A stretch of DNA of 42,945 bases from Acidobacteriota bacterium (GTDB lineage Bacteria > Acidobacteriota > Terriglobia > Acidiferrales > UBA7541): the NCBI GenBank assembly GCA_003154775.1, contig PMES01000077.1, positions 1,529-44,473 of the forward strand, read 5' to 3'. Below, piece by piece: positions 1 through 42,945 of this stretch. A program made the translations under genes and the position numbers. The notes beneath the pieces were generated by a model. It was given only the letters and a program-made list of their open reading frames with translations, ran no database searches and was not told where the DNA came from. Position 1 is the first letter of the stretch. Each line of letters opens with the position of its first letter.

Positions 1-330
1 CTCTTCTTTTTGGATGGCCAGAAGGGTTGTCGGTGTGACGGCTGTTGTCGTGCCCATCCGCAGCGGCTGGCCCGCCATGCAGCCCTCGCCAAAAAAGTCC
101 GTTGGACCAAACATCGCCACCACCGCTTCCTTTCCGGACCCATTCACCACCGACAATTTCACGCCGCCCTTCTGAATGTACATGACCGTTTCCGCCGCAT
201 CACCCTGGGAGTAGATGGATTCATTTCTTCGATATTCAACAACTTTTCTCGCTACCCCCGCGGTATCCAGGAAAACTTGCGGATCAAATGAGCCGTTACT
301 TCCGTTGTTCTTGAGTTTCCGTGGTTTCAT
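1..330 (-). CDS. Crp/Fnr-family transcriptional regulator, N-terminal part (3' end outside window)
   Basis: Reading the minus strand from the ATG at 330-328 gives 110 codons open to the window edge, starting MKPRKLKNNGSNGSFDPQVF. The visible part is a cyclic-nucleotide-binding (cupin-type) domain: a segment with YRRNESIYSQGDAAETVMYI, then KGGVKLSVV and AMFGPTDFFGEGCMAGQP, which match the beta-roll and the glycine-rich FFGE turn of the family. The DNA-binding helix-turn-helix, expected in the C-terminal third, lies outside. Such proteins bind promoters as dimers in the cytoplasm; the ligand here cannot be told. A possible sigma-70-like promoter lies about 40-70 nt upstream. Family call is firm, exact role unknown. 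Confidence 0.82.
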   Translation of the reverse strand, partial: MKPRKLKNNGSNGSFDPQVFLDTAGVARKVVEYRRNESIYSQGDAAETVMYIQKGGVKLSVVNGSGKEAVVAMFGPTDFFGEGCMAGQPLRMGTTTAVTPTTLLAIQKEE

Positions 331-872
331 ATTTTCCCCGAAACTCCGTCTGGGCATGACCATTCCACGCCATAATCACCCTAGCAAGAAGGCTTTTTCA
401 AAACTGTATAAAATTGAACAGCGCGCCCTGTTACCCTCTTTACAATTTATGAGGGGACGGCGAGAAAGAGCGATATTGGCCAAATGGCTGGGCGGGCCGA
501 AAGGACGGTATCAACTCTCTCGCCGTTCTTTTTTTGCCTCCAGTAAACCCAGCTCCCTCCTTTCCAGTTGACTTCCCCGCCTAAAATCGGAATTGTCATC
601 CCGCCTGCCCGCCGCAGGAGGGAGCGGAGCGGCCCGACTTTTTCTTTCGCGCCGTAGTTTGGCGCGTCGCGCAGCGCGATTTGTGCGCCCCGTGCGCTTC
701 GCCGGGGTCGAGGGATCCCTGCGCCGCCTTTCTCTTCTCCTTCTTCTCCGCGAATTTCCGCGTCCTCAGCGCCGGCGTTTACCCCGACCCGGTCGGGGCA
801 ACCTCTGCGTAAGTCTTGCTCTTAGTTTCCTGATCGCTGGTATCTCTCCTTTCACGATTCATGCGAGAATGA
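331..872. repeat. Intergenic region with inverted composite repeat
   Basis: No gene is seen here. From about 594 to 720 lies a reverse-orientation copy of the long hairpin-type repeat found at 12843, 17194, 18396 and 26576 (it begins TGTCATCCCG and ends GAGGGATCCCT). From about 721 to 830 the CGCAGAG-type array follows, also in reverse (read as CTCTGCG), with the GACCCGGTCGGGG hairpin at about 782-800. Together with 3560-3716 it is one of only two composite repeats in the window in this orientation. Confidence 0.7.
372..401 (-). promoter_or_regulatory. Possible sigma-70-like promoter of the Crp/Fnr gene
   Basis: On the minus strand TTGAAA (401-396) and GATTAT (377-372) are separated by 18 nt and lie upstream of the ATG at 330. 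This is a pattern match only; an AT-rich stretch around it (to about 425) fits a promoter region. Confidence 0.3.
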
Positions 873-1370
873 GTGGCTGGCAGGAGTGCAAGAGTGGGCG
901 AAACAACCCTTCAAATCAACGGCCGACAATACCAGTTTGCGGCGGACAAGGAGACCCCCCTCCTCACCGTCCTCCGGGAACTCCTCGATTTGACAGGAAG
1001 CAAATACGGTTGCGGCGAAGGTCAATGCGGTTCGTGCACCGTGCTGATTGATGGGAAGGCGCGGCGTTCCTGCATGGTTCCGGTCTGGGCAGCCGCAGGC
1101 AAGCAGATTACGACCATTGAAGGTCTGGCCAAGGGTGAGCAGCTTCATCCCGTCCAGCAGGCGTTTCTCGAAGAAGGCGCGATGCAGTGCGCGTTCTGCA
1201 CCTCGGGTATGATCATGTCCGCGGTTTCCCTGCTGAACGCCACGCGAAACCCTTCAGAGGTGGAGATTCAGACGGCCATGCAGGGAAACATCTGCCGCTG
1301 CGGAACGTACCCGCGCATTGTTGCCGCCATCCGCAAAGCTGCCACCCTTCTGCAAGGGGCGCAGTCATGA
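873..1370 (+). CDS. (2Fe-2S)-binding small subunit of a xanthine-dehydrogenase-family molybdenum hydroxylase
   Basis: 165 aa electron-transfer subunit with two [2Fe-2S] clusters. The N-terminal plant-ferredoxin-like cluster uses Cys47, 52, 55 and 67 (YGCGEGQCGSC pattern), and the C-terminal cluster uses Cys106, 109, 141 and 143 (CAFC ... CRC). Both sets are complete, as in the small subunits of isoquinoline 1-oxidoreductase and aldehyde oxidase-type enzymes. It carries electrons from the molybdenum centre of the large subunit. Its stop overlaps the start of the large-subunit gene (ATGA), indicating translational coupling. The start is GTG at 873; a GTG at 894 is an alternative. There is no signal peptide, so it is probably exported by riding with the Tat-signal-bearing large subunit (inference). 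The substrate cannot be deduced. Confidence 0.9.
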   Translation: MAGRSARVGETTLQINGRQYQFAADKETPLLTVLRELLDLTGSKYGCGEGQCGSCTVLIDGKARRSCMVPVWAAAGKQITTIEGLAKGEQLHPVQQAFLEEGAMQCAFCTSGMIMSAVSLLNATRNPSEVEIQTAMQGNICRCGTYPRIVAAIRKAATLLQGAQS

Positions 1371-3541
1371 CTCCCAAACCCAAAATGCCATTCACGATTG
1401 AGCCGGAGCGCTACGAGCTCACGGCTCCAGCTTCCTACGTGTTTCAGAGCGACCGCCGCGAATTCTTCAAATTTCTGGGAGCGGGACTCTTCATCGCCAC
1501 CGCTTTTTCAAAAGCTGAAGCGTCTCAGGAATCGGGCGCTGCCAGGAGAAATCCGGAAGATTCCCTGCCGCAGGAAATCAGTGCGTGGCTGCATATCGGG
1601 GAAGATGGAACCGTAACGGTGTTCACGGGGAAAGTGGAAGTTGGGCAAAACATCCGCACGTCTCTGACGCAGGCGGTCGCGGAAGAGCTGAAGGCGCCGG
1701 TTCAGTCGATTCGCCTGGTCATGGGTGATACCCAGTTGGTGCCCTTTGACATGGGCACATTCGGCAGCCGCACCACCCCGATCATGAATCTGCAATTGCG
1801 GCGCGTTTCCTCCGCGGCGCGAGACGTCCTGCTGGCCATGGCCGCTAAGCAATGGAACGTGGATCCAGCGCGATTGCACGCCGAAGACGGTATGATTGCA
1901 GACCCGCAAACGAAACGCTCTTTGAGCTACGCCCAACTGGTGAAAGGCCAACAGATCGCCCAGGTTGTTCCGGCGGAAGATCCCTTGATCCTGCCGACCG
2001 AATGGACCATTGCCGGAAAAGCGCTGCCGAAAATCGATGGCCGTGATTTTGTTACCGGGAAGCATCGCTATCCCTCCGATCAACAACTTCCAGAGATGCT
2101 TTATGGAAAGGTAGTAAGGCCCCGCGCATTCAACGCCACTCTTGTATCCGCGGACACGACGGAGGCGGAGAAGCTTCCGGGAGTCATTGTGGTACGCGAT
2201 GGCAATTTTCTGGGAGTTGCAGCGCCAAGTTCCGCAACGGCAGAGAAGGCGGCCTCTTTGCTGCGGGCGGAATGGAAGGCCGAGCCGCAACCTTCGAGTA
2301 AGGAACTGTTTGAGTACCTGAAGCAGAACCAGTTGCCGCGCGGCGAGCGTAACGACAATTCCCGCTTCGAGAGCGGGAATGTGGATACCGTCCTGGCGTC
2401 AGCTACGCGGCAATTGCAGCAGACCTACAACGTGAACTACATCGCCCATGCCCCGCTCGAACCTCGCGCCGCGCTGGCTCAATGGAGCGAGGATCATCTG
2501 ACGGTATGGACCGGCACGCAGCGCCCCTTCGGGGTTCGCAGTGAACTGGCCACGGCCTTTCACCTGTCCGAGGAAAAAGTTCACGTCATGATGCCGGATA
2601 CGGGCTCCGGCTATGGCGGCAAGCACTCCGGCGAGTGTGCCATCGAAGCGGCGCGCCTGGCACGCGCGGCCAAGCGCCCGGTAAAAGTTGTCTGGACGCG
2701 GGAAGAGGAGTTCACCTGGGCCTATTTTCGCCCCGCCGGAGTGATCGACGTTCGCAGCGCCGTTGGCGGCGATGGCAAAATCACCGCGTGGGAATTTCAC
2801 AACTACAACTCCGGCGCTGCTGGTATCCGCACGTACTACGAAGTTCCCAACCAGCGTATCGAGTTCCATCCCGTGAACTCACCGTTGCGCCAGGGCTCGT
2901 ACCGCGGACTCGCGGCCACCGCCAATCATTTCGCGCGCGAAGTCCACATGGATGAAATCGCTTACTCGCTCAAGATGGATCCCCTGGAATTTCGCATCAA
3001 CAATCTGAAAGAGGAGCGCTTGCGCGCGGTGTTCGCGGAGGGCGCCAAGAAATTTGGCTGGGCTGCAACGAAGCCTGCGAATCATGGATTTGGCGTGGCT
3101 GGCGGTTTCGAGAAACTCGGTTACGTGGCCACTTTCGTGGAAGTCGCCATCAGCCGCAGCTCCGGCGACATCAAGATCCGGCGCATCTTCACCGCTTTCG
3201 ATTGTGGCGCCATCGTCAATCCCGACGGCCTGCGCAATCAGGTTATCGGCGCCAATATCATGGGAATTGGCGGGGCCCTGTTTGAAGCCGTCGAATTTGA
3301 AAATGGGCGCGTGCTGAACAATTTGTTCTCAAAATACCGGGTACCCCGCTTCAGCGATATTCCTCCGCTGGACGCACTCCTGATTGACCGGAAAGATCAA
3401 CCCCCGGTGGGAGCGGGGGAGGCGCCGATCGTGGGCGTGGCGCCGGCGATCAGCAACGCCATCTTCGATGCCACCGGAATTCGCCTGCGCTCTCTGCCCC
3501 TGGCCCCGCTTCTCGTCCCTCACGGCCTCCGCCTCTCTTGA
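1367..3541 (+). CDS. Molybdopterin-binding large subunit, xanthine dehydrogenase / isoquinoline 1-oxidoreductase beta type
   Basis: 724 aa catalytic subunit that would hydroxylate an aldehyde or N-heterocycle at a molybdenum-cytosine-dinucleotide centre. I chose ATG 1367, which overlaps the stop of the small subunit, rather than an upstream in-frame start inside that gene. Residues 29-36 (SDRREFFK) followed by a hydrophobic stretch resemble a twin-arginine signal, so the folded complex is probably periplasmic. Two Mo-cofactor-binding domains follow, with GSGYGGKHSGE near the middle, GSYRGLAATANHF, and the C-terminal PPVGAGEAP whose Glu685 is the expected catalytic base. The length fits IorB-like proteins. 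No FAD subunit and no Mo-insertion chaperone (XdhC) gene lie next to it here, so a cytochrome or quinone-linked acceptor is likely. Substrate unknown. Confidence 0.9.
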   Translation: MTPKPKMPFTIEPERYELTAPASYVFQSDRREFFKFLGAGLFIATAFSKAEASQESGAARRNPEDSLPQEISAWLHIGEDGTVTVFTGKVEVGQNIRTSLTQAVAEELKAPVQSIRLVMGDTQLVPFDMGTFGSRTTPIMNLQLRRVSSAARDVLLAMAAKQWNVDPARLHAEDGMIADPQTKRSLSYAQLVKGQQIAQVVPAEDPLILPTEWTIAGKALPKIDGRDFVTGKHRYPSDQQLPEMLYGKVVRPRAFNATLVSADTTEAEKLPGVIVVRDGNFLGVAAPSSATAEKAASLLRAEWKAEPQPSSKELFEYLKQNQLPRGERNDNSRFESGNVDTVLASATRQLQQTYNVNYIAHAPLEPRAALAQWSEDHLTVWTGTQRPFGVRSELATAFHLSEEKVHVMMPDTGSGYGGKHSGECAIEAARLARAAKRPVKVVWTREEEFTWAYFRPAGVIDVRSAVGGDGKITAWEFHNYNSGAAGIRTYYEVPNQRIEFHPVNSPLRQGSYRGLAATANHFAREVHMDEIAYSLKMDPLEFRINNLKEERLRAVFAEGAKKFGWAATKPANHGFGVAGGFEKLGYVATFVEVAISRSSGDIKIRRIFTAFDCGAIVNPDGLRNQVIGANIMGIGGALFEAVEFENGRVLNNLFSKYRVPRFSDIPPLDALLIDRKDQPPVGAGEAPIVGVAPAISNAIFDATGIRLRSLPLAPLLVPHGLRLS

Positions 3542-3716
3542 CCAGCACGCCTGCCTTCCTCTTCTCTGTTTGCCCTGAGCGCTTTTTGCGAAGGGTGACC
3601 TCTGTCTTACCGTCCCTCTTCTCTGCGAACTCTGTGTCCGGCGTTCATCCCCACCTGGCTGGTGTCGTGAGCTTCTTTATTCTTACCCTTACTTAAAACT
3701 TACTACTTACAACTGA
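3542..3716. repeat. Inverted composite intergenic repeat
   Basis: The gap between the convergent large-subunit and rhomboid genes carries the composite repeat in reverse orientation: CTCTTCTCTGCGAACTCTG at about 3615, a GGCGTTCATCCCC hairpin remnant, and an ACTTACTACTTACAACTGAC tail ending at the rhomboid stop. All later copies in the window run the other way. Confidence 0.65.
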
Positions 3717-4370
3717 CTACCTCCTCCGCACCACGGCGGTAATCGCCATCCCTAACAAGAATCCCCCGATGTGCGCCCACCACGCCACCCCGCCAGACGC
3801 GCGCCCGCCCACCGTTGCAACCCCCTCCAGGAACTGCAGCACAAACCAATACCCCAATATCAGAAAAGCCGGCACCGGAATCAGAAAGATAAAGAAGAAC
3901 GTCAGAATCCGGTGCCGGGGGAAGAGCAGGATGTACGCGCCCATCACCCCGCTAATCGCTCCGCTGGCCCCAATCGCCGGAAGCGGCGAGCTCAGGTTGA
4001 ACAGCACGTGCATCAACCCCGACCCGATCCCGCACACAATATAGAAGAACAGATACCCCACGTGCCCGAAGTAGTCCTCGACGTTGTCCCCAAAGATCCA
4101 CAGGAACAGCATGTTCCCCAGCAGGTGCATCAGGCCGCCATGCAGGAACATGCTGGTGAAGAGCGGCTCGAGCGCCGCCTGTAGCCCCGCATGTCCGGCT
4201 AGGAATTGCGAGACGTGCGAAGGGATGGTGGCGTTGGCCATCACAAAAGCCCGCTCCGCCCGCGCCGGCAAGCTCAACTGATAAAAGAAGACCAGCACAT
4301 TCGCCAGGATCAACGCGATGTTGACAAACGGCGTGGTGCGCGTCGGGTTGATGTCCTTCAGCGGAATCAT
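3717..4370 (-). CDS. Rhomboid-family intramembrane serine protease
   Basis: 217 aa polytopic membrane protein beginning MIPLKDINPTRTTPFVN; this ATG is preferred over an upstream one because it matches the short N-terminus typical of bacterial rhomboids. The catalytic dyad is Ser136 in GASGAISG and His200 in AHIGG; the HLLGN motif (His82, Asn86) on the second core helix is also present. About six hydrophobic helices are visible, the C-terminal tail being VVRRR. Rhomboids cleave transmembrane segments of partner proteins inside the bilayer; the substrate is not indicated by the neighbours, which are unrelated. It is convergent with the Mo-hydroxylase genes. Family assignment is firm. Confidence 0.92.
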   Translation of the reverse strand: MIPLKDINPTRTTPFVNIALILANVLVFFYQLSLPARAERAFVMANATIPSHVSQFLAGHAGLQAALEPLFTSMFLHGGLMHLLGNMLFLWIFGDNVEDYFGHVGYLFFYIVCGIGSGLMHVLFNLSSPLPAIGASGAISGVMGAYILLFPRHRILTFFFIFLIPVPAFLILGYWFVLQFLEGVATVGGRASGGVAWWAHIGGFLLGMAITAVVRRR

Positions 4371-4788
4371 GAGCCAGCGAGGAAGCGCGCTCGATTGGGT
4401 GCCCTGCGCATGAGGATGCCGACAGAGTAGCGGAAAGGGCGGCAAACGAAAAGCCCGCCCCAAAGCGCCGCGGGGCGGGGAAGTGTGTCCTATAATGTTG
4501 CCCCGGCAGGACTCTGGTTAACAGAATCTGGGGCCTTCCAAAAATGGCGTTTTCCCCGATGTCTTGATAGGAGCGTCAAGCCATTTGCTTGTTGTGGCGA
4601 ACGGCCCGGAAGCTGTGGCCCGCCCCGGTGTAACGCGCCCCGATGTAGCTCACCCCTTCAGGGGTGAGGCTTTCCATCGCATCTGCAACCGAGCCAGCGC
4701 AGGGAAAACCCTCAGGCCTCAAAGGCCTGAGCTACAGGAATTCCCCTGGCGCGGCCCATTCGCGTCTTGCTGGCGTTGCTCCATTCTC

Positions 4789-4810
4789 AATTGTCGGCGC
4801 GCCGACAATT
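4789..4810. repeat. Palindrome copy 1
   Basis: Perfect 22-bp palindrome, the core TGTCGGCGCGCCGACA extended to AATT at each side (AATTGTCGGCG plus its reverse complement). It lies in the spacer upstream of recO. Confidence 0.95.
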
Positions 4811-4966
4811 TTTGTGTCCCCCAGGCGCTTGATCCTCGCGGGCATGGCCCTTGTTTTCCACTCCATTTGTTTGCAAATCATTGCGATGTTCCGTGGTGTA
4901 TGGTAAGTAAGTAAGTCCTGCATGTGCGCGCAATGGACGCAGGTAACGCCTGTGCCGCAGTTCGTG

Positions 4967-4980
4967 GTCGGCGCGCCGAC
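4967..4980. repeat. Palindrome copy 2, abutting the recO start
   Basis: Core GTCGGCGCGCCGAC with altered flanks (GG left, AACC right). It ends 5 nt before the recO ATG, so it occupies the place where a ribosome-binding site would be expected. Confidence 0.9.
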
Positions 4981-4985
4981 AACCG

Positions 4986-5726
4986 ATGCCTGCCCGCGAA
5001 ACGGAAGCCATCATCCTGAAGACCTTCCCGCTGGGTGAGGCGGATCGCCTGGTCAGTTTCCTGGGACGTTCGTCGGGCCGCATGCGGGGTGTAGCCGCGG
5101 GCGCACGCCGCCTGAAGAACCGTTACGGCTCGACCCTGGAGCTGCTCTCGCACGCGCAGCTCTGGTATATCGAGCGCGAGACGCGCGACCTTGTACGCAT
5201 CCAGCAGGCCGAACTGCTCGAATCCTTCTACAAGGCCCAGAGCGATTACGGCCTCAGCACCGGCCTGGCGCTGGTCAGCGAAATCGCCGAGCAGGTTCTG
5301 CCCGAGCGGGAAGTGTCCGAGCCGATGTTCCGGCTGATCCTGCTGGCCGTGCGGGAAATCGAACGGCGCAACAGCGGGGCCCTGCCGCTGAGCTACTTCG
5401 CGTTCTGGACGGTGCGGCTGGCGGGCTGGCTGCCGCGCTTCAATGCCTGCGCCACGTGCGGCAAGCCCTTCGGGAAGCAACCGGCGTATCAGGCTGCGTC
5501 GCATCCCGGGCTGCTCTGCGAGGAGCATCGCCGCTCCGGCATGAAGCCGGTGTCGTTCGCGGGCAGGGAACTCGCGGAACGCTTTGCGGGAGAACGCCTG
5601 GACCGGTTCGATGCGGCAATCGAAGCGCTACCCGCGGTGAAGGAGTTGCGCGAAGCAGGATTGAATTGGATCGAGCATCACACCGAGCGGGAGTTGAAAA
5701 CTCGGCAACTTCTGGAGACGCCGTGA
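4986..5726 (+). CDS. recO: DNA repair protein RecO
   Basis: 246 aa cytoplasmic protein of the RecFOR pathway, which anneals DNA strands and helps load RecA onto SSB-coated single strands. It has the typical N-terminal OB fold (MPARETEAIILKTFPLGEAD, then GRMRGVAAGARRLKNRYG) and a helical C-terminal half with a partial zinc-finger pattern, Cys155, Cys158 and Cys178 (CATC ... LCEEH). Length matches the family. The ATG is at 4986, only 5 nt after palindrome copy 2, and no clear Shine-Dalgarno sequence is visible, which is unusual. glyQ follows after an 82-nt gap, an arrangement (recO-glyQ-glyS) known from several bacterial groups. Confidence 0.93.
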   Translation: MPARETEAIILKTFPLGEADRLVSFLGRSSGRMRGVAAGARRLKNRYGSTLELLSHAQLWYIERETRDLVRIQQAELLESFYKAQSDYGLSTGLALVSEIAEQVLPEREVSEPMFRLILLAVREIERRNSGALPLSYFAFWTVRLAGWLPRFNACATCGKPFGKQPAYQAASHPGLLCEEHRRSGMKPVSFAGRELAERFAGERLDRFDAAIEALPAVKELREAGLNWIEHHTERELKTRQLLETP

Positions 5727-5746
5727 GAGTGTCGTCCGGGGAAAAT

Positions 5747-5762
5747 TGTCGGCGCGCCGACA
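5747..5762. repeat. Palindrome copy 3
   Basis: TGTCGGCGCGCCGACA flanked by AAAAT and TTTTT, in the short recO-glyQ spacer. The A-rich/T-rich flanks give it a terminator-like look in both directions. Confidence 0.95.
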
Positions 5763-5808
5763 TTTTTCGCGCGGCAGCGGAAGTGAGTGATGAATTCGGA
5801 GAGACGCG

Positions 5809-6765
5809 TTGACAGTTAAAGCAAAACTTGAAGTGAAGCACAAAGGCTTGACCTTTCAAGACTTATTTCTAAAGCTGGCGCACTTCTGGGGAAAGCAGGG
5901 TTGCGTGCTGCAGCAGCCCTACGACATGGAAGTTGGCGCGGGCACGATGGCGCCGGAAACTTTTCTCCGCGTGCTCGGCCCTTCCCCGTATCGCGTTGCG
6001 TACGTGCAGCCGTCGCGGCGTCCCGCGGATGGGCGCTACGGCGAAAATCCCAACCGCCTGTATAAACATTTTCAGTATCAGGTGATCTTGAAGCCCGCGC
6101 CCGCGGAGATTCAGGACATGTACCTGAAGAGCCTGGAAGCCATCGGGATCGATCTTCGCGCGCACGATGTGCGTTTTGAAGAGGACAACTGGGAAGCGCC
6201 CACGCTGGGGGCTTGGGGAATTGGCTGGCAGGTGCTTTTGGATGGGCTGGAGATCACCCAGTTCACTTACTTTCAGCAGAGCGGCGGCATCGAGCTCGAC
6301 CCCATTTCGGTGGAGATCACGTATGGCCTGGAACGCATCTGCGCGTTCCTGCAGGATGTGGAGAGCGTGTACGAGATTCGCTGGACGGAGGACAAGAGTT
6401 ACGGCGACATCCGGCTTGCGGAAGAGCAGCAACTCTCGGAATACAGCTTTGACCGGAGCGACGCGCAGGCGCTACGGGCTGAGTTTGAATTGCACGAGAA
6501 GGAATCGAGGGAGCTGCTGGAAGGGTGGAAGCACCTGGAGGGAAATGTCGGCGCGCCGACAATCGAGCGCATCCGCTACCCCTTGCTGGCAGCGTATGAC
6601 CACTGCCTGAAGTGCTCGCACCTGTTCAATCTGATGGATGCGCGCGGGGTGATTTCGACGACGGAGCGGGCGGCGCTGATGGCGCGGGTGCGCACGCTGG
6701 CGTGCCGGACGGCGAGTGCGTACCTGGAGCAGAGCGCCGAAGCGAAGAGTGGGGTGCGGGGATGA
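5809..6765 (+). CDS. glyQ: Glycine--tRNA ligase alpha subunit, carrying an in-frame palindrome
   Basis: 318 aa alpha chain of the (alpha2 beta2) bacterial glycyl-tRNA synthetase, which activates glycine with ATP. The conserved opening [20 protein letters not shown], then [38 protein letters not shown] and [17 protein letters not shown] are diagnostic. The start is TTG at 5809, chosen because GGAGAG lies at ideal spacing just upstream. Odd feature: residues 246-252 (NVGAPTI) are encoded by a full palindrome copy in the linker before [18 protein letters not shown], where the E. coli protein as I recall it is about ten residues shorter. The gene remains open and all core motifs are intact, so it is probably functional. 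glyS lies 700 nt downstream. Confidence 0.96.
6546..6561. repeat. Palindrome copy 4, inside glyQ
   Basis: TGTCGGCGCGCCGACA within the glyQ reading frame, translated as NVGAPT. See the glyQ entry and the finding on in-frame insertion. Confidence 0.95.
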
Positions 6766-6795
6766 GGGGCGGCAGGGAAGAGCGACGGGGCGAAA

Positions 6796-6815
6796 AATGT
6801 CGGCGCGCCGACATT
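6796..6815. repeat. Palindrome copy 5
   Basis: 20-bp perfect palindrome (AAT + core + ATT). The downstream flank CCCGAATTGGAACGC is shared with copy 8 at 7308, and the upstream GGGGCGAAA flank is shared with several other copies. Confidence 0.95.
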
Positions 6816-6901
6816 CCCGAATTGGAACGCGGCTGGCGGGGTGGCGGGCTGAGCGGCAGTGGCAACATTTGCGAGCGCGGGATGGATGTCGGGGGCAAAA
6901 A

Positions 6902-6917
6902 TGTCGGCGCGCCGACA
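6902..6917. repeat. Palindrome copy 6
   Basis: TGTCGGCGCGCCGACA preceded by GGGGGCAAAAA and followed by ATATTATTTTTGGAA. Confidence 0.95.
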
Positions 6918-7040
6918 ATATTATTTTTGGAATCCGGAGTTCAGTGCGCGAGCGCGGTTGATCGTATCGGTTTCTTGGCGGGCCAGGCGGAGTTTTGCGG
7001 TGTGTATGCTGGCCGAACTAAAGTTCGGCGCCTACAGGGG

Positions 7041-7072
7041 CTGGAAAATGTCGGCGCGCCGACATTTTCCAG
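7041..7072. repeat. Palindrome copy 7, 32-bp perfect
   Basis: The core is extended to a perfect 32-bp palindrome: left arm CTGGAAAATGTCGGCG, right arm its exact reverse complement. As RNA this would be a 16-bp (or about 14-bp with a small loop) hairpin. It is the longest copy in the window. Confidence 0.97.
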
Positions 7073-7307
7073 GGACAGCCGACGACCCTCACGAAGCTCA
7101 CTCAGGAACCATGTCCGCTCGCACCTTCTCGCCGTGCCCCGTCATTTCGAGGGCGGTTTTTGCCCGAGAAATCCCTCGGCTGCTTTTAGCGGGGATGGAA
7201 GAGAGATTCATCGCACAAAAAACGCGCGATGGAAAACCGCACCTCACTCCGCAGACTCCGTTCGGAATGACGGAGGTTTGGTCGGCGCGCTCGTGCCGGG
7301 GCAAAAT

Positions 7308-7323
7308 TGTCGGCGCGCCGACA
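7308..7323. repeat. Palindrome copy 8
   Basis: TGTCGGCGCGCCGACA with upstream GGGGCAAAAT and downstream TTCCCGAAATGGAACGCG, nearly the same flank as copy 5. Confidence 0.95.
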
Positions 7324-7409
7324 TTCCCGAAATGGAACGCGACTTACGGGGTAGCCGCAGGAGCGCCGACGTTATGGTTTTGACTGGGAAGACGGACGTC
7401 GGGGCGCGA

Positions 7410-7431
7410 AATTGTCGGCGCGCCGACAATT
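7410..7431. repeat. Palindrome copy 9
   Basis: 22-bp perfect palindrome with AATT ends, preceded by GGGGCGCGA and followed by CCAAAAAATGGAA, 34 nt before the glyS ATG. Confidence 0.95.
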
Positions 7432-7465
7432 CCAAAAAATGGAAGTTTGTGTTTGAGGTGGTTGG

Positions 7466-9673
7466 ATGAGGGCTGCGACAAAGACATCTCTGAAGAAGGC
7501 GCGGGCTGGGGCGGGGAAGGCGGGCGCTTCTTCGAAACCCGGCAAACGCGTGGAGCTGCTTTTCGAAATTGGGGTGGAGGAGATTCCCGCCGGGATGTTG
7601 CCGCGCGCCGTGGGCGAGTTGAAAACGATTCTGGAGAAGCACCTTGCCGCGGAGAGCCTGAACGAAGGCGTCGCCGTGGAAACCTTTGGCGGGCCGCGGC
7701 GCCTGACCGCCTGGGTGCGCGGTCTGATCGCCAAGCAGGCGGACGTGGAGAATGAAGTGACCGGGCCGCCGAAGTCGGTGGCCTACGACAATGCCGGGGC
7801 GCCGACAAGAGCGGCGGTGAGTTTCGCGGAGAAGCAGGGCGTGGCGCTCCACGATCTCCTGATCGTGAAGACTCCCAAGGGCGAGTACATCGCCGCGAAA
7901 GTCGTGAAGCGCGGGCGCACGGCCCACGAACTCCTCAGCGAAATCCTGCCGCGGGTGATCCACGACCTTTCCTGGCCGCGCACGATGACCTGGACGGGCC
8001 TGGAGGGCGCGCGTTTCATCCGCCCGGTGCGTTGGCTGGTGGGCGTGCTCGGTGGCAAGCCGCTGAAGTTTTCCTTTGGGGGAATCACCGCCGGAGATAT
8101 TACAGTGGGGCACCGCTTCCTGGGCAAAGCGGAGATTCGCGTGCGCGATTTTGCGGACTATGAGAAGAAGCTGCTCGCCAACGGCGTGATTGTGCGCCCC
8201 GCCAAGCGCATGGAGAAAATCAGCCGGGAGCTGGAGTCACACATCAAGCGCGCCGGCTCCGGCATTCGGCTCCATAAGGATCCGGACCTTCTGCAATTGG
8301 TGACCTATCTCAACGAATATCCCCATGTCATCGAGGGCACCTTCGACGGGGAGTTCCTGAATCTACCGGACGAAATCCTCATCACCGTGATGCGCGGCCA
8401 TCAAAAATACTTCGCCATGGAAAATTCGGCCGGGGAATTGGTGAACACTTTTTTGGCCGTGATCAATCTGGCCAAAGATCCGCAGGGCTTGGTCTGCATC
8501 GGACATCGCAATGTGCTGCGCGCTCGCTTCACGGATGCGCGGTTTTTCTGGGAGTCCGACCAGAAGTGCAAACTGGCCGACTATTTGCCGAAGCTGCAGA
8601 GGGTCACCTACGAATCGCGCCTGGGCAGCTACCACGACAAGGTTGAGCGCATGCGGGCCATTGCGCGGTGGCTGGCGGAGCAGTGGTTCAACCTGGGCAT
8701 GGTGCAGGCGCACGTGGCCGATGCGGACCGCGCCGCCGAGTTGGCGAAGTGCGACCTGGCCACGGAAATGGTGCGGGAGTTCACGGAATTGCAGGGCGTC
8801 GTGGGCGGGCTGTACGCAAGGGCCCAGGGCGAAGCGGAAGATGTGGCCGATGCGGTGTACGACCACTACCTGCCGGTGGGGCTTGATGATCCCATCCCGC
8901 GGAATCTGACCGGGTGCGCGGTGGCGCTGGCGGACAAGATCGATTCCATCGTGGGCTGCTTTAGCGCGGGGGTGATTCCCACGGGCTCGAGCGATCCGTA
9001 TGCGTTGCGCCGCGCCGCGCTGGGCATCGTAAAGATCATCCTTGATCGCAAATTGCCCGTATCATTGTCGTTGACGATTGGCGCCGCAGCGAAGGCGCTG
9101 CTCACGCACCCGCCGAAGAAGGCGGTGACACCGGCGCAGGAAGCGCAGGTTCTGGAGTTCCTCCTGGACCGCGCGCGGTTCGTGCTGCGGGAAAAGCATG
9201 GCTATGCGTACGACGAGGTGAACGCGGTTTTCCGCGCGGGGAGCGAGGACCTGGTGGACGTGGAGAAGCGTCTGCGCGCGCTGAAGGCGGTGCGCAAGAC
9301 GAAGAACTTCGAGCCGCTGGCGGTGTCGTTCAAGCGCATCCGCAAAATCCTGGAGAAGGCCAACCTTCCGGCGGAGACGGCGCAGCATGTGAATGTGGAT
9401 TTGTTCGAGAAGGATGCGGAGAAGGCGTTGTATGCCGCGGTGCGCAAGGCGGCGGGGAAGGTGAGCGAGGACAAGCGCGCGGGGAAGTATCAGGAGGCGC
9501 TGGACGAGATTGCGGGATTGCGGAAAGTGGTGGACCAGTTTTTTGTGGAAGTAATGGTGATGGCGGAGGACGAGGCAGTGCGGAAGAACCGCCTGGCGCT
9601 GCTGGCGGAGTTGCTGCGGGAGTTCACCACGATTGCGGATTTTAGCGAGCTTGGCGGGGAAGAGCGGAAGTAG
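7466..9673 (+). CDS. glyS: Glycine--tRNA ligase beta subunit
   Basis: 735 aa beta chain that binds tRNA-Gly and completes the heterotetrameric enzyme with GlyQ. Diagnostic segments are ELLFEIGVEEIPAGMLPRA near the start, GPPKSVAYDNAG, WPRTMTWTG...FIRPVRWLVG, HRFLG, and VMRGHQKYFAM, followed by the HD-like central region (TYESRLGSYHDKVER) and a C-terminal anticodon-binding domain with DLFEKDAEKALY. The ATG at 7466 is used; residues 1-25 are an extra Lys/Ala-rich leader, and a later start cannot be excluded. A near-match to the palindrome (14 of 16, at 7792-7807) falls on a natively conserved GxPTxAA motif and is probably coincidence. Confidence 0.96.
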   Translation: MRAATKTSLKKARAGAGKAGASSKPGKRVELLFEIGVEEIPAGMLPRAVGELKTILEKHLAAESLNEGVAVETFGGPRRLTAWVRGLIAKQADVENEVTGPPKSVAYDNAGAPTRAAVSFAEKQGVALHDLLIVKTPKGEYIAAKVVKRGRTAHELLSEILPRVIHDLSWPRTMTWTGLEGARFIRPVRWLVGVLGGKPLKFSFGGITAGDITVGHRFLGKAEIRVRDFADYEKKLLANGVIVRPAKRMEKISRELESHIKRAGSGIRLHKDPDLLQLVTYLNEYPHVIEGTFDGEFLNLPDEILITVMRGHQKYFAMENSAGELVNTFLAVINLAKDPQGLVCIGHRNVLRARFTDARFFWESDQKCKLADYLPKLQRVTYESRLGSYHDKVERMRAIARWLAEQWFNLGMVQAHVADADRAAELAKCDLATEMVREFTELQGVVGGLYARAQGEAEDVADAVYDHYLPVGLDDPIPRNLTGCAVALADKIDSIVGCFSAGVIPTGSSDPYALRRAALGIVKIILDRKLPVSLSLTIGAAAKALLTHPPKKAVTPAQEAQVLEFLLDRARFVLREKHGYAYDEVNAVFRAGSEDLVDVEKRLRALKAVRKTKNFEPLAVSFKRIRKILEKANLPAETAQHVNVDLFEKDAEKALYAAVRKAAGKVSEDKRAGKYQEALDEIAGLRKVVDQFFVEVMVMAEDEAVRKNRLALLAELLREFTTIADFSELGGEERK

Positions 9674-10045
9674 TGCGAGGAGAGTTTACAGTTCACAGTT
9701 GACAGTTTCGGAGAATTGCAAGAGGGACGGTAACAGCCCGACCGGGTCGGGGCGGGCGCCGGTCACAGAGGACAGAAAGAGGGAATGCGGATGACTCAGA
9801 GGTCGCAGAGAAGAGCAGAGAGATTCCTCACTTCGCAGACTCCGTTCGGAATGACGGGTTGTGAGATGTGAGCGAGACAGATTGGTTAGTCATCCATATA
9901 AAGTTTTACTTTAGGTATTGAGTTACGAGTTTTGCGGCAGTTTTCTTATGAAAATTGTCGGCGCGCCGACATTATGCACTCCAATCCCAAATGAGTGCGA
10001 TGCGTAGCGCGCCAGTAACCGCAGTGAAAAACAAGAGAGGGTACC
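9674..10045. repeat. Intergenic composite repeat upstream of ppdK
   Basis: Contains AGTTTACAGTTCACAGTTG at about 9684, a CCCGACCGGGTCGGG hairpin at about 9739-9753, a CACAGAG/CGCAGAG array, the AGATTCCTCACTTCGCAGAC...GGAATGACGG repeat at about 9819-9857, and palindrome copy 10. An AT-rich stretch (9890-9950, with CATATAAAG) could hold the ppdK promoter, but no clear -35 box is seen. Confidence 0.65.
9956..9971. repeat. Palindrome copy 10
   Basis: TGTCGGCGCGCCGACA preceded by AAAAT and followed by TTATG, 74 nt before the ppdK start. It is the last full copy in the window. Confidence 0.95.
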
Positions 10046-12751
10046 GTGAAAAAGTGGGTCTATTTCTTTGGTGCAGGAAAAGCGGAAGGCGACGGCGAAT
10101 GGCGCGATCTGCTCGGCGGCAAGGGAGCAGGTTTGGCCGAGATGACCAAAATCGGTCTGCCCGTCCCCGCGGGTTTCACCATCTCGACGGAAGCCTGCGA
10201 TCACTTCTACAAGAACAACAAGAAGTACCCGGCGGAACTCAAGAAGCAGGTGATTGACAACGTCGCCAGGCTGGAAAAGGTGACGAAGAAAAAGCTCGGC
10301 GATCCCGACAACCCGCTGCTGGTGAGCGTGCGTTCCGGCTCGGCGCGCTCGATGCCGGGCATGATGGAGACGATCCTGAACCTGGGCTTGAATGACAAAT
10401 CCGTGGAGGGCATCGCCAAGGTGACCGGCAACGAGCGTTTTGCCTACGACGCGTATCGGCGCTTCGTGCAGATGTTTTCCACCGTGGCGATGGGCATGCC
10501 CAAGGAAGACCTGGAGCACAAGCTGCGGGCGATGAGGCAGCGGCTGGGCGTGAAGGAAGATACCGCAGTGCCGGCCAGCGGCTGGAAAGAACTGGTCGGG
10601 GAGTACAAGGCCTACTACTTGGAAAAGGCCGGACAGCCATTTCCGGAAGATCCTCTGGAGCAGTTGTGGGGCGCAATTGGCGCGGTGTTTGGATCGTGGA
10701 TGGCGGAAAAGGCAGTCACCTACCGCCGGGTGGAAAAGATCACCGGGCTGCTGGGCACAGCGGTGAACGTGCAGCAGATGGTGTTCGGGAACACCGGCGA
10801 CAACTCCGGGACGGGCGTGTGCTTTACACGCGACCCGAGTTCCGGCGAGAAGATTTTCTACGGCGATTATCTGACCAACGCACAGGGCGAAGACGTCGTG
10901 GCGGGCATACGCACGCCGGTACACCTGAGCGAACTGGCAAAGATCATGCCGAAGGCATACGTGCAGCTCGAGGGGGTTCGAGTAACACTTGAGAAGCACT
11001 ACCGCGACATGCAGGACATGGAGTTCACGCTGGAGGAAGGCACGCTGTACATGCTGCAGACGCGCACCGGTAAGCGCACGCCCGCGGCAACCTTCCGCAT
11101 CGCAATGGACATGGCCAACGAGAAGCTGATCACGAAGGAAGAAGCGATGCTGCGCATCAAGCCGGAAGACATCGAGCGGCTGTTTTATCCGGTGATTGAC
11201 AGCAAGGTGGACCGCAAGACGCTGGAGTCGAAGATACTGGCGCACGGGATTAACGCGGTGCCCGGCGCGGCCGTCGGGAAGATGTGCTTCTCCGCGAACG
11301 AGACGGAAGAGTGGGCCGCAAGGGGAGAGAAGGTCATCCTGGTGCGGCGGGAAACCAGCCCGGAAGATGTGGGCGGCATGGCGGTGGCGCAGGGCATCCT
11401 GACGGCTACGGGCGGCAAGACGAGTCACGCGGCCGTGGTGGCGCGCGGCTGGGGCAAGTGCTGCGTGGCCGGGGCGGAAACCCTGGACATCGACTACAAG
11501 ACCAAGATCATGACCGATGGGAAGAGCGGCAAATCGCTGAAAGAAGGCGACTGGATCACGCTGGACGGCAGCGAAGGCATCGTGTACGAGGGGAAAATGC
11601 CGCTGGTCACGCCGGAATTGCCGAAGGCGTACTACACGATCATAAAGTGGGCCGACGAGATCCGGCACTTGGGGGTGCGCACAAATGCGGATACGCCGCA
11701 GGATGCGCGGAAGGCTCTTGAATTCGGCGCGGAGGGCATTGGGCTGGTCCGCACCGAGCATATGTTCTTCACCGACTTCGAGCAGCCGGAGAAGAGCCAC
11801 GAGCGGCAACTGGCGATTCAAGAGATGATCCTGGCGAACGAGAAGGAGACCCGCGTCAAGGCTCTGGACAAGCTGTTGCCGTTCCAGCGCCGCGACTTCA
11901 TCGGCATCTTTAAGGTGATGGATGGTTTTCCGGTTACGATTCGCCTGATCGATCCGCCGCTGCACGAGTTCGTGCCGCACGAGCACGCCAAGCAAGCGGA
12001 ACTGGCCAAGGAACTGGGCATTTCCGTGGAAACCGTGGAGCGCCGCGTGGCGCAATTGCACGAAGCCAACCCCATGCTGGGACACCGCGGGTGTCGCCTG
12101 ACCATCACGTATCCGGAAATTCTGGAGATGCAGGTGAGGGCGATCATCGAAGCGGCGATCGAATGCCACAAGGCGAAGGTTAAAGTAATACCTGAGATCA
12201 TGATTCCGCTCACTCTGGACAAGAAGGAGCTGGGAATCCTGGTGGATGCGACACGCCGCGTTGCGGATGACCTCATCAAGAAGGCCGGTGTGAAGCTGCA
12301 CTATATGGTGGGCACGATGATTGAGTTGCCGCGCGCCGCGTTGCTTGCCGACGAGATCGCCGAAGTGGCGGAATTCTTCTCGTTCGGCACCAACGACCTG
12401 ACGCAGACGACCATGGGGCTCTCCCGCGACGATGCGGGGCGCTTCCTGCCCGACTACGTGGACGAAAAGAAGGCCGCCGTATTCCACGGCGACCCGTTCC
12501 AGACGCTGGATATCAAGGGCGTGGGAATGTTGATAAAGTGGGCGATCGAAAAGGGGCGCGAGACGCGTCCAAAGCTGGAGGTGGGCATCTGCGGAGAACA
12601 CGGCGGCGATGCCGAAAGCGTGAAGTTCTGCCATCAGGTTGGCATGGACTACGTGAGCGCTTCGCCGTTCCGCGTGCCGATAGCGAGGTTGGCGGCGGCG
12701 CAAGCGGTGGTCGAAGACAAGCAGAAGGCCAAGAGCAAGAAGAAGAAGTAG
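10046..12751 (+). CDS. ppdK: Pyruvate, phosphate dikinase
   Basis: 901 aa enzyme interconverting pyruvate, ATP and phosphate with PEP, AMP and pyrophosphate in the cytoplasm. Domain order: N-terminal ATP-grasp nucleotide-binding part (residues about 1-350, with LLGGKGAGLAEMTKIGLPVPAGFTI and GNTGDNSGTGVCFTRDPSSG), the swivelling phosphohistidine domain (GGKTSHAAVVARG, catalytic His461), and the C-terminal PEP/pyruvate TIM barrel (FGAEGIGLVRTEHMFF, FFSFGTNDLTQTTMG, GICGEHGGD). Length is as expected. The start is GTG at 10046, preceded by AGAGAGG. The C-terminus ends in a Lys-rich tail. It stands alone after glyS, with no regulatory PPDK kinase gene nearby. Confidence 0.96.
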   Translation: MKKWVYFFGAGKAEGDGEWRDLLGGKGAGLAEMTKIGLPVPAGFTISTEACDHFYKNNKKYPAELKKQVIDNVARLEKVTKKKLGDPDNPLLVSVRSGSARSMPGMMETILNLGLNDKSVEGIAKVTGNERFAYDAYRRFVQMFSTVAMGMPKEDLEHKLRAMRQRLGVKEDTAVPASGWKELVGEYKAYYLEKAGQPFPEDPLEQLWGAIGAVFGSWMAEKAVTYRRVEKITGLLGTAVNVQQMVFGNTGDNSGTGVCFTRDPSSGEKIFYGDYLTNAQGEDVVAGIRTPVHLSELAKIMPKAYVQLEGVRVTLEKHYRDMQDMEFTLEEGTLYMLQTRTGKRTPAATFRIAMDMANEKLITKEEAMLRIKPEDIERLFYPVIDSKVDRKTLESKILAHGINAVPGAAVGKMCFSANETEEWAARGEKVILVRRETSPEDVGGMAVAQGILTATGGKTSHAAVVARGWGKCCVAGAETLDIDYKTKIMTDGKSGKSLKEGDWITLDGSEGIVYEGKMPLVTPELPKAYYTIIKWADEIRHLGVRTNADTPQDARKALEFGAEGIGLVRTEHMFFTDFEQPEKSHERQLAIQEMILANEKETRVKALDKLLPFQRRDFIGIFKVMDGFPVTIRLIDPPLHEFVPHEHAKQAELAKELGISVETVERRVAQLHEANPMLGHRGCRLTITYPEILEMQVRAIIEAAIECHKAKVKVIPEIMIPLTLDKKELGILVDATRRVADDLIKKAGVKLHYMVGTMIELPRAALLADEIAEVAEFFSFGTNDLTQTTMGLSRDDAGRFLPDYVDEKKAAVFHGDPFQTLDIKGVGMLIKWAIEKGRETRPKLEVGICGEHGGDAESVKFCHQVGMDYVSASPFRVPIARLAAAQAVVEDKQKAKSKKKK

Positions 12752-13163
12752 CTGCCGCGAGAAACGAGTGGGTGCCGGGGTCTGGGCGGGATGCTGGACC
12801 CCGGCGCTGAGCGCTGAGATCGAAGAGAAGAGAAAGGCGACAGAGGGATTCCTCGACTACGCGGCCCGACGCGCCAGACTTCGGCGCGGAAGAGAAAATC
12901 GGGCCGCTCCGCTCGGAATGACAGAGTTGGGTGCGTTGGCGTGAATATGGAGACCCAATAATGTCGGGCGCTTACAAGATGCCTAACTAGAGTCTGGATG
13001 CTGGACCCTGGCGCTGTAGAGCTTAGAATGAACTCTCGCTTGGAGGTAGTGATATACACCGTGAAAGCGGGAGCAAGCTCCCGCACTCCGAGTGATGGTT
13101 GGCGGAATTGGGCTGATGGAAAGTAGGACTTGAAGTCATACTCCCACACAGGGAGGGGCTTCG
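12752..13163. repeat. Intergenic composite repeat with long hairpin unit
   Basis: Holds a long unit at about 12843-12924 (GAGGGATTCCTCG ... GCGGCCCGACGCGCCAGA ... TCGGGCCGCTCCGCTCGGAATGACAG), which contains internal inverted segments GCGGCCCGA/TCGGGCCGC and GGCGCG-like arms. A second hairpin, GCGGGAGC/GCTCCCGC at 13067-13084, is followed by ACTCC. No gene is seen. Confidence 0.7.
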
Positions 13164-15611
13164 GTGAAACGAGCTCACATCTTGATCACAGGGCTGGCGG
13201 CGCTGCTGCTTGTGGCGGGCGCTTGCCTTGCAGCGGATAGCCCGATTACGTTGCGGGGCCGCGTAGTGGATGAGAATGGACTGCCCGTCGGTGGAGCTCA
13301 AGTAAAGCTTGAGATGACCGGCGGGCAAACTTTTTGGGGGACGACGGACGACGCCGGGGCGTTTAGCGTTCCCAATCTTGCCGCCGGAGAATACACCGCG
13401 CACATAGCGAAGCCGGGCTTCTTTATCCTGGAGGGGCAGAAGTTCGAGTTGGCGGCGGACTCCGGGGAAATTTCGTTTACGCTGAATCACGCCGAGGAAT
13501 TGCGGGAAAAGGTGGACGTTACCGCGCCCGCCAACCAGGTGGAAACCTCCGAAACCACGCAGAAGACCACATTGACGACCGTGGAGATCCGCGACATTCC
13601 CGTGCCGAGCTCCCATTATTTGCAGGAAAGCCTGATCGTGCTGCCGCAGGTCTTGCTGGACAACCAGGGGCTGCTGCACCTTGCGGGGTCGCAGGCCACG
13701 CAGGTGCAATACCTATTGAATGGATTCGAGATCGGGGATCCGGTGAACAATTCGCTGGACACGCGATTCAGCGCGGATGCGGTGCGCTCCGCGGAGGTGC
13801 AGACGGGGCGGTTTGGAGCGGAATATGCGCATCCAGGCGCGGCGGTGTTGAGCTTTGATACGCCGGATGGGGATGACCACTGGCGGTTCAATGCCACGGA
13901 TTTCATTCCCGGGATTAATGTGCAACAAGGCGTGCAGTTGGGAGATTTTTATCCACGTGTGCAAGTGTCCGGGCCGATCGTGAGCGGAGAACTGTGGTTT
14001 TCGCAGGCGTTCAGCGTGCAGCACACGTTGAGCGTGATGAAGGGGCTGGCGCCGGGGGAGCCGGATACCTCGACGGTGTGGGCGGGGGACAGTTTGTCGC
14101 GGCTGCTGTGGCACATAACGTCGAGGCACAGCCTGGTGCTGAGTTTTTTGTACAACGACGCGGATGATTTTGACCTGGGGCTGGATGCGCTGCACCCGGT
14201 GTCCACGACGACCACGCTGGGGACGCATGAGCTGTTTGGTTCGGTGAAGGATCAGCATTGGTTCCACGACACGCTGGTGGAGTTTGGTTTTGCGGGGCAG
14301 CAGAGCTACGACAATTCGCAGCCGCAGGGCAGCGCGCCGTATGTGCTGCTGGTGGATGGCGCGACGGGGAATTATTTTCAGGCGGCGGAGCAGGAGGGGC
14401 GGCGGTACCAGGGATTTGTGGATGCGACGCGGGCTTCGCTGCACTGGCACGGGACGCACACGGTTTCGGGAGGGGCGAATCTTTCGAGCGTGCGGATGAT
14501 TCAATCGAGCGTGCGCGGGGAGATTCAGGCGCTGTACAGCGACAACACGACGCTGAGCCGGGTGACGACGTTTACGGGGCCGGCGGACTTTCGCGTGGCC
14601 AACACGCTGGCCGGGGCGTTCGTGCAGGATACGTGGACGATCAATTCGCACTTCATTGCGACGGCGGGAGTGCGGATGGATTGGGACCGGCTGGTGCAAT
14701 CGGCGATGGCGGAACTGCGGGCGTCGCTGAACTGGATGCCGTTCGCGAAGAAGACCGCGAAGTTTTCGATTGGGTGGGGGATTTACGATATTCCGCTGAA
14801 CCTTTCGGTGATTGGGCAGACGGCGGACCAGCAGCAGGTGGACACGCTGTACGATGCGACGGGGAAGGTGTTAGCGGGGCCGGCGACGAGCCAGTTTGTG
14901 TTGCAGCCGGGGGCGTTGCGGCAGCCTTATTTCGATATTACGAGCGCGGGGTGGCAGCAGCGGTTTGGGGAGAAGACCATCGTTTTGGTGGAGCTGCTGG
15001 CGCGCGACCAGCGCCGCGGGTTGGTGTACGAGACGCAAACGCCGGGGCAGATTGGCAGCGAGTTCTTGCTGCAATCGACGCGGAGGGACAAGTACCGCGG
15101 GGCGACGATTTCGGGGCGGCACTCGTTCGGCGGGGGCGCGGAGGTGTTTGGGAGCTACACGCGATCGCGGGCGAACACGGACCAGGTGCTTGATCCAGTG
15201 CTGGGGGCGCTGTATTTTGCGGCGCAGCAGAGCGGGCCGCTGTTGTGGGATGCGCCGAACCGGTTTTTGGGGTGGGCGAACATGCCGACGCCGTTGTGGG
15301 GCTTGCTGTTCAGTTGCTTATTGGAGTACCGGACGGGGTACCCGTTCAGCGTGGTGAACCAGCAGCAATTTTTGATTGGGGCGGCGGATTCGCGGCGGTT
15401 TCCAGATTATGCGAGCTTGAATATCGGGCTGGAGAAGAAGTTTCGGTTTCGGGGGTATTTGTTTGCGGTGCGCGGGTCGGCGATCAATGTGCTGGGGCGG
15501 GCGAATCCGAATGTGGTGGTGAATAACGTGGATGCGCCGAATTTTTTGGCGTTTACTGGAGGGCAGGGGAGAGCGTTCACGGGGAGATTGCGATTTATTG
15601 GGAAGAAGTGA
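13164..15611 (+). CDS. TonB-dependent-receptor-like outer-membrane protein with carboxypeptidase regulatory-like domain
   Basis: 815 aa predicted outer-membrane protein. A signal peptide (MKRAHILITGLAALLLVAGACLA) is followed by a carboxypeptidase-regulatory-like Ig-type domain at about residues 27-110 (RGRVVDENGLPVGGAQVKLE ... GEYTAHIAKPGF). A plug-like region comes next, with EIRDIPVPSSHYLQESLIVLP and YLLNGFEIGDPVN, then a long beta-strand-rich barrel ending GRLRFIGKK. This resembles the Oar/TonB-dependent transporter families expanded in Acidobacteriota, but at 815 aa it is shorter than the usual Oar proteins (over 1000), and no clear TonB box is identifiable. The start is GTG at 13164 with GGGAGGGG upstream. 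Ligand unknown; it stands alone with no partner transporter. Confidence 0.82.
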   Translation: MKRAHILITGLAALLLVAGACLAADSPITLRGRVVDENGLPVGGAQVKLEMTGGQTFWGTTDDAGAFSVPNLAAGEYTAHIAKPGFFILEGQKFELAADSGEISFTLNHAEELREKVDVTAPANQVETSETTQKTTLTTVEIRDIPVPSSHYLQESLIVLPQVLLDNQGLLHLAGSQATQVQYLLNGFEIGDPVNNSLDTRFSADAVRSAEVQTGRFGAEYAHPGAAVLSFDTPDGDDHWRFNATDFIPGINVQQGVQLGDFYPRVQVSGPIVSGELWFSQAFSVQHTLSVMKGLAPGEPDTSTVWAGDSLSRLLWHITSRHSLVLSFLYNDADDFDLGLDALHPVSTTTTLGTHELFGSVKDQHWFHDTLVEFGFAGQQSYDNSQPQGSAPYVLLVDGATGNYFQAAEQEGRRYQGFVDATRASLHWHGTHTVSGGANLSSVRMIQSSVRGEIQALYSDNTTLSRVTTFTGPADFRVANTLAGAFVQDTWTINSHFIATAGVRMDWDRLVQSAMAELRASLNWMPFAKKTAKFSIGWGIYDIPLNLSVIGQTADQQQVDTLYDATGKVLAGPATSQFVLQPGALRQPYFDITSAGWQQRFGEKTIVLVELLARDQRRGLVYETQTPGQIGSEFLLQSTRRDKYRGATISGRHSFGGGAEVFGSYTRSRANTDQVLDPVLGALYFAAQQSGPLLWDAPNRFLGWANMPTPLWGLLFSCLLEYRTGYPFSVVNQQQFLIGAADSRRFPDYASLNIGLEKKFRFRGYLFAVRGSAINVLGRANPNVVVNNVDAPNFLAFTGGQGRAFTGRLRFIGKK

Positions 15612-15763
15612 GGGGGGAGGGAGTTTATAGTTCACAGTTTACAGTTGAGAGTTTCGGAGAAGAGAAAGGCGAAGAATTACGCAGAGGACACAGAGAGCGC
15701 AGAGTTCGCGGAGAAGAGGAACCCAAGACCCACACGCAGAGGCGGCGTGCGGGGTACGTGGTT
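15612..15763. repeat. Composite repeat with variant hairpin cassette
   Basis: Between the receptor and the convergent SEC-C gene: AGTTCACAGTTTACAGTTGA, AAGGCGAAGAATTACGCAG, a CAGAG array, then the scaffold ACCCAAGACCCA with a stem CACGC/GCGTG and CGGGGTAC. The stem differs from those in other cassettes with the same scaffold. Confidence 0.65.
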
Positions 15764-16966
15764 TTATTTCATCGCCAGTGAGCATTCCCGAGGAAAGTCA
15801 GTAAGAAGCATCCACCGCGCGCAAATGCGACATAGTGGCAGCCACTTATTCACGGCTTGAATGTACTCCATCTTGTCAATCACTACGGTAATCTCCCCCG
15901 TGTCTAACAGGGCGTGGGCGATCCCAAGCCGTAATGGCCTAAAGTGCTTGTCGCGGATTGCTGTCACCTTCTGCCCCAAAACCTCCAGCGGAAAAATGTG
16001 AGTGAGCGCCATTTGGTCCCATGTGTCGCGCCATGGGTACAGCCGCTTCAGGAGTGCCAGCATGTCCTCGGGCTTTTCCGGTATCACTTCGTAAGAGCGC
16101 CGAGGATCTTGACCCGCCAGTTTTTTTGCCTTCGCCTCCCGTCCCCGTTTCCCGATCAAGCTCTCGACTATCTTGTAGAAGCACAGGAAGCGGTAGAACG
16201 CGCTGTTCGTGTTCAGTCCTTCCCGATAAATGCTGGCGTATTGACAAAATTCGTCCAGGAAGAAAGGGTGCGTTCCACCCATCAGGTTCATCTCAAAATG
16301 CGGCGTGACAGCACGCAGGAAGCTCACGTGGGTCGTTAGATTCGTCACCTGTATTGTTTCCACGTGGATCGGGACGTCGACGTTCATCGACCAGGCGCTT
16401 AAGAAGGGCGCGAGGGAACCGTAGGCCTCAGTCTCTGCCGCTTGGTTGCTGTCTGCATCCAGTTCGCAAACGAGCTTCCCCAGAAAGCCATCCTTGTTAG
16501 CAATGCCGGTGATCTGATAATTCTTTCCATGTAGTTGAAGCAGGATGCGTTCGGGGTCGTTCAAACCCCGCTCTGTTTCCGGCTTCACGATTCTGATGTG
16601 TGAAGTTCCCACCACATCATCAATAAACTTATGCTCCCTTTCTTTTGTAACTGGATAACCGGGTCGGGCAAGCAAGAACTGGACACGGTACCTTCCTGGC
16701 TGCCCCGCAATCTCAGCCTGAGTCGGACCCGCAGTGCCCTTAAAAACGGGAGCCACAATAATCTTGTGTTCCTCCCCCGGAACTCCCCATGGGGTTACTG
16801 TCACCTCCGGCTTTTTTGTCACTTCACGAAGATGCGATCCTGCTGCCACAGCCGGCACTAACGCAGAGGCTGCTCCCATACCGTGGCAGTTTTTTTCTTT
16901 TTTTCCACTCCCGCACCAGCATCGTTTCTGAGGTCGAGGCTGATTGCTGTTCCATCCGTACGCCAT
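15764..16966 (-). CDS. SEC-C motif protein of unknown function
   Basis: 400 aa, start ATG at 16966. Residues 14-29 contain the SEC-C zinc-binding motif, Cys16-x-Cys18 ... Cys27-His28 (KRCWCGSGKKEKNCHG), known from the SecA C-terminus and many small adaptor proteins. The remainder (about residues 60-400) has no catalytic motif that I recognise; LAPFLSAWSMNVDVPIHV and a helical region FCFYKIVESLIGKRGREAK faintly recall MauJ-like proteins, which is a weak guess. The gene looks noticeably less GC-rich than its neighbours, and its strand composition is opposite to that of the minus-strand genes that follow, suggesting acquisition by transfer. No partner gene lies beside it. Function unknown. Confidence 0.75.
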   Translation of the reverse strand: MAYGWNSNQPRPQKRCWCGSGKKEKNCHGMGAASALVPAVAAGSHLREVTKKPEVTVTPWGVPGEEHKIIVAPVFKGTAGPTQAEIAGQPGRYRVQFLLARPGYPVTKEREHKFIDDVVGTSHIRIVKPETERGLNDPERILLQLHGKNYQITGIANKDGFLGKLVCELDADSNQAAETEAYGSLAPFLSAWSMNVDVPIHVETIQVTNLTTHVSFLRAVTPHFEMNLMGGTHPFFLDEFCQYASIYREGLNTNSAFYRFLCFYKIVESLIGKRGREAKAKKLAGQDPRRSYEVIPEKPEDMLALLKRLYPWRDTWDQMALTHIFPLEVLGQKVTAIRDKHFRPLRLGIAHALLDTGEITVVIDKMEYIQAVNKWLPLCRICARWMLLTDFPRECSLAMK

Positions 16967-17543
16967 GCTCTTGCCCTAGCCAAGCGAAAGAGCGAGTGGA
17001 ATTCGTTCCACCGTCGCTCTGCAATCCTTTCCGGGCAGTGAGAAAAAACACCCCAGTTACCTCAATATAGCATGTTTCAGCTAGACGGAAACATAAGCGA
17101 AGAGGGAGGGGAGGATCCGAAAAGCGGCCCGCCCCGCAACCCCATCCGGGGCGCAAAGAGCGCGCCTCGGATGGACGGGCCCTACAAGAGCAAGAGAGAT
17201 CCCTCGAGTGCGCGGCCCGACGCGCCACACTTCGGCGCGGAAGAAAAAGTCGGGTCGCTTCGCTCGGGATGACAGTCTCGAGCGGTGCGTAGGGATTCGC
17301 GGGGAAGAGGAACCCAAGACCCAGGTAAAAAATCGAACCTGGGGCACCCAACAGAGAAGAGGGAGCGAGGTGTGCGATCGTAAGCGCCCACCCTCATACG
17401 ACGAGGGTGGGGCACCCTCAAGTACTCGGGATTGGCGGTGCAATCCAAGAGGAACCCAAGAGCGGCCCGCCTCGCAACCCCATCCGGGGCGCAAACAACG
17501 CGCCTCGGAAGGCGGGCCCTACAAGGAAGGAGTCGCGTGGCGG
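16967..17543. repeat. Intergenic region dense in hairpin cassettes
   Basis: Contains two similar units at about 17123-17175 and 17462-17522 (GCGGCCCGCC...CGCAACCCCATCCGGGGCGC ... GCGGGCCCTACAAG), a long hairpin unit (17194-17274), a CCCAGGT/ACCTGGG cassette (17311-17350) and a CCACCCTC/GAGGGTGG cassette (17384-17426). No gene is seen. The part from 16967 to 17100 is AT-richer and may hold the promoter of the SEC-C gene. Confidence 0.7.
17311..17350. repeat. Hairpin cassette, stem CCCAGGT/ACCTGGG
   Basis: Scaffold AACCCAAGA, stem CCCAGGT, loop AAAAAATCGA, stem ACCTGGG, then GCACCC. Practically identical copies occur at 26757-26794 and 29076-29113. Confidence 0.9.
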
Positions 17544-17966
17544 TCAGGGAGCGAGGTGAGGGGCGGCGAGGGTGATGAATTGGCGGGAGGAGATGATTTT
17601 GGATTGTTTCCAGAATGGGGGAAAGTGGCGAGGGTTGGCGGTGATTAGGTAGTCGGCGCGGGCGGCGTCGGCGCATTCGAGGAAGATGTTGTCAGCGGGG
17701 TCGGAGGCGGCTGCGATGCGGCGGGAAGGGGAGATGAGGTGTGCATGGTTGCGGAGGAGGTCGAGAAACTGGCGGCAGAGGGCTTTGCGGATGCGGAGTT
17801 CGGGGCGAGAGAGGACGTCGCGATATTCGGCGAGGATGGGCGGAGAGATGTATAGGCGGGCGGGGCGGGTGAGGGCCAGAAGGAGAACGGTGCGCTGCAA
17901 GCCGGAGGGTTTCAGGGCGGCGGAGACGATGATGTTGGTGTCAAGGACGAGGCGTAGGGCGAGCAT
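17544..17966 (-). CDS. PIN-domain putative toxin of a toxin-antitoxin pair
   Basis: 140 aa PIN-fold ribonuclease-like protein (the family often called putative toxin-antitoxin component, PIN family). The motif LRLVLDTNIIVSA gives the first acidic residue, ILAEYRDVL the second conserved acid, and DPADNIFLECADAARADYLITANPRHF the C-terminal acidic cluster; together these would bind Mg or Mn for RNA cleavage. Its ATG overlaps the stop of the upstream antitoxin gene by one base (TGATG), a typical coupled arrangement. The RNA target is unknown. Confidence 0.85.
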   Translation of the reverse strand: MLALRLVLDTNIIVSAALKPSGLQRTVLLLALTRPARLYISPPILAEYRDVLSRPELRIRKALCRQFLDLLRNHAHLISPSRRIAAASDPADNIFLECADAARADYLITANPRHFPPFWKQSKIISSRQFITLAAPHLAP

Positions 17967-18265
17967 CAGGATTTGGGTTTGCGGGCGCGAGTTTTGCGGA
18001 TGAGGCGGTCGATCTGGGCGGAGGTGAGCTTGTCCGTGCCCTTGCGGAGGGACTCGGCGCCGAGGAGTTGGAGGATTTCGGGTTCGGGGGCGGCGAGGCG
18101 GACGTAGTCCTGAATGCTGAGAAGGATGGCGCGGGGAGTGCCGCGCTTTTCGATGACTACGGAGCGGCGCTCGCGCTCGACGCGGTTGAGAAGCTTGCCG
18201 AAGTGAGAGCGGGCGCGGAGTGCGGGGATGAGGAGGGTGGCAGTTTGGCGAGATGGTTTGGGCAT
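17966..18265 (-). CDS. Phd/YefM-like antitoxin
   Basis: 99 aa when begun at the ATG at 18265 (MPKPSRQTATLLIPALRARSHFGKLLNRVERERRSVVIEKRG). That start has GGAG 8 nt upstream and is preferred to an in-frame ATG 57 nt earlier. The first half fits the Phd/YefM DNA-binding fold (pattern ARSHFGKLLNRVE ... VVIEKRGTPRAILLSIQDY); the C-terminal half with IDRLIRKTRARKPKS would wrap the PIN toxin. Such antitoxins neutralise the toxin and usually repress their own operon. Confidence 0.82.
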   Translation of the reverse strand: MPKPSRQTATLLIPALRARSHFGKLLNRVERERRSVVIEKRGTPRAILLSIQDYVRLAAPEPEILQLLGAESLRKGTDKLTSAQIDRLIRKTRARKPKS

Positions 18266-18626
18266 TTGGGAAATCTCCAGTTCAGATAAGGGAAGTGTAC
18301 AGTCTAGTTTTGAAGGCGTCAAGGAACGATGTGCGGCACAAAGAAGAAAGAATTACGCAGAGGGCACAGAGTTCACAGAGAAGAGAAAGGCAGAAGAGAC
18401 ATCCCTCCACTCCGCGGCCCGACGCGCCAGAAATCGGCGCGAAGAAAAAAATCGGGCCGCTCCGGTCGTGATGACAACGCAGCTAAGATGTTGCCGAGGC
18501 GGGGTCCAGCCCTTCGTAGCTCAGGGTAAACGATGCTGGACCCCTATACAAGGAGAAGGGGGAACGAGGCGCCCGATCGCAAGCCTCACCCCTCGAAGGG
18601 GTGAGCTACAGGGTGGATTGCGGCGG
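18266..18626. repeat. Intergenic composite repeat
   Basis: Upstream of the antitoxin: AATTACGCAGAGGGCACAG array, the long hairpin unit (about 18396-18475), and a CACCCCTCGAAGGGGTGAG hairpin followed by CTACAGGG at about 18590-18615, close to the stop of the serine hydrolase. No gene is seen. Confidence 0.65.
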
Positions 18627-20027
18627 CTAGTCCTGGGGGGCGACCTGGAATTGCTCTAGTTGGCCGGTGGGGAGTTCGTAGGTCCAGGCCTGGAGTTCCT
18701 GCTTGGGGAATTTGACGCGGTACATGCGCATGATCATACCGCCGCGGAGGGTTTGGCGCGTTTGGGTGAACTCGTCGGGGGTGCCCAGGGGGCCGAGGCT
18801 GGCGGCGAAATCCTGGAGGGCCTGGGCGTTGAAGTAGAAATTGGCGTTGTCGGTGAAGAGCGCGCGGTCGATGGCGCCGTGCTGTAGGGCGGCGAAAATT
18901 TTGCGGGCTTGTTCGAGTTTTTGCGGGGTGGCGGGATCGTCGCTCGAGAGGAGCAGGGGCGCGATGGCGTGGGCGATCGTGCCGGAAGCGTCGACGGCGT
19001 CCTGATTGGTGAGGACCACGATGGCGGCGCGTTCGTCGGGGAAAACGATGTTTTCGGAGGTGAAGCCGGAAACTTCGCCGCTGTGGGAAAGCGAGCGGTG
19101 TCCGCCATCGTTGCGCACATCCACACCGAGGCCATAGCGCGTGCCGAGACCATTCTTCAGCAGGACATCCGTTGCAAATTCACGATAGGAAGCGGGCTTC
19201 AGGAGTTTCTGGTCGATGATGGAGATGTCCCATTTGGCGAGATCTTCGGCGGTCATGGCGAGCTCGCCGGCGGCGAAGAGCCAGCCTTTGCCTTCCTTGG
19301 GTGCGGGGCGCGGCGGGCCGAGGGCGTAACGAAGGTAGCCGGCGGGGTCGGTGTCGCCGAGGCGCTCCTGATCCGTGTTGAGGACACTGGTCATGGAGAG
19401 GGGCTGAAAAACTTTTTGCTGGAGGAATTGCAGGAGGGGCATGCCGGAAACTTTTTCGACGATCAGGCCGGCGATGACGAAATTGGTGTTGGAGTATTGC
19501 CACTTGGTGCCGGGATCGAAATCGAGAGGCTTGCGGGCCCATTGGTCGAGGATTTGTTGCGCGGTGGTGGGCTGGAGCATGTTGGGCATGACGTAGTCCT
19601 GCGGCCAATAGTCCTGATAGCCGGAGGTGTGAGAGAGGAGTTGGCGGATGGTGACTTCGTTGGCGCGAGTGAGATGGGGAAGGAATTTGGAGACTTTGTC
19701 GTCGAGGGAGAGCTTGCCCTGTTCCTGAAGGAGGAGGATGGAGGAAGCGGTGAATTGTTTGCTGATGGAGCCGATGCTGTAGCGCATCGCGGGAGTGGCG
19801 GGGGTGCGGGGATCGAGGCGGGCGTTGCCGTAGGCGTGGAGGTAAACGATGCGGGAGTCTTTGACGATGGCGAGGGAGGCGCTGGGGACGCCGGTTTTGA
19901 GTAGGGCGTCGGCGGCTAGTTTGTCGATTTTTTGCTGGAGATCGGGGGAGAGGGAGGATTGAGCGCTGGCGGTGGAGAGGCAGAAGAGGAGAATTGCGAG
20001 TAATGGGATTAGTTTGCGTGAATTCAT
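18627..20027 (-). CDS. Serine hydrolase of the beta-lactamase / D-alanyl-D-alanine carboxypeptidase-like family (class C fold)
   Basis: 466 aa exported enzyme. A signal peptide (MNSRKLIPLLAILLFCLSTASAQ) precedes a class C beta-lactamase-like domain: SxxK motif Ser87-Ile-Ser-Lys90 in YSIGSISKQFTASS, the Tyr-Ser-Asn motif in WQYSNTNFVIAG, and His-Ser-Gly in LSHSGEVSGF in place of KTG. A C-terminal region of about 100 residues is an accessory domain. Such proteins act as peptidases, esterases or wall-recycling hydrolases more often than as true beta-lactamases. ATG 20027 is chosen because GGAGGCGCCT stands directly upstream. Downstream neighbours on the other side of the repeats (peptide-binding lipoprotein, anmK) suggest peptidoglycan peptides as substrate (inference). 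Confidence 0.88.
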   Translation of the reverse strand: MNSRKLIPLLAILLFCLSTASAQSSLSPDLQQKIDKLAADALLKTGVPSASLAIVKDSRIVYLHAYGNARLDPRTPATPAMRYSIGSISKQFTASSILLLQEQGKLSLDDKVSKFLPHLTRANEVTIRQLLSHTSGYQDYWPQDYVMPNMLQPTTAQQILDQWARKPLDFDPGTKWQYSNTNFVIAGLIVEKVSGMPLLQFLQQKVFQPLSMTSVLNTDQERLGDTDPAGYLRYALGPPRPAPKEGKGWLFAAGELAMTAEDLAKWDISIIDQKLLKPASYREFATDVLLKNGLGTRYGLGVDVRNDGGHRSLSHSGEVSGFTSENIVFPDERAAIVVLTNQDAVDASGTIAHAIAPLLLSSDDPATPQKLEQARKIFAALQHGAIDRALFTDNANFYFNAQALQDFAASLGPLGTPDEFTQTRQTLRGGMIMRMYRVKFPKQELQAWTYELPTGQLEQFQVAPQD

Positions 20028-20487
20028 AGGCGCCTCCGACGGAAGTTTACAGTTCACAGTTTACAGTCAACAGCTGAAGAGAACGGGAAAGAATTTCGCA
20101 GAGGACACCCCGACCGCGTGGGGGTAAACGGCGGCGCGGAGAACGCAGAGGTTCGCAGAGAAGACACCCCAAGACCCAGGCACACACTGAAGCTGTAAAA
20201 AAACCCCACCCCGAAAATGGTCTCAAAAACTTTTCGCAATTAGATGCCCTACAAACGATTTTTCGCGCCTCGGTATAGATTTTGCTTCACCCCGAAGAAC
20301 ACGAAAAACCAACCAAATAGGTTTGTTCACAGCTTCACTCCGTGCCTGGGGCACCCGGCGAAACTCGAAAAGCGAAATTCGAAAATCGAGCCGAGGCGCA
20401 GTGCTGTTGCCACAATCCCTCCGCTCCGGCCGGCAAACTGCGCGGGCCTCCGGTCGGGATGACATTGGGTTACGGTTTGGAAAGGTG
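20028..20487. repeat. Intergenic composite repeat
   Basis: Contains AGTTTACAGTTCACAGTTT, a CGCAGAG array interrupted by a CCCCGACCGCGTGGGG hairpin, a shortened CCCAAGACCCAGG cassette (20167-20185), and a degenerate unit ending CGGTCGGGATGACA at about 20447-20463. No gene is seen. Confidence 0.65.
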
Positions 20488-22047
20488 TTAGGGGGCGGAG
20501 AGGAATTGGTAGTCGCCGGTGGGGGAGAGCGGGAGATCGCCGAGGCGTTTGGCGTGGACGGAGACTACGTCGGGGTACCAGAGAGGGATGTAGGGAAGAT
20601 CTTCGGCGGCCAATTGTTGGGCTTGGTAACAGAGTTGTTTGCGTTTTTCGCGGTCCATTTCGGTGCGAATCTGATCGGTGAGCGCGTCCATGCGGACGCT
20701 GCGATAGCGGCCACGGTTGGGTCCATCGGGCGGAATGCGTTTGGAATTGAAGACCAGTTCAAAGACATCGGGATCGTTGTTGGCGCCTACCCAGCGTAAA
20801 TAAGAAATTTGAAAACTGCCTTTGGCGAGATCGGCGAAGAGCGTGGCGATCTCCAGAGGGCGGACTTCCAGCGAAATACCTACCTTTTTCCACTGATCCT
20901 GAAGGGCGGCGCCGATTAAGCGTGCTTGTTCTTCGGTGGAGATTTTCAACGTGACATGCAGGCGGGTGCCGTCGGCTTTGCGGGGATAGCCTGCGGCGTC
21001 GAGGAGTTTTTCGGCTTGCGCGGGGTCGTAATTGTACTGGCGCGTGGTGGCGTCGTGGGCCCAGTGATTTGGGGGGAGGAGGCTGTTGGCTTTGCGGGCT
21101 TCATCATGAAGGAGGAATTTGATGAGGGAATCGCGGTCGGTGGCGTAGGCGAGGGCTTGGCGGACTTCGCGTTTGGAAAGGATGGGGTCTTCCATGTTGA
21201 TGCCGAGATAGGTGAAGTTTGTGCCGGGGCGCTGAGAGACGAGGAGAGCGGGTTGGCGAGCGAGGACGGGAATCATGTCTGGGGAGAGAGAGCTGAGTTC
21301 GAGATCGGCGCTGCCTTTGCGGAGTTCGAGGGCGCGGACGATGGTGTCAGGAACGATGCGGAAGATGACTTTGTGGAGTTTGGGAGCGCCGCGGAAATAG
21401 TTGGGATTGCTTTCGAGGATGACGGCGTCGTCCTGGGATTGGCTGACGAAGCGGAAAGGGCCGCTGCCGATGGGATGGCGGGAGAAGTCCGAGGGGGCGT
21501 CGGCGGGAATGATGCCGACGGCGGAACGCTCGAGGTTCCATAGGAAGGAGGCGGAGGGTTCGTTGAGATGGAAGATGACGGTTTGCGAATCGGGGGCCTC
21601 GATCGTGTTGATCATGCGGAAGGCGCCGCGCTTGGGGGAGCGGTTGGCGGGGTTGCGCATGAAGTCGATGGTGGATTTGACGTCGGAGGAGGTGACGGGG
21701 CGGCCATCGTGGAAGAGGATGCCTTTGCGGAGATGGAAGATGTAGGTGAGGGGAGTGGGCGTGTCCCAGGATTCGGCCAGGTCGGGGTGGAGATTCATTT
21801 CGGCGTCACGTTCGACGAGGCCGTCGAAGAGCAGAGCGGAGAGGCGCTGGGATTGCGCGTCGGAGCCGAAGCGAGGATCGAGGTTGGCGGGATTGGATTC
21901 GATGACGAAGGTGAGGGTGGAGGGATCGGGGGAGGCGGGGCGGGAGCAGGAAGAGAGGAAAAACAAAGAAAAAAACAAAAGATTACCACAGAGGGAACAG
22001 AGGGGCCGCAGAGGACGCAGAGAAGAGATGAAAGAGGGATTTCTCAC
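20488..22047 (-). CDS. ABC transporter substrate-binding lipoprotein, peptide/nickel (family 5) type
   Basis: 519 aa solute-binding protein for oligopeptides or similar ligands. A lipobox LSSC with Cys34 follows a hydrophobic stretch (NLLFFSLFFLSSC), so it is probably an anchored lipoprotein. The mature part shows the family signature: SNPANLDPRFGSDAQSQ, LAESWDTPTPLTYIFHLRKGI, FHDGRPVTSSDV, PIGSGPFRF, YLGINMEDPILSKREVRQAL. No permease or ATPase gene is beside it. Odd feature: the start is GTG at 22047, and residues about 1-22, including the positively charged N-region, are encoded by the intergenic CGCAGAG-type repeat in the reverse sense (SLRPLRPLCSLCGN). No other in-frame start would give a charged N-region. 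Confidence 0.88.
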   Translation of the reverse strand: MRNPSFISSLRPLRPLCSLCGNLLFFSLFFLSSCSRPASPDPSTLTFVIESNPANLDPRFGSDAQSQRLSALLFDGLVERDAEMNLHPDLAESWDTPTPLTYIFHLRKGILFHDGRPVTSSDVKSTIDFMRNPANRSPKRGAFRMINTIEAPDSQTVIFHLNEPSASFLWNLERSAVGIIPADAPSDFSRHPIGSGPFRFVSQSQDDAVILESNPNYFRGAPKLHKVIFRIVPDTIVRALELRKGSADLELSSLSPDMIPVLARQPALLVSQRPGTNFTYLGINMEDPILSKREVRQALAYATDRDSLIKFLLHDEARKANSLLPPNHWAHDATTRQYNYDPAQAEKLLDAAGYPRKADGTRLHVTLKISTEEQARLIGAALQDQWKKVGISLEVRPLEIATLFADLAKGSFQISYLRWVGANNDPDVFELVFNSKRIPPDGPNRGRYRSVRMDALTDQIRTEMDREKRKQLCYQAQQLAAEDLPYIPLWYPDVVSVHAKRLGDLPLSPTGDYQFLSAP

Positions 22048-22073
22048 TTCGCGGACTCCGCTCGAAATGACGG
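21981..22073. repeat. Composite repeat overlapping the lipoprotein start
   Basis: AAGATTACCACAGAGGGAACAG and GCCGCAGAGGACGCAGAG are the array part, then GAGGGATTTCTCAC...CTCGAAATGACGG. The array falls inside the coding region of the peptide-binding lipoprotein and the second unit covers its GTG start. Confidence 0.8.
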
Positions 22074-22140
22074 TGGGGTTACATGGGTTGCCAAGATGGG
22101 GTCGAGCAATGCTCGACCCCTACAAAAAGTGCGGAGCGCA

Positions 22141-23310
22141 TTAGCGGGGCGGGGCATAGGAGATTTTACCAAGGATGGCGGGGCGTGTGGCACCGGTGGC
22201 GTTGGGGAGATTGGAGGGGCGGTGGCGCCAGGTTTCGTAGGCCAGGAGGGCGAAGGCGTAGGCTTCCTTGGCGTCTTCGGGGATGGCGAGATGGGAGGAG
22301 GGGAGAACTTCGATGGGGGCCAGGGCTGCGGCGAGTTGCGCCATGATAAGCGGATTGTGGGCGCCGCCACCGGAGACGATGAGCTGTTGGATTTTTGTTT
22401 TGGGAAGAACGAAGCCGTGGAGAGCGTCCACGACGGAGAGCGCGGTGAAGAGGGTGACGGTGTGGAGGAGATCGTTCGGATGGGCGCGATGTTTTTTGGC
22501 CAGGCGGAGGAGTTTTTCGAGATAGGCGGCGCCGTAGTATTCGCGGCCGGTGGATTTTGGCGGGGGTTGGCGGAGATAGGGATCGCGGAGGAGTTCGTTG
22601 AGAAGCGGGGGAATGGCGCGGCCGTCACGGGCGAGTCGGGCGTCCTTGTCGAAATGCTGGCGGCCGTGGGTGAAGTGGGCGACTAGGGCGTCGATGAGCA
22701 TGTTGGCGGGGCCGGTGTCGAAGGCCAAGAGTTGCGCGGGCTTGGCGTTGGCGGGGATGACGGTGATGTTGGCGATGCCGCCGAGATTGAGGGAGACGCG
22801 GCCGAGTTTGGCGTGGCGGTAGAGGAGATAGTCGGCGTAGGGAACGAGAGGCGCGCCCTGGCCCCCGACGGCGATGTCCGCGGGACGAAAGTCGGCGATC
22901 GTGGTGATGCCGGTGCGGGCGGCGATGATGGCGGGTTCGCCGATTTGTAGAGTGGAGGCGGTGGGGTGGCCAAGAAATGGAATGGGGCGGCCTTGGTGGA
23001 AGATGGTTTGGCCGTGGCTGCCGATGAGGGCGATGCGGGATGGGGGGATGCGGAATTGGCGGAGAGCGGCCAAGGCGGCATCGGCGAAGGCCTGGCCGAG
23101 GCGGAAATTGAGTTGGGAGATTTGCGCGGCGGAGGCGGGGGCGCCTTCGGCGATGCGGAGGATTTCGGCGCGTAGTGCGGAGGGGAGCGGACGGGTGGTG
23201 TGGGCGAGGAGTTTTGGATGGGTGGGGGAGATTTGGGCCAGGGCTACGTCGATGGCGTCGGCGGAGGTGCCGGACATTAGACCGAGAAGGAGAAGAGGCT
23301 TTGTGGGCAT
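22141..23310 (-). CDS. anmK: Anhydro-N-acetylmuramic acid kinase
   Basis: 389 aa cytoplasmic kinase that opens and phosphorylates 1,6-anhydro-MurNAc, released during wall turnover, to MurNAc-6-phosphate. Diagnostic motifs: LLGLMSGTSADAIDVAL (phosphate-binding start), IGSHGQTIFHQ, TLQIGEPA, FRPADIAVGGQGAPLVPY, SLNLGGIANIT and AFDTGPANMLID, with the catalytic Asp in the last; near the C-terminus IVSGGGAHNPLIM. Length matches the family. Just 93 nt separate it from the lipoprotein gene downstream. The MurQ etherase expected for the next step is not in the window. ATG at 23310. Confidence 0.95.
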   Translation of the reverse strand: MPTKPLLLLGLMSGTSADAIDVALAQISPTHPKLLAHTTRPLPSALRAEILRIAEGAPASAAQISQLNFRLGQAFADAALAALRQFRIPPSRIALIGSHGQTIFHQGRPIPFLGHPTASTLQIGEPAIIAARTGITTIADFRPADIAVGGQGAPLVPYADYLLYRHAKLGRVSLNLGGIANITVIPANAKPAQLLAFDTGPANMLIDALVAHFTHGRQHFDKDARLARDGRAIPPLLNELLRDPYLRQPPPKSTGREYYGAAYLEKLLRLAKKHRAHPNDLLHTVTLFTALSVVDALHGFVLPKTKIQQLIVSGGGAHNPLIMAQLAAALAPIEVLPSSHLAIPEDAKEAYAFALLAYETWRHRPSNLPNATGATRPAILGKISYAPPR

Positions 23311-23558
23311 ATGGATTAGTTTTTAGCATAGATAAGGAATAAGAGGTGAGAAGAGAAGAGGGACGGTAGCACAGAATTCACAGAGGGAAGAACACGGAGG
23401 TCACAGAGGAAGGCGAAGAGGAAGAACAAAGATCACGCAGAGGACATCAGAGAGCGCATAGTCCGCAGAGAAGAGAAGAGAAGAGAAGAGGGACCGAGGT
23501 GTCCGAGCATAAGAGCCCACCCTTCGCGAAAGACGCGAAGGGTGGGGCACCCTCAAGT
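23311..23558. repeat. Composite repeat between anmK and mutS
   Basis: Contains CACAGAG/CGCAGAG arrays, an AAGAGAAGAGAAGAGAAGAG stretch (about 23471-23490), and a hairpin cassette at 23513-23560 with stem CCACCCTTCGCG/CGCGAAGGGTGG followed by GGCACCCTCAAGTTC. The last bases are shared with the mutS stop codon. Confidence 0.75.
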
Positions 23559-26237
23559 TCAGGAGATTTGTTTCTTTAGGTCGGCCAGGAGATTGAGGGC
23601 GTCGAGGGGCTTGAGGTCGTCGAGGTTGGCGGCGCGAAGACGTTCGAGGACGGCGCGATCGAGCGGGGTAAACATGACGGCTTGGTTGCCGTTGGAGTGG
23701 CCGTGTTCGGCGGCGCCGGGACTGAGGGTTTCGCTGAGTTCGTGCTCGCTCTGTTCGTGGCGCTTGAGAACTTCGCGGGCGCGTTCGATGACGCTGCGGG
23801 GAAGTCCGGCGAGGCGGGCGACTTCGATGCCGTAGCTTTTGTCGGCGCTGCCAGGCTCGACGTGGCGGAGGAAAATAATTTCGCTGGGAGTTTCTTTCAC
23901 GGTAACGTGGACATTTTTGACGGTGGGGAGAAGCTCGGCGAGTTCGGTGAGTTCGTGATAGTGCGTGGCGAAGAGGGTGCGCGCGCGCGTGTTTTTCTGG
24001 AGATGCTCGACGACGGCCCAGGCGATGGAGAGGCCGTCAAAGGTGGCGGTCCCGCGGCCGACTTCATCGAGGAGGACGAGGCTGGAGGGAGTGCCGTGGT
24101 GGAGGATGGCGGCGACCTCGCTCATTTCGACAAGGAAAGTGGAGCGGCCACGGGCGAGATTATCGCTGGCGCCGATGCGGGTGAAGATGCGGTCGGTGAT
24201 GGGTAGGCGCGCTTGGCGCGCGGGAACGAAGGAACCCATCTGGGCCATGAGGACAATCAGGGCGGCCTGGCGGAGGTAGGTGGATTTGCCCCCCATGTTG
24301 GGGCCGGTGATGAGCAGAAGCTGCTGGCGGCCGGGCTCGAAGCAAAGATCGTTGGGAATGAAGCGCTCACCCTTTTGTTTGAGCAATTCCTCGATGACGG
24401 GATGACGGCCGGCAACGATGAGGAGTTCACCGGTGGAGGTGAATTCGGGACGCGTGTAGTTGCGGTCGGCGGCGAGCTTGGCGAAGGAAGCGAGGACGTC
24501 GAGCTGGGCGATGGCGGAGGCGGTTTTGCGGAGGCGCGAGGCCTTCGCGGCGATGGATGAGCGGAGATCGATGAAGAGCTGGCGTTCGATTTCGAGGATG
24601 CGCTCATCGGCGGCGAGGATTTTGCGCTCGTATTCCTTGAGCTCGAGAGAGGTGAAGCGCTCGGCGTTGACGAGGGTCTGCTTGCGCTCGTAATCGGCGG
24701 GGGCGTTGGGAAGATTGGGCTTGGAGATTTCGATGTAGTAACCGAAAACCTGATTGAAGCGGATTTTGAGGGAGTTGATGCCGGTGCGCTTGCGCTCGCG
24801 CTCTTCCATGGAGGCGATGATCTGCTTGCTGTGCTGGCTGAGATTGCGGAGCTCGTCGAGTTCGGCGTGATAGCCGGAGCGGATGATGCCGGGTTCGGTG
24901 GCAACGGCGGGCGGCTCGTCGGAGAGGGCTTTTTCGAGGCGCTCGCGGACATCGGTGAGCTCGTCGATTTCCTCGTAGAGAATGTGAATGAGGTCGCTGC
25001 CGCCGGATTGCGGCGGGGTGAGGAATTTTTTCAGCACGGGGAGTTGTGCGAGGGATTTGCGGAGGACGAGGAGTTCGCGGGGACTGGCGAGGCCAAGAGT
25101 GATACGGCTGGTGAGGCGCTCGAGGTCCTGGATGCCGCGCAGCTCTTTGCGGATTTCGCCGCGAACGACGGTTTGCTTGAGGAGATGTTCGACGGCTTCG
25201 AGGCGGGCGGCAATGGCGTCTGGATCGATGAGCGGGCGGAGCATCCAGGAACGCAGGAGGCGCGCGCCCATGCCGGTGACGGTGGAATCGAGGGCGGCGA
25301 TGAGCGTGGTGGGGCCGGTGGACTTGGTCTCTTCGGTGAAGATGGGGGAGAGCAGTTCGAGGTTGCGGACGGAGACGGGATCGAGGACCAGGGTGTCGTG
25401 CTGCTCGTAGTAACGGATGCGGTCTAGATGGCGCAGGGCTTCGACGCTGGGGGCAGCGTCGCCTTCGCCACGGGCGGCATTTTCGCGGAGGTAGTGGATG
25501 ATGGCGCCGGCGGCGGATTGCGCTTGCGGGTGATCATCGAGGCCGAAGCCGGTTAATTCGGCGACGCCGAACTGTTCGCGGAGAATGCGTTCGGCGTAAT
25601 CGCGCTGGAAGATCCAGTCTTCGAGGCGGGTTTCCACGCCACCGGCGCCATCGAGCAGGGAAGTTTTCGCGGTTTCGAAGAGTTGTTGCGGGCGAGGGAG
25701 CAGGGTTTCGCGGGGGCGGAGGAGCTGCAATTCATCGCGGAGAGATTCTTCGGCACAAGCGCCGGAAAATTCCGTGGCCAGGAATTCGCCGGTGGAGAGA
25801 TCCACGAGGGCGAGGCCGATGGTGGATTGCGCGACGTTGTGAGAAACGGCGGCGAGGAAATTGTTTTCGCGGGCATCGAGGACGGAGACGTCGGTGGCCG
25901 TGCCGGGGGTGATGACGCGGGAGACTTCGCGGCGAACGAGCTTTTTGCCGGGGCCGGGCTGCTCCATCTGTTCGCAGATGGCGACTTTGAAGCCGGCGCG
26001 GATGAGCCGGGCGAGGTAACCATCGACGGCGTGGTAGGGGACGCCGCACATGGGAATAGGCTGGCCTTTTTCGCGATTGCGGGAGGTGAGGGTGATTTGG
26101 AGTTCGCGCGCGGCGATGATGGCGTCTTCGTAGAAAAGTTCGTAGAAATCGCCGAGGCGGAAGAGGAGGAGGGCGTGGGGGTAGCGGGATTTTATCGCGT
26201 GGTACTGCTGCATGAGTGGGGTGGTGGGTTCGGACAT
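23559..26237 (-). CDS. mutS: DNA mismatch repair protein MutS
   Basis: 892 aa mismatch sensor of the MutSL pathway. N-terminal mismatch-binding domain with the Phe-x-Glu wedge (Phe31, Glu33 in RLGDFYELFYEDA), connector, lever and clamp domains, and a C-terminal ATPase with Walker A GPNMGGKST (residues 645-653), then a Walker B-like segment LVLLDEVGRGTATFDG and the signature FATHYHELTEL. Length is typical, including the C-terminal tail LADLKKQIS. The start ATG at 26237 gives MSEPTTPLMQQYHAIKSRYP, as expected for the family. No mutL is in the window. Confidence 0.97.
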   Translation of the reverse strand: MSEPTTPLMQQYHAIKSRYPHALLLFRLGDFYELFYEDAIIAARELQITLTSRNREKGQPIPMCGVPYHAVDGYLARLIRAGFKVAICEQMEQPGPGKKLVRREVSRVITPGTATDVSVLDARENNFLAAVSHNVAQSTIGLALVDLSTGEFLATEFSGACAEESLRDELQLLRPRETLLPRPQQLFETAKTSLLDGAGGVETRLEDWIFQRDYAERILREQFGVAELTGFGLDDHPQAQSAAGAIIHYLRENAARGEGDAAPSVEALRHLDRIRYYEQHDTLVLDPVSVRNLELLSPIFTEETKSTGPTTLIAALDSTVTGMGARLLRSWMLRPLIDPDAIAARLEAVEHLLKQTVVRGEIRKELRGIQDLERLTSRITLGLASPRELLVLRKSLAQLPVLKKFLTPPQSGGSDLIHILYEEIDELTDVRERLEKALSDEPPAVATEPGIIRSGYHAELDELRNLSQHSKQIIASMEERERKRTGINSLKIRFNQVFGYYIEISKPNLPNAPADYERKQTLVNAERFTSLELKEYERKILAADERILEIERQLFIDLRSSIAAKASRLRKTASAIAQLDVLASFAKLAADRNYTRPEFTSTGELLIVAGRHPVIEELLKQKGERFIPNDLCFEPGRQQLLLITGPNMGGKSTYLRQAALIVLMAQMGSFVPARQARLPITDRIFTRIGASDNLARGRSTFLVEMSEVAAILHHGTPSSLVLLDEVGRGTATFDGLSIAWAVVEHLQKNTRARTLFATHYHELTELAELLPTVKNVHVTVKETPSEIIFLRHVEPGSADKSYGIEVARLAGLPRSVIERAREVLKRHEQSEHELSETLSPGAAEHGHSNGNQAVMFTPLDRAVLERLRAANLDDLKPLDALNLLADLKKQIS

Positions 26238-26796
26238 GGGGAAGTTATAAGTTGTAAGTTTTCAGTAATGCGTTGGGGCGAGTTTTCCTTGGAGTAGAGC
26301 GTATCGCAGGGAAGGAGGTAAAGGAAAGCGAGGAAGTAAAGGAGGTAAAGGAAGTAAAGGAGATAAAGGAGGGCGAGGAAGGACGGTAACACGGAGTTCA
26401 CAGAGGGAAGAGCACAGTGGGCGCAGAGAAAGAAGGAGAAAAGATAACGCAGAGGCGCAGAGGTTCGCAGAGAAGAGCAAGAAAGAGAAAGTCAAAAGAT
26501 TACCGCAGGGGCAGCAGAGGGAACGGAGAGGGAACGCAGAGATAGGAACACAGAGGAAACAAGGACAGAGAAAAGCAGATCCCTCCGCTCCGCGGCCCGA
26601 CGCGCCAGAAAGCGGCGCGCAGAAGAAAATCGGGCCGCTCCGGTCGGGATGACAAGTTTGGGTTGCCGGGGAAAGCGATAACGCAGAGGCGCGGAGGTTC
26701 GCAGAGGAAGAAAGAAACCGACGAAGCGTACGGGAGGAAGGAGAGACCCAAGAGAGACCCAAGACCCAGGTAAAAAATCGAACCTGGGGCACCCGG
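26238..26796. repeat. Intergenic region: purine tandem array and composite repeats
   Basis: 559 nt without a gene. AAGTTGTAAGTTTTCAGTAA lies at the mutS side. Positions about 26308-26384 hold a run of near-repeats of GGAAGTAAA/GGAGGTAAA. CACAGAG/CGCAGAG arrays follow, then the long hairpin unit (about 26576-26653) and a CCCAGGT/ACCTGGG cassette (26757-26794) that stops 3 nt before the oligopeptidase stop codon. Confidence 0.75.
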
Positions 26797-28962
26797 TTAG
26801 GAGCGGATGTTGAGTTCGGAGAGGAGGAAGGCGTAGTCGAAGGCGATTTCGCGGAGGTAATCGTAGCGGCCGCTGGCGCCGCCGTGGCCTGCACCCAGGT
26901 TGGTTTTGAGGAGCAGGGGATTGGCGTCGGTTTTGAGGGTGCGGAGTTTGGCGACGTATTTGGCGGGCTCCCAATACATGACCTGGCTGTCGTTGAGGGC
27001 GGTTTTGACAAGCATGGCGGGGTAATCCTTGCGGGTGAGGTTGGTGTAGGGGCAGTAGGACTTCATATAGAAATAGTCGTCTTCCTTGAGAGGGTTGCCC
27101 CACTCTTCGTACTCGCCGACGGTGAGCGGGAGAGAAGCGTCGAGCATGGTGTTGAGGACATCCACGAAAGGAACGTGGCTGATGACGATGCGGAAGAGAT
27201 CGGGGCGCATGTTGGCGATGGCGCCCATGAGGAGGCCGCCGGCGCTGCCGCCTTCGGCGGCAAGAGTTTCCTTGGAGGTGAATTTTTCGGCGATGAGATG
27301 GTTGGCGGAAGCGATGAAATCGGTGAAGGTGTTGAGCTTGTGGTGCATGCGCCCGGCGTCATGCCAGGGCTTGCCGAGTTCGCCGCCACCGCGGATATGG
27401 GCGATGGCAAAGATGATGCCGCGATCGAGAAGGCTGACATGATTGGAGCTGAAGGCAACGGGCATGGAGAGGCCGTAGCTGCCGTAGCCATAGAGGAGGA
27501 GTGGAGCGCTGCCATCGCGAGGAGTGCCGTGGCGATAGACGACGGAGAGAGGAATTTGCGTGCCATCGGGTGCGGTGGCGTGGAGCCGCTCGCTGCCATA
27601 AAGGGTGGGGTCGTAGCCGCCGAGGACGGGTTGCTGTTTGCGAAGAATGCGTTGGCCGGTGTGGAGATCGTAGTCGAAGACAGAGCGCGGGGTGATGAAG
27701 GATTCGTAGTGAAAGCGGACGTGGGAGGTGTCGAATTCGGGATTGGCGCCGAGGGTGGCGTTGTAGGCGGGCTCGGCGAATTCGATGCGGCGCGAGGCGG
27801 CGAGGGCGGAAGGGGCGCGACGCGTGAGGTCCACGATGCGGAGGTAGGGCAAGCCGTCTTCCCGCTCGAAAAGGACCATGTGGGTGCGAAAGGCTTCGGC
27901 GGCGGAGAGCATGACACCGGGGCGGTTGGGAATGATTTCGTGCCAGCGGGAACGTGCAGGGTCGGAGGCGGGTGCGGTCATCAAGCGATAGGTACGGCCG
28001 GCGCTATTGGTGCGGATGAAAAAGACGCCGCCGGCGGGGTCTTCGGAGCTGCCGGGATGATGATCGACGTAGTATTCGTGATCGTCTTCGCGGGACGCGA
28101 TGAGGCGGAATTCGCCGGAGGGTTGATCGGCACGGAGGAAGCGAATCTCGCTGGCGGTGTGGCTATTGGAAACGAGGAGGAGATACGAGCCGCTGCGGGT
28201 GCGCTCGATTTCAATGCGGAAGCGCTCGTCTTTTTCTTCGTAGAGCAGGGCGTCGGGGATGCCGGAGCCGAGGACGTGGCGGTAGAGGCGGTGGGAACGC
28301 TTGGAGACCTCGTCTTCAACGACGTAGAAGAGGGTGAGATTTTCGGCGGCCCAGGCGACGCTGGTGGCGCGCTCGATGCGCAAGGGGAGGAGTTCGTGGG
28401 TCTCTAGATCCTTGACTTCGAGGACGAACTGGCGGAAGCCGGTGTTGTCCGTGGAATAGGCAAGGAGGCGATTGTCGTCGCTGACGTTGAAGGAGCCGAG
28501 GCCGAGGAAGGGGTGGCCTTCGGCGAGGGCGTTGAGATCGAGGAGGATTTCCTCGGAGGGAGAGTCGGCGGCGTCAGTTCCAAGTGAGGGGGATTCCTCT
28601 TTGCGACAGTAGATGGGGTACTGCTTGCCCTCTTCCGTGCGGGTGTAATAGGAGTAGCCGCGGAGACGGTAGGGGACGCTGAGATCGGTCTGTTGAATGC
28701 GGCCGAGCATTTCCTGGTACAGGGCTTCCTGGAAGGCTTGGGAGGGTTTCAGGAAGGCGTCGGCGTAGACGTTTTCTTCCTCGAGGTAGGCGTGGACGCG
28801 GGGGTCGTTTTTGTGGCGGAGCCAGGCGTAATGGTCCACGCGACGATCGCCGTGGATGACGTGCTCGACGGACTCGCGGAGGGCGACGGGGGGATGGAGG
28901 GGAGTGCCGGGATTGCCTTCGGGCAGTGGGGAAGCCGCCAAAGATGGAGAGTCGTGTGACAT
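26797..28962 (-). CDS. ptrB: Oligopeptidase B (prolyl oligopeptidase family S9A)
   Basis: 721 aa serine peptidase, which cleaves short peptides after basic residues. N-terminal beta-propeller with VIHGDRRVDHYAWLRHKNDPRVHAYLEEEN at its entrance, then an alpha/beta hydrolase domain with GGSAGGLLMGA. The catalytic triad is Ser573, Asp658 (LNDSQV) and His693 (GAGHGG). The Arg/Lys-selecting acidic pair was not checked. I chose ATG 28962 (MSHDSPSLAAS) because the upstream extension is encoded by a hairpin cassette (GSIFYLGPGF) and is not conserved. The enzyme has no signal peptide, so cytoplasmic. Confidence 0.93.
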   Translation of the reverse strand: MSHDSPSLAASPLPEGNPGTPLHPPVALRESVEHVIHGDRRVDHYAWLRHKNDPRVHAYLEEENVYADAFLKPSQAFQEALYQEMLGRIQQTDLSVPYRLRGYSYYTRTEEGKQYPIYCRKEESPSLGTDAADSPSEEILLDLNALAEGHPFLGLGSFNVSDDNRLLAYSTDNTGFRQFVLEVKDLETHELLPLRIERATSVAWAAENLTLFYVVEDEVSKRSHRLYRHVLGSGIPDALLYEEKDERFRIEIERTRSGSYLLLVSNSHTASEIRFLRADQPSGEFRLIASREDDHEYYVDHHPGSSEDPAGGVFFIRTNSAGRTYRLMTAPASDPARSRWHEIIPNRPGVMLSAAEAFRTHMVLFEREDGLPYLRIVDLTRRAPSALAASRRIEFAEPAYNATLGANPEFDTSHVRFHYESFITPRSVFDYDLHTGQRILRKQQPVLGGYDPTLYGSERLHATAPDGTQIPLSVVYRHGTPRDGSAPLLLYGYGSYGLSMPVAFSSNHVSLLDRGIIFAIAHIRGGGELGKPWHDAGRMHHKLNTFTDFIASANHLIAEKFTSKETLAAEGGSAGGLLMGAIANMRPDLFRIVISHVPFVDVLNTMLDASLPLTVGEYEEWGNPLKEDDYFYMKSYCPYTNLTRKDYPAMLVKTALNDSQVMYWEPAKYVAKLRTLKTDANPLLLKTNLGAGHGGASGRYDYLREIAFDYAFLLSELNIRS

Positions 28963-29172
28963 GGGTCGTGTATGGGAAGGCCTGAAAGGGTTATCGTAAC
29001 CGAGAATGGGATTGCGGCAAAGGGGAGGAAGAGTGGAAGAGTTCAAGAGTGAAAGAGTAAAAAAGTGGGGGAGAAACCCAGGACCCAGGTAAAAAATCGA
29101 ACCTGGGGCACCCCCCGTCAATCAGGAGAAAAGTGGAAAAGTTCAAGAGTGAAGGAGTAAGAGAGTGGAAGA
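28963..29172. repeat. Divergent spacer with hairpin cassette
   Basis: Between the divergent oligopeptidase and CYTH genes. Contains AAGAGTGGAAGAGTTCAAGAG twice (about 29031 and 29132) and a CCCAGGT/ACCTGGG cassette at 29076-29113. Both promoters must lie here, but I cannot pick them. Confidence 0.6.
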
Positions 29173-29181
29173 GTGAGGAAC

Positions 29182-29853
29182 ATGGGATACGAGACCGAGA
29201 TTAAGTTGCGGATTGAGGATGTGCGGGCGTTGCGGCGGACGCTGAAGAGGCTGGGAGCGCAGTTGGTGGGGGCCGGGAGCGGGCGCGTTCACGAGATGAA
29301 TTTGATTTTTGATACGCCGCAGGGGGGATTAGCGAAGCATGGGCAATTGCTGCGAATTCGCACGGAAACGCCGGAGAGCGGCAAGCGTGGGAAAGCGGGG
29401 AAGGGCGCGCCGCGGGTGGTGCTGACATTCAAAAGCCCGCCGGAGGAATTGGCGATGGGACAGGCGGCGCCGGTGGCGCGGGACCGGCGTTACAAGGTGC
29501 GGCAGGAGATAGAAGTGGTGCTGACGGATGCGGCGGGTCTGCAGAAGATATTCGAGGGGCTGGGGCTGCGGGGATGGTTCCGGTATGAGAAGTACCGGAC
29601 GACGTACCGGTTGCCGGGACGGATGAAGTGGGCGCAAGGGCTGCTGCTGGAATTGGACGAGACCCCGGTGGGGACGTTCCTGGAGCTGGAGGGGCCGGGG
29701 GAGGCGATTGACCGTGCGGCGAAGGAGTTGGGGTATGGGACGAAGGACTACATTTTGAAGAATTATTTGGTGCTGTATGTGGAGGATTGCCGGAAAAGGG
29801 GGGTGGAGGCGGGGGACATGTTATTTGGGAGGGAGAGGAAGAAGGGACGATAA
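29182..29853 (+). CDS. CYTH-domain protein (class IV adenylate cyclase / CyaB-like)
   Basis: 223 aa cytoplasmic protein beginning MGYETEIKLRIEDV. The ExExK hallmark of the CYTH (triphosphate tunnel) fold is Glu4-x-Glu6-x-Lys8. It is followed by strands carrying further basic and acidic residues (LLRIRTETP, RVVLTFKSP, YKVRQEIEVVL, YEKYRTTYRL, LLLELDETPVGTFLELEGP). These proteins act on triphosphates: as adenylate cyclase, thiamine-triphosphatase or inorganic triphosphatase. The sequence resembles CyaB-type members, but the substrate cannot be decided. ATG 29182 is preferred; an in-frame GTG at 29173 is the alternative. Confidence 0.83.
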   Translation: MGYETEIKLRIEDVRALRRTLKRLGAQLVGAGSGRVHEMNLIFDTPQGGLAKHGQLLRIRTETPESGKRGKAGKGAPRVVLTFKSPPEELAMGQAAPVARDRRYKVRQEIEVVLTDAAGLQKIFEGLGLRGWFRYEKYRTTYRLPGRMKWAQGLLLELDETPVGTFLELEGPGEAIDRAAKELGYGTKDYILKNYLVLYVEDCRKRGVEAGDMLFGRERKKGR

Positions 29854-30239
29854 CACAGCGACGGGGCGAGGGCAGGTGGCGGGTAGAGAGAAGATGTTAA
29901 AGAGTGGAAGAGTTCAAAACCTGCGTGAGATCCGGTTTGGCGGCGGAACTGACGCTGTAAAAGCGGCGGCGAGCCGCCGCACTCCAAAATAGCTGGGAGT
30001 GGTGTTGGGATGACAGTGTTGGGTGGAGTTGGGAATCCAGATGCGGGATTGCGGTTTGTAATTAGGGGATTATTTTGCGGGATGGGGAATTTTTTAGTGA
30101 TTTCATGTTGACAATGGGAAGGGTCAGGTTTATCACTGAAATCGGAGTGAATTCTCTGCAATGAGCGCGTCCAGCGAACTCGAACCTCACCCTAGATGGA
30201 TTGGGGGGAGTCTCAGCCACTTGACCGCTAGGCCCGCGA
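29854..30239. other. Intergenic region, little recognisable
   Basis: One hairpin cassette is present: GCGGCGGC/GCCGCCGC at 29963-29980 between AAA and ACTCCAAAAT. A tRNA-like string on the minus strand around 30160-30235 does not fold (see rejected items). A short open frame on the minus strand here has no support. Confidence 0.5.
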
Positions 30240-30402
30240 GTTTTTCGGGGTCGGCCCCGGTGTGGAATGGCCAAAGGGGCGAGCACCGCGAAGATCTCGT
30301 GAGGGTTGTCGCCCAAGGAGGATTCGCCGCCGGCTAAGGGTTGCGTTACAGCAGCGTTTTGTTGATCCGCCGCCGGTCGAGAGGACTTGCGGCTTTTTTT
30401 GT
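30240..30402 (+). ncRNA. Possible structured RNA ending in an intrinsic terminator
   Basis: A GC-rich stretch unlike the repeat mosaics. Possible stems: GGCC/GGCC around 30253-30272; GGGCGA (30277-30282) with TCGCCC (30309-30314), enclosing CGCGA/TCGTG; CAGCA/TGTTG around 30349-30365; and a final terminator hairpin with T-run. GGGTTGCGTTACAGC near the 3' end faintly recalls the 3' strand of 6S RNA, but I cannot show a full 6S fold. It could also be a leader for the downstream metal-transport genes. Confidence 0.3.
30369..30400 (+). terminator. Intrinsic terminator-like hairpin
   Basis: Stem GCCGC (30369-30373) pairs with GCGGC (30389-30393), with an inner GTC/GAC helix and a five-base loop, followed directly by seven T (30394-30400). 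It is the clearest rho-independent terminator in the window, and no coding gene ends just upstream of it on this strand. Confidence 0.6.
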
Positions 30403-30708
30403 TTTTGGGGGCGGGAAGGACGGTAATACGGTAGTCAGTTATCAGTAATCAGTGATCAGGAAGCGATTGGGGTGCTGGGGATTCGGGGGACGGTTCCCCA
30501 GGGAGCGCAGAGAAAGAGTAAAGATTACGCAGAGTTCGCCCCGACCGGGTCCCCGAGATGCTCGGGGCGGAGCGGGGTAAACGCCGAGCACAGAGTTCAC
30601 AGAGAACAGAAACCCTAGAGCACAGTCCCTTCGAAGCTCAGGGCAAGCAGGAGTGGCTGTGCCACAGAGGCGGCCGGTACAAAGTGAAGGGGGAAAGGAG
30701 GACGCACC
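30403..30708. repeat. Composite repeat upstream of the MgtE_N/CBS gene
   Basis: Contains AGTCAGTTATCAGTAATCAG, AAAGATTACGCAGAG, an enlarged CCCCGACCGGG hairpin (about 30538-30580, with GTCCCCGAGATGCTCGGGGC inside), a CACAG array and an AGAGCACAGTCCC...GGCTGTGCCACAG hairpin (about 30616-30667). Confidence 0.65.
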
Positions 30709-31947
30709 ATGCTTTATGCCACGGAACTGATGGGCGCGCAGGCGTACGACGTTCAGGGGAACTACGTCGGGCGCGTGCGCGAATTTTTTATTGAGCCGGC
30801 GGAGCAGCCGAACCGCATCTCCCACTTCCTGATTTCGCGCGGACGGTTTGCACCGCTGGTGGCGCGGCATGACCAGGTGTCCGCGGTGGAACCCGGACGG
30901 ATCCAATTGAACGTAAGCGAGCGGGCGCTGGCCGCTTATGAGCCGAATGAGGGGTGGCTGGCGGTGCGAAAGGATTTGCTGGACCAGCAGATCATCGATA
31001 CCGCGGGGCGCAAGGTGGTGCGCGTGAACGACGTGGACCTGGCGGAACTGCGGACGAACGGGAATGTGGAGCTGCGGATCGCACAGGTGGATGTGGGCTT
31101 GCCGGGGGCGGTGCGGCGGCTGTTACAGGGGGTGGCTCCGGCGGCCATGGTGCGGCGGCTGCAGAAAAAGCTGCCGCAACGATCGATCCGGTGGGAGTTT
31201 GTGAACCTGATCGAGCCGGACCCGCTGCGGCGCGTGAAATTGCGGATCACGCACGAAAAGTTGGAAGACCTGCACCCGGCTGACCTGGCGGAGATGATGG
31301 AGGAGTTGTCGGCAGCGGAGCGGCAGGGAATTATCGCTTCGTTGGATGAAGAAACGGCGGGGGCGGTGCTGGCGGAACTGGACGAGCGGCTGACGACGCA
31401 GATCGTGGAGAAGCTCGATCCGGAGAAGGCGGCGGACATTATCGAGGAGATGGCGCCGGATGCGGCGGCGGATTTGCTGGCGGATTTGTCGAAGGAGGCG
31501 TCGGAGGGAGTCCTGGAAGAGATGCCGAACCGGGAGGCTAATGAGGTGCGGGAACTGCTGGCGTTCGATCCATCGACGGCGGGCGGGATGATGAACACGG
31601 AGTTTGTGTTCGTGAGCGAGGAGTCCACGCGGGAGGAAGTGCTGGAGTGGATGCGGACGCAGGAGTTGAACCTGGAGCAGTTGGACACGATTGTGCTGAT
31701 CGACAAGGCGGCGCAATTTTCGGGGACGGTGCCGGTGGCGCGGATGCTGCTGGCGGCGGCGGAACAGCGCATGGGGGAGATGAAGACGGAGCCGCTGTTG
31801 AGCGTGACGGCGGATGCGAGCGAGAAGGATGTGTTTGAGCTGTTCGACAAATACAATTTGCGGATGCTGAGCGTGGTGAATGAGGAGAAGCGGCCGATCG
31901 GGACGGTGACGGTGGATGACGTGGTGTCGAGGCTGGTGAAGGGGTAG
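30709..31947 (+). CDS. PRC-barrel / MgtE N-terminal-domain / CBS-domain protein without membrane part
   Basis: 412 aa soluble protein. Residues 1-80 form a PRC-barrel-like beta domain (GAQAYDVQGNYVGRVREFFIEP), with a second similar stretch at about 85-130 (DTAGRKVVRVNDVDLAE). Residues about 185-290 match the superhelical MgtE N domain (LHPADLAEMMEELSAAERQGI ... LDPEKAADIIEEMAPDAAADLL ... EANEVRELLAFDPSTAGGMM). Two CBS motifs end the protein (FVFVSEESTREEVLEWM; LLSVTADASEKDVFELFDKYN, closing PIGTVTVDDVVSRL). In MgtE these domains sense Mg and gate the channel, but here the membrane domain is missing. The next gene encodes an Nramp-type transporter, so it may regulate that. GGAGG lies 7 nt before the ATG. 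Confidence 0.85.
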   Translation: MLYATELMGAQAYDVQGNYVGRVREFFIEPAEQPNRISHFLISRGRFAPLVARHDQVSAVEPGRIQLNVSERALAAYEPNEGWLAVRKDLLDQQIIDTAGRKVVRVNDVDLAELRTNGNVELRIAQVDVGLPGAVRRLLQGVAPAAMVRRLQKKLPQRSIRWEFVNLIEPDPLRRVKLRITHEKLEDLHPADLAEMMEELSAAERQGIIASLDEETAGAVLAELDERLTTQIVEKLDPEKAADIIEEMAPDAAADLLADLSKEASEGVLEEMPNREANEVRELLAFDPSTAGGMMNTEFVFVSEESTREEVLEWMRTQELNLEQLDTIVLIDKAAQFSGTVPVARMLLAAAEQRMGEMKTEPLLSVTADASEKDVFELFDKYNLRMLSVVNEEKRPIGTVTVDDVVSRLVKG

Positions 31948-32193
31948 GGGGAAGTAGTTGTCAGTTATAAGTTTTCAGTTTTAAGTCAGCAGCGATCAGC
32001 GATCAGAGATCAGGAGGCGGGGGGAAAAGAGTATAGATAACGCAGGGACGCGGAGAACGCAGAGGTTCGCAGAGAAAAGAAAGAGAGATTCCTCACTCCG
32101 CGGACTCCTTTCGGAATGACGGAACGGGGTTTACGAGTTGCCAAGACAAACCGGCATAGTTGTTAAGAGGAATGGGAGATCGGTTGGGCGGCG
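31948..32193. repeat. Composite repeat between sensor and transporter genes
   Basis: Contains AGTTGTCAGTTATAAGTTTTC, CAGCAGCGATCAGCGATCAG, an ACGCAGG/CGCAGAG array and AGAGATTCCTCACTCCGCGG...TTTCGGAATGACGG (about 32083-32122). Confidence 0.65.
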
Positions 32194-33516
32194 ATGAAGC
32201 TGGGATTGATCAACAAGACGATTGACCGCATGCGCGGGAGGACGATTGACTTTTTCTCGCGCGGGAGGGCGTGGCGGCGGCGCGTCGCGCTGTTCCTTGC
32301 GGTGATCGGGCCGGGAATCATCACGTCCAACGTGGACAATGACGCGGGCGGCATCGCGGTGTACACGCAGGCGGGGAGTTCGCTGGGGTACACGCTGCTA
32401 TGGTCGCTGATCCCGATGACGATCGCGCTGTATGTGACGGAAGAGATGTGCGCGCGGATGGGGGTGATCACGGGCAAGGGGCTTTCCGACCTGATCCGCG
32501 AGGAGTTCGGGTTCCGTTCCACGTTTTTCGTGATGGTGACGGGATTCCTGGTGGATTTGGGAAACGTGGTGGCGGAATTCGCGGGCGTGGCGGCCTCGAT
32601 GCAGCTTTTCGGGATCAGCAAGTACATCGCGGTGCCGATCGCGGCATTGTTGGTGTGGGTGCTGGTGCTAAAGGGAACGTACCGCCAGGTGGAAGTTATA
32701 TTTCTGGTTTTGTGCGTGTTCTATCTCTCTTACCTGTTCTCCGCACTGCTGGCGAAGCCGGACTGGATGCTGGCGGCGCGCATGACGGCGATTCCGAGCA
32801 TACATTTTGACGTGAGCTACCTGATCACCCTGACCGCGCTGGTGGGAACGACGATTGCGCCGTGGCAGTTTTTCTATTTGCAGGCGGCATTCGTGGAGAA
32901 GAAGGTGGGGCCGCGGCACTACCCGCAAGCGCGGCTGGATGTGCTGTTCGGGAGCATCAGTTGCATGGTCATCGTGTTCTTCATCATCGTGTGCACGGCG
33001 GCGACGTTGAACCGGGCGGGCTTGACGAATATTACGGACGCGGGGGAGGCGGCGAAAGCGCTGGTGCCCCTGGCGGGAAGGTGGGCGAGCTATTTGTTTG
33101 CGTTCGGGCTGCTAAACGCGTCGATCTTTTCGGCCACGATTTTGCCGCTGTCCACGGCCCATGTGATCTGCGAAGGGATGGGGTTTGAGGCGGGGCTGGA
33201 CCACAAATTCCGCGAGGCGCCGGCGTTCTACTGGCTGTACACGATTCTGATTGTGGTGGGTGCGGGGATCGTGCTGATACCGAACGTGCCGCTGTGGAAG
33301 ATTTTTATATTTTCGCAGGTGGGCAACGGCGTGTGGCTGCCGATCGTGGTGATTTTTATTCTGTTGCTGGTGAACCGGAAAGATTTGATGGGCGAGCACA
33401 CGAACACGCTGGCGTTTAATGTGGTGGCGTGGGTGACGGCGGTCGCGATGATCGCGCTGACGATGGCGCTGGTGGGGCAGGCGATTTTGCAGTGGGTGCA
33501 TGGGGGTGCGGGGTGA
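32194..33516 (+). CDS. Nramp-family divalent metal transporter with non-canonical metal site
   Basis: 440 aa inner-membrane protein with about 11 hydrophobic helices. The first helix begins LFLAVIGPGIITSNVDNDAGGIAVYTQAG. In classical Mn/Fe Nramps this helix carries Asp-Pro-Gly-Asn and helix 6 carries an Ala-x-x-Met-Pro-His type motif. Here helix 1 has DNDAGG and the helix 6 region reads TTIAPWQFFYLQAAFVEKK, so both the Asn and Met-x-His elements are altered. This resembles Nramp-related proteins that handle Mg or other ions rather than Mn/Fe. The gene follows the MgtE_N/CBS protein after 246 nt, suggesting a transporter with a separate cytosolic regulator. The substrate is an inference. Confidence 0.88.
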   Translation: MKLGLINKTIDRMRGRTIDFFSRGRAWRRRVALFLAVIGPGIITSNVDNDAGGIAVYTQAGSSLGYTLLWSLIPMTIALYVTEEMCARMGVITGKGLSDLIREEFGFRSTFFVMVTGFLVDLGNVVAEFAGVAASMQLFGISKYIAVPIAALLVWVLVLKGTYRQVEVIFLVLCVFYLSYLFSALLAKPDWMLAARMTAIPSIHFDVSYLITLTALVGTTIAPWQFFYLQAAFVEKKVGPRHYPQARLDVLFGSISCMVIVFFIIVCTAATLNRAGLTNITDAGEAAKALVPLAGRWASYLFAFGLLNASIFSATILPLSTAHVICEGMGFEAGLDHKFREAPAFYWLYTILIVVGAGIVLIPNVPLWKIFIFSQVGNGVWLPIVVIFILLLVNRKDLMGEHTNTLAFNVVAWVTAVAMIALTMALVGQAILQWVHGGAG

Positions 33517-33725
33517 GCGGGGAAGAGTTTTCAGTTATAAGTTTTCAGTGGTAAGTAAAGAAAGAAAGTTGGCGTAAGGGAAGTGCGCACCCCTGAAGGG
33601 GTGAGCTACCGGGTGCGGGGAGTGGGGATAAGTGCGCGTAACTTTGGGGGAACAGGGCAATTGCGCGGGCAACGACGGGTGTGTTAACTTTGCGGCGTAA
33701 AGAAGATTTGGCGGAAAGAAAGACC
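33517..33725. repeat. Composite repeat upstream of uppS
   Basis: AGTTTTCAGTTATAAGTTTT (about 33526), then a hairpin CACCCCTGAAGGGGTGAG followed by CTACCGGG (about 33589-33612). An in-frame GTG for uppS also occurs at 33681. Confidence 0.55.
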
Positions 33726-34553
33726 GTGGCACATACCCGAACACAACCTGCGACGCTGGCTCCCGAGGCTCTTGGTCCGGTTACACCGGAAGAGGCGGTG
33801 CTGCTGAAGAAGCTGGACCTGGCGCGATTGCCGCGGCACATTGCAGTGATCATGGATGGAAACGGGCGCTGGGCGCAGAAGCGGCACCTGCTGCGGGTGG
33901 CGGGACACCGCGCGGGAACGCAATCGGCGCGCACGACGATTGAAACCTGCGCGCGGCTGCACGTGGAAGCGCTGACCTTGTACGCGTTTTCGGTGGAGAA
34001 CTGGCGGCGGCCGAAGGCGGAAATCGAGTTTCTGATGCAGCTTCTGCGCGACTATTTGCGCAAGGAGATGCCCCTCCTCCAGAGGAACAATGTCCGGATG
34101 AGATTTCTGGGACGGCCGGAGGAATTGCCGGCGGGGGTGCAGAAGGATACGCGCGAGGCCACGGAAGAGACGGCGCGGAATACCGGGATGGTCCTTTCGA
34201 TCGCGCTGAACTACGGGGGCCGGGCGGAAATCGTGGATGCGATGAACGCGATCCTGATGGAACGCAACGGGCATGGAGGGACGCAACCGGTTACGGAAGA
34301 GCTGCTGGCGCGGCATTTGTATACGGCGGAATTGCCCGATCCGGACCTGCTGATCCGCACGAGCGGGGAGATGCGGGTGAGCAATTTCCTGCTGTGGCAG
34401 ATCGCGTATGCGGAAATTTTTGTGACGGAGACGCTGTGGCCGGATTTCAATCGAGCGCGTTTGCTGGAGGCGCTGCTGGATTTTCAGAAGCGGGAACGAA
34501 GGTACGGCGGGATTGATTCCGAGCGCGGGGCGGCTGCACGGGCGGCGCGGTAG
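33726..34553 (+). CDS. uppS: Isoprenyl transferase (undecaprenyl diphosphate synthase)
   Basis: About 275 aa cytosolic enzyme that adds isopentenyl units in cis to farnesyl diphosphate to make the C55 carrier lipid for wall polymers. LPRHIAVIMDGNGRWAQKRHL contains the catalytic Asp (residue 44), then GHRAGTQSARTTIETCARLHVEALTLYAFSVENWRRP and near the end DLLIRTSGEMRVSNFLLWQIAYAEIF, all diagnostic. I prefer GTG 33726 because GGAAAG stands 7-8 nt upstream; GTG 33681 would add 15 residues. It heads the uppS-cdsA-dxr-rseP order common in bacteria. Confidence 0.94.
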   Translation: MAHTRTQPATLAPEALGPVTPEEAVLLKKLDLARLPRHIAVIMDGNGRWAQKRHLLRVAGHRAGTQSARTTIETCARLHVEALTLYAFSVENWRRPKAEIEFLMQLLRDYLRKEMPLLQRNNVRMRFLGRPEELPAGVQKDTREATEETARNTGMVLSIALNYGGRAEIVDAMNAILMERNGHGGTQPVTEELLARHLYTAELPDPDLLIRTSGEMRVSNFLLWQIAYAEIFVTETLWPDFNRARLLEALLDFQKRERRYGGIDSERGAAARAAR

Positions 34554-34920
34554 GACGTTCGATTTCCCTTGGACAATGGAGAGTGGGGAGGAGTGGGTGG
34601 GGGTGTGCGTGGATGGGGAGTCGAGGGGGAAGAGTGAGGAGCAAAGAGAAAAGATAACGCCCCGACCGGGTCGGGGTAAACGCCGACGCTGAGGACGCTG
34701 AGATTCTCAGAGAAGAGGAACCCAAGAGCACAGACAGGAGTGTCTGTGCCACAGAGTTCGCAGGGAAGAGATAGAGGCGGGTTGACTGTATAATTGGGGG
34801 ACATTGGTTTGCTCTTGCCCGCGGGGCAATGCGGGCAGATTTAAAGGACATTCGCGCGATCGGAATGACGAAGCGAAGAGAGATTCCTCGCTCCGCAGAC
34901 TCCGCTCGGAATGACGGGGC
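34554..34920. repeat. Composite repeat between uppS and cdsA
   Basis: Contains AAGATAACGCCCCGACCGGG with a GACCGGGTC hairpin inserted in the array (about 34653-34690), a CACAGACA/TGTCTGTG hairpin (34729-34748) followed by CCACAGAG, and AGAGATTCCTCGCTCCGCAG...CGGAATGACGG (34879-34917), which touches the cdsA start. Confidence 0.7.
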
Positions 34921-35799
34921 GTGGAAAAGATGACGTGGAAACGAGTGGCGACCGCCGTGGTGCTGATGCCGGTGGTGATTGGGCTGGTGCTGTGGGGCTC
35001 GACGACGGTGGTGGCGGTGGCCGTGGCGGTGCTGACGGCGGTGGCGCTGTGGGAGTATTTCGGGCTGGGCGAGGCGATTGGGCACCGGGCGTACCGGGTG
35101 TGGACGGTGGTGTGCGCGGTGTTGCTGATCTACGCGCAATGGATGACGGCGTACGACAATCGTGTCACGGATCGTGTGTACTTTTTGTTTGGGCATCCGC
35201 TGGGCGAACTTCCCTCGGCTTTGTGGGTCTTCTTCCTGTTTGTGTTGGGGCTGACGGTGATCACGTTGTGGGGAAAGCGCGCGCTGGTTGAGGCGCTGCC
35301 TGCGGCGGGGATCAGTTCGAGCGGGCTGTTGCTGGTGGCGTTTCCATTGTCGTATGCCGTGCCGTTGCACGGATTGGGAGCGGTCGGACCAAAGTTTCTG
35401 CTATTTGCCTGCGGCATTACTTGGGCGGCGGATACAGTGGCTTATTTTGTGGGGCGGGCGTTTGGGAAACATTTGCTGGCGCCGAGATTATCGCCGAAGA
35501 AAACGTGGGAAGGGTCGGTTGGGAGTATGGCGGGGTCGCTGGTGGTGGCGTATGCGTTCAGCTACTGGATCAAGATTCCTGTGGGACATTTGCTGGCGAT
35601 GGGAGCGGTGGGGAATGTGGCGGGACAGATGGGAGATTTGCTGGAGTCGGCGTACAAACGGTCGGCGGGGGTCAAGGATTCGGGAGGGCTCCTGCCGGGG
35701 CATGGAGGGATACTGGATCGCATTGATGCGCTGATTCTGTGCATACCCGTGATTTGGTATTACCTGGTGCTGGTGAATCCAAGGGTACTAGGAAGTTAA
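34921..35799 (+). CDS. cdsA: Phosphatidate cytidylyltransferase
   Basis: 292 aa integral membrane enzyme making CDP-diacylglycerol from phosphatidate and CTP, the branch point of phospholipid synthesis. Eight or so hydrophobic segments are visible, and the C-terminal signature SAYKRSAGVKDSGGLLPGHG followed by GILDRIDAL is complete. RAFGKHLLAPRLSPKKTWEGSVGS is also conserved. The start is either GTG 34921, immediately after a repeat unit, or ATG 34930; the latter would shorten it by three residues. It lies between uppS and dxr as in many genomes. Confidence 0.94.
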   Translation: MEKMTWKRVATAVVLMPVVIGLVLWGSTTVVAVAVAVLTAVALWEYFGLGEAIGHRAYRVWTVVCAVLLIYAQWMTAYDNRVTDRVYFLFGHPLGELPSALWVFFLFVLGLTVITLWGKRALVEALPAAGISSSGLLLVAFPLSYAVPLHGLGAVGPKFLLFACGITWAADTVAYFVGRAFGKHLLAPRLSPKKTWEGSVGSMAGSLVVAYAFSYWIKIPVGHLLAMGAVGNVAGQMGDLLESAYKRSAGVKDSGGLLPGHGGILDRIDALILCIPVIWYYLVLVNPRVLGS

Positions 35800-35979
35800 G
35801 GATCGGAGAGAAGAGGGGCTGAGGCGTCCGGTCGTAAGAGCCCACCCTTCGCTGGAAAGCGCGAAGGATGGGGCACCCTCAAGTTCAAGGTTTTAGATGG
35901 CGGTGGAAGAGGAACCTCAAGAGCACAGTCAAGAGTGACTGTGCCACAGGTAGTAGAGAAGAGGGATTGGGCGAAGAGT
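35800..35979. repeat. Composite repeat between cdsA and dxr
   Basis: A cassette at about 35838-35886 (stem CCACCCTTCGC/GCGAAGGATGG) ends GGCACCCTCAAGTTC, and a hairpin CACAGTC/GACTGTG at 35924-35943 is followed by CCACAG. Confidence 0.7.
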
Positions 35980-37149
35980 ATGAAGAAACTATCGATATTG
36001 GGATCGACGGGATCGATTGGGCGACAGACGCTTTCGGTGGTGGAGTCGCTGGCGGGGCAATTTCAGATTGTGGCGCTGGCGGCGGGGAGCAATCTGGATG
36101 AGCTGGTGGGGCAGATCGAGCGGCACCGGCCGGAAGTGGTGTCCGTGGGCAAGGCGGAATTGGTGGACGAGTTGGCGCGGCGGCTGCGGGAAAAGGGGAT
36201 TACGCCGCTGCCGGAAATCCTTCACGGACGCGCAGGCATGCTGATGGTGGGAACGCACGGGCAGGCGGACATCGTGGTGTCGGCGGCAGTGGGCGTGGTG
36301 GGGCTTGAGGCGACGTATGAGGCAATTAAGCGCGGGAAGGTGATTGCGCTGTCGAACAAGGAAGTGCTGGTGGCCGCGGGGGAATTGGTGATGGCGGCGG
36401 TGGCCAAGGCGGGGCAACCGCTGCTGCCGGTGGACAGCGAGCACAACGCGGTGCACCAGTGTTTGCGCGGGGGCACGCATGAAGAGGTGCGGCGGATCGT
36501 GCTGACAGCTTCGGGCGGGCCGTTCCGGAAGACGGCGGTGAAGGCGCTGAGCGGGGTGACGCCGGAGCAGGCGCTGCAGCATCCCAACTGGCGGATGGGC
36601 AATCGGATCACGATTGATTCGGCGACGATGATGAACAAGGGATTTGAGGTGATTGAGGCGCACTGGCTGTTTGGCGTGCGGCCGGATCAGATTGAGGTGG
36701 TGGTTCACCCGCAGTCCACGATTCACTCGATGGTGGAGTTTGTGGATGGGTCGGTGCTGGCGCAACTTGCTCCGCCGGATATGCGGATGCCGATTCAGTA
36801 CGCGCTAACCTACCCGCAGAGGGTGGCATCTAACCAGGTGGCGCTGGACTGGGGGAAGCTGAAGCGGCTGGATTTTGAGAAGGCGTCCACGCGGCGGTTT
36901 CCGTGCTTGCGCTTGGCGCGAGAAGCGATGAAGAAGGGTGGGGCGTGGCCGTGCGCGCTGAATGCGGCGGATGAGGTGGCAGTGGCGGCGTTTTTGGAAA
37001 AGCGGCTGGCGTTTTTGGGGATACCGGAAGTGATTGAGCGGGTGTTGAGCCGGACGCCCCGAGTGAAGTTTGAGACGATGGAGGATGTGCTGGCGGCGGA
37101 TGCGGAGGCGCGGAGAGTGGCGCGGGAAGAGGTGGAGAAGTTGAAGTAG
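35980..37149 (+). CDS. dxr: 1-deoxy-D-xylulose 5-phosphate reductoisomerase
   Basis: 389 aa NADPH-dependent enzyme forming MEP, the first committed step of the non-mevalonate isoprenoid pathway. MKKLSILGSTGSIGRQTL carries the nucleotide-binding glycine motif (residues 8-14). ALSNKEVLVAAGELV and PVDSEHNAVHQCL carry the metal ligands (Asp152, Glu154), and GNRITIDSATMMNKGFEVIEAHWLF is typical. ATG 35980 is chosen over an upstream in-frame start, since the extension comes from a repeat. Its product feeds UppS, two genes upstream. Confidence 0.96.
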   Translation: MKKLSILGSTGSIGRQTLSVVESLAGQFQIVALAAGSNLDELVGQIERHRPEVVSVGKAELVDELARRLREKGITPLPEILHGRAGMLMVGTHGQADIVVSAAVGVVGLEATYEAIKRGKVIALSNKEVLVAAGELVMAAVAKAGQPLLPVDSEHNAVHQCLRGGTHEEVRRIVLTASGGPFRKTAVKALSGVTPEQALQHPNWRMGNRITIDSATMMNKGFEVIEAHWLFGVRPDQIEVVVHPQSTIHSMVEFVDGSVLAQLAPPDMRMPIQYALTYPQRVASNQVALDWGKLKRLDFEKASTRRFPCLRLAREAMKKGGAWPCALNAADEVAVAAFLEKRLAFLGIPEVIERVLSRTPRVKFETMEDVLAADAEARRVAREEVEKLK

Positions 37150-37417
37150 GTGAGCGGACGGAAGAGAGGGACGGTAACACAGGGATCACAGAGGCAGGAA
37201 CGCAGAGGCCGCAGAGAAGAGAAAGGCAAACACAAGCGGGTGGAAGAGATGGTGTTGTGCCACGATCCTTCCGCTACGGCCCGCAAACGACGGGGGCCTC
37301 CGGTCAGGATGACAAGTTTTTGCTGGGGCGGGATTGCAGATTGGAACGAGGCTGGGGGCGGGATTGGGCAGGGGATGGGGCTTGGCGTAAAATGAGAGGG
37401 CGAGGTATTTCGACGGA
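37150..37417. repeat. Composite repeat between dxr and rseP
   Basis: GGGACGGTAACACAGGGATC, CGCAGAGGCCGCAGAG array, a unit ending CCTCCGGTCAGGATGACAAG (about 37262-37317), and a G-rich tail before the rseP start. No gene is seen. Confidence 0.6.
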
Positions 37418-38749
37418 ATGAATACGATTATCGGCATGGTGCTGGTCCTGGGCGTGATTATCCTGGTCCACGAATGGGGACACTTTATTGCGGCGCGATT
37501 TTTCGGCGTGCGCGTGGACGTTTTCTCGGTTGGATTCGGGCCGCGGCTGTTTGGAATGAAGCGCGGGGCGACGGACTGGCGTGTGAGCGCTCTGCCGCTG
37601 GGCGGATACGTGCGCATGGCGGGGCAGGACATCAGCGACGTTGATTCCGGGGAGCAGGCGCCGACCGGTTCACCGGACGAATTGATGAGCAAGAAGCGCT
37701 GGCAGCGGGCGGTGATTTCGTTCGCGGGACCGGCGGTGAATTTGGTTTTCCCGATCGTGCTGCTGGGCGGGTACTACGCGATCGCGGGGGTGCCGTACGC
37801 GGCATTTGAGCGCAAGCCGGTGGTGGTGAACGAGTTTTCTGCGGCGCACAGCGTGGCGGTGAATGGACTGGAAGCGGGCGATAAAGTGGTTTCGTTGAAT
37901 GGGACGAAGAATCCCAATTGGGAACAGGCGCTGAAGATGGTGAGCCAGACGAATCCCGGCGGGACGCTGGGCGTGGACGTGGAGAATAGCGGGGCCGCGC
38001 GACATCTGGATGTGCCGGTGACGAACGATCCGCAGGCTCACGTTTTCGGGTACTTGCCAATTCTTCCAGCAATCGGCGAAGTGGCGGCGGGCACGCCGGC
38101 AAGCCACGCAGGATTGCAGGCGGGCGACGTGATTCGTTCCGTGGATGGGCAGAAGATTGAATATTGGGATCAATTTGTGGACCAGGTGCGGGGCTCGGGG
38201 GGAAAGACGCTGCAGGTGGAGGTGGGGCGCAAGGGCCAGAGTGTGAACCTGGCGATTACGCCGAAGCAAGGGCTGGGAGAAGCGACGGACAAGAATTACC
38301 AGATCGGCGTGGCGCCACAGTTTGATTCCGCTTATGAGCGTGTGAGCCCGGCAGGCGCGGTGCGAGCGGCGACGACGAAGACCGGCGAGTATGTGACGGC
38401 AACGTTTGGGGTGGTGGGAAAACTGTTCAGCGGACGCGTGTCCGTGAAGCAGTTACAGAGTGTGGTGGGCATTTCGCGCGTGGCGGGACAGGCCGTGGCA
38501 GAAGGCGCGGCGGCGGTGATTTCGTTCATGGCGTTGATCAGCGTGAATTTGGGGATCTTGAATTTGCTGCCGATACCAATACTCGATGGGGGGCATATTT
38601 TGCTGCTGTCGCTGGAAGGGCTACGGCGGCGGGACTTCAGCCTGAGGTTCAAAGAGCGGTTTATCCAGGTGGGCCTGGTCTTTCTTTTGGTGCTGTTTGC
38701 CTATGTTATGTACAATGACGTGGTTCGGCTGTTGCCCAGCCATTCATAG
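37418..38749 (+). CDS. rseP: Site-2 protease RseP (RIP zinc metalloprotease)
   Basis: 443 aa inner-membrane metalloprotease which cleaves anti-sigma factors and remnant signal peptides within the membrane. The zinc motif is HEWGH (His18, Glu19, His22) in the first helix, and the third ligand Asp390 lies in NLLPIPILDGG near the C-terminus. Between them is a periplasmic PDZ region; GEVAAGTPASHAGLQAGDVIRSVDG (about residues 216-240) is the clear part, and an earlier, weaker copy (AVNGLEAGDKVVSLNG) suggests two PDZ domains. ATG 37418. Last gene of the uppS-cdsA-dxr-rseP series. Confidence 0.95.
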   Translation: MNTIIGMVLVLGVIILVHEWGHFIAARFFGVRVDVFSVGFGPRLFGMKRGATDWRVSALPLGGYVRMAGQDISDVDSGEQAPTGSPDELMSKKRWQRAVISFAGPAVNLVFPIVLLGGYYAIAGVPYAAFERKPVVVNEFSAAHSVAVNGLEAGDKVVSLNGTKNPNWEQALKMVSQTNPGGTLGVDVENSGAARHLDVPVTNDPQAHVFGYLPILPAIGEVAAGTPASHAGLQAGDVIRSVDGQKIEYWDQFVDQVRGSGGKTLQVEVGRKGQSVNLAITPKQGLGEATDKNYQIGVAPQFDSAYERVSPAGAVRAATTKTGEYVTATFGVVGKLFSGRVSVKQLQSVVGISRVAGQAVAEGAAAVISFMALISVNLGILNLLPIPILDGGHILLLSLEGLRRRDFSLRFKERFIQVGLVFLLVLFAYVMYNDVVRLLPSHS

Positions 38750-38852
38750 CGTGGATTGATTGCGCAAGGTGATCGCCCCCTCCGGCCTGGTCGTGGTGAG
38801 CGCCAGACGGCCGATACAAGGTCCGACGTTTCTGGCTTTTGAGGTTCATTCC

Positions 38853-39365
38853 ATGGCGGTTGCCCCAAGCCATCGCGTGTCGTCCGGGGAACGGCTGAAT
38901 ACCGCCGCGACGACGGGACCGCTGCAGCAATCGCTGCGGAAAAAGGGGCTGCGGCTGACGCGGCAGAGGCGGGTGATCCTGCAGGTGATGGACAATGCCG
39001 AGCAGCACCTGGACGTGGATCAGATTTTGGAGCGGGCGCAAAAGATCAATGCGGCAGTGCACCTGGTGACGGTGTACCGCACGATTGATTTGCTGAAGAA
39101 ACACGGGCTGATTGATGAGCTGGATTTGCTGCATTTGCGGGGAGACCGGCACTATTACGAAACGCATGGGCCACGGGACCATATCCATGTAGCGTGCCTG
39201 CGGTGCGGGAAGGTGCGGGAATTCGAGAGCCGGTTGTATGAGCAGTTGAAGGAACAGATTGCGCGGGATTTTCAGATGCAGGTGACCGTGTCGCGGACGG
39301 AGGTTGGGGGCATTTGCAATGAATGCCTGGCAGGGGAGAGCGGGAAGAGCAAGGCGTCGGTTTAA
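38853..39365 (+). CDS. Fur-family metal-responsive transcriptional regulator
   Basis: 170 aa. An N-terminal winged helix (SLRKKGLRLTRQRRVILQVM ... HLVTVYRTIDLLKKHGLIDEL) is followed by a dimerisation domain with metal ligands: HIHVACLRCGKVREFE (His110, His112, Cys115, Cys118) and GGICNECL (Cys155, Cys158), i.e. a structural Zn site of two CxxC pairs. ATG 38853 has GAGG 8 nt upstream and is preferred to an in-frame start 93 nt earlier. It may be Fur, Zur or PerR; the sequence alone does not decide. It is not next to a metal-uptake gene. Confidence 0.9.
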   Translation: MAVAPSHRVSSGERLNTAATTGPLQQSLRKKGLRLTRQRRVILQVMDNAEQHLDVDQILERAQKINAAVHLVTVYRTIDLLKKHGLIDELDLLHLRGDRHYYETHGPRDHIHVACLRCGKVREFESRLYEQLKEQIARDFQMQVTVSRTEVGGICNECLAGESGKSKASV

Positions 39366-39747
39366 GGGAATCCCATGAAATTCGAGAGGCGGCACTTTTT
39401 TGGGGGAGTGGTGTGTGAGGTTGAGAGTTTAAAGTTGAAAGGAAGGGCGAAGAGAAAGGCTTTAACGCAGAGATCACAGAGGACACAGAGTTCGCAGAGA
39501 CAAGCGGAGGGGAGAAACCCTAGAGCACAGAGAGAAGAGCAAGAGAAGAGGGAGCGAGGAGTTCGATCGTAAGAGCCCACCCTTCGCACAAAACGCGAAG
39601 GATGGGGCACCCTCAAGTACTTGGGTTAGGTGGCGTTAAAAGAAAGACCAAAGAGGCACAGGAGGGGAAACGCAAGAGCTACGCGCAGAGCCTGCTCGTG
39701 AGGCGGGGACGCTGGTGGATGCAGGATGAAGATCGATGGAGGCGGAG
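39366..39747. repeat. Intergenic composite repeat
   Basis: GTTGAGAGTTTAAAGTTGAA (about 39420), AAAGGCTTTAACGCAGAG, a CACAGAG array, AACCCTAGAGCACAGAG, and a cassette at 39573-39620 with stem CCACCCTTCGC/GCGAAGGATGG. Short frames reading MGHPQV arise from the cassette and are not genes. Confidence 0.7.
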
Positions 39748-39981
39748 TTACTTTGCGCCGGCGCCTGCTGGGCCGGGACCGTGATGCCACCAGCCCACGG
39801 ACTTGGGAAAGGCATGGAGCGGGGCGCCCTTTTCGCGGTGATGCTTTTCTTTGTGGACCTTGACCTTCTTGTATTTACGGTCGGAGCCAGCGCCCTGCGG
39901 CTTTTGCGCGGGGAAGGCGGCGAGAGGCGCCGTAGTGCTCAGAACGATGGCGCAGGTTAGAAGTAGAAGTAGTCTCTTCAT
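39748..39981 (-). CDS. Small secreted Lys/His-rich protein
   Basis: 77 aa. A signal peptide (MKRLLLLLTCAIVLSTTAPLAAFPA) is followed by a short basic mature part with DRKYKKVKVHKEKHHREKG, ending with VGWWHHGPGPAGAGAK. AGGGG stands about 8 nt upstream of the ATG at 39981, supporting translation. The clustered His and Lys could bind metal or polyanions, but no family is recognised. The gene stands alone between two repeat-filled gaps. Function unknown. Confidence 0.62.
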   Translation of the reverse strand: MKRLLLLLTCAIVLSTTAPLAAFPAQKPQGAGSDRKYKKVKVHKEKHHREKGAPLHAFPKSVGWWHHGPGPAGAGAK

Positions 39982-40487
39982 CGAGATGCCCCTTTTTATT
40001 CCTTTTCACCTTTCTAGCATGTGGAGGGAGTCCCCTACTACTGTACGAAGGTACCTTGTGGCGAAGTAGCAATGGGGGGAAGGAGAGGTATAAGTTTTCC
40101 GTTATCAGTCTTAAGTTTCGGAAAAGGCGAAGATAAGGGCTTTAACGCGGAGAATAACCCGACACCGGGACGGGGTGGGCGGCGGGCAGGTCCTACAAGA
40201 GCTAGACAACCCAAGAAAGAGCCTCAGGCCTGAAGGCCTGAGCTACAAAGGCGGACACAAGAGAAAGGCCGCAGGGCTCCCGCCAGAAGGCGGGGGCTGA
40301 AAAGAGCGCGGGCTCGCCCTGCGCGACATGAGGAGGGAACGGTGGGTGGGAGATGAATTACAGTTTGTCGGCGCGCATTCAGGCGCAAAAGCGGCGGCGA
40401 GCCGCCGCACTCCAAAATGGGCGACCCACAGGGGCGCGTGGGGCGGTGTGGTAGAATGAAGGATTAATTTAGTTGGAAAGTAGCGGC
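39982..40487. repeat. Intergenic region with several cassettes and a palindrome half-site
   Basis: AAGTTTTCCGTTATCAGTCT, an AACGCGGAGAATAACCCGACA remnant, CAGGCCTGAAGGCCTGAG hairpin with CTACAAAG (about 40215-40240), TTGTCGGCGCGC (40365-40376, half of the palindrome), and GCGGCGGC/GCCGCCGC hairpin (40391-40408) followed by ACTCCAAAAT. No gene is seen. Confidence 0.65.
40365..40376. repeat. Palindrome half-site
   Basis: TTGTCGGCGCGC followed by ATTC instead of the second arm; the only trace of the palindrome that I see after 10 kb. Confidence 0.6.
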
Positions 40488-41594
40488 ATGGCGGAATTTC
40501 CACTCATCGAAAACACACAATTTGAGCCGGAAGACGAGTATCGCCCGGAACCGGAACCCGAGCCGCAGCCACCGGCGTGGACGGATGGGAGCCTGCGGAT
40601 AGGGATCCACACGTCCATTGCGGGAAGCTACCTGAACGCGCTGGAATCGGCCAGGAAACTGGGGTGTAACGCGCTACAGATTTTTTCGGCGAGCCCGCGG
40701 ATGTGGCAGGGGGCGGTGGCGCGCATTCCGGCGACGGACGCGAAAGCGTTTCGAGTGCGGCGGGAAGAGCTAGGACTGGGGCCGCTGGTGATTCATGCGA
40801 ATTACCTGGTGAACCTGGCGGCGACGCAGCCGATGCTGCGGACACGGTCCATTCAGGCGTTTCATGAGGAGTTGGTGCGCGGGGTGGCGCTGGGGGCGGA
40901 TTTCCTGGTGGTGCATCCGGGGGCGCGCGGGGAATCGTCGATGGAGCAGGCGATTGCGACGATCGTGGAGAGTGTGAAACAGGCGGCGCGGCAGGTGCCG
41001 CTGCGGTATTTGCGGATATTGATCGAGAACACGGCAGGCATGGGCACGGCGGTGGGGTCGCGGCTGGAAGAAGTGGCGCAGATGGTGCGCGGGCTGCGCG
41101 ATTTGGATGCCGGGGCGTGCCTGGATACGGCGCACCTGTTCGCGGCGGGGTACGACATTCGCAGCGAAGAAGGATTGGCGAACACCATAGGGCAGATTGA
41201 CCGTACGATCGGGCTGGAGAATGTGCCGGTGTTCCATGTGAACGATTCGAAGATACCGTTGGGCGGGCGCGTGGACCGGCACGAGCATATCGGCAAAGGA
41301 AAGATTGGCGAGGCGGCGTTTGCGAGGATTTTGCGGCACCCGCGATTTGGGGCGGCGGAGCCGGAGGGTTTGGCGGGGCGGGCGTTTTTGCTGGAGACGC
41401 CGATCGATGATCCGGGAGATGATCGCCGGAATGTGGCGAAGATTTGGGAGTTGGCGGGGTTGCAGGGCCCGGCGGCGGAGAAGGGGTTTAGCATGCTGAC
41501 TCCGGCGATGAGGAAGATTCGGAAAGAGATGGAGAAGAAGGGAAAGAAGAGTACGGCGAAGAATAAGAAGGCGAAGAAAAAGGCGAAGAATTAA
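40488..41594 (+). CDS. nfo: Endonuclease IV (AP endonuclease family 2)
   Basis: 368 aa Zn-dependent repair nuclease that cuts DNA 5' to abasic sites. A TIM-barrel with its metal ligands visible in order: VIHANYLVN (His), VVHPGARGE (His), ILIENTAGMG (Glu), CLDTAHLFAAGYD (Asp, His), FHVNDSKIPLGGRVDRHEHIG (His, Asp, His) and FLLETP (Glu). Two additions are unusual: an acidic N-terminal extension (PEDEYRPEPEPEPQPP) and a Lys-rich tail (KKSTAKNKKAKKKAKN). The last codons and the TAA lie in the intergenic repeat element AAGGCGAAGAATTAACGCAG. ATG 40488 with GGAAAG upstream is chosen over TTG 40473. Confidence 0.93.
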   Translation: MAEFPLIENTQFEPEDEYRPEPEPEPQPPAWTDGSLRIGIHTSIAGSYLNALESARKLGCNALQIFSASPRMWQGAVARIPATDAKAFRVRREELGLGPLVIHANYLVNLAATQPMLRTRSIQAFHEELVRGVALGADFLVVHPGARGESSMEQAIATIVESVKQAARQVPLRYLRILIENTAGMGTAVGSRLEEVAQMVRGLRDLDAGACLDTAHLFAAGYDIRSEEGLANTIGQIDRTIGLENVPVFHVNDSKIPLGGRVDRHEHIGKGKIGEAAFARILRHPRFGAAEPEGLAGRAFLLETPIDDPGDDRRNVAKIWELAGLQGPAAEKGFSMLTPAMRKIRKEMEKKGKKSTAKNKKAKKKAKN

Positions 41595-41760
41595 CGCAGA
41601 GGTCGCCCCGACCAGGTCGGGGTAAGCGCCGGACACAGAGGTCGCAGAGAAGAGCAGAGGTTGAAAGTTTAAAGTTGAAAGTTAAAGGTTGAAGAGAAGA
41701 GAACCCAAGACCCACCCTTAGAAAGCAAGGGTGGGGCACCCGCGGAGGGAAAAAGGACCC
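41595..41760. repeat. Composite repeat between nfo and leuS
   Basis: ACGCAGAGG array interrupted by a CCCCGACCAGGTCGGGG hairpin (41604-41620), CGCAGAGAAGAG, AAAGTTTAAAGTTGAAAG, and a cassette (41703-41741) with stem CCACCCTT/AAGGGTGG ending GGCACCCG. A ribosome-binding site GGAGGG lies at about 41744. Confidence 0.7.
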
Positions 41761-42945
41761 GTGGCGGACTATAACCCGCAGGCGATTGAGAAGAAGTGGC
41801 AGAAACGTTGGGAAGAGAATCGCGTCTTTGAATCCGAAGTAGATCCCCCAAAACCGAAATACTACGTGCTGGAGATGCTGCCGTACCCTAGCGGGACGCT
41901 GCACATGGGACACATGCGCAACTACACGATTGGGGATGTGGTGGCGCGTGTGAAGAGGATGCGCGGGTTCAACGTGCTCCATCCGATGGGATGGGACGCG
42001 TTTGGCTTGCCCGCGGAGAACGCCGCGATCAAGAACCATACCCACCCGCAGGCGTGGACCAACAGCAACATTGCGGAATTTCAGAGAGTGCTGCGGCGGT
42101 TTGGATTCAGCTACGACTGGCGGCGGGAGATTTCCACGTGCGAGCCGGAGTATTACCGGTGGAACCAGTGGTTTTTCCTGCGCATGCTGGAGCGGGGAAT
42201 TGCGTACAAGAAAAAGAGCCGCGTGAACTGGTGCCCGAAATGTTGCACGGTGCTGGCGAACGAGCAGGTGGTGAATGGCGGGTTCTGCTGGCGGCACGAG
42301 GATGCGCGCGTCGAGGCGCGGGACATCGAGCAGTGGTTTCTGAGGACGACGGCGTACGCGGAACAGTTGCTGGAGGACTTGAAAGAGCTGGAGGGTGGAT
42401 GGCCGGAACGCGTCATCACCATGCAGAGGAATTGGATCGGGAAGTCGGTTGGAGCGAAGGTCTGGTTTGATGTGGCGGATGTGACGGGCGCCGGAAAGAT
42501 TGAGATATTTACTACGCGGATTGACACGATTTATGGGGCCTCGGCGATTATTTTGGCGCCGACGCACCCGCTGGTGGGGAAATTGATTGCGGGGGCGGGG
42601 AATCAGCCGGGGTTGGAAGCGAAACTGGCGGAGATGAAGCAGTCGTCGGTGAAGATGGAGGATATCGCGACGGCGGAGAAGGACGGATTTTTTACCGGGC
42701 GTTATGTGGTGAATCCGTTCAATGGGGAGAAGATTCCGATCTGGGTGGGGAACTTCGTGCTACTGGAATATGGAACGGGCGCGATCATGGCGGTGCCGGC
42801 GCATGACGAGAGGGATTTTGAGTTTGCGAGGAAGTTTGGGTTGCCGATACCGGTGGTGGTGAGTAAGGCAGTTGAAAGTTCAAAGTTGAAAGTTGAAGGT
42901 AAAGGCGAAGAGAAGAGTAAAGGTAACGCAGAGGCGCAGAGAACG
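41761..42945 (+). CDS. leuS: Leucine--tRNA ligase, N-terminal part (continues beyond window)
   Basis: 395 codons, open to the edge, start GTG at 41761. DYNPQAIEKKWQKRW is the usual start; the class I HIGH-type motif is LHMGHMRNYTIGD. Then HPMGWDAFGLPAENAA, NWCPKCCTVLANEQV, and the editing (CP1) domain with TTRIDTIYGASAIILAPTHPL and GTGAIMAVPAHDERDFEFARKFGLP. Odd: after PIPVVVSKA (about codon 370) the sequence turns into the intergenic repeat, read in frame as VESSKLKVEGKGEEKSKGN, with no stop up to the edge. In E. coli LeuS this region is a variable loop, so the insertion may be tolerated. KMSKS and the anticodon-binding domain lie outside. Confidence 0.93.
   Translation, partial: MADYNPQAIEKKWQKRWEENRVFESEVDPPKPKYYVLEMLPYPSGTLHMGHMRNYTIGDVVARVKRMRGFNVLHPMGWDAFGLPAENAAIKNHTHPQAWTNSNIAEFQRVLRRFGFSYDWRREISTCEPEYYRWNQWFFLRMLERGIAYKKKSRVNWCPKCCTVLANEQVVNGGFCWRHEDARVEARDIEQWFLRTTAYAEQLLEDLKELEGGWPERVITMQRNWIGKSVGAKVWFDVADVTGAGKIEIFTTRIDTIYGASAIILAPTHPLVGKLIAGAGNQPGLEAKLAEMKQSSVKMEDIATAEKDGFFTGRYVVNPFNGEKIPIWVGNFVLLEYGTGAIMAVPAHDERDFEFARKFGLPIPVVVSKAVESSKLKVEGKGEEKSKGNAEAQRT
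42869..42945. repeat. Composite repeat inside leuS
   Basis: Starts AGTTGAAAGTTCAAAGTTG, continues AAAGGCGAAGAGAAG and AACGCAGAGGCGCAG, the same order of elements as in the gaps at 39420-39500 and 41630-41700 but lying in frame in the leuS coding sequence. Its far end is beyond the window. Confidence 0.85.

Follow-up and report, generated by a model that had tools for sequence, protein, structure and literature searches.

ParABS is known as a machine for origin segregation, and the canonical chromosomal parS follows the consensus TGTTTCACGTGAAACA. On the secondary chromosomes and megaplasmids of Burkholderia, Deinococcus and Thermus, the ParB of each replicon has its own site. To our knowledge, little is settled about how the terminus is dealt with in bacteria that lack MatP. 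The analyses presented here suggest that a 16-bp palindrome of Acidobacteriota is, very probably, the parS-type site of a second ParABS (parA2-parB2-parS2) that is located at the terminus, opposite the ordinary ParABS. A literature search of titles and abstract starts, with most subscription papers and all preprints outside its scope, returned no terminus ParABS or Acidobacteria parS, and we provisionally regard a terminus ParABS as new relative to the literature.

The window, which is the whole stretch of 42,945 nucleotides analysed, belongs to a genome of 4.63 Mb (G000) and contains the palindrome TGTCGGCGCGCCGACA in ten copies, nine exact and one with one mismatch, across 5.2 kb of recO-glyQ-glyS-ppdK (Table 1). 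All ten had been reported in the initial annotation, at coordinates that were off by up to 8 bases. Apart from these, the half-site noticed earlier (40366, three mismatches) and a two-mismatch relic at 7792 were the sole matches in the window at three mismatches or fewer. None of 100 dinucleotide shuffles reached the resulting 12 matches (mean 0.59, largest 3). The A/T-rich flanks noticed earlier were present and roughly symmetrical around most window copies, and the flanks in relatives were mostly without A/T tracts. The position of copy 2 upstream of recO was found repeatedly among relatives of the genus, and copy 4 corresponded to six extra in-frame residues of glyQ, where 22 out of 24 genus relatives had a gap.

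Table 1. Palindrome copies and host genes in the recO-glyQ-glyS-ppdK region (window coordinates).
Feature	Coordinates	Strand	Remarks
Palindrome copy 1	4792..4807	no strand	exact; 5' of recO
Palindrome copy 2, GGTCGGCGCGCCGACA	4966..4981	no strand	one mismatch; ends 4 bp ahead of recO ATG (4986)
recO	4986..5726	+	host gene of site cluster; PF11967/PF02565
Palindrome copy 3	5747..5762	no strand	exact; recO-glyQ gap
glyQ, glycyl-tRNA synthetase alpha	5809..6765	+	PF02091
Palindrome copy 4	6546..6561	no strand	exact; within glyQ, in frame, encodes NVGAPT
Palindrome copy 5	6798..6813	no strand	exact; glyQ-glyS gap
Palindrome copy 6	6902..6917	no strand	exact; glyQ-glyS gap
Palindrome copy 7	7049..7064	no strand	exact; glyQ-glyS gap
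Palindrome copy 8	7308..7323	no strand	exact; glyQ-glyS gap
Palindrome copy 9	7413..7428	no strand	exact; glyQ-glyS gap
glyS, glycyl-tRNA synthetase beta	7466..9673	+	PF02092
Decayed site	7792..7807	no strand	two mismatches; within glyS; GTCGGCnnGCCGAC kept there by 20/23 genus relatives
Palindrome copy 10	9956..9971	no strand	exact; glyS-ppdK gap; same position recurrent among relatives
ppdK, pyruvate phosphate dikinase	10046..12751	+	downstream boundary; PF01326/PF02896

The palindrome is non-random and conserved. The genome-wide count that had been proposed as a check gave 34 exact copies in G000 (plus 6 with one mismatch and 8 with two), compared to 0 exact copies and 1 at up to two mismatches for the reversed control pattern. 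Nine of the 34 were concentrated in the 5.2-kb cluster and the other 25 lay on different contigs. Among these 25, 20 had a repeat module no more than 700 bp away, and the nine exact copies of the window were all remote from that module (0/9). The palindrome has additionally been multiplied within non-coding repeats of this genome. An Rfam search of six repeat-bearing loci and the window yielded nothing at the gathering threshold. Separately, 12 stretches of viral contigs carried a single copy each, which by a rough estimate is about chance level and was set aside.

The absence from relatives that had been raised as a possible counter-result was not found, since sites with up to three mismatches were present in 31 out of 33 relatives' loci (around 0.15 expected per 11 kb from window shuffles) and occupied recurrent places within the genus. 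The core GTCGGCnnGCCGAC was located at conserved positions of the operon throughout the genus. At three coding sites in glyQ and glyS, synonymous codons preserved this core in 17/24, 20/23 and 18/22 genomes, where 0.11, 0.64 and 0.16 genomes were expected, kinship not being corrected for. The glyQ RRPADG and glyS CRLADY sites overlap conserved residues, which counts against the codon-level argument. Ten mapped relatives carried 3-6 core sites (nine genomes) or 7 (one genome), and 42 of these 51 sites lay, by our own count, no more than 20 kb from recO-ppdK. Copy number within one genus ranged from 0 to 34.

The distribution of the palindrome followed that of a second, paralogous parA-parB pair, the ParB of which is here called ParB2. 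Across 296 Acidobacteriota genomes (G000 excluded), the motif was present in 153 out of 168 that bear ParB2 and in 41 out of 128 others (Mann-Whitney p 1e-25, for genomes that are not independent and whose control-pattern counts also differed between the groups, 1.60 vs 1.08). The exact core was missing in 15 of the 168, and 10 of the 128 without ParB2 had at least three cores; G058, for example, had 3 sites and no ParB2. In the best-scoring 29 ParB2 loci, which are not a random sample, a site with at most one mismatch was located within 1.5 kb of parB2 in 26 cases, 23 of them with an intact core. Similarly, 27 out of the 31 genomes listed for both sites and ParB2 presented a site no more than 2.5 kb from parB2 (G285, G102, G078 and G254, whose ParB2 place is not listed, were left out). 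Sites also occurred at recurrent positions within the parB2 coding sequence and 830-950 bp ahead of it; judged by gene length, the latter place is immediately 5' of parA2. An exact-16-mer scan of GTDB revealed parA2- and parB2-like genes in at least 30 stretches among the 110 listed (4 weak), and in 30 out of 30 such stretches the two genes were neighbours. In the class of the window, the sites did not adjoin parB2: no intact core was found in the parB2 neighbourhoods fetched from 11 genomes, and where a single contig carried both, the core was as far as 21-54 kb from parB2.

The parB2 product of G010 presented ParB_N and HTH_ParB domains (PF02195, 91.2 bits; PF17762, 55 bits), its Pfam matches being ParB families only, and the ParB2 proteins of G010 and G000 exceeded the TIGR00180 cut-off. 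The predicted model of a named acidobacterial ParB2 best matched Caulobacter ParB, with a TM-score of 0.84 when normalised by target length and of 0.58 when normalised by query; the fold of the L159 homologue agreed with a ParB, and KorB and Noc were among the fold neighbours. In both G010 (L252) and G000 (L251), a ParA-like gene overlapped parB2 on its upstream side. ParB2 formed a clade of its own in a tree for which the program warned of long branches and which left out P2_G048, a ParB of another type; row P1_L235 was mislabelled and is the ParB2 of G021, which is why two changes per group were reported instead of one. The motifs GERR and ENxQR, which we take to be the CTP-binding motifs of ParB, were kept in the ParB2 alignments, with ENLHR in one of 17 rows (L141). 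This 17-row alignment was derived from 20 sequences (L124 and L128 were dropped for an internal stop and L199 was omitted by choice), other partial fragments being excluded. Position 178, an N in ParB and Noc, was an E in 11/11 and 17/17 ParB2 rows. According to PMC7383237, R173 of ParB contacts G1 of the site; R173 was kept in ParB2 and G1 in the palindrome. The Noc specificity residues Q173, K179, K184 and R201 were not matched, G000 ParB2 having R, T, N and S in the alignment, with residues 184 and 201 variable within ParB2 and the alignment at 201 unsure. Judging from these sequences, ParB2 would be a ParB with a changed DNA-contact code. A plasmid origin of ParB2 was considered and rejected, as no plasmid record matched at 60% identity and the twelve matches listed were at 31-40%.

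The palindrome is not the canonical parS. Five TTCCACGTGRAA sites (classical parS) adjoin parA in G000, away from the palindrome cluster, and the GTTCCACGTGRAAC cluster is likewise separate from the palindrome sites, whose motif differs from the canonical consensus. The reservation in the initial annotation that the sequence was not the parS consensus was therefore well placed. A motif occurrence in rsmG near parS matched, by eye, a conserved RsmG stretch and was put down to coding constraint.

Regarding chromosomal position, four genomes from four genera had parB1 and parB2 at a distance of 0.43-0.50 of the circle. The GC skew flipped at or near parB2 in G145, G112, G230 and G156 (four genomes, three genera), and that of G173 was too weak to judge. 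parB2 did not show the near-oriC location that is a trait of canonical ParABS. All 14 sites of G156 and 10 out of 11 of G259 were located within around 0.9 Mb around parB2, an interval chosen after the sites had been seen, so that the resulting p-values are too small. Sites in G230, the third genome of this genus, were loosely centred on parB2 (p 0.14; 8 vs 5 for the control pattern), and one of two sites in G112 and two of four in G173 lay far from it. Other lineages presented few sites in tight clusters. Because parB2 of G000 is on its own 8.6-kb contig, we infer rather than observe its terminus position in this genome.

Among the options put forward initially, a parS-like chromosome-organising site is the best supported, the palindrome being tied to the second ParB. 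In the mechanism that we propose, a ParB2 dimer would recognise the 16-bp palindrome via an altered helix-turn-helix. Because GERR and ENxQR are kept, ParB2 would load at this site as a CTP-dependent clamp before spreading, forming a nucleoprotein patch across the terminus. Late in the cell cycle, ParA2 might then move, position or separate the patches of the two sisters. One such loading zone would be the recO-glyQ-glyS-ppdK cluster of the window. We also lean, with less assurance, towards a broader reading in which a bacterial chromosome has two dedicated ParABS centromeres (origin and terminus), an actively partitioned terminus is ancestral in Acidobacteriota, a ParA/ParB motor takes the MatP/matS role, and parS2 sites lie within essential coding genes and have been spread by repeats in one clade.

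Other explanations account for part of these observations. The palindrome could be the operator of a transcription factor, either a KorB-like ParB2 or some different regulator, with recO-glyQS-ppdK and parA2B2 under its control and no partition role. Sites immediately 5' of recO and, by gene length, of parA2 would fit, as would the fold neighbour KorB, and ParB autoregulation at parA promoters is generally known. Ten copies in a single operon of G000, recurrent sites inside glyQ, glyS and parB2, the dispersal of sites across nearly 1 Mb on either side of parB2 in G156 and G259 taken together, and the overlapping ParA-like gene are not what an operator predicts, and we consider it unlikely. A role of ParB2 as a Noc-like division inhibitor, its sites marking DNA kept clear of the division ring, appears still less probable. 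ParB2 resembles Noc in fold and profile, and 16-bp sites are used by Noc too (PMC8429893), but with 144.8 and 149.7 bits ParB2 fell below the Noc model TIGR04285, the cut-off of which is 315. It also has its own overlapping ParA-like gene. Noc is not known to have sites in the terminus, the opposite of the palindrome distribution.

A mobile palindromic element multiplying within repeats, without host function, was another initial suggestion, and one that fits a part of the copies, those in the non-coding repeats of G000, but not the whole. The repeat-associated copies, the excess of exact over one-mismatch copies (34 vs 6), the range of copy number within one genus and the six residues inserted in frame by the glyQ copy all speak for mobility. 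The exact window copies lie away from the repeat module, however, relatives hold few cores, mostly at or near the locus, coding copies are preserved at the codon level and the linkage to parB2 is phylum-wide, making this a very improbable main explanation. Bidirectional intrinsic terminators, that is, GC-rich hairpins between A and T tracts, would agree with the AAAAT...ATTTT-type flanks at several window copies and the intergenic location of the majority; copies within the coding sequences of glyQ, glyS and parB2, the different flanks in relatives, and a parB2 linkage and terminus position left unexplained render them highly implausible.

If a second ParABS at the terminus is confirmed, one bacterial chromosome would have two centromere-like systems, one per end of replication. 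Such a system, with its own site and present phylum-wide, would open active terminus segregation to direct tests. In addition, ParB2 would offer a third DNA-contact code within the ParB/Noc family for dissection, and the palindrome sites could serve as terminus sequence markers for unfinished Acidobacteriota genomes.

Compared to the ParABS of secondary replicons, both Acidobacteriota systems are on one chromosome, and ParB2 has no plasmid match at 60% identity. Noc and its NBS sites in Bacillus provide a precedent for a ParB-fold paralogue whose DNA contacts have shifted and whose site measures 16 bp, but the ParB2 contacts differ from those of Noc (QKKR), ParB (RTAG) and their common N178, its sites are at the terminus and a ParA gene is present. 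In the E. coli Ter macrodomain, 23 matS are found in 800 kb, according to PMC3330122. The sites of G156 (14/14) and G259 (10/11) are similarly scattered over around 0.9 Mb around parB2. Unlike in the MatP/matS system, the protein belongs to ParB and is paired with a ParA; other lineages have few sites, in tight clusters, and those of G230 are only loosely centred. The matS sequence differs from the palindrome. Finally, chromosomal ParABS (Spo0J/ParB, parS) shares with the ParB2 system a ParA-like ATPase and a ParB_N/HTH_ParB protein in one operon, as well as palindromic sites, 14-16 bp long, of which a genome has several and which frequently lie inside the par operon or close to it. In contrast, the ParB2 system is the second on a chromosome where the canonical one coexists, with another site sequence and other HTH contacts, and is located at the terminus whereas the canonical system is at the origin.

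The cluster of ten copies of the palindrome TGTCGGCGCGCCGACA described in the initial annotation was borne out, with nine copies exact and one carrying a single mismatch, but its coordinates needed correcting (see table). The surrounding genes are, in order, a rhomboid gene (minus strand), recO, glyQ, glyS and ppdK. In the 4.63-Mb, 150-contig assembly of the window's own genome (G000), 34 exact copies predominated over the inexact ones, six with one mismatch and eight with two. This abundance is far above chance, because the reversed version of the motif, used as a control pattern, had no exact match across the same assembly. The window holds the densest site cluster encountered across all the sequences analysed. 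The remaining 25 exact copies all lay on other contigs, and for 20 of them a non-coding repeat module, TGTTTTTGCG, usually preceded by a C-rich tract, was no more than 700 bp away; therefore, in the clade of G000 the palindrome has additionally spread along with repeats. Five pairs, spaced by 208-399 bp, account for ten of these 25 copies. The nine exact copies in the window all lacked a nearby module, and an Rfam search of six repeat loci gave no match. On six stretches of other G000 contigs (L029, L031, L034, L036, L038 and L041), C-rich tracts and the TGTTTTTGCG module formed composite non-coding repeats with the palindrome inside, single or paired, and several had a hairpin-like right end, GTACTAGTTTCGAAACTGGTAC.

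The exact 16-mer was present in 14 of 61 genomes (G000 included), at 0 to 34 copies per genome. All six single-copy relatives within the genus (G003, G004, G009, G010, G017 and G024) carried it in glyS or in the glyS-ppdK gap. When up to three mismatches were allowed, 31 out of 33 fetched recO-ppdK loci of relatives had sites, and those of G047 and G051 had none. Within the genus, sites recurred ~20 bp before recO, at glyQ ~+209, at glyS ~+290 and ~+1060, and in the glyS-ppdK gap; genome-wide in ten relatives, 42 out of 51 GTCGGCnnGCCGAC sites lay within 20 kb of the locus. The palindrome was preserved by codon choice at RRPADG of glyQ (17 of 24 genomes versus 0.11 expected) and at VGAPT (20 of 23 versus 0.64) and CRLADY (18 of 22 versus 0.16) of glyS, where expectations derive from each genome's own codon use in both genes and the statistics ignore shared ancestry. 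All three coding sites have decayed in G000, and in their place there are several intergenic sites and a glyQ copy with six extra residues. This replacement of decayed sites suggests selection for having sites at the locus. At the position of the NVGAPT gain, GlyQ has a gap in 22 out of 24 relatives, while G020 and G021 carry six different residues. The glyQ-glyS gap measures ~700 bp in the window and is short in most relatives.

The canonical parS system of G000 is separate from the palindrome: five TTCCACGTGRAA sites within 0.3 kb are flanked by rsmG and parA (genes read by eye), and the usual ParB (ParB1) adjoins them. Sixteen selected genomes, 13 with the core motif of the palindrome and three without, were searched for ParB_N, which revealed a second ParB of ~280 aa (ParB2) in 11 of the 13; the remaining two were G058 and G048, the latter with a short second ParB of a different type. 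ParB2 was absent from the three motif-less genomes (G044, G050 and G054) in this search. In the tree, ParB2 formed a clade separate from ParB1 (support 100/99), and the AlphaFold2 model of a ParB2 homologue (L159; mean pLDDT 84.6) showed a ParB fold, with Caulobacter ParB as best match. A ParA-like gene lay upstream of parB2 and overlapped it in G010 and G000. In G010, G014, G023 and G045, parB2 was on the cluster's contig, 21-54 kb from the nearest cluster site; in G021 it was on a different contig, and in G000 it was on a separate 8.6-kb contig.

The link between site and parB2 was then profiled over 296 Acidobacteriota genomes, calling ParB2 at a best E-value of 1e-50 or lower, a threshold clearly separated by a gap from ParB1-level matches (~1e-35 and weaker). 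The motif occurred in 153 of 168 ParB2 genomes (mean 3.45, control pattern 1.60) compared to 41 of 128 genomes without ParB2 (mean 0.65, control pattern 1.08). Among the 31 genomes listed for both motif and parB2, a site lay within 2.5 kb of the gene in 27 and within 50 kb in 29. The best-scoring 29 parB2 loci had a site (at most one mismatch) within 1.5 kb in 26 cases and an intact core in 23. Recurrent places were 830-950 bp upstream of parB2 (judging from gene length, directly before parA2), ~1.48 kb upstream of parB2 in three genomes of family f41, +511/517 within parB2 and +820-843 directly past it. Counting against the link, none of the 11 fetched parB2 neighbourhoods of the window's class held an intact core. 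In families f11 and f32 of the 296-genome sample, matches were at ParB1 level or missing, with no ParB2-level genome, which suggests loss of the second system. The exact 16-mer was found in at least 110 stretches of GTDB contigs; among the 110 listed, 30 carried parA2- and parB2-like genes, two a parA2 match only, 14 recO-ppdK locus genes and 64 neither. Of 80 titles listed, 39 belonged to Acidobacteriota groups. Four of the 30 ParAB stretches were weak matches (33-40% identity): L119, L171, L179 and L164, labelled Cloacimonadota, Deltaproteobacteria, Methanofastidiosum and Beijerinckiaceae, respectively. Their exact 16-mer lies no more than a few kb from distant ParAB homologues, perhaps as independent uses of the identical site.

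Assuming circularity, the parB1-parB2 distance was 0.47 of the circle in G112, 0.43 in G173, 0.49 in G230 and 0.50 in G145 (larger contig). In sampled stretches of four genomes from three genera, GC skew changed sign, plus to minus, at parB2 or close to it, single samples away from the switch being noisy; in G173 the skew was too weak for a switch to be placed. All 14 sites of G156 lay within 565 kb of parB2 (p ~1e-8, post hoc), as did 10 of 11 in G259 within 480 kb (p 2e-6, post hoc); six of eight in G230 fell within the half-chromosome around parB2 (p 0.14), and one of two in G112 and two of four in G173 were beside it. The control pattern matched three times in G156, once in G259, five times in G230 and twice each in G112 and G173. 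Most simply, the palindrome would be the predicted parS of a second ParABS system that acts on the terminus, perhaps by moving, holding or marking it. Since the locus is 21-54 kb from parB2 in relatives, it is probably near the terminus in G000 itself.

Coordinates of features in the window and in other genomes (G, genome; C, contig; L, fetched stretch)
Sequence	Position	Feature
Window	4792-9971	TGTCGGCGCGCCGACA cluster
Window	6540-6565	Copy 4; in-frame gain of six GlyQ residues, NVGAPT
Window	7240-7280; 9820-9860	Related sequence, CGCAGACTCCGTTCGGAATGACGG, seen by eye in two of the operon's gaps
G045, L255	6436-7377	Predicted N6/N4 DNA methyltransferase gene immediately 3' of parB2
G145 C1, L308	100001-112000	12-kb sample at 33% G+C (~60% in rest of genome), possibly a foreign island
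G145 C2; G171 C2; G211 C2	49560; 914; 726678	Additional ParB on second contig of two-contig genomes, as expected for a second replicon
G145	~1.33 Mb	Skew switch; parB2 at 1.30 Mb; five sites at 1.260-1.341 Mb on both sides
G156	1.92-1.95 Mb	Skew switch between these positions; parB2 at 1.915 Mb
G112	0.61-0.80 Mb	Skew switch between these positions; parB2 at 0.815 Mb
G230	0.21-0.39 Mb	Skew switch between these positions; parB2 at 0.400 Mb

Finally, ParB2 residues were numbered by alignment to Caulobacter ParB, in which R173 is described as contacting base G1 (PMC7383237). R173 is retained in ParB2, and base 1 of the palindrome motif is likewise G. In contrast, position 178, an N common to ParB and Noc, is E in all ParB2 rows of both protein alignments (11/11 and 17/17). 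ParB2 from G000 has T179, N184 and S201, and R204 is without a clear counterpart; positions 184 and 201 are variable among ParB2 proteins and fall in a gapped part of the alignment. Taken together, the contact residues of this ParB2 differ from those of ParB (RTAG) and from those of Noc (QKKR).
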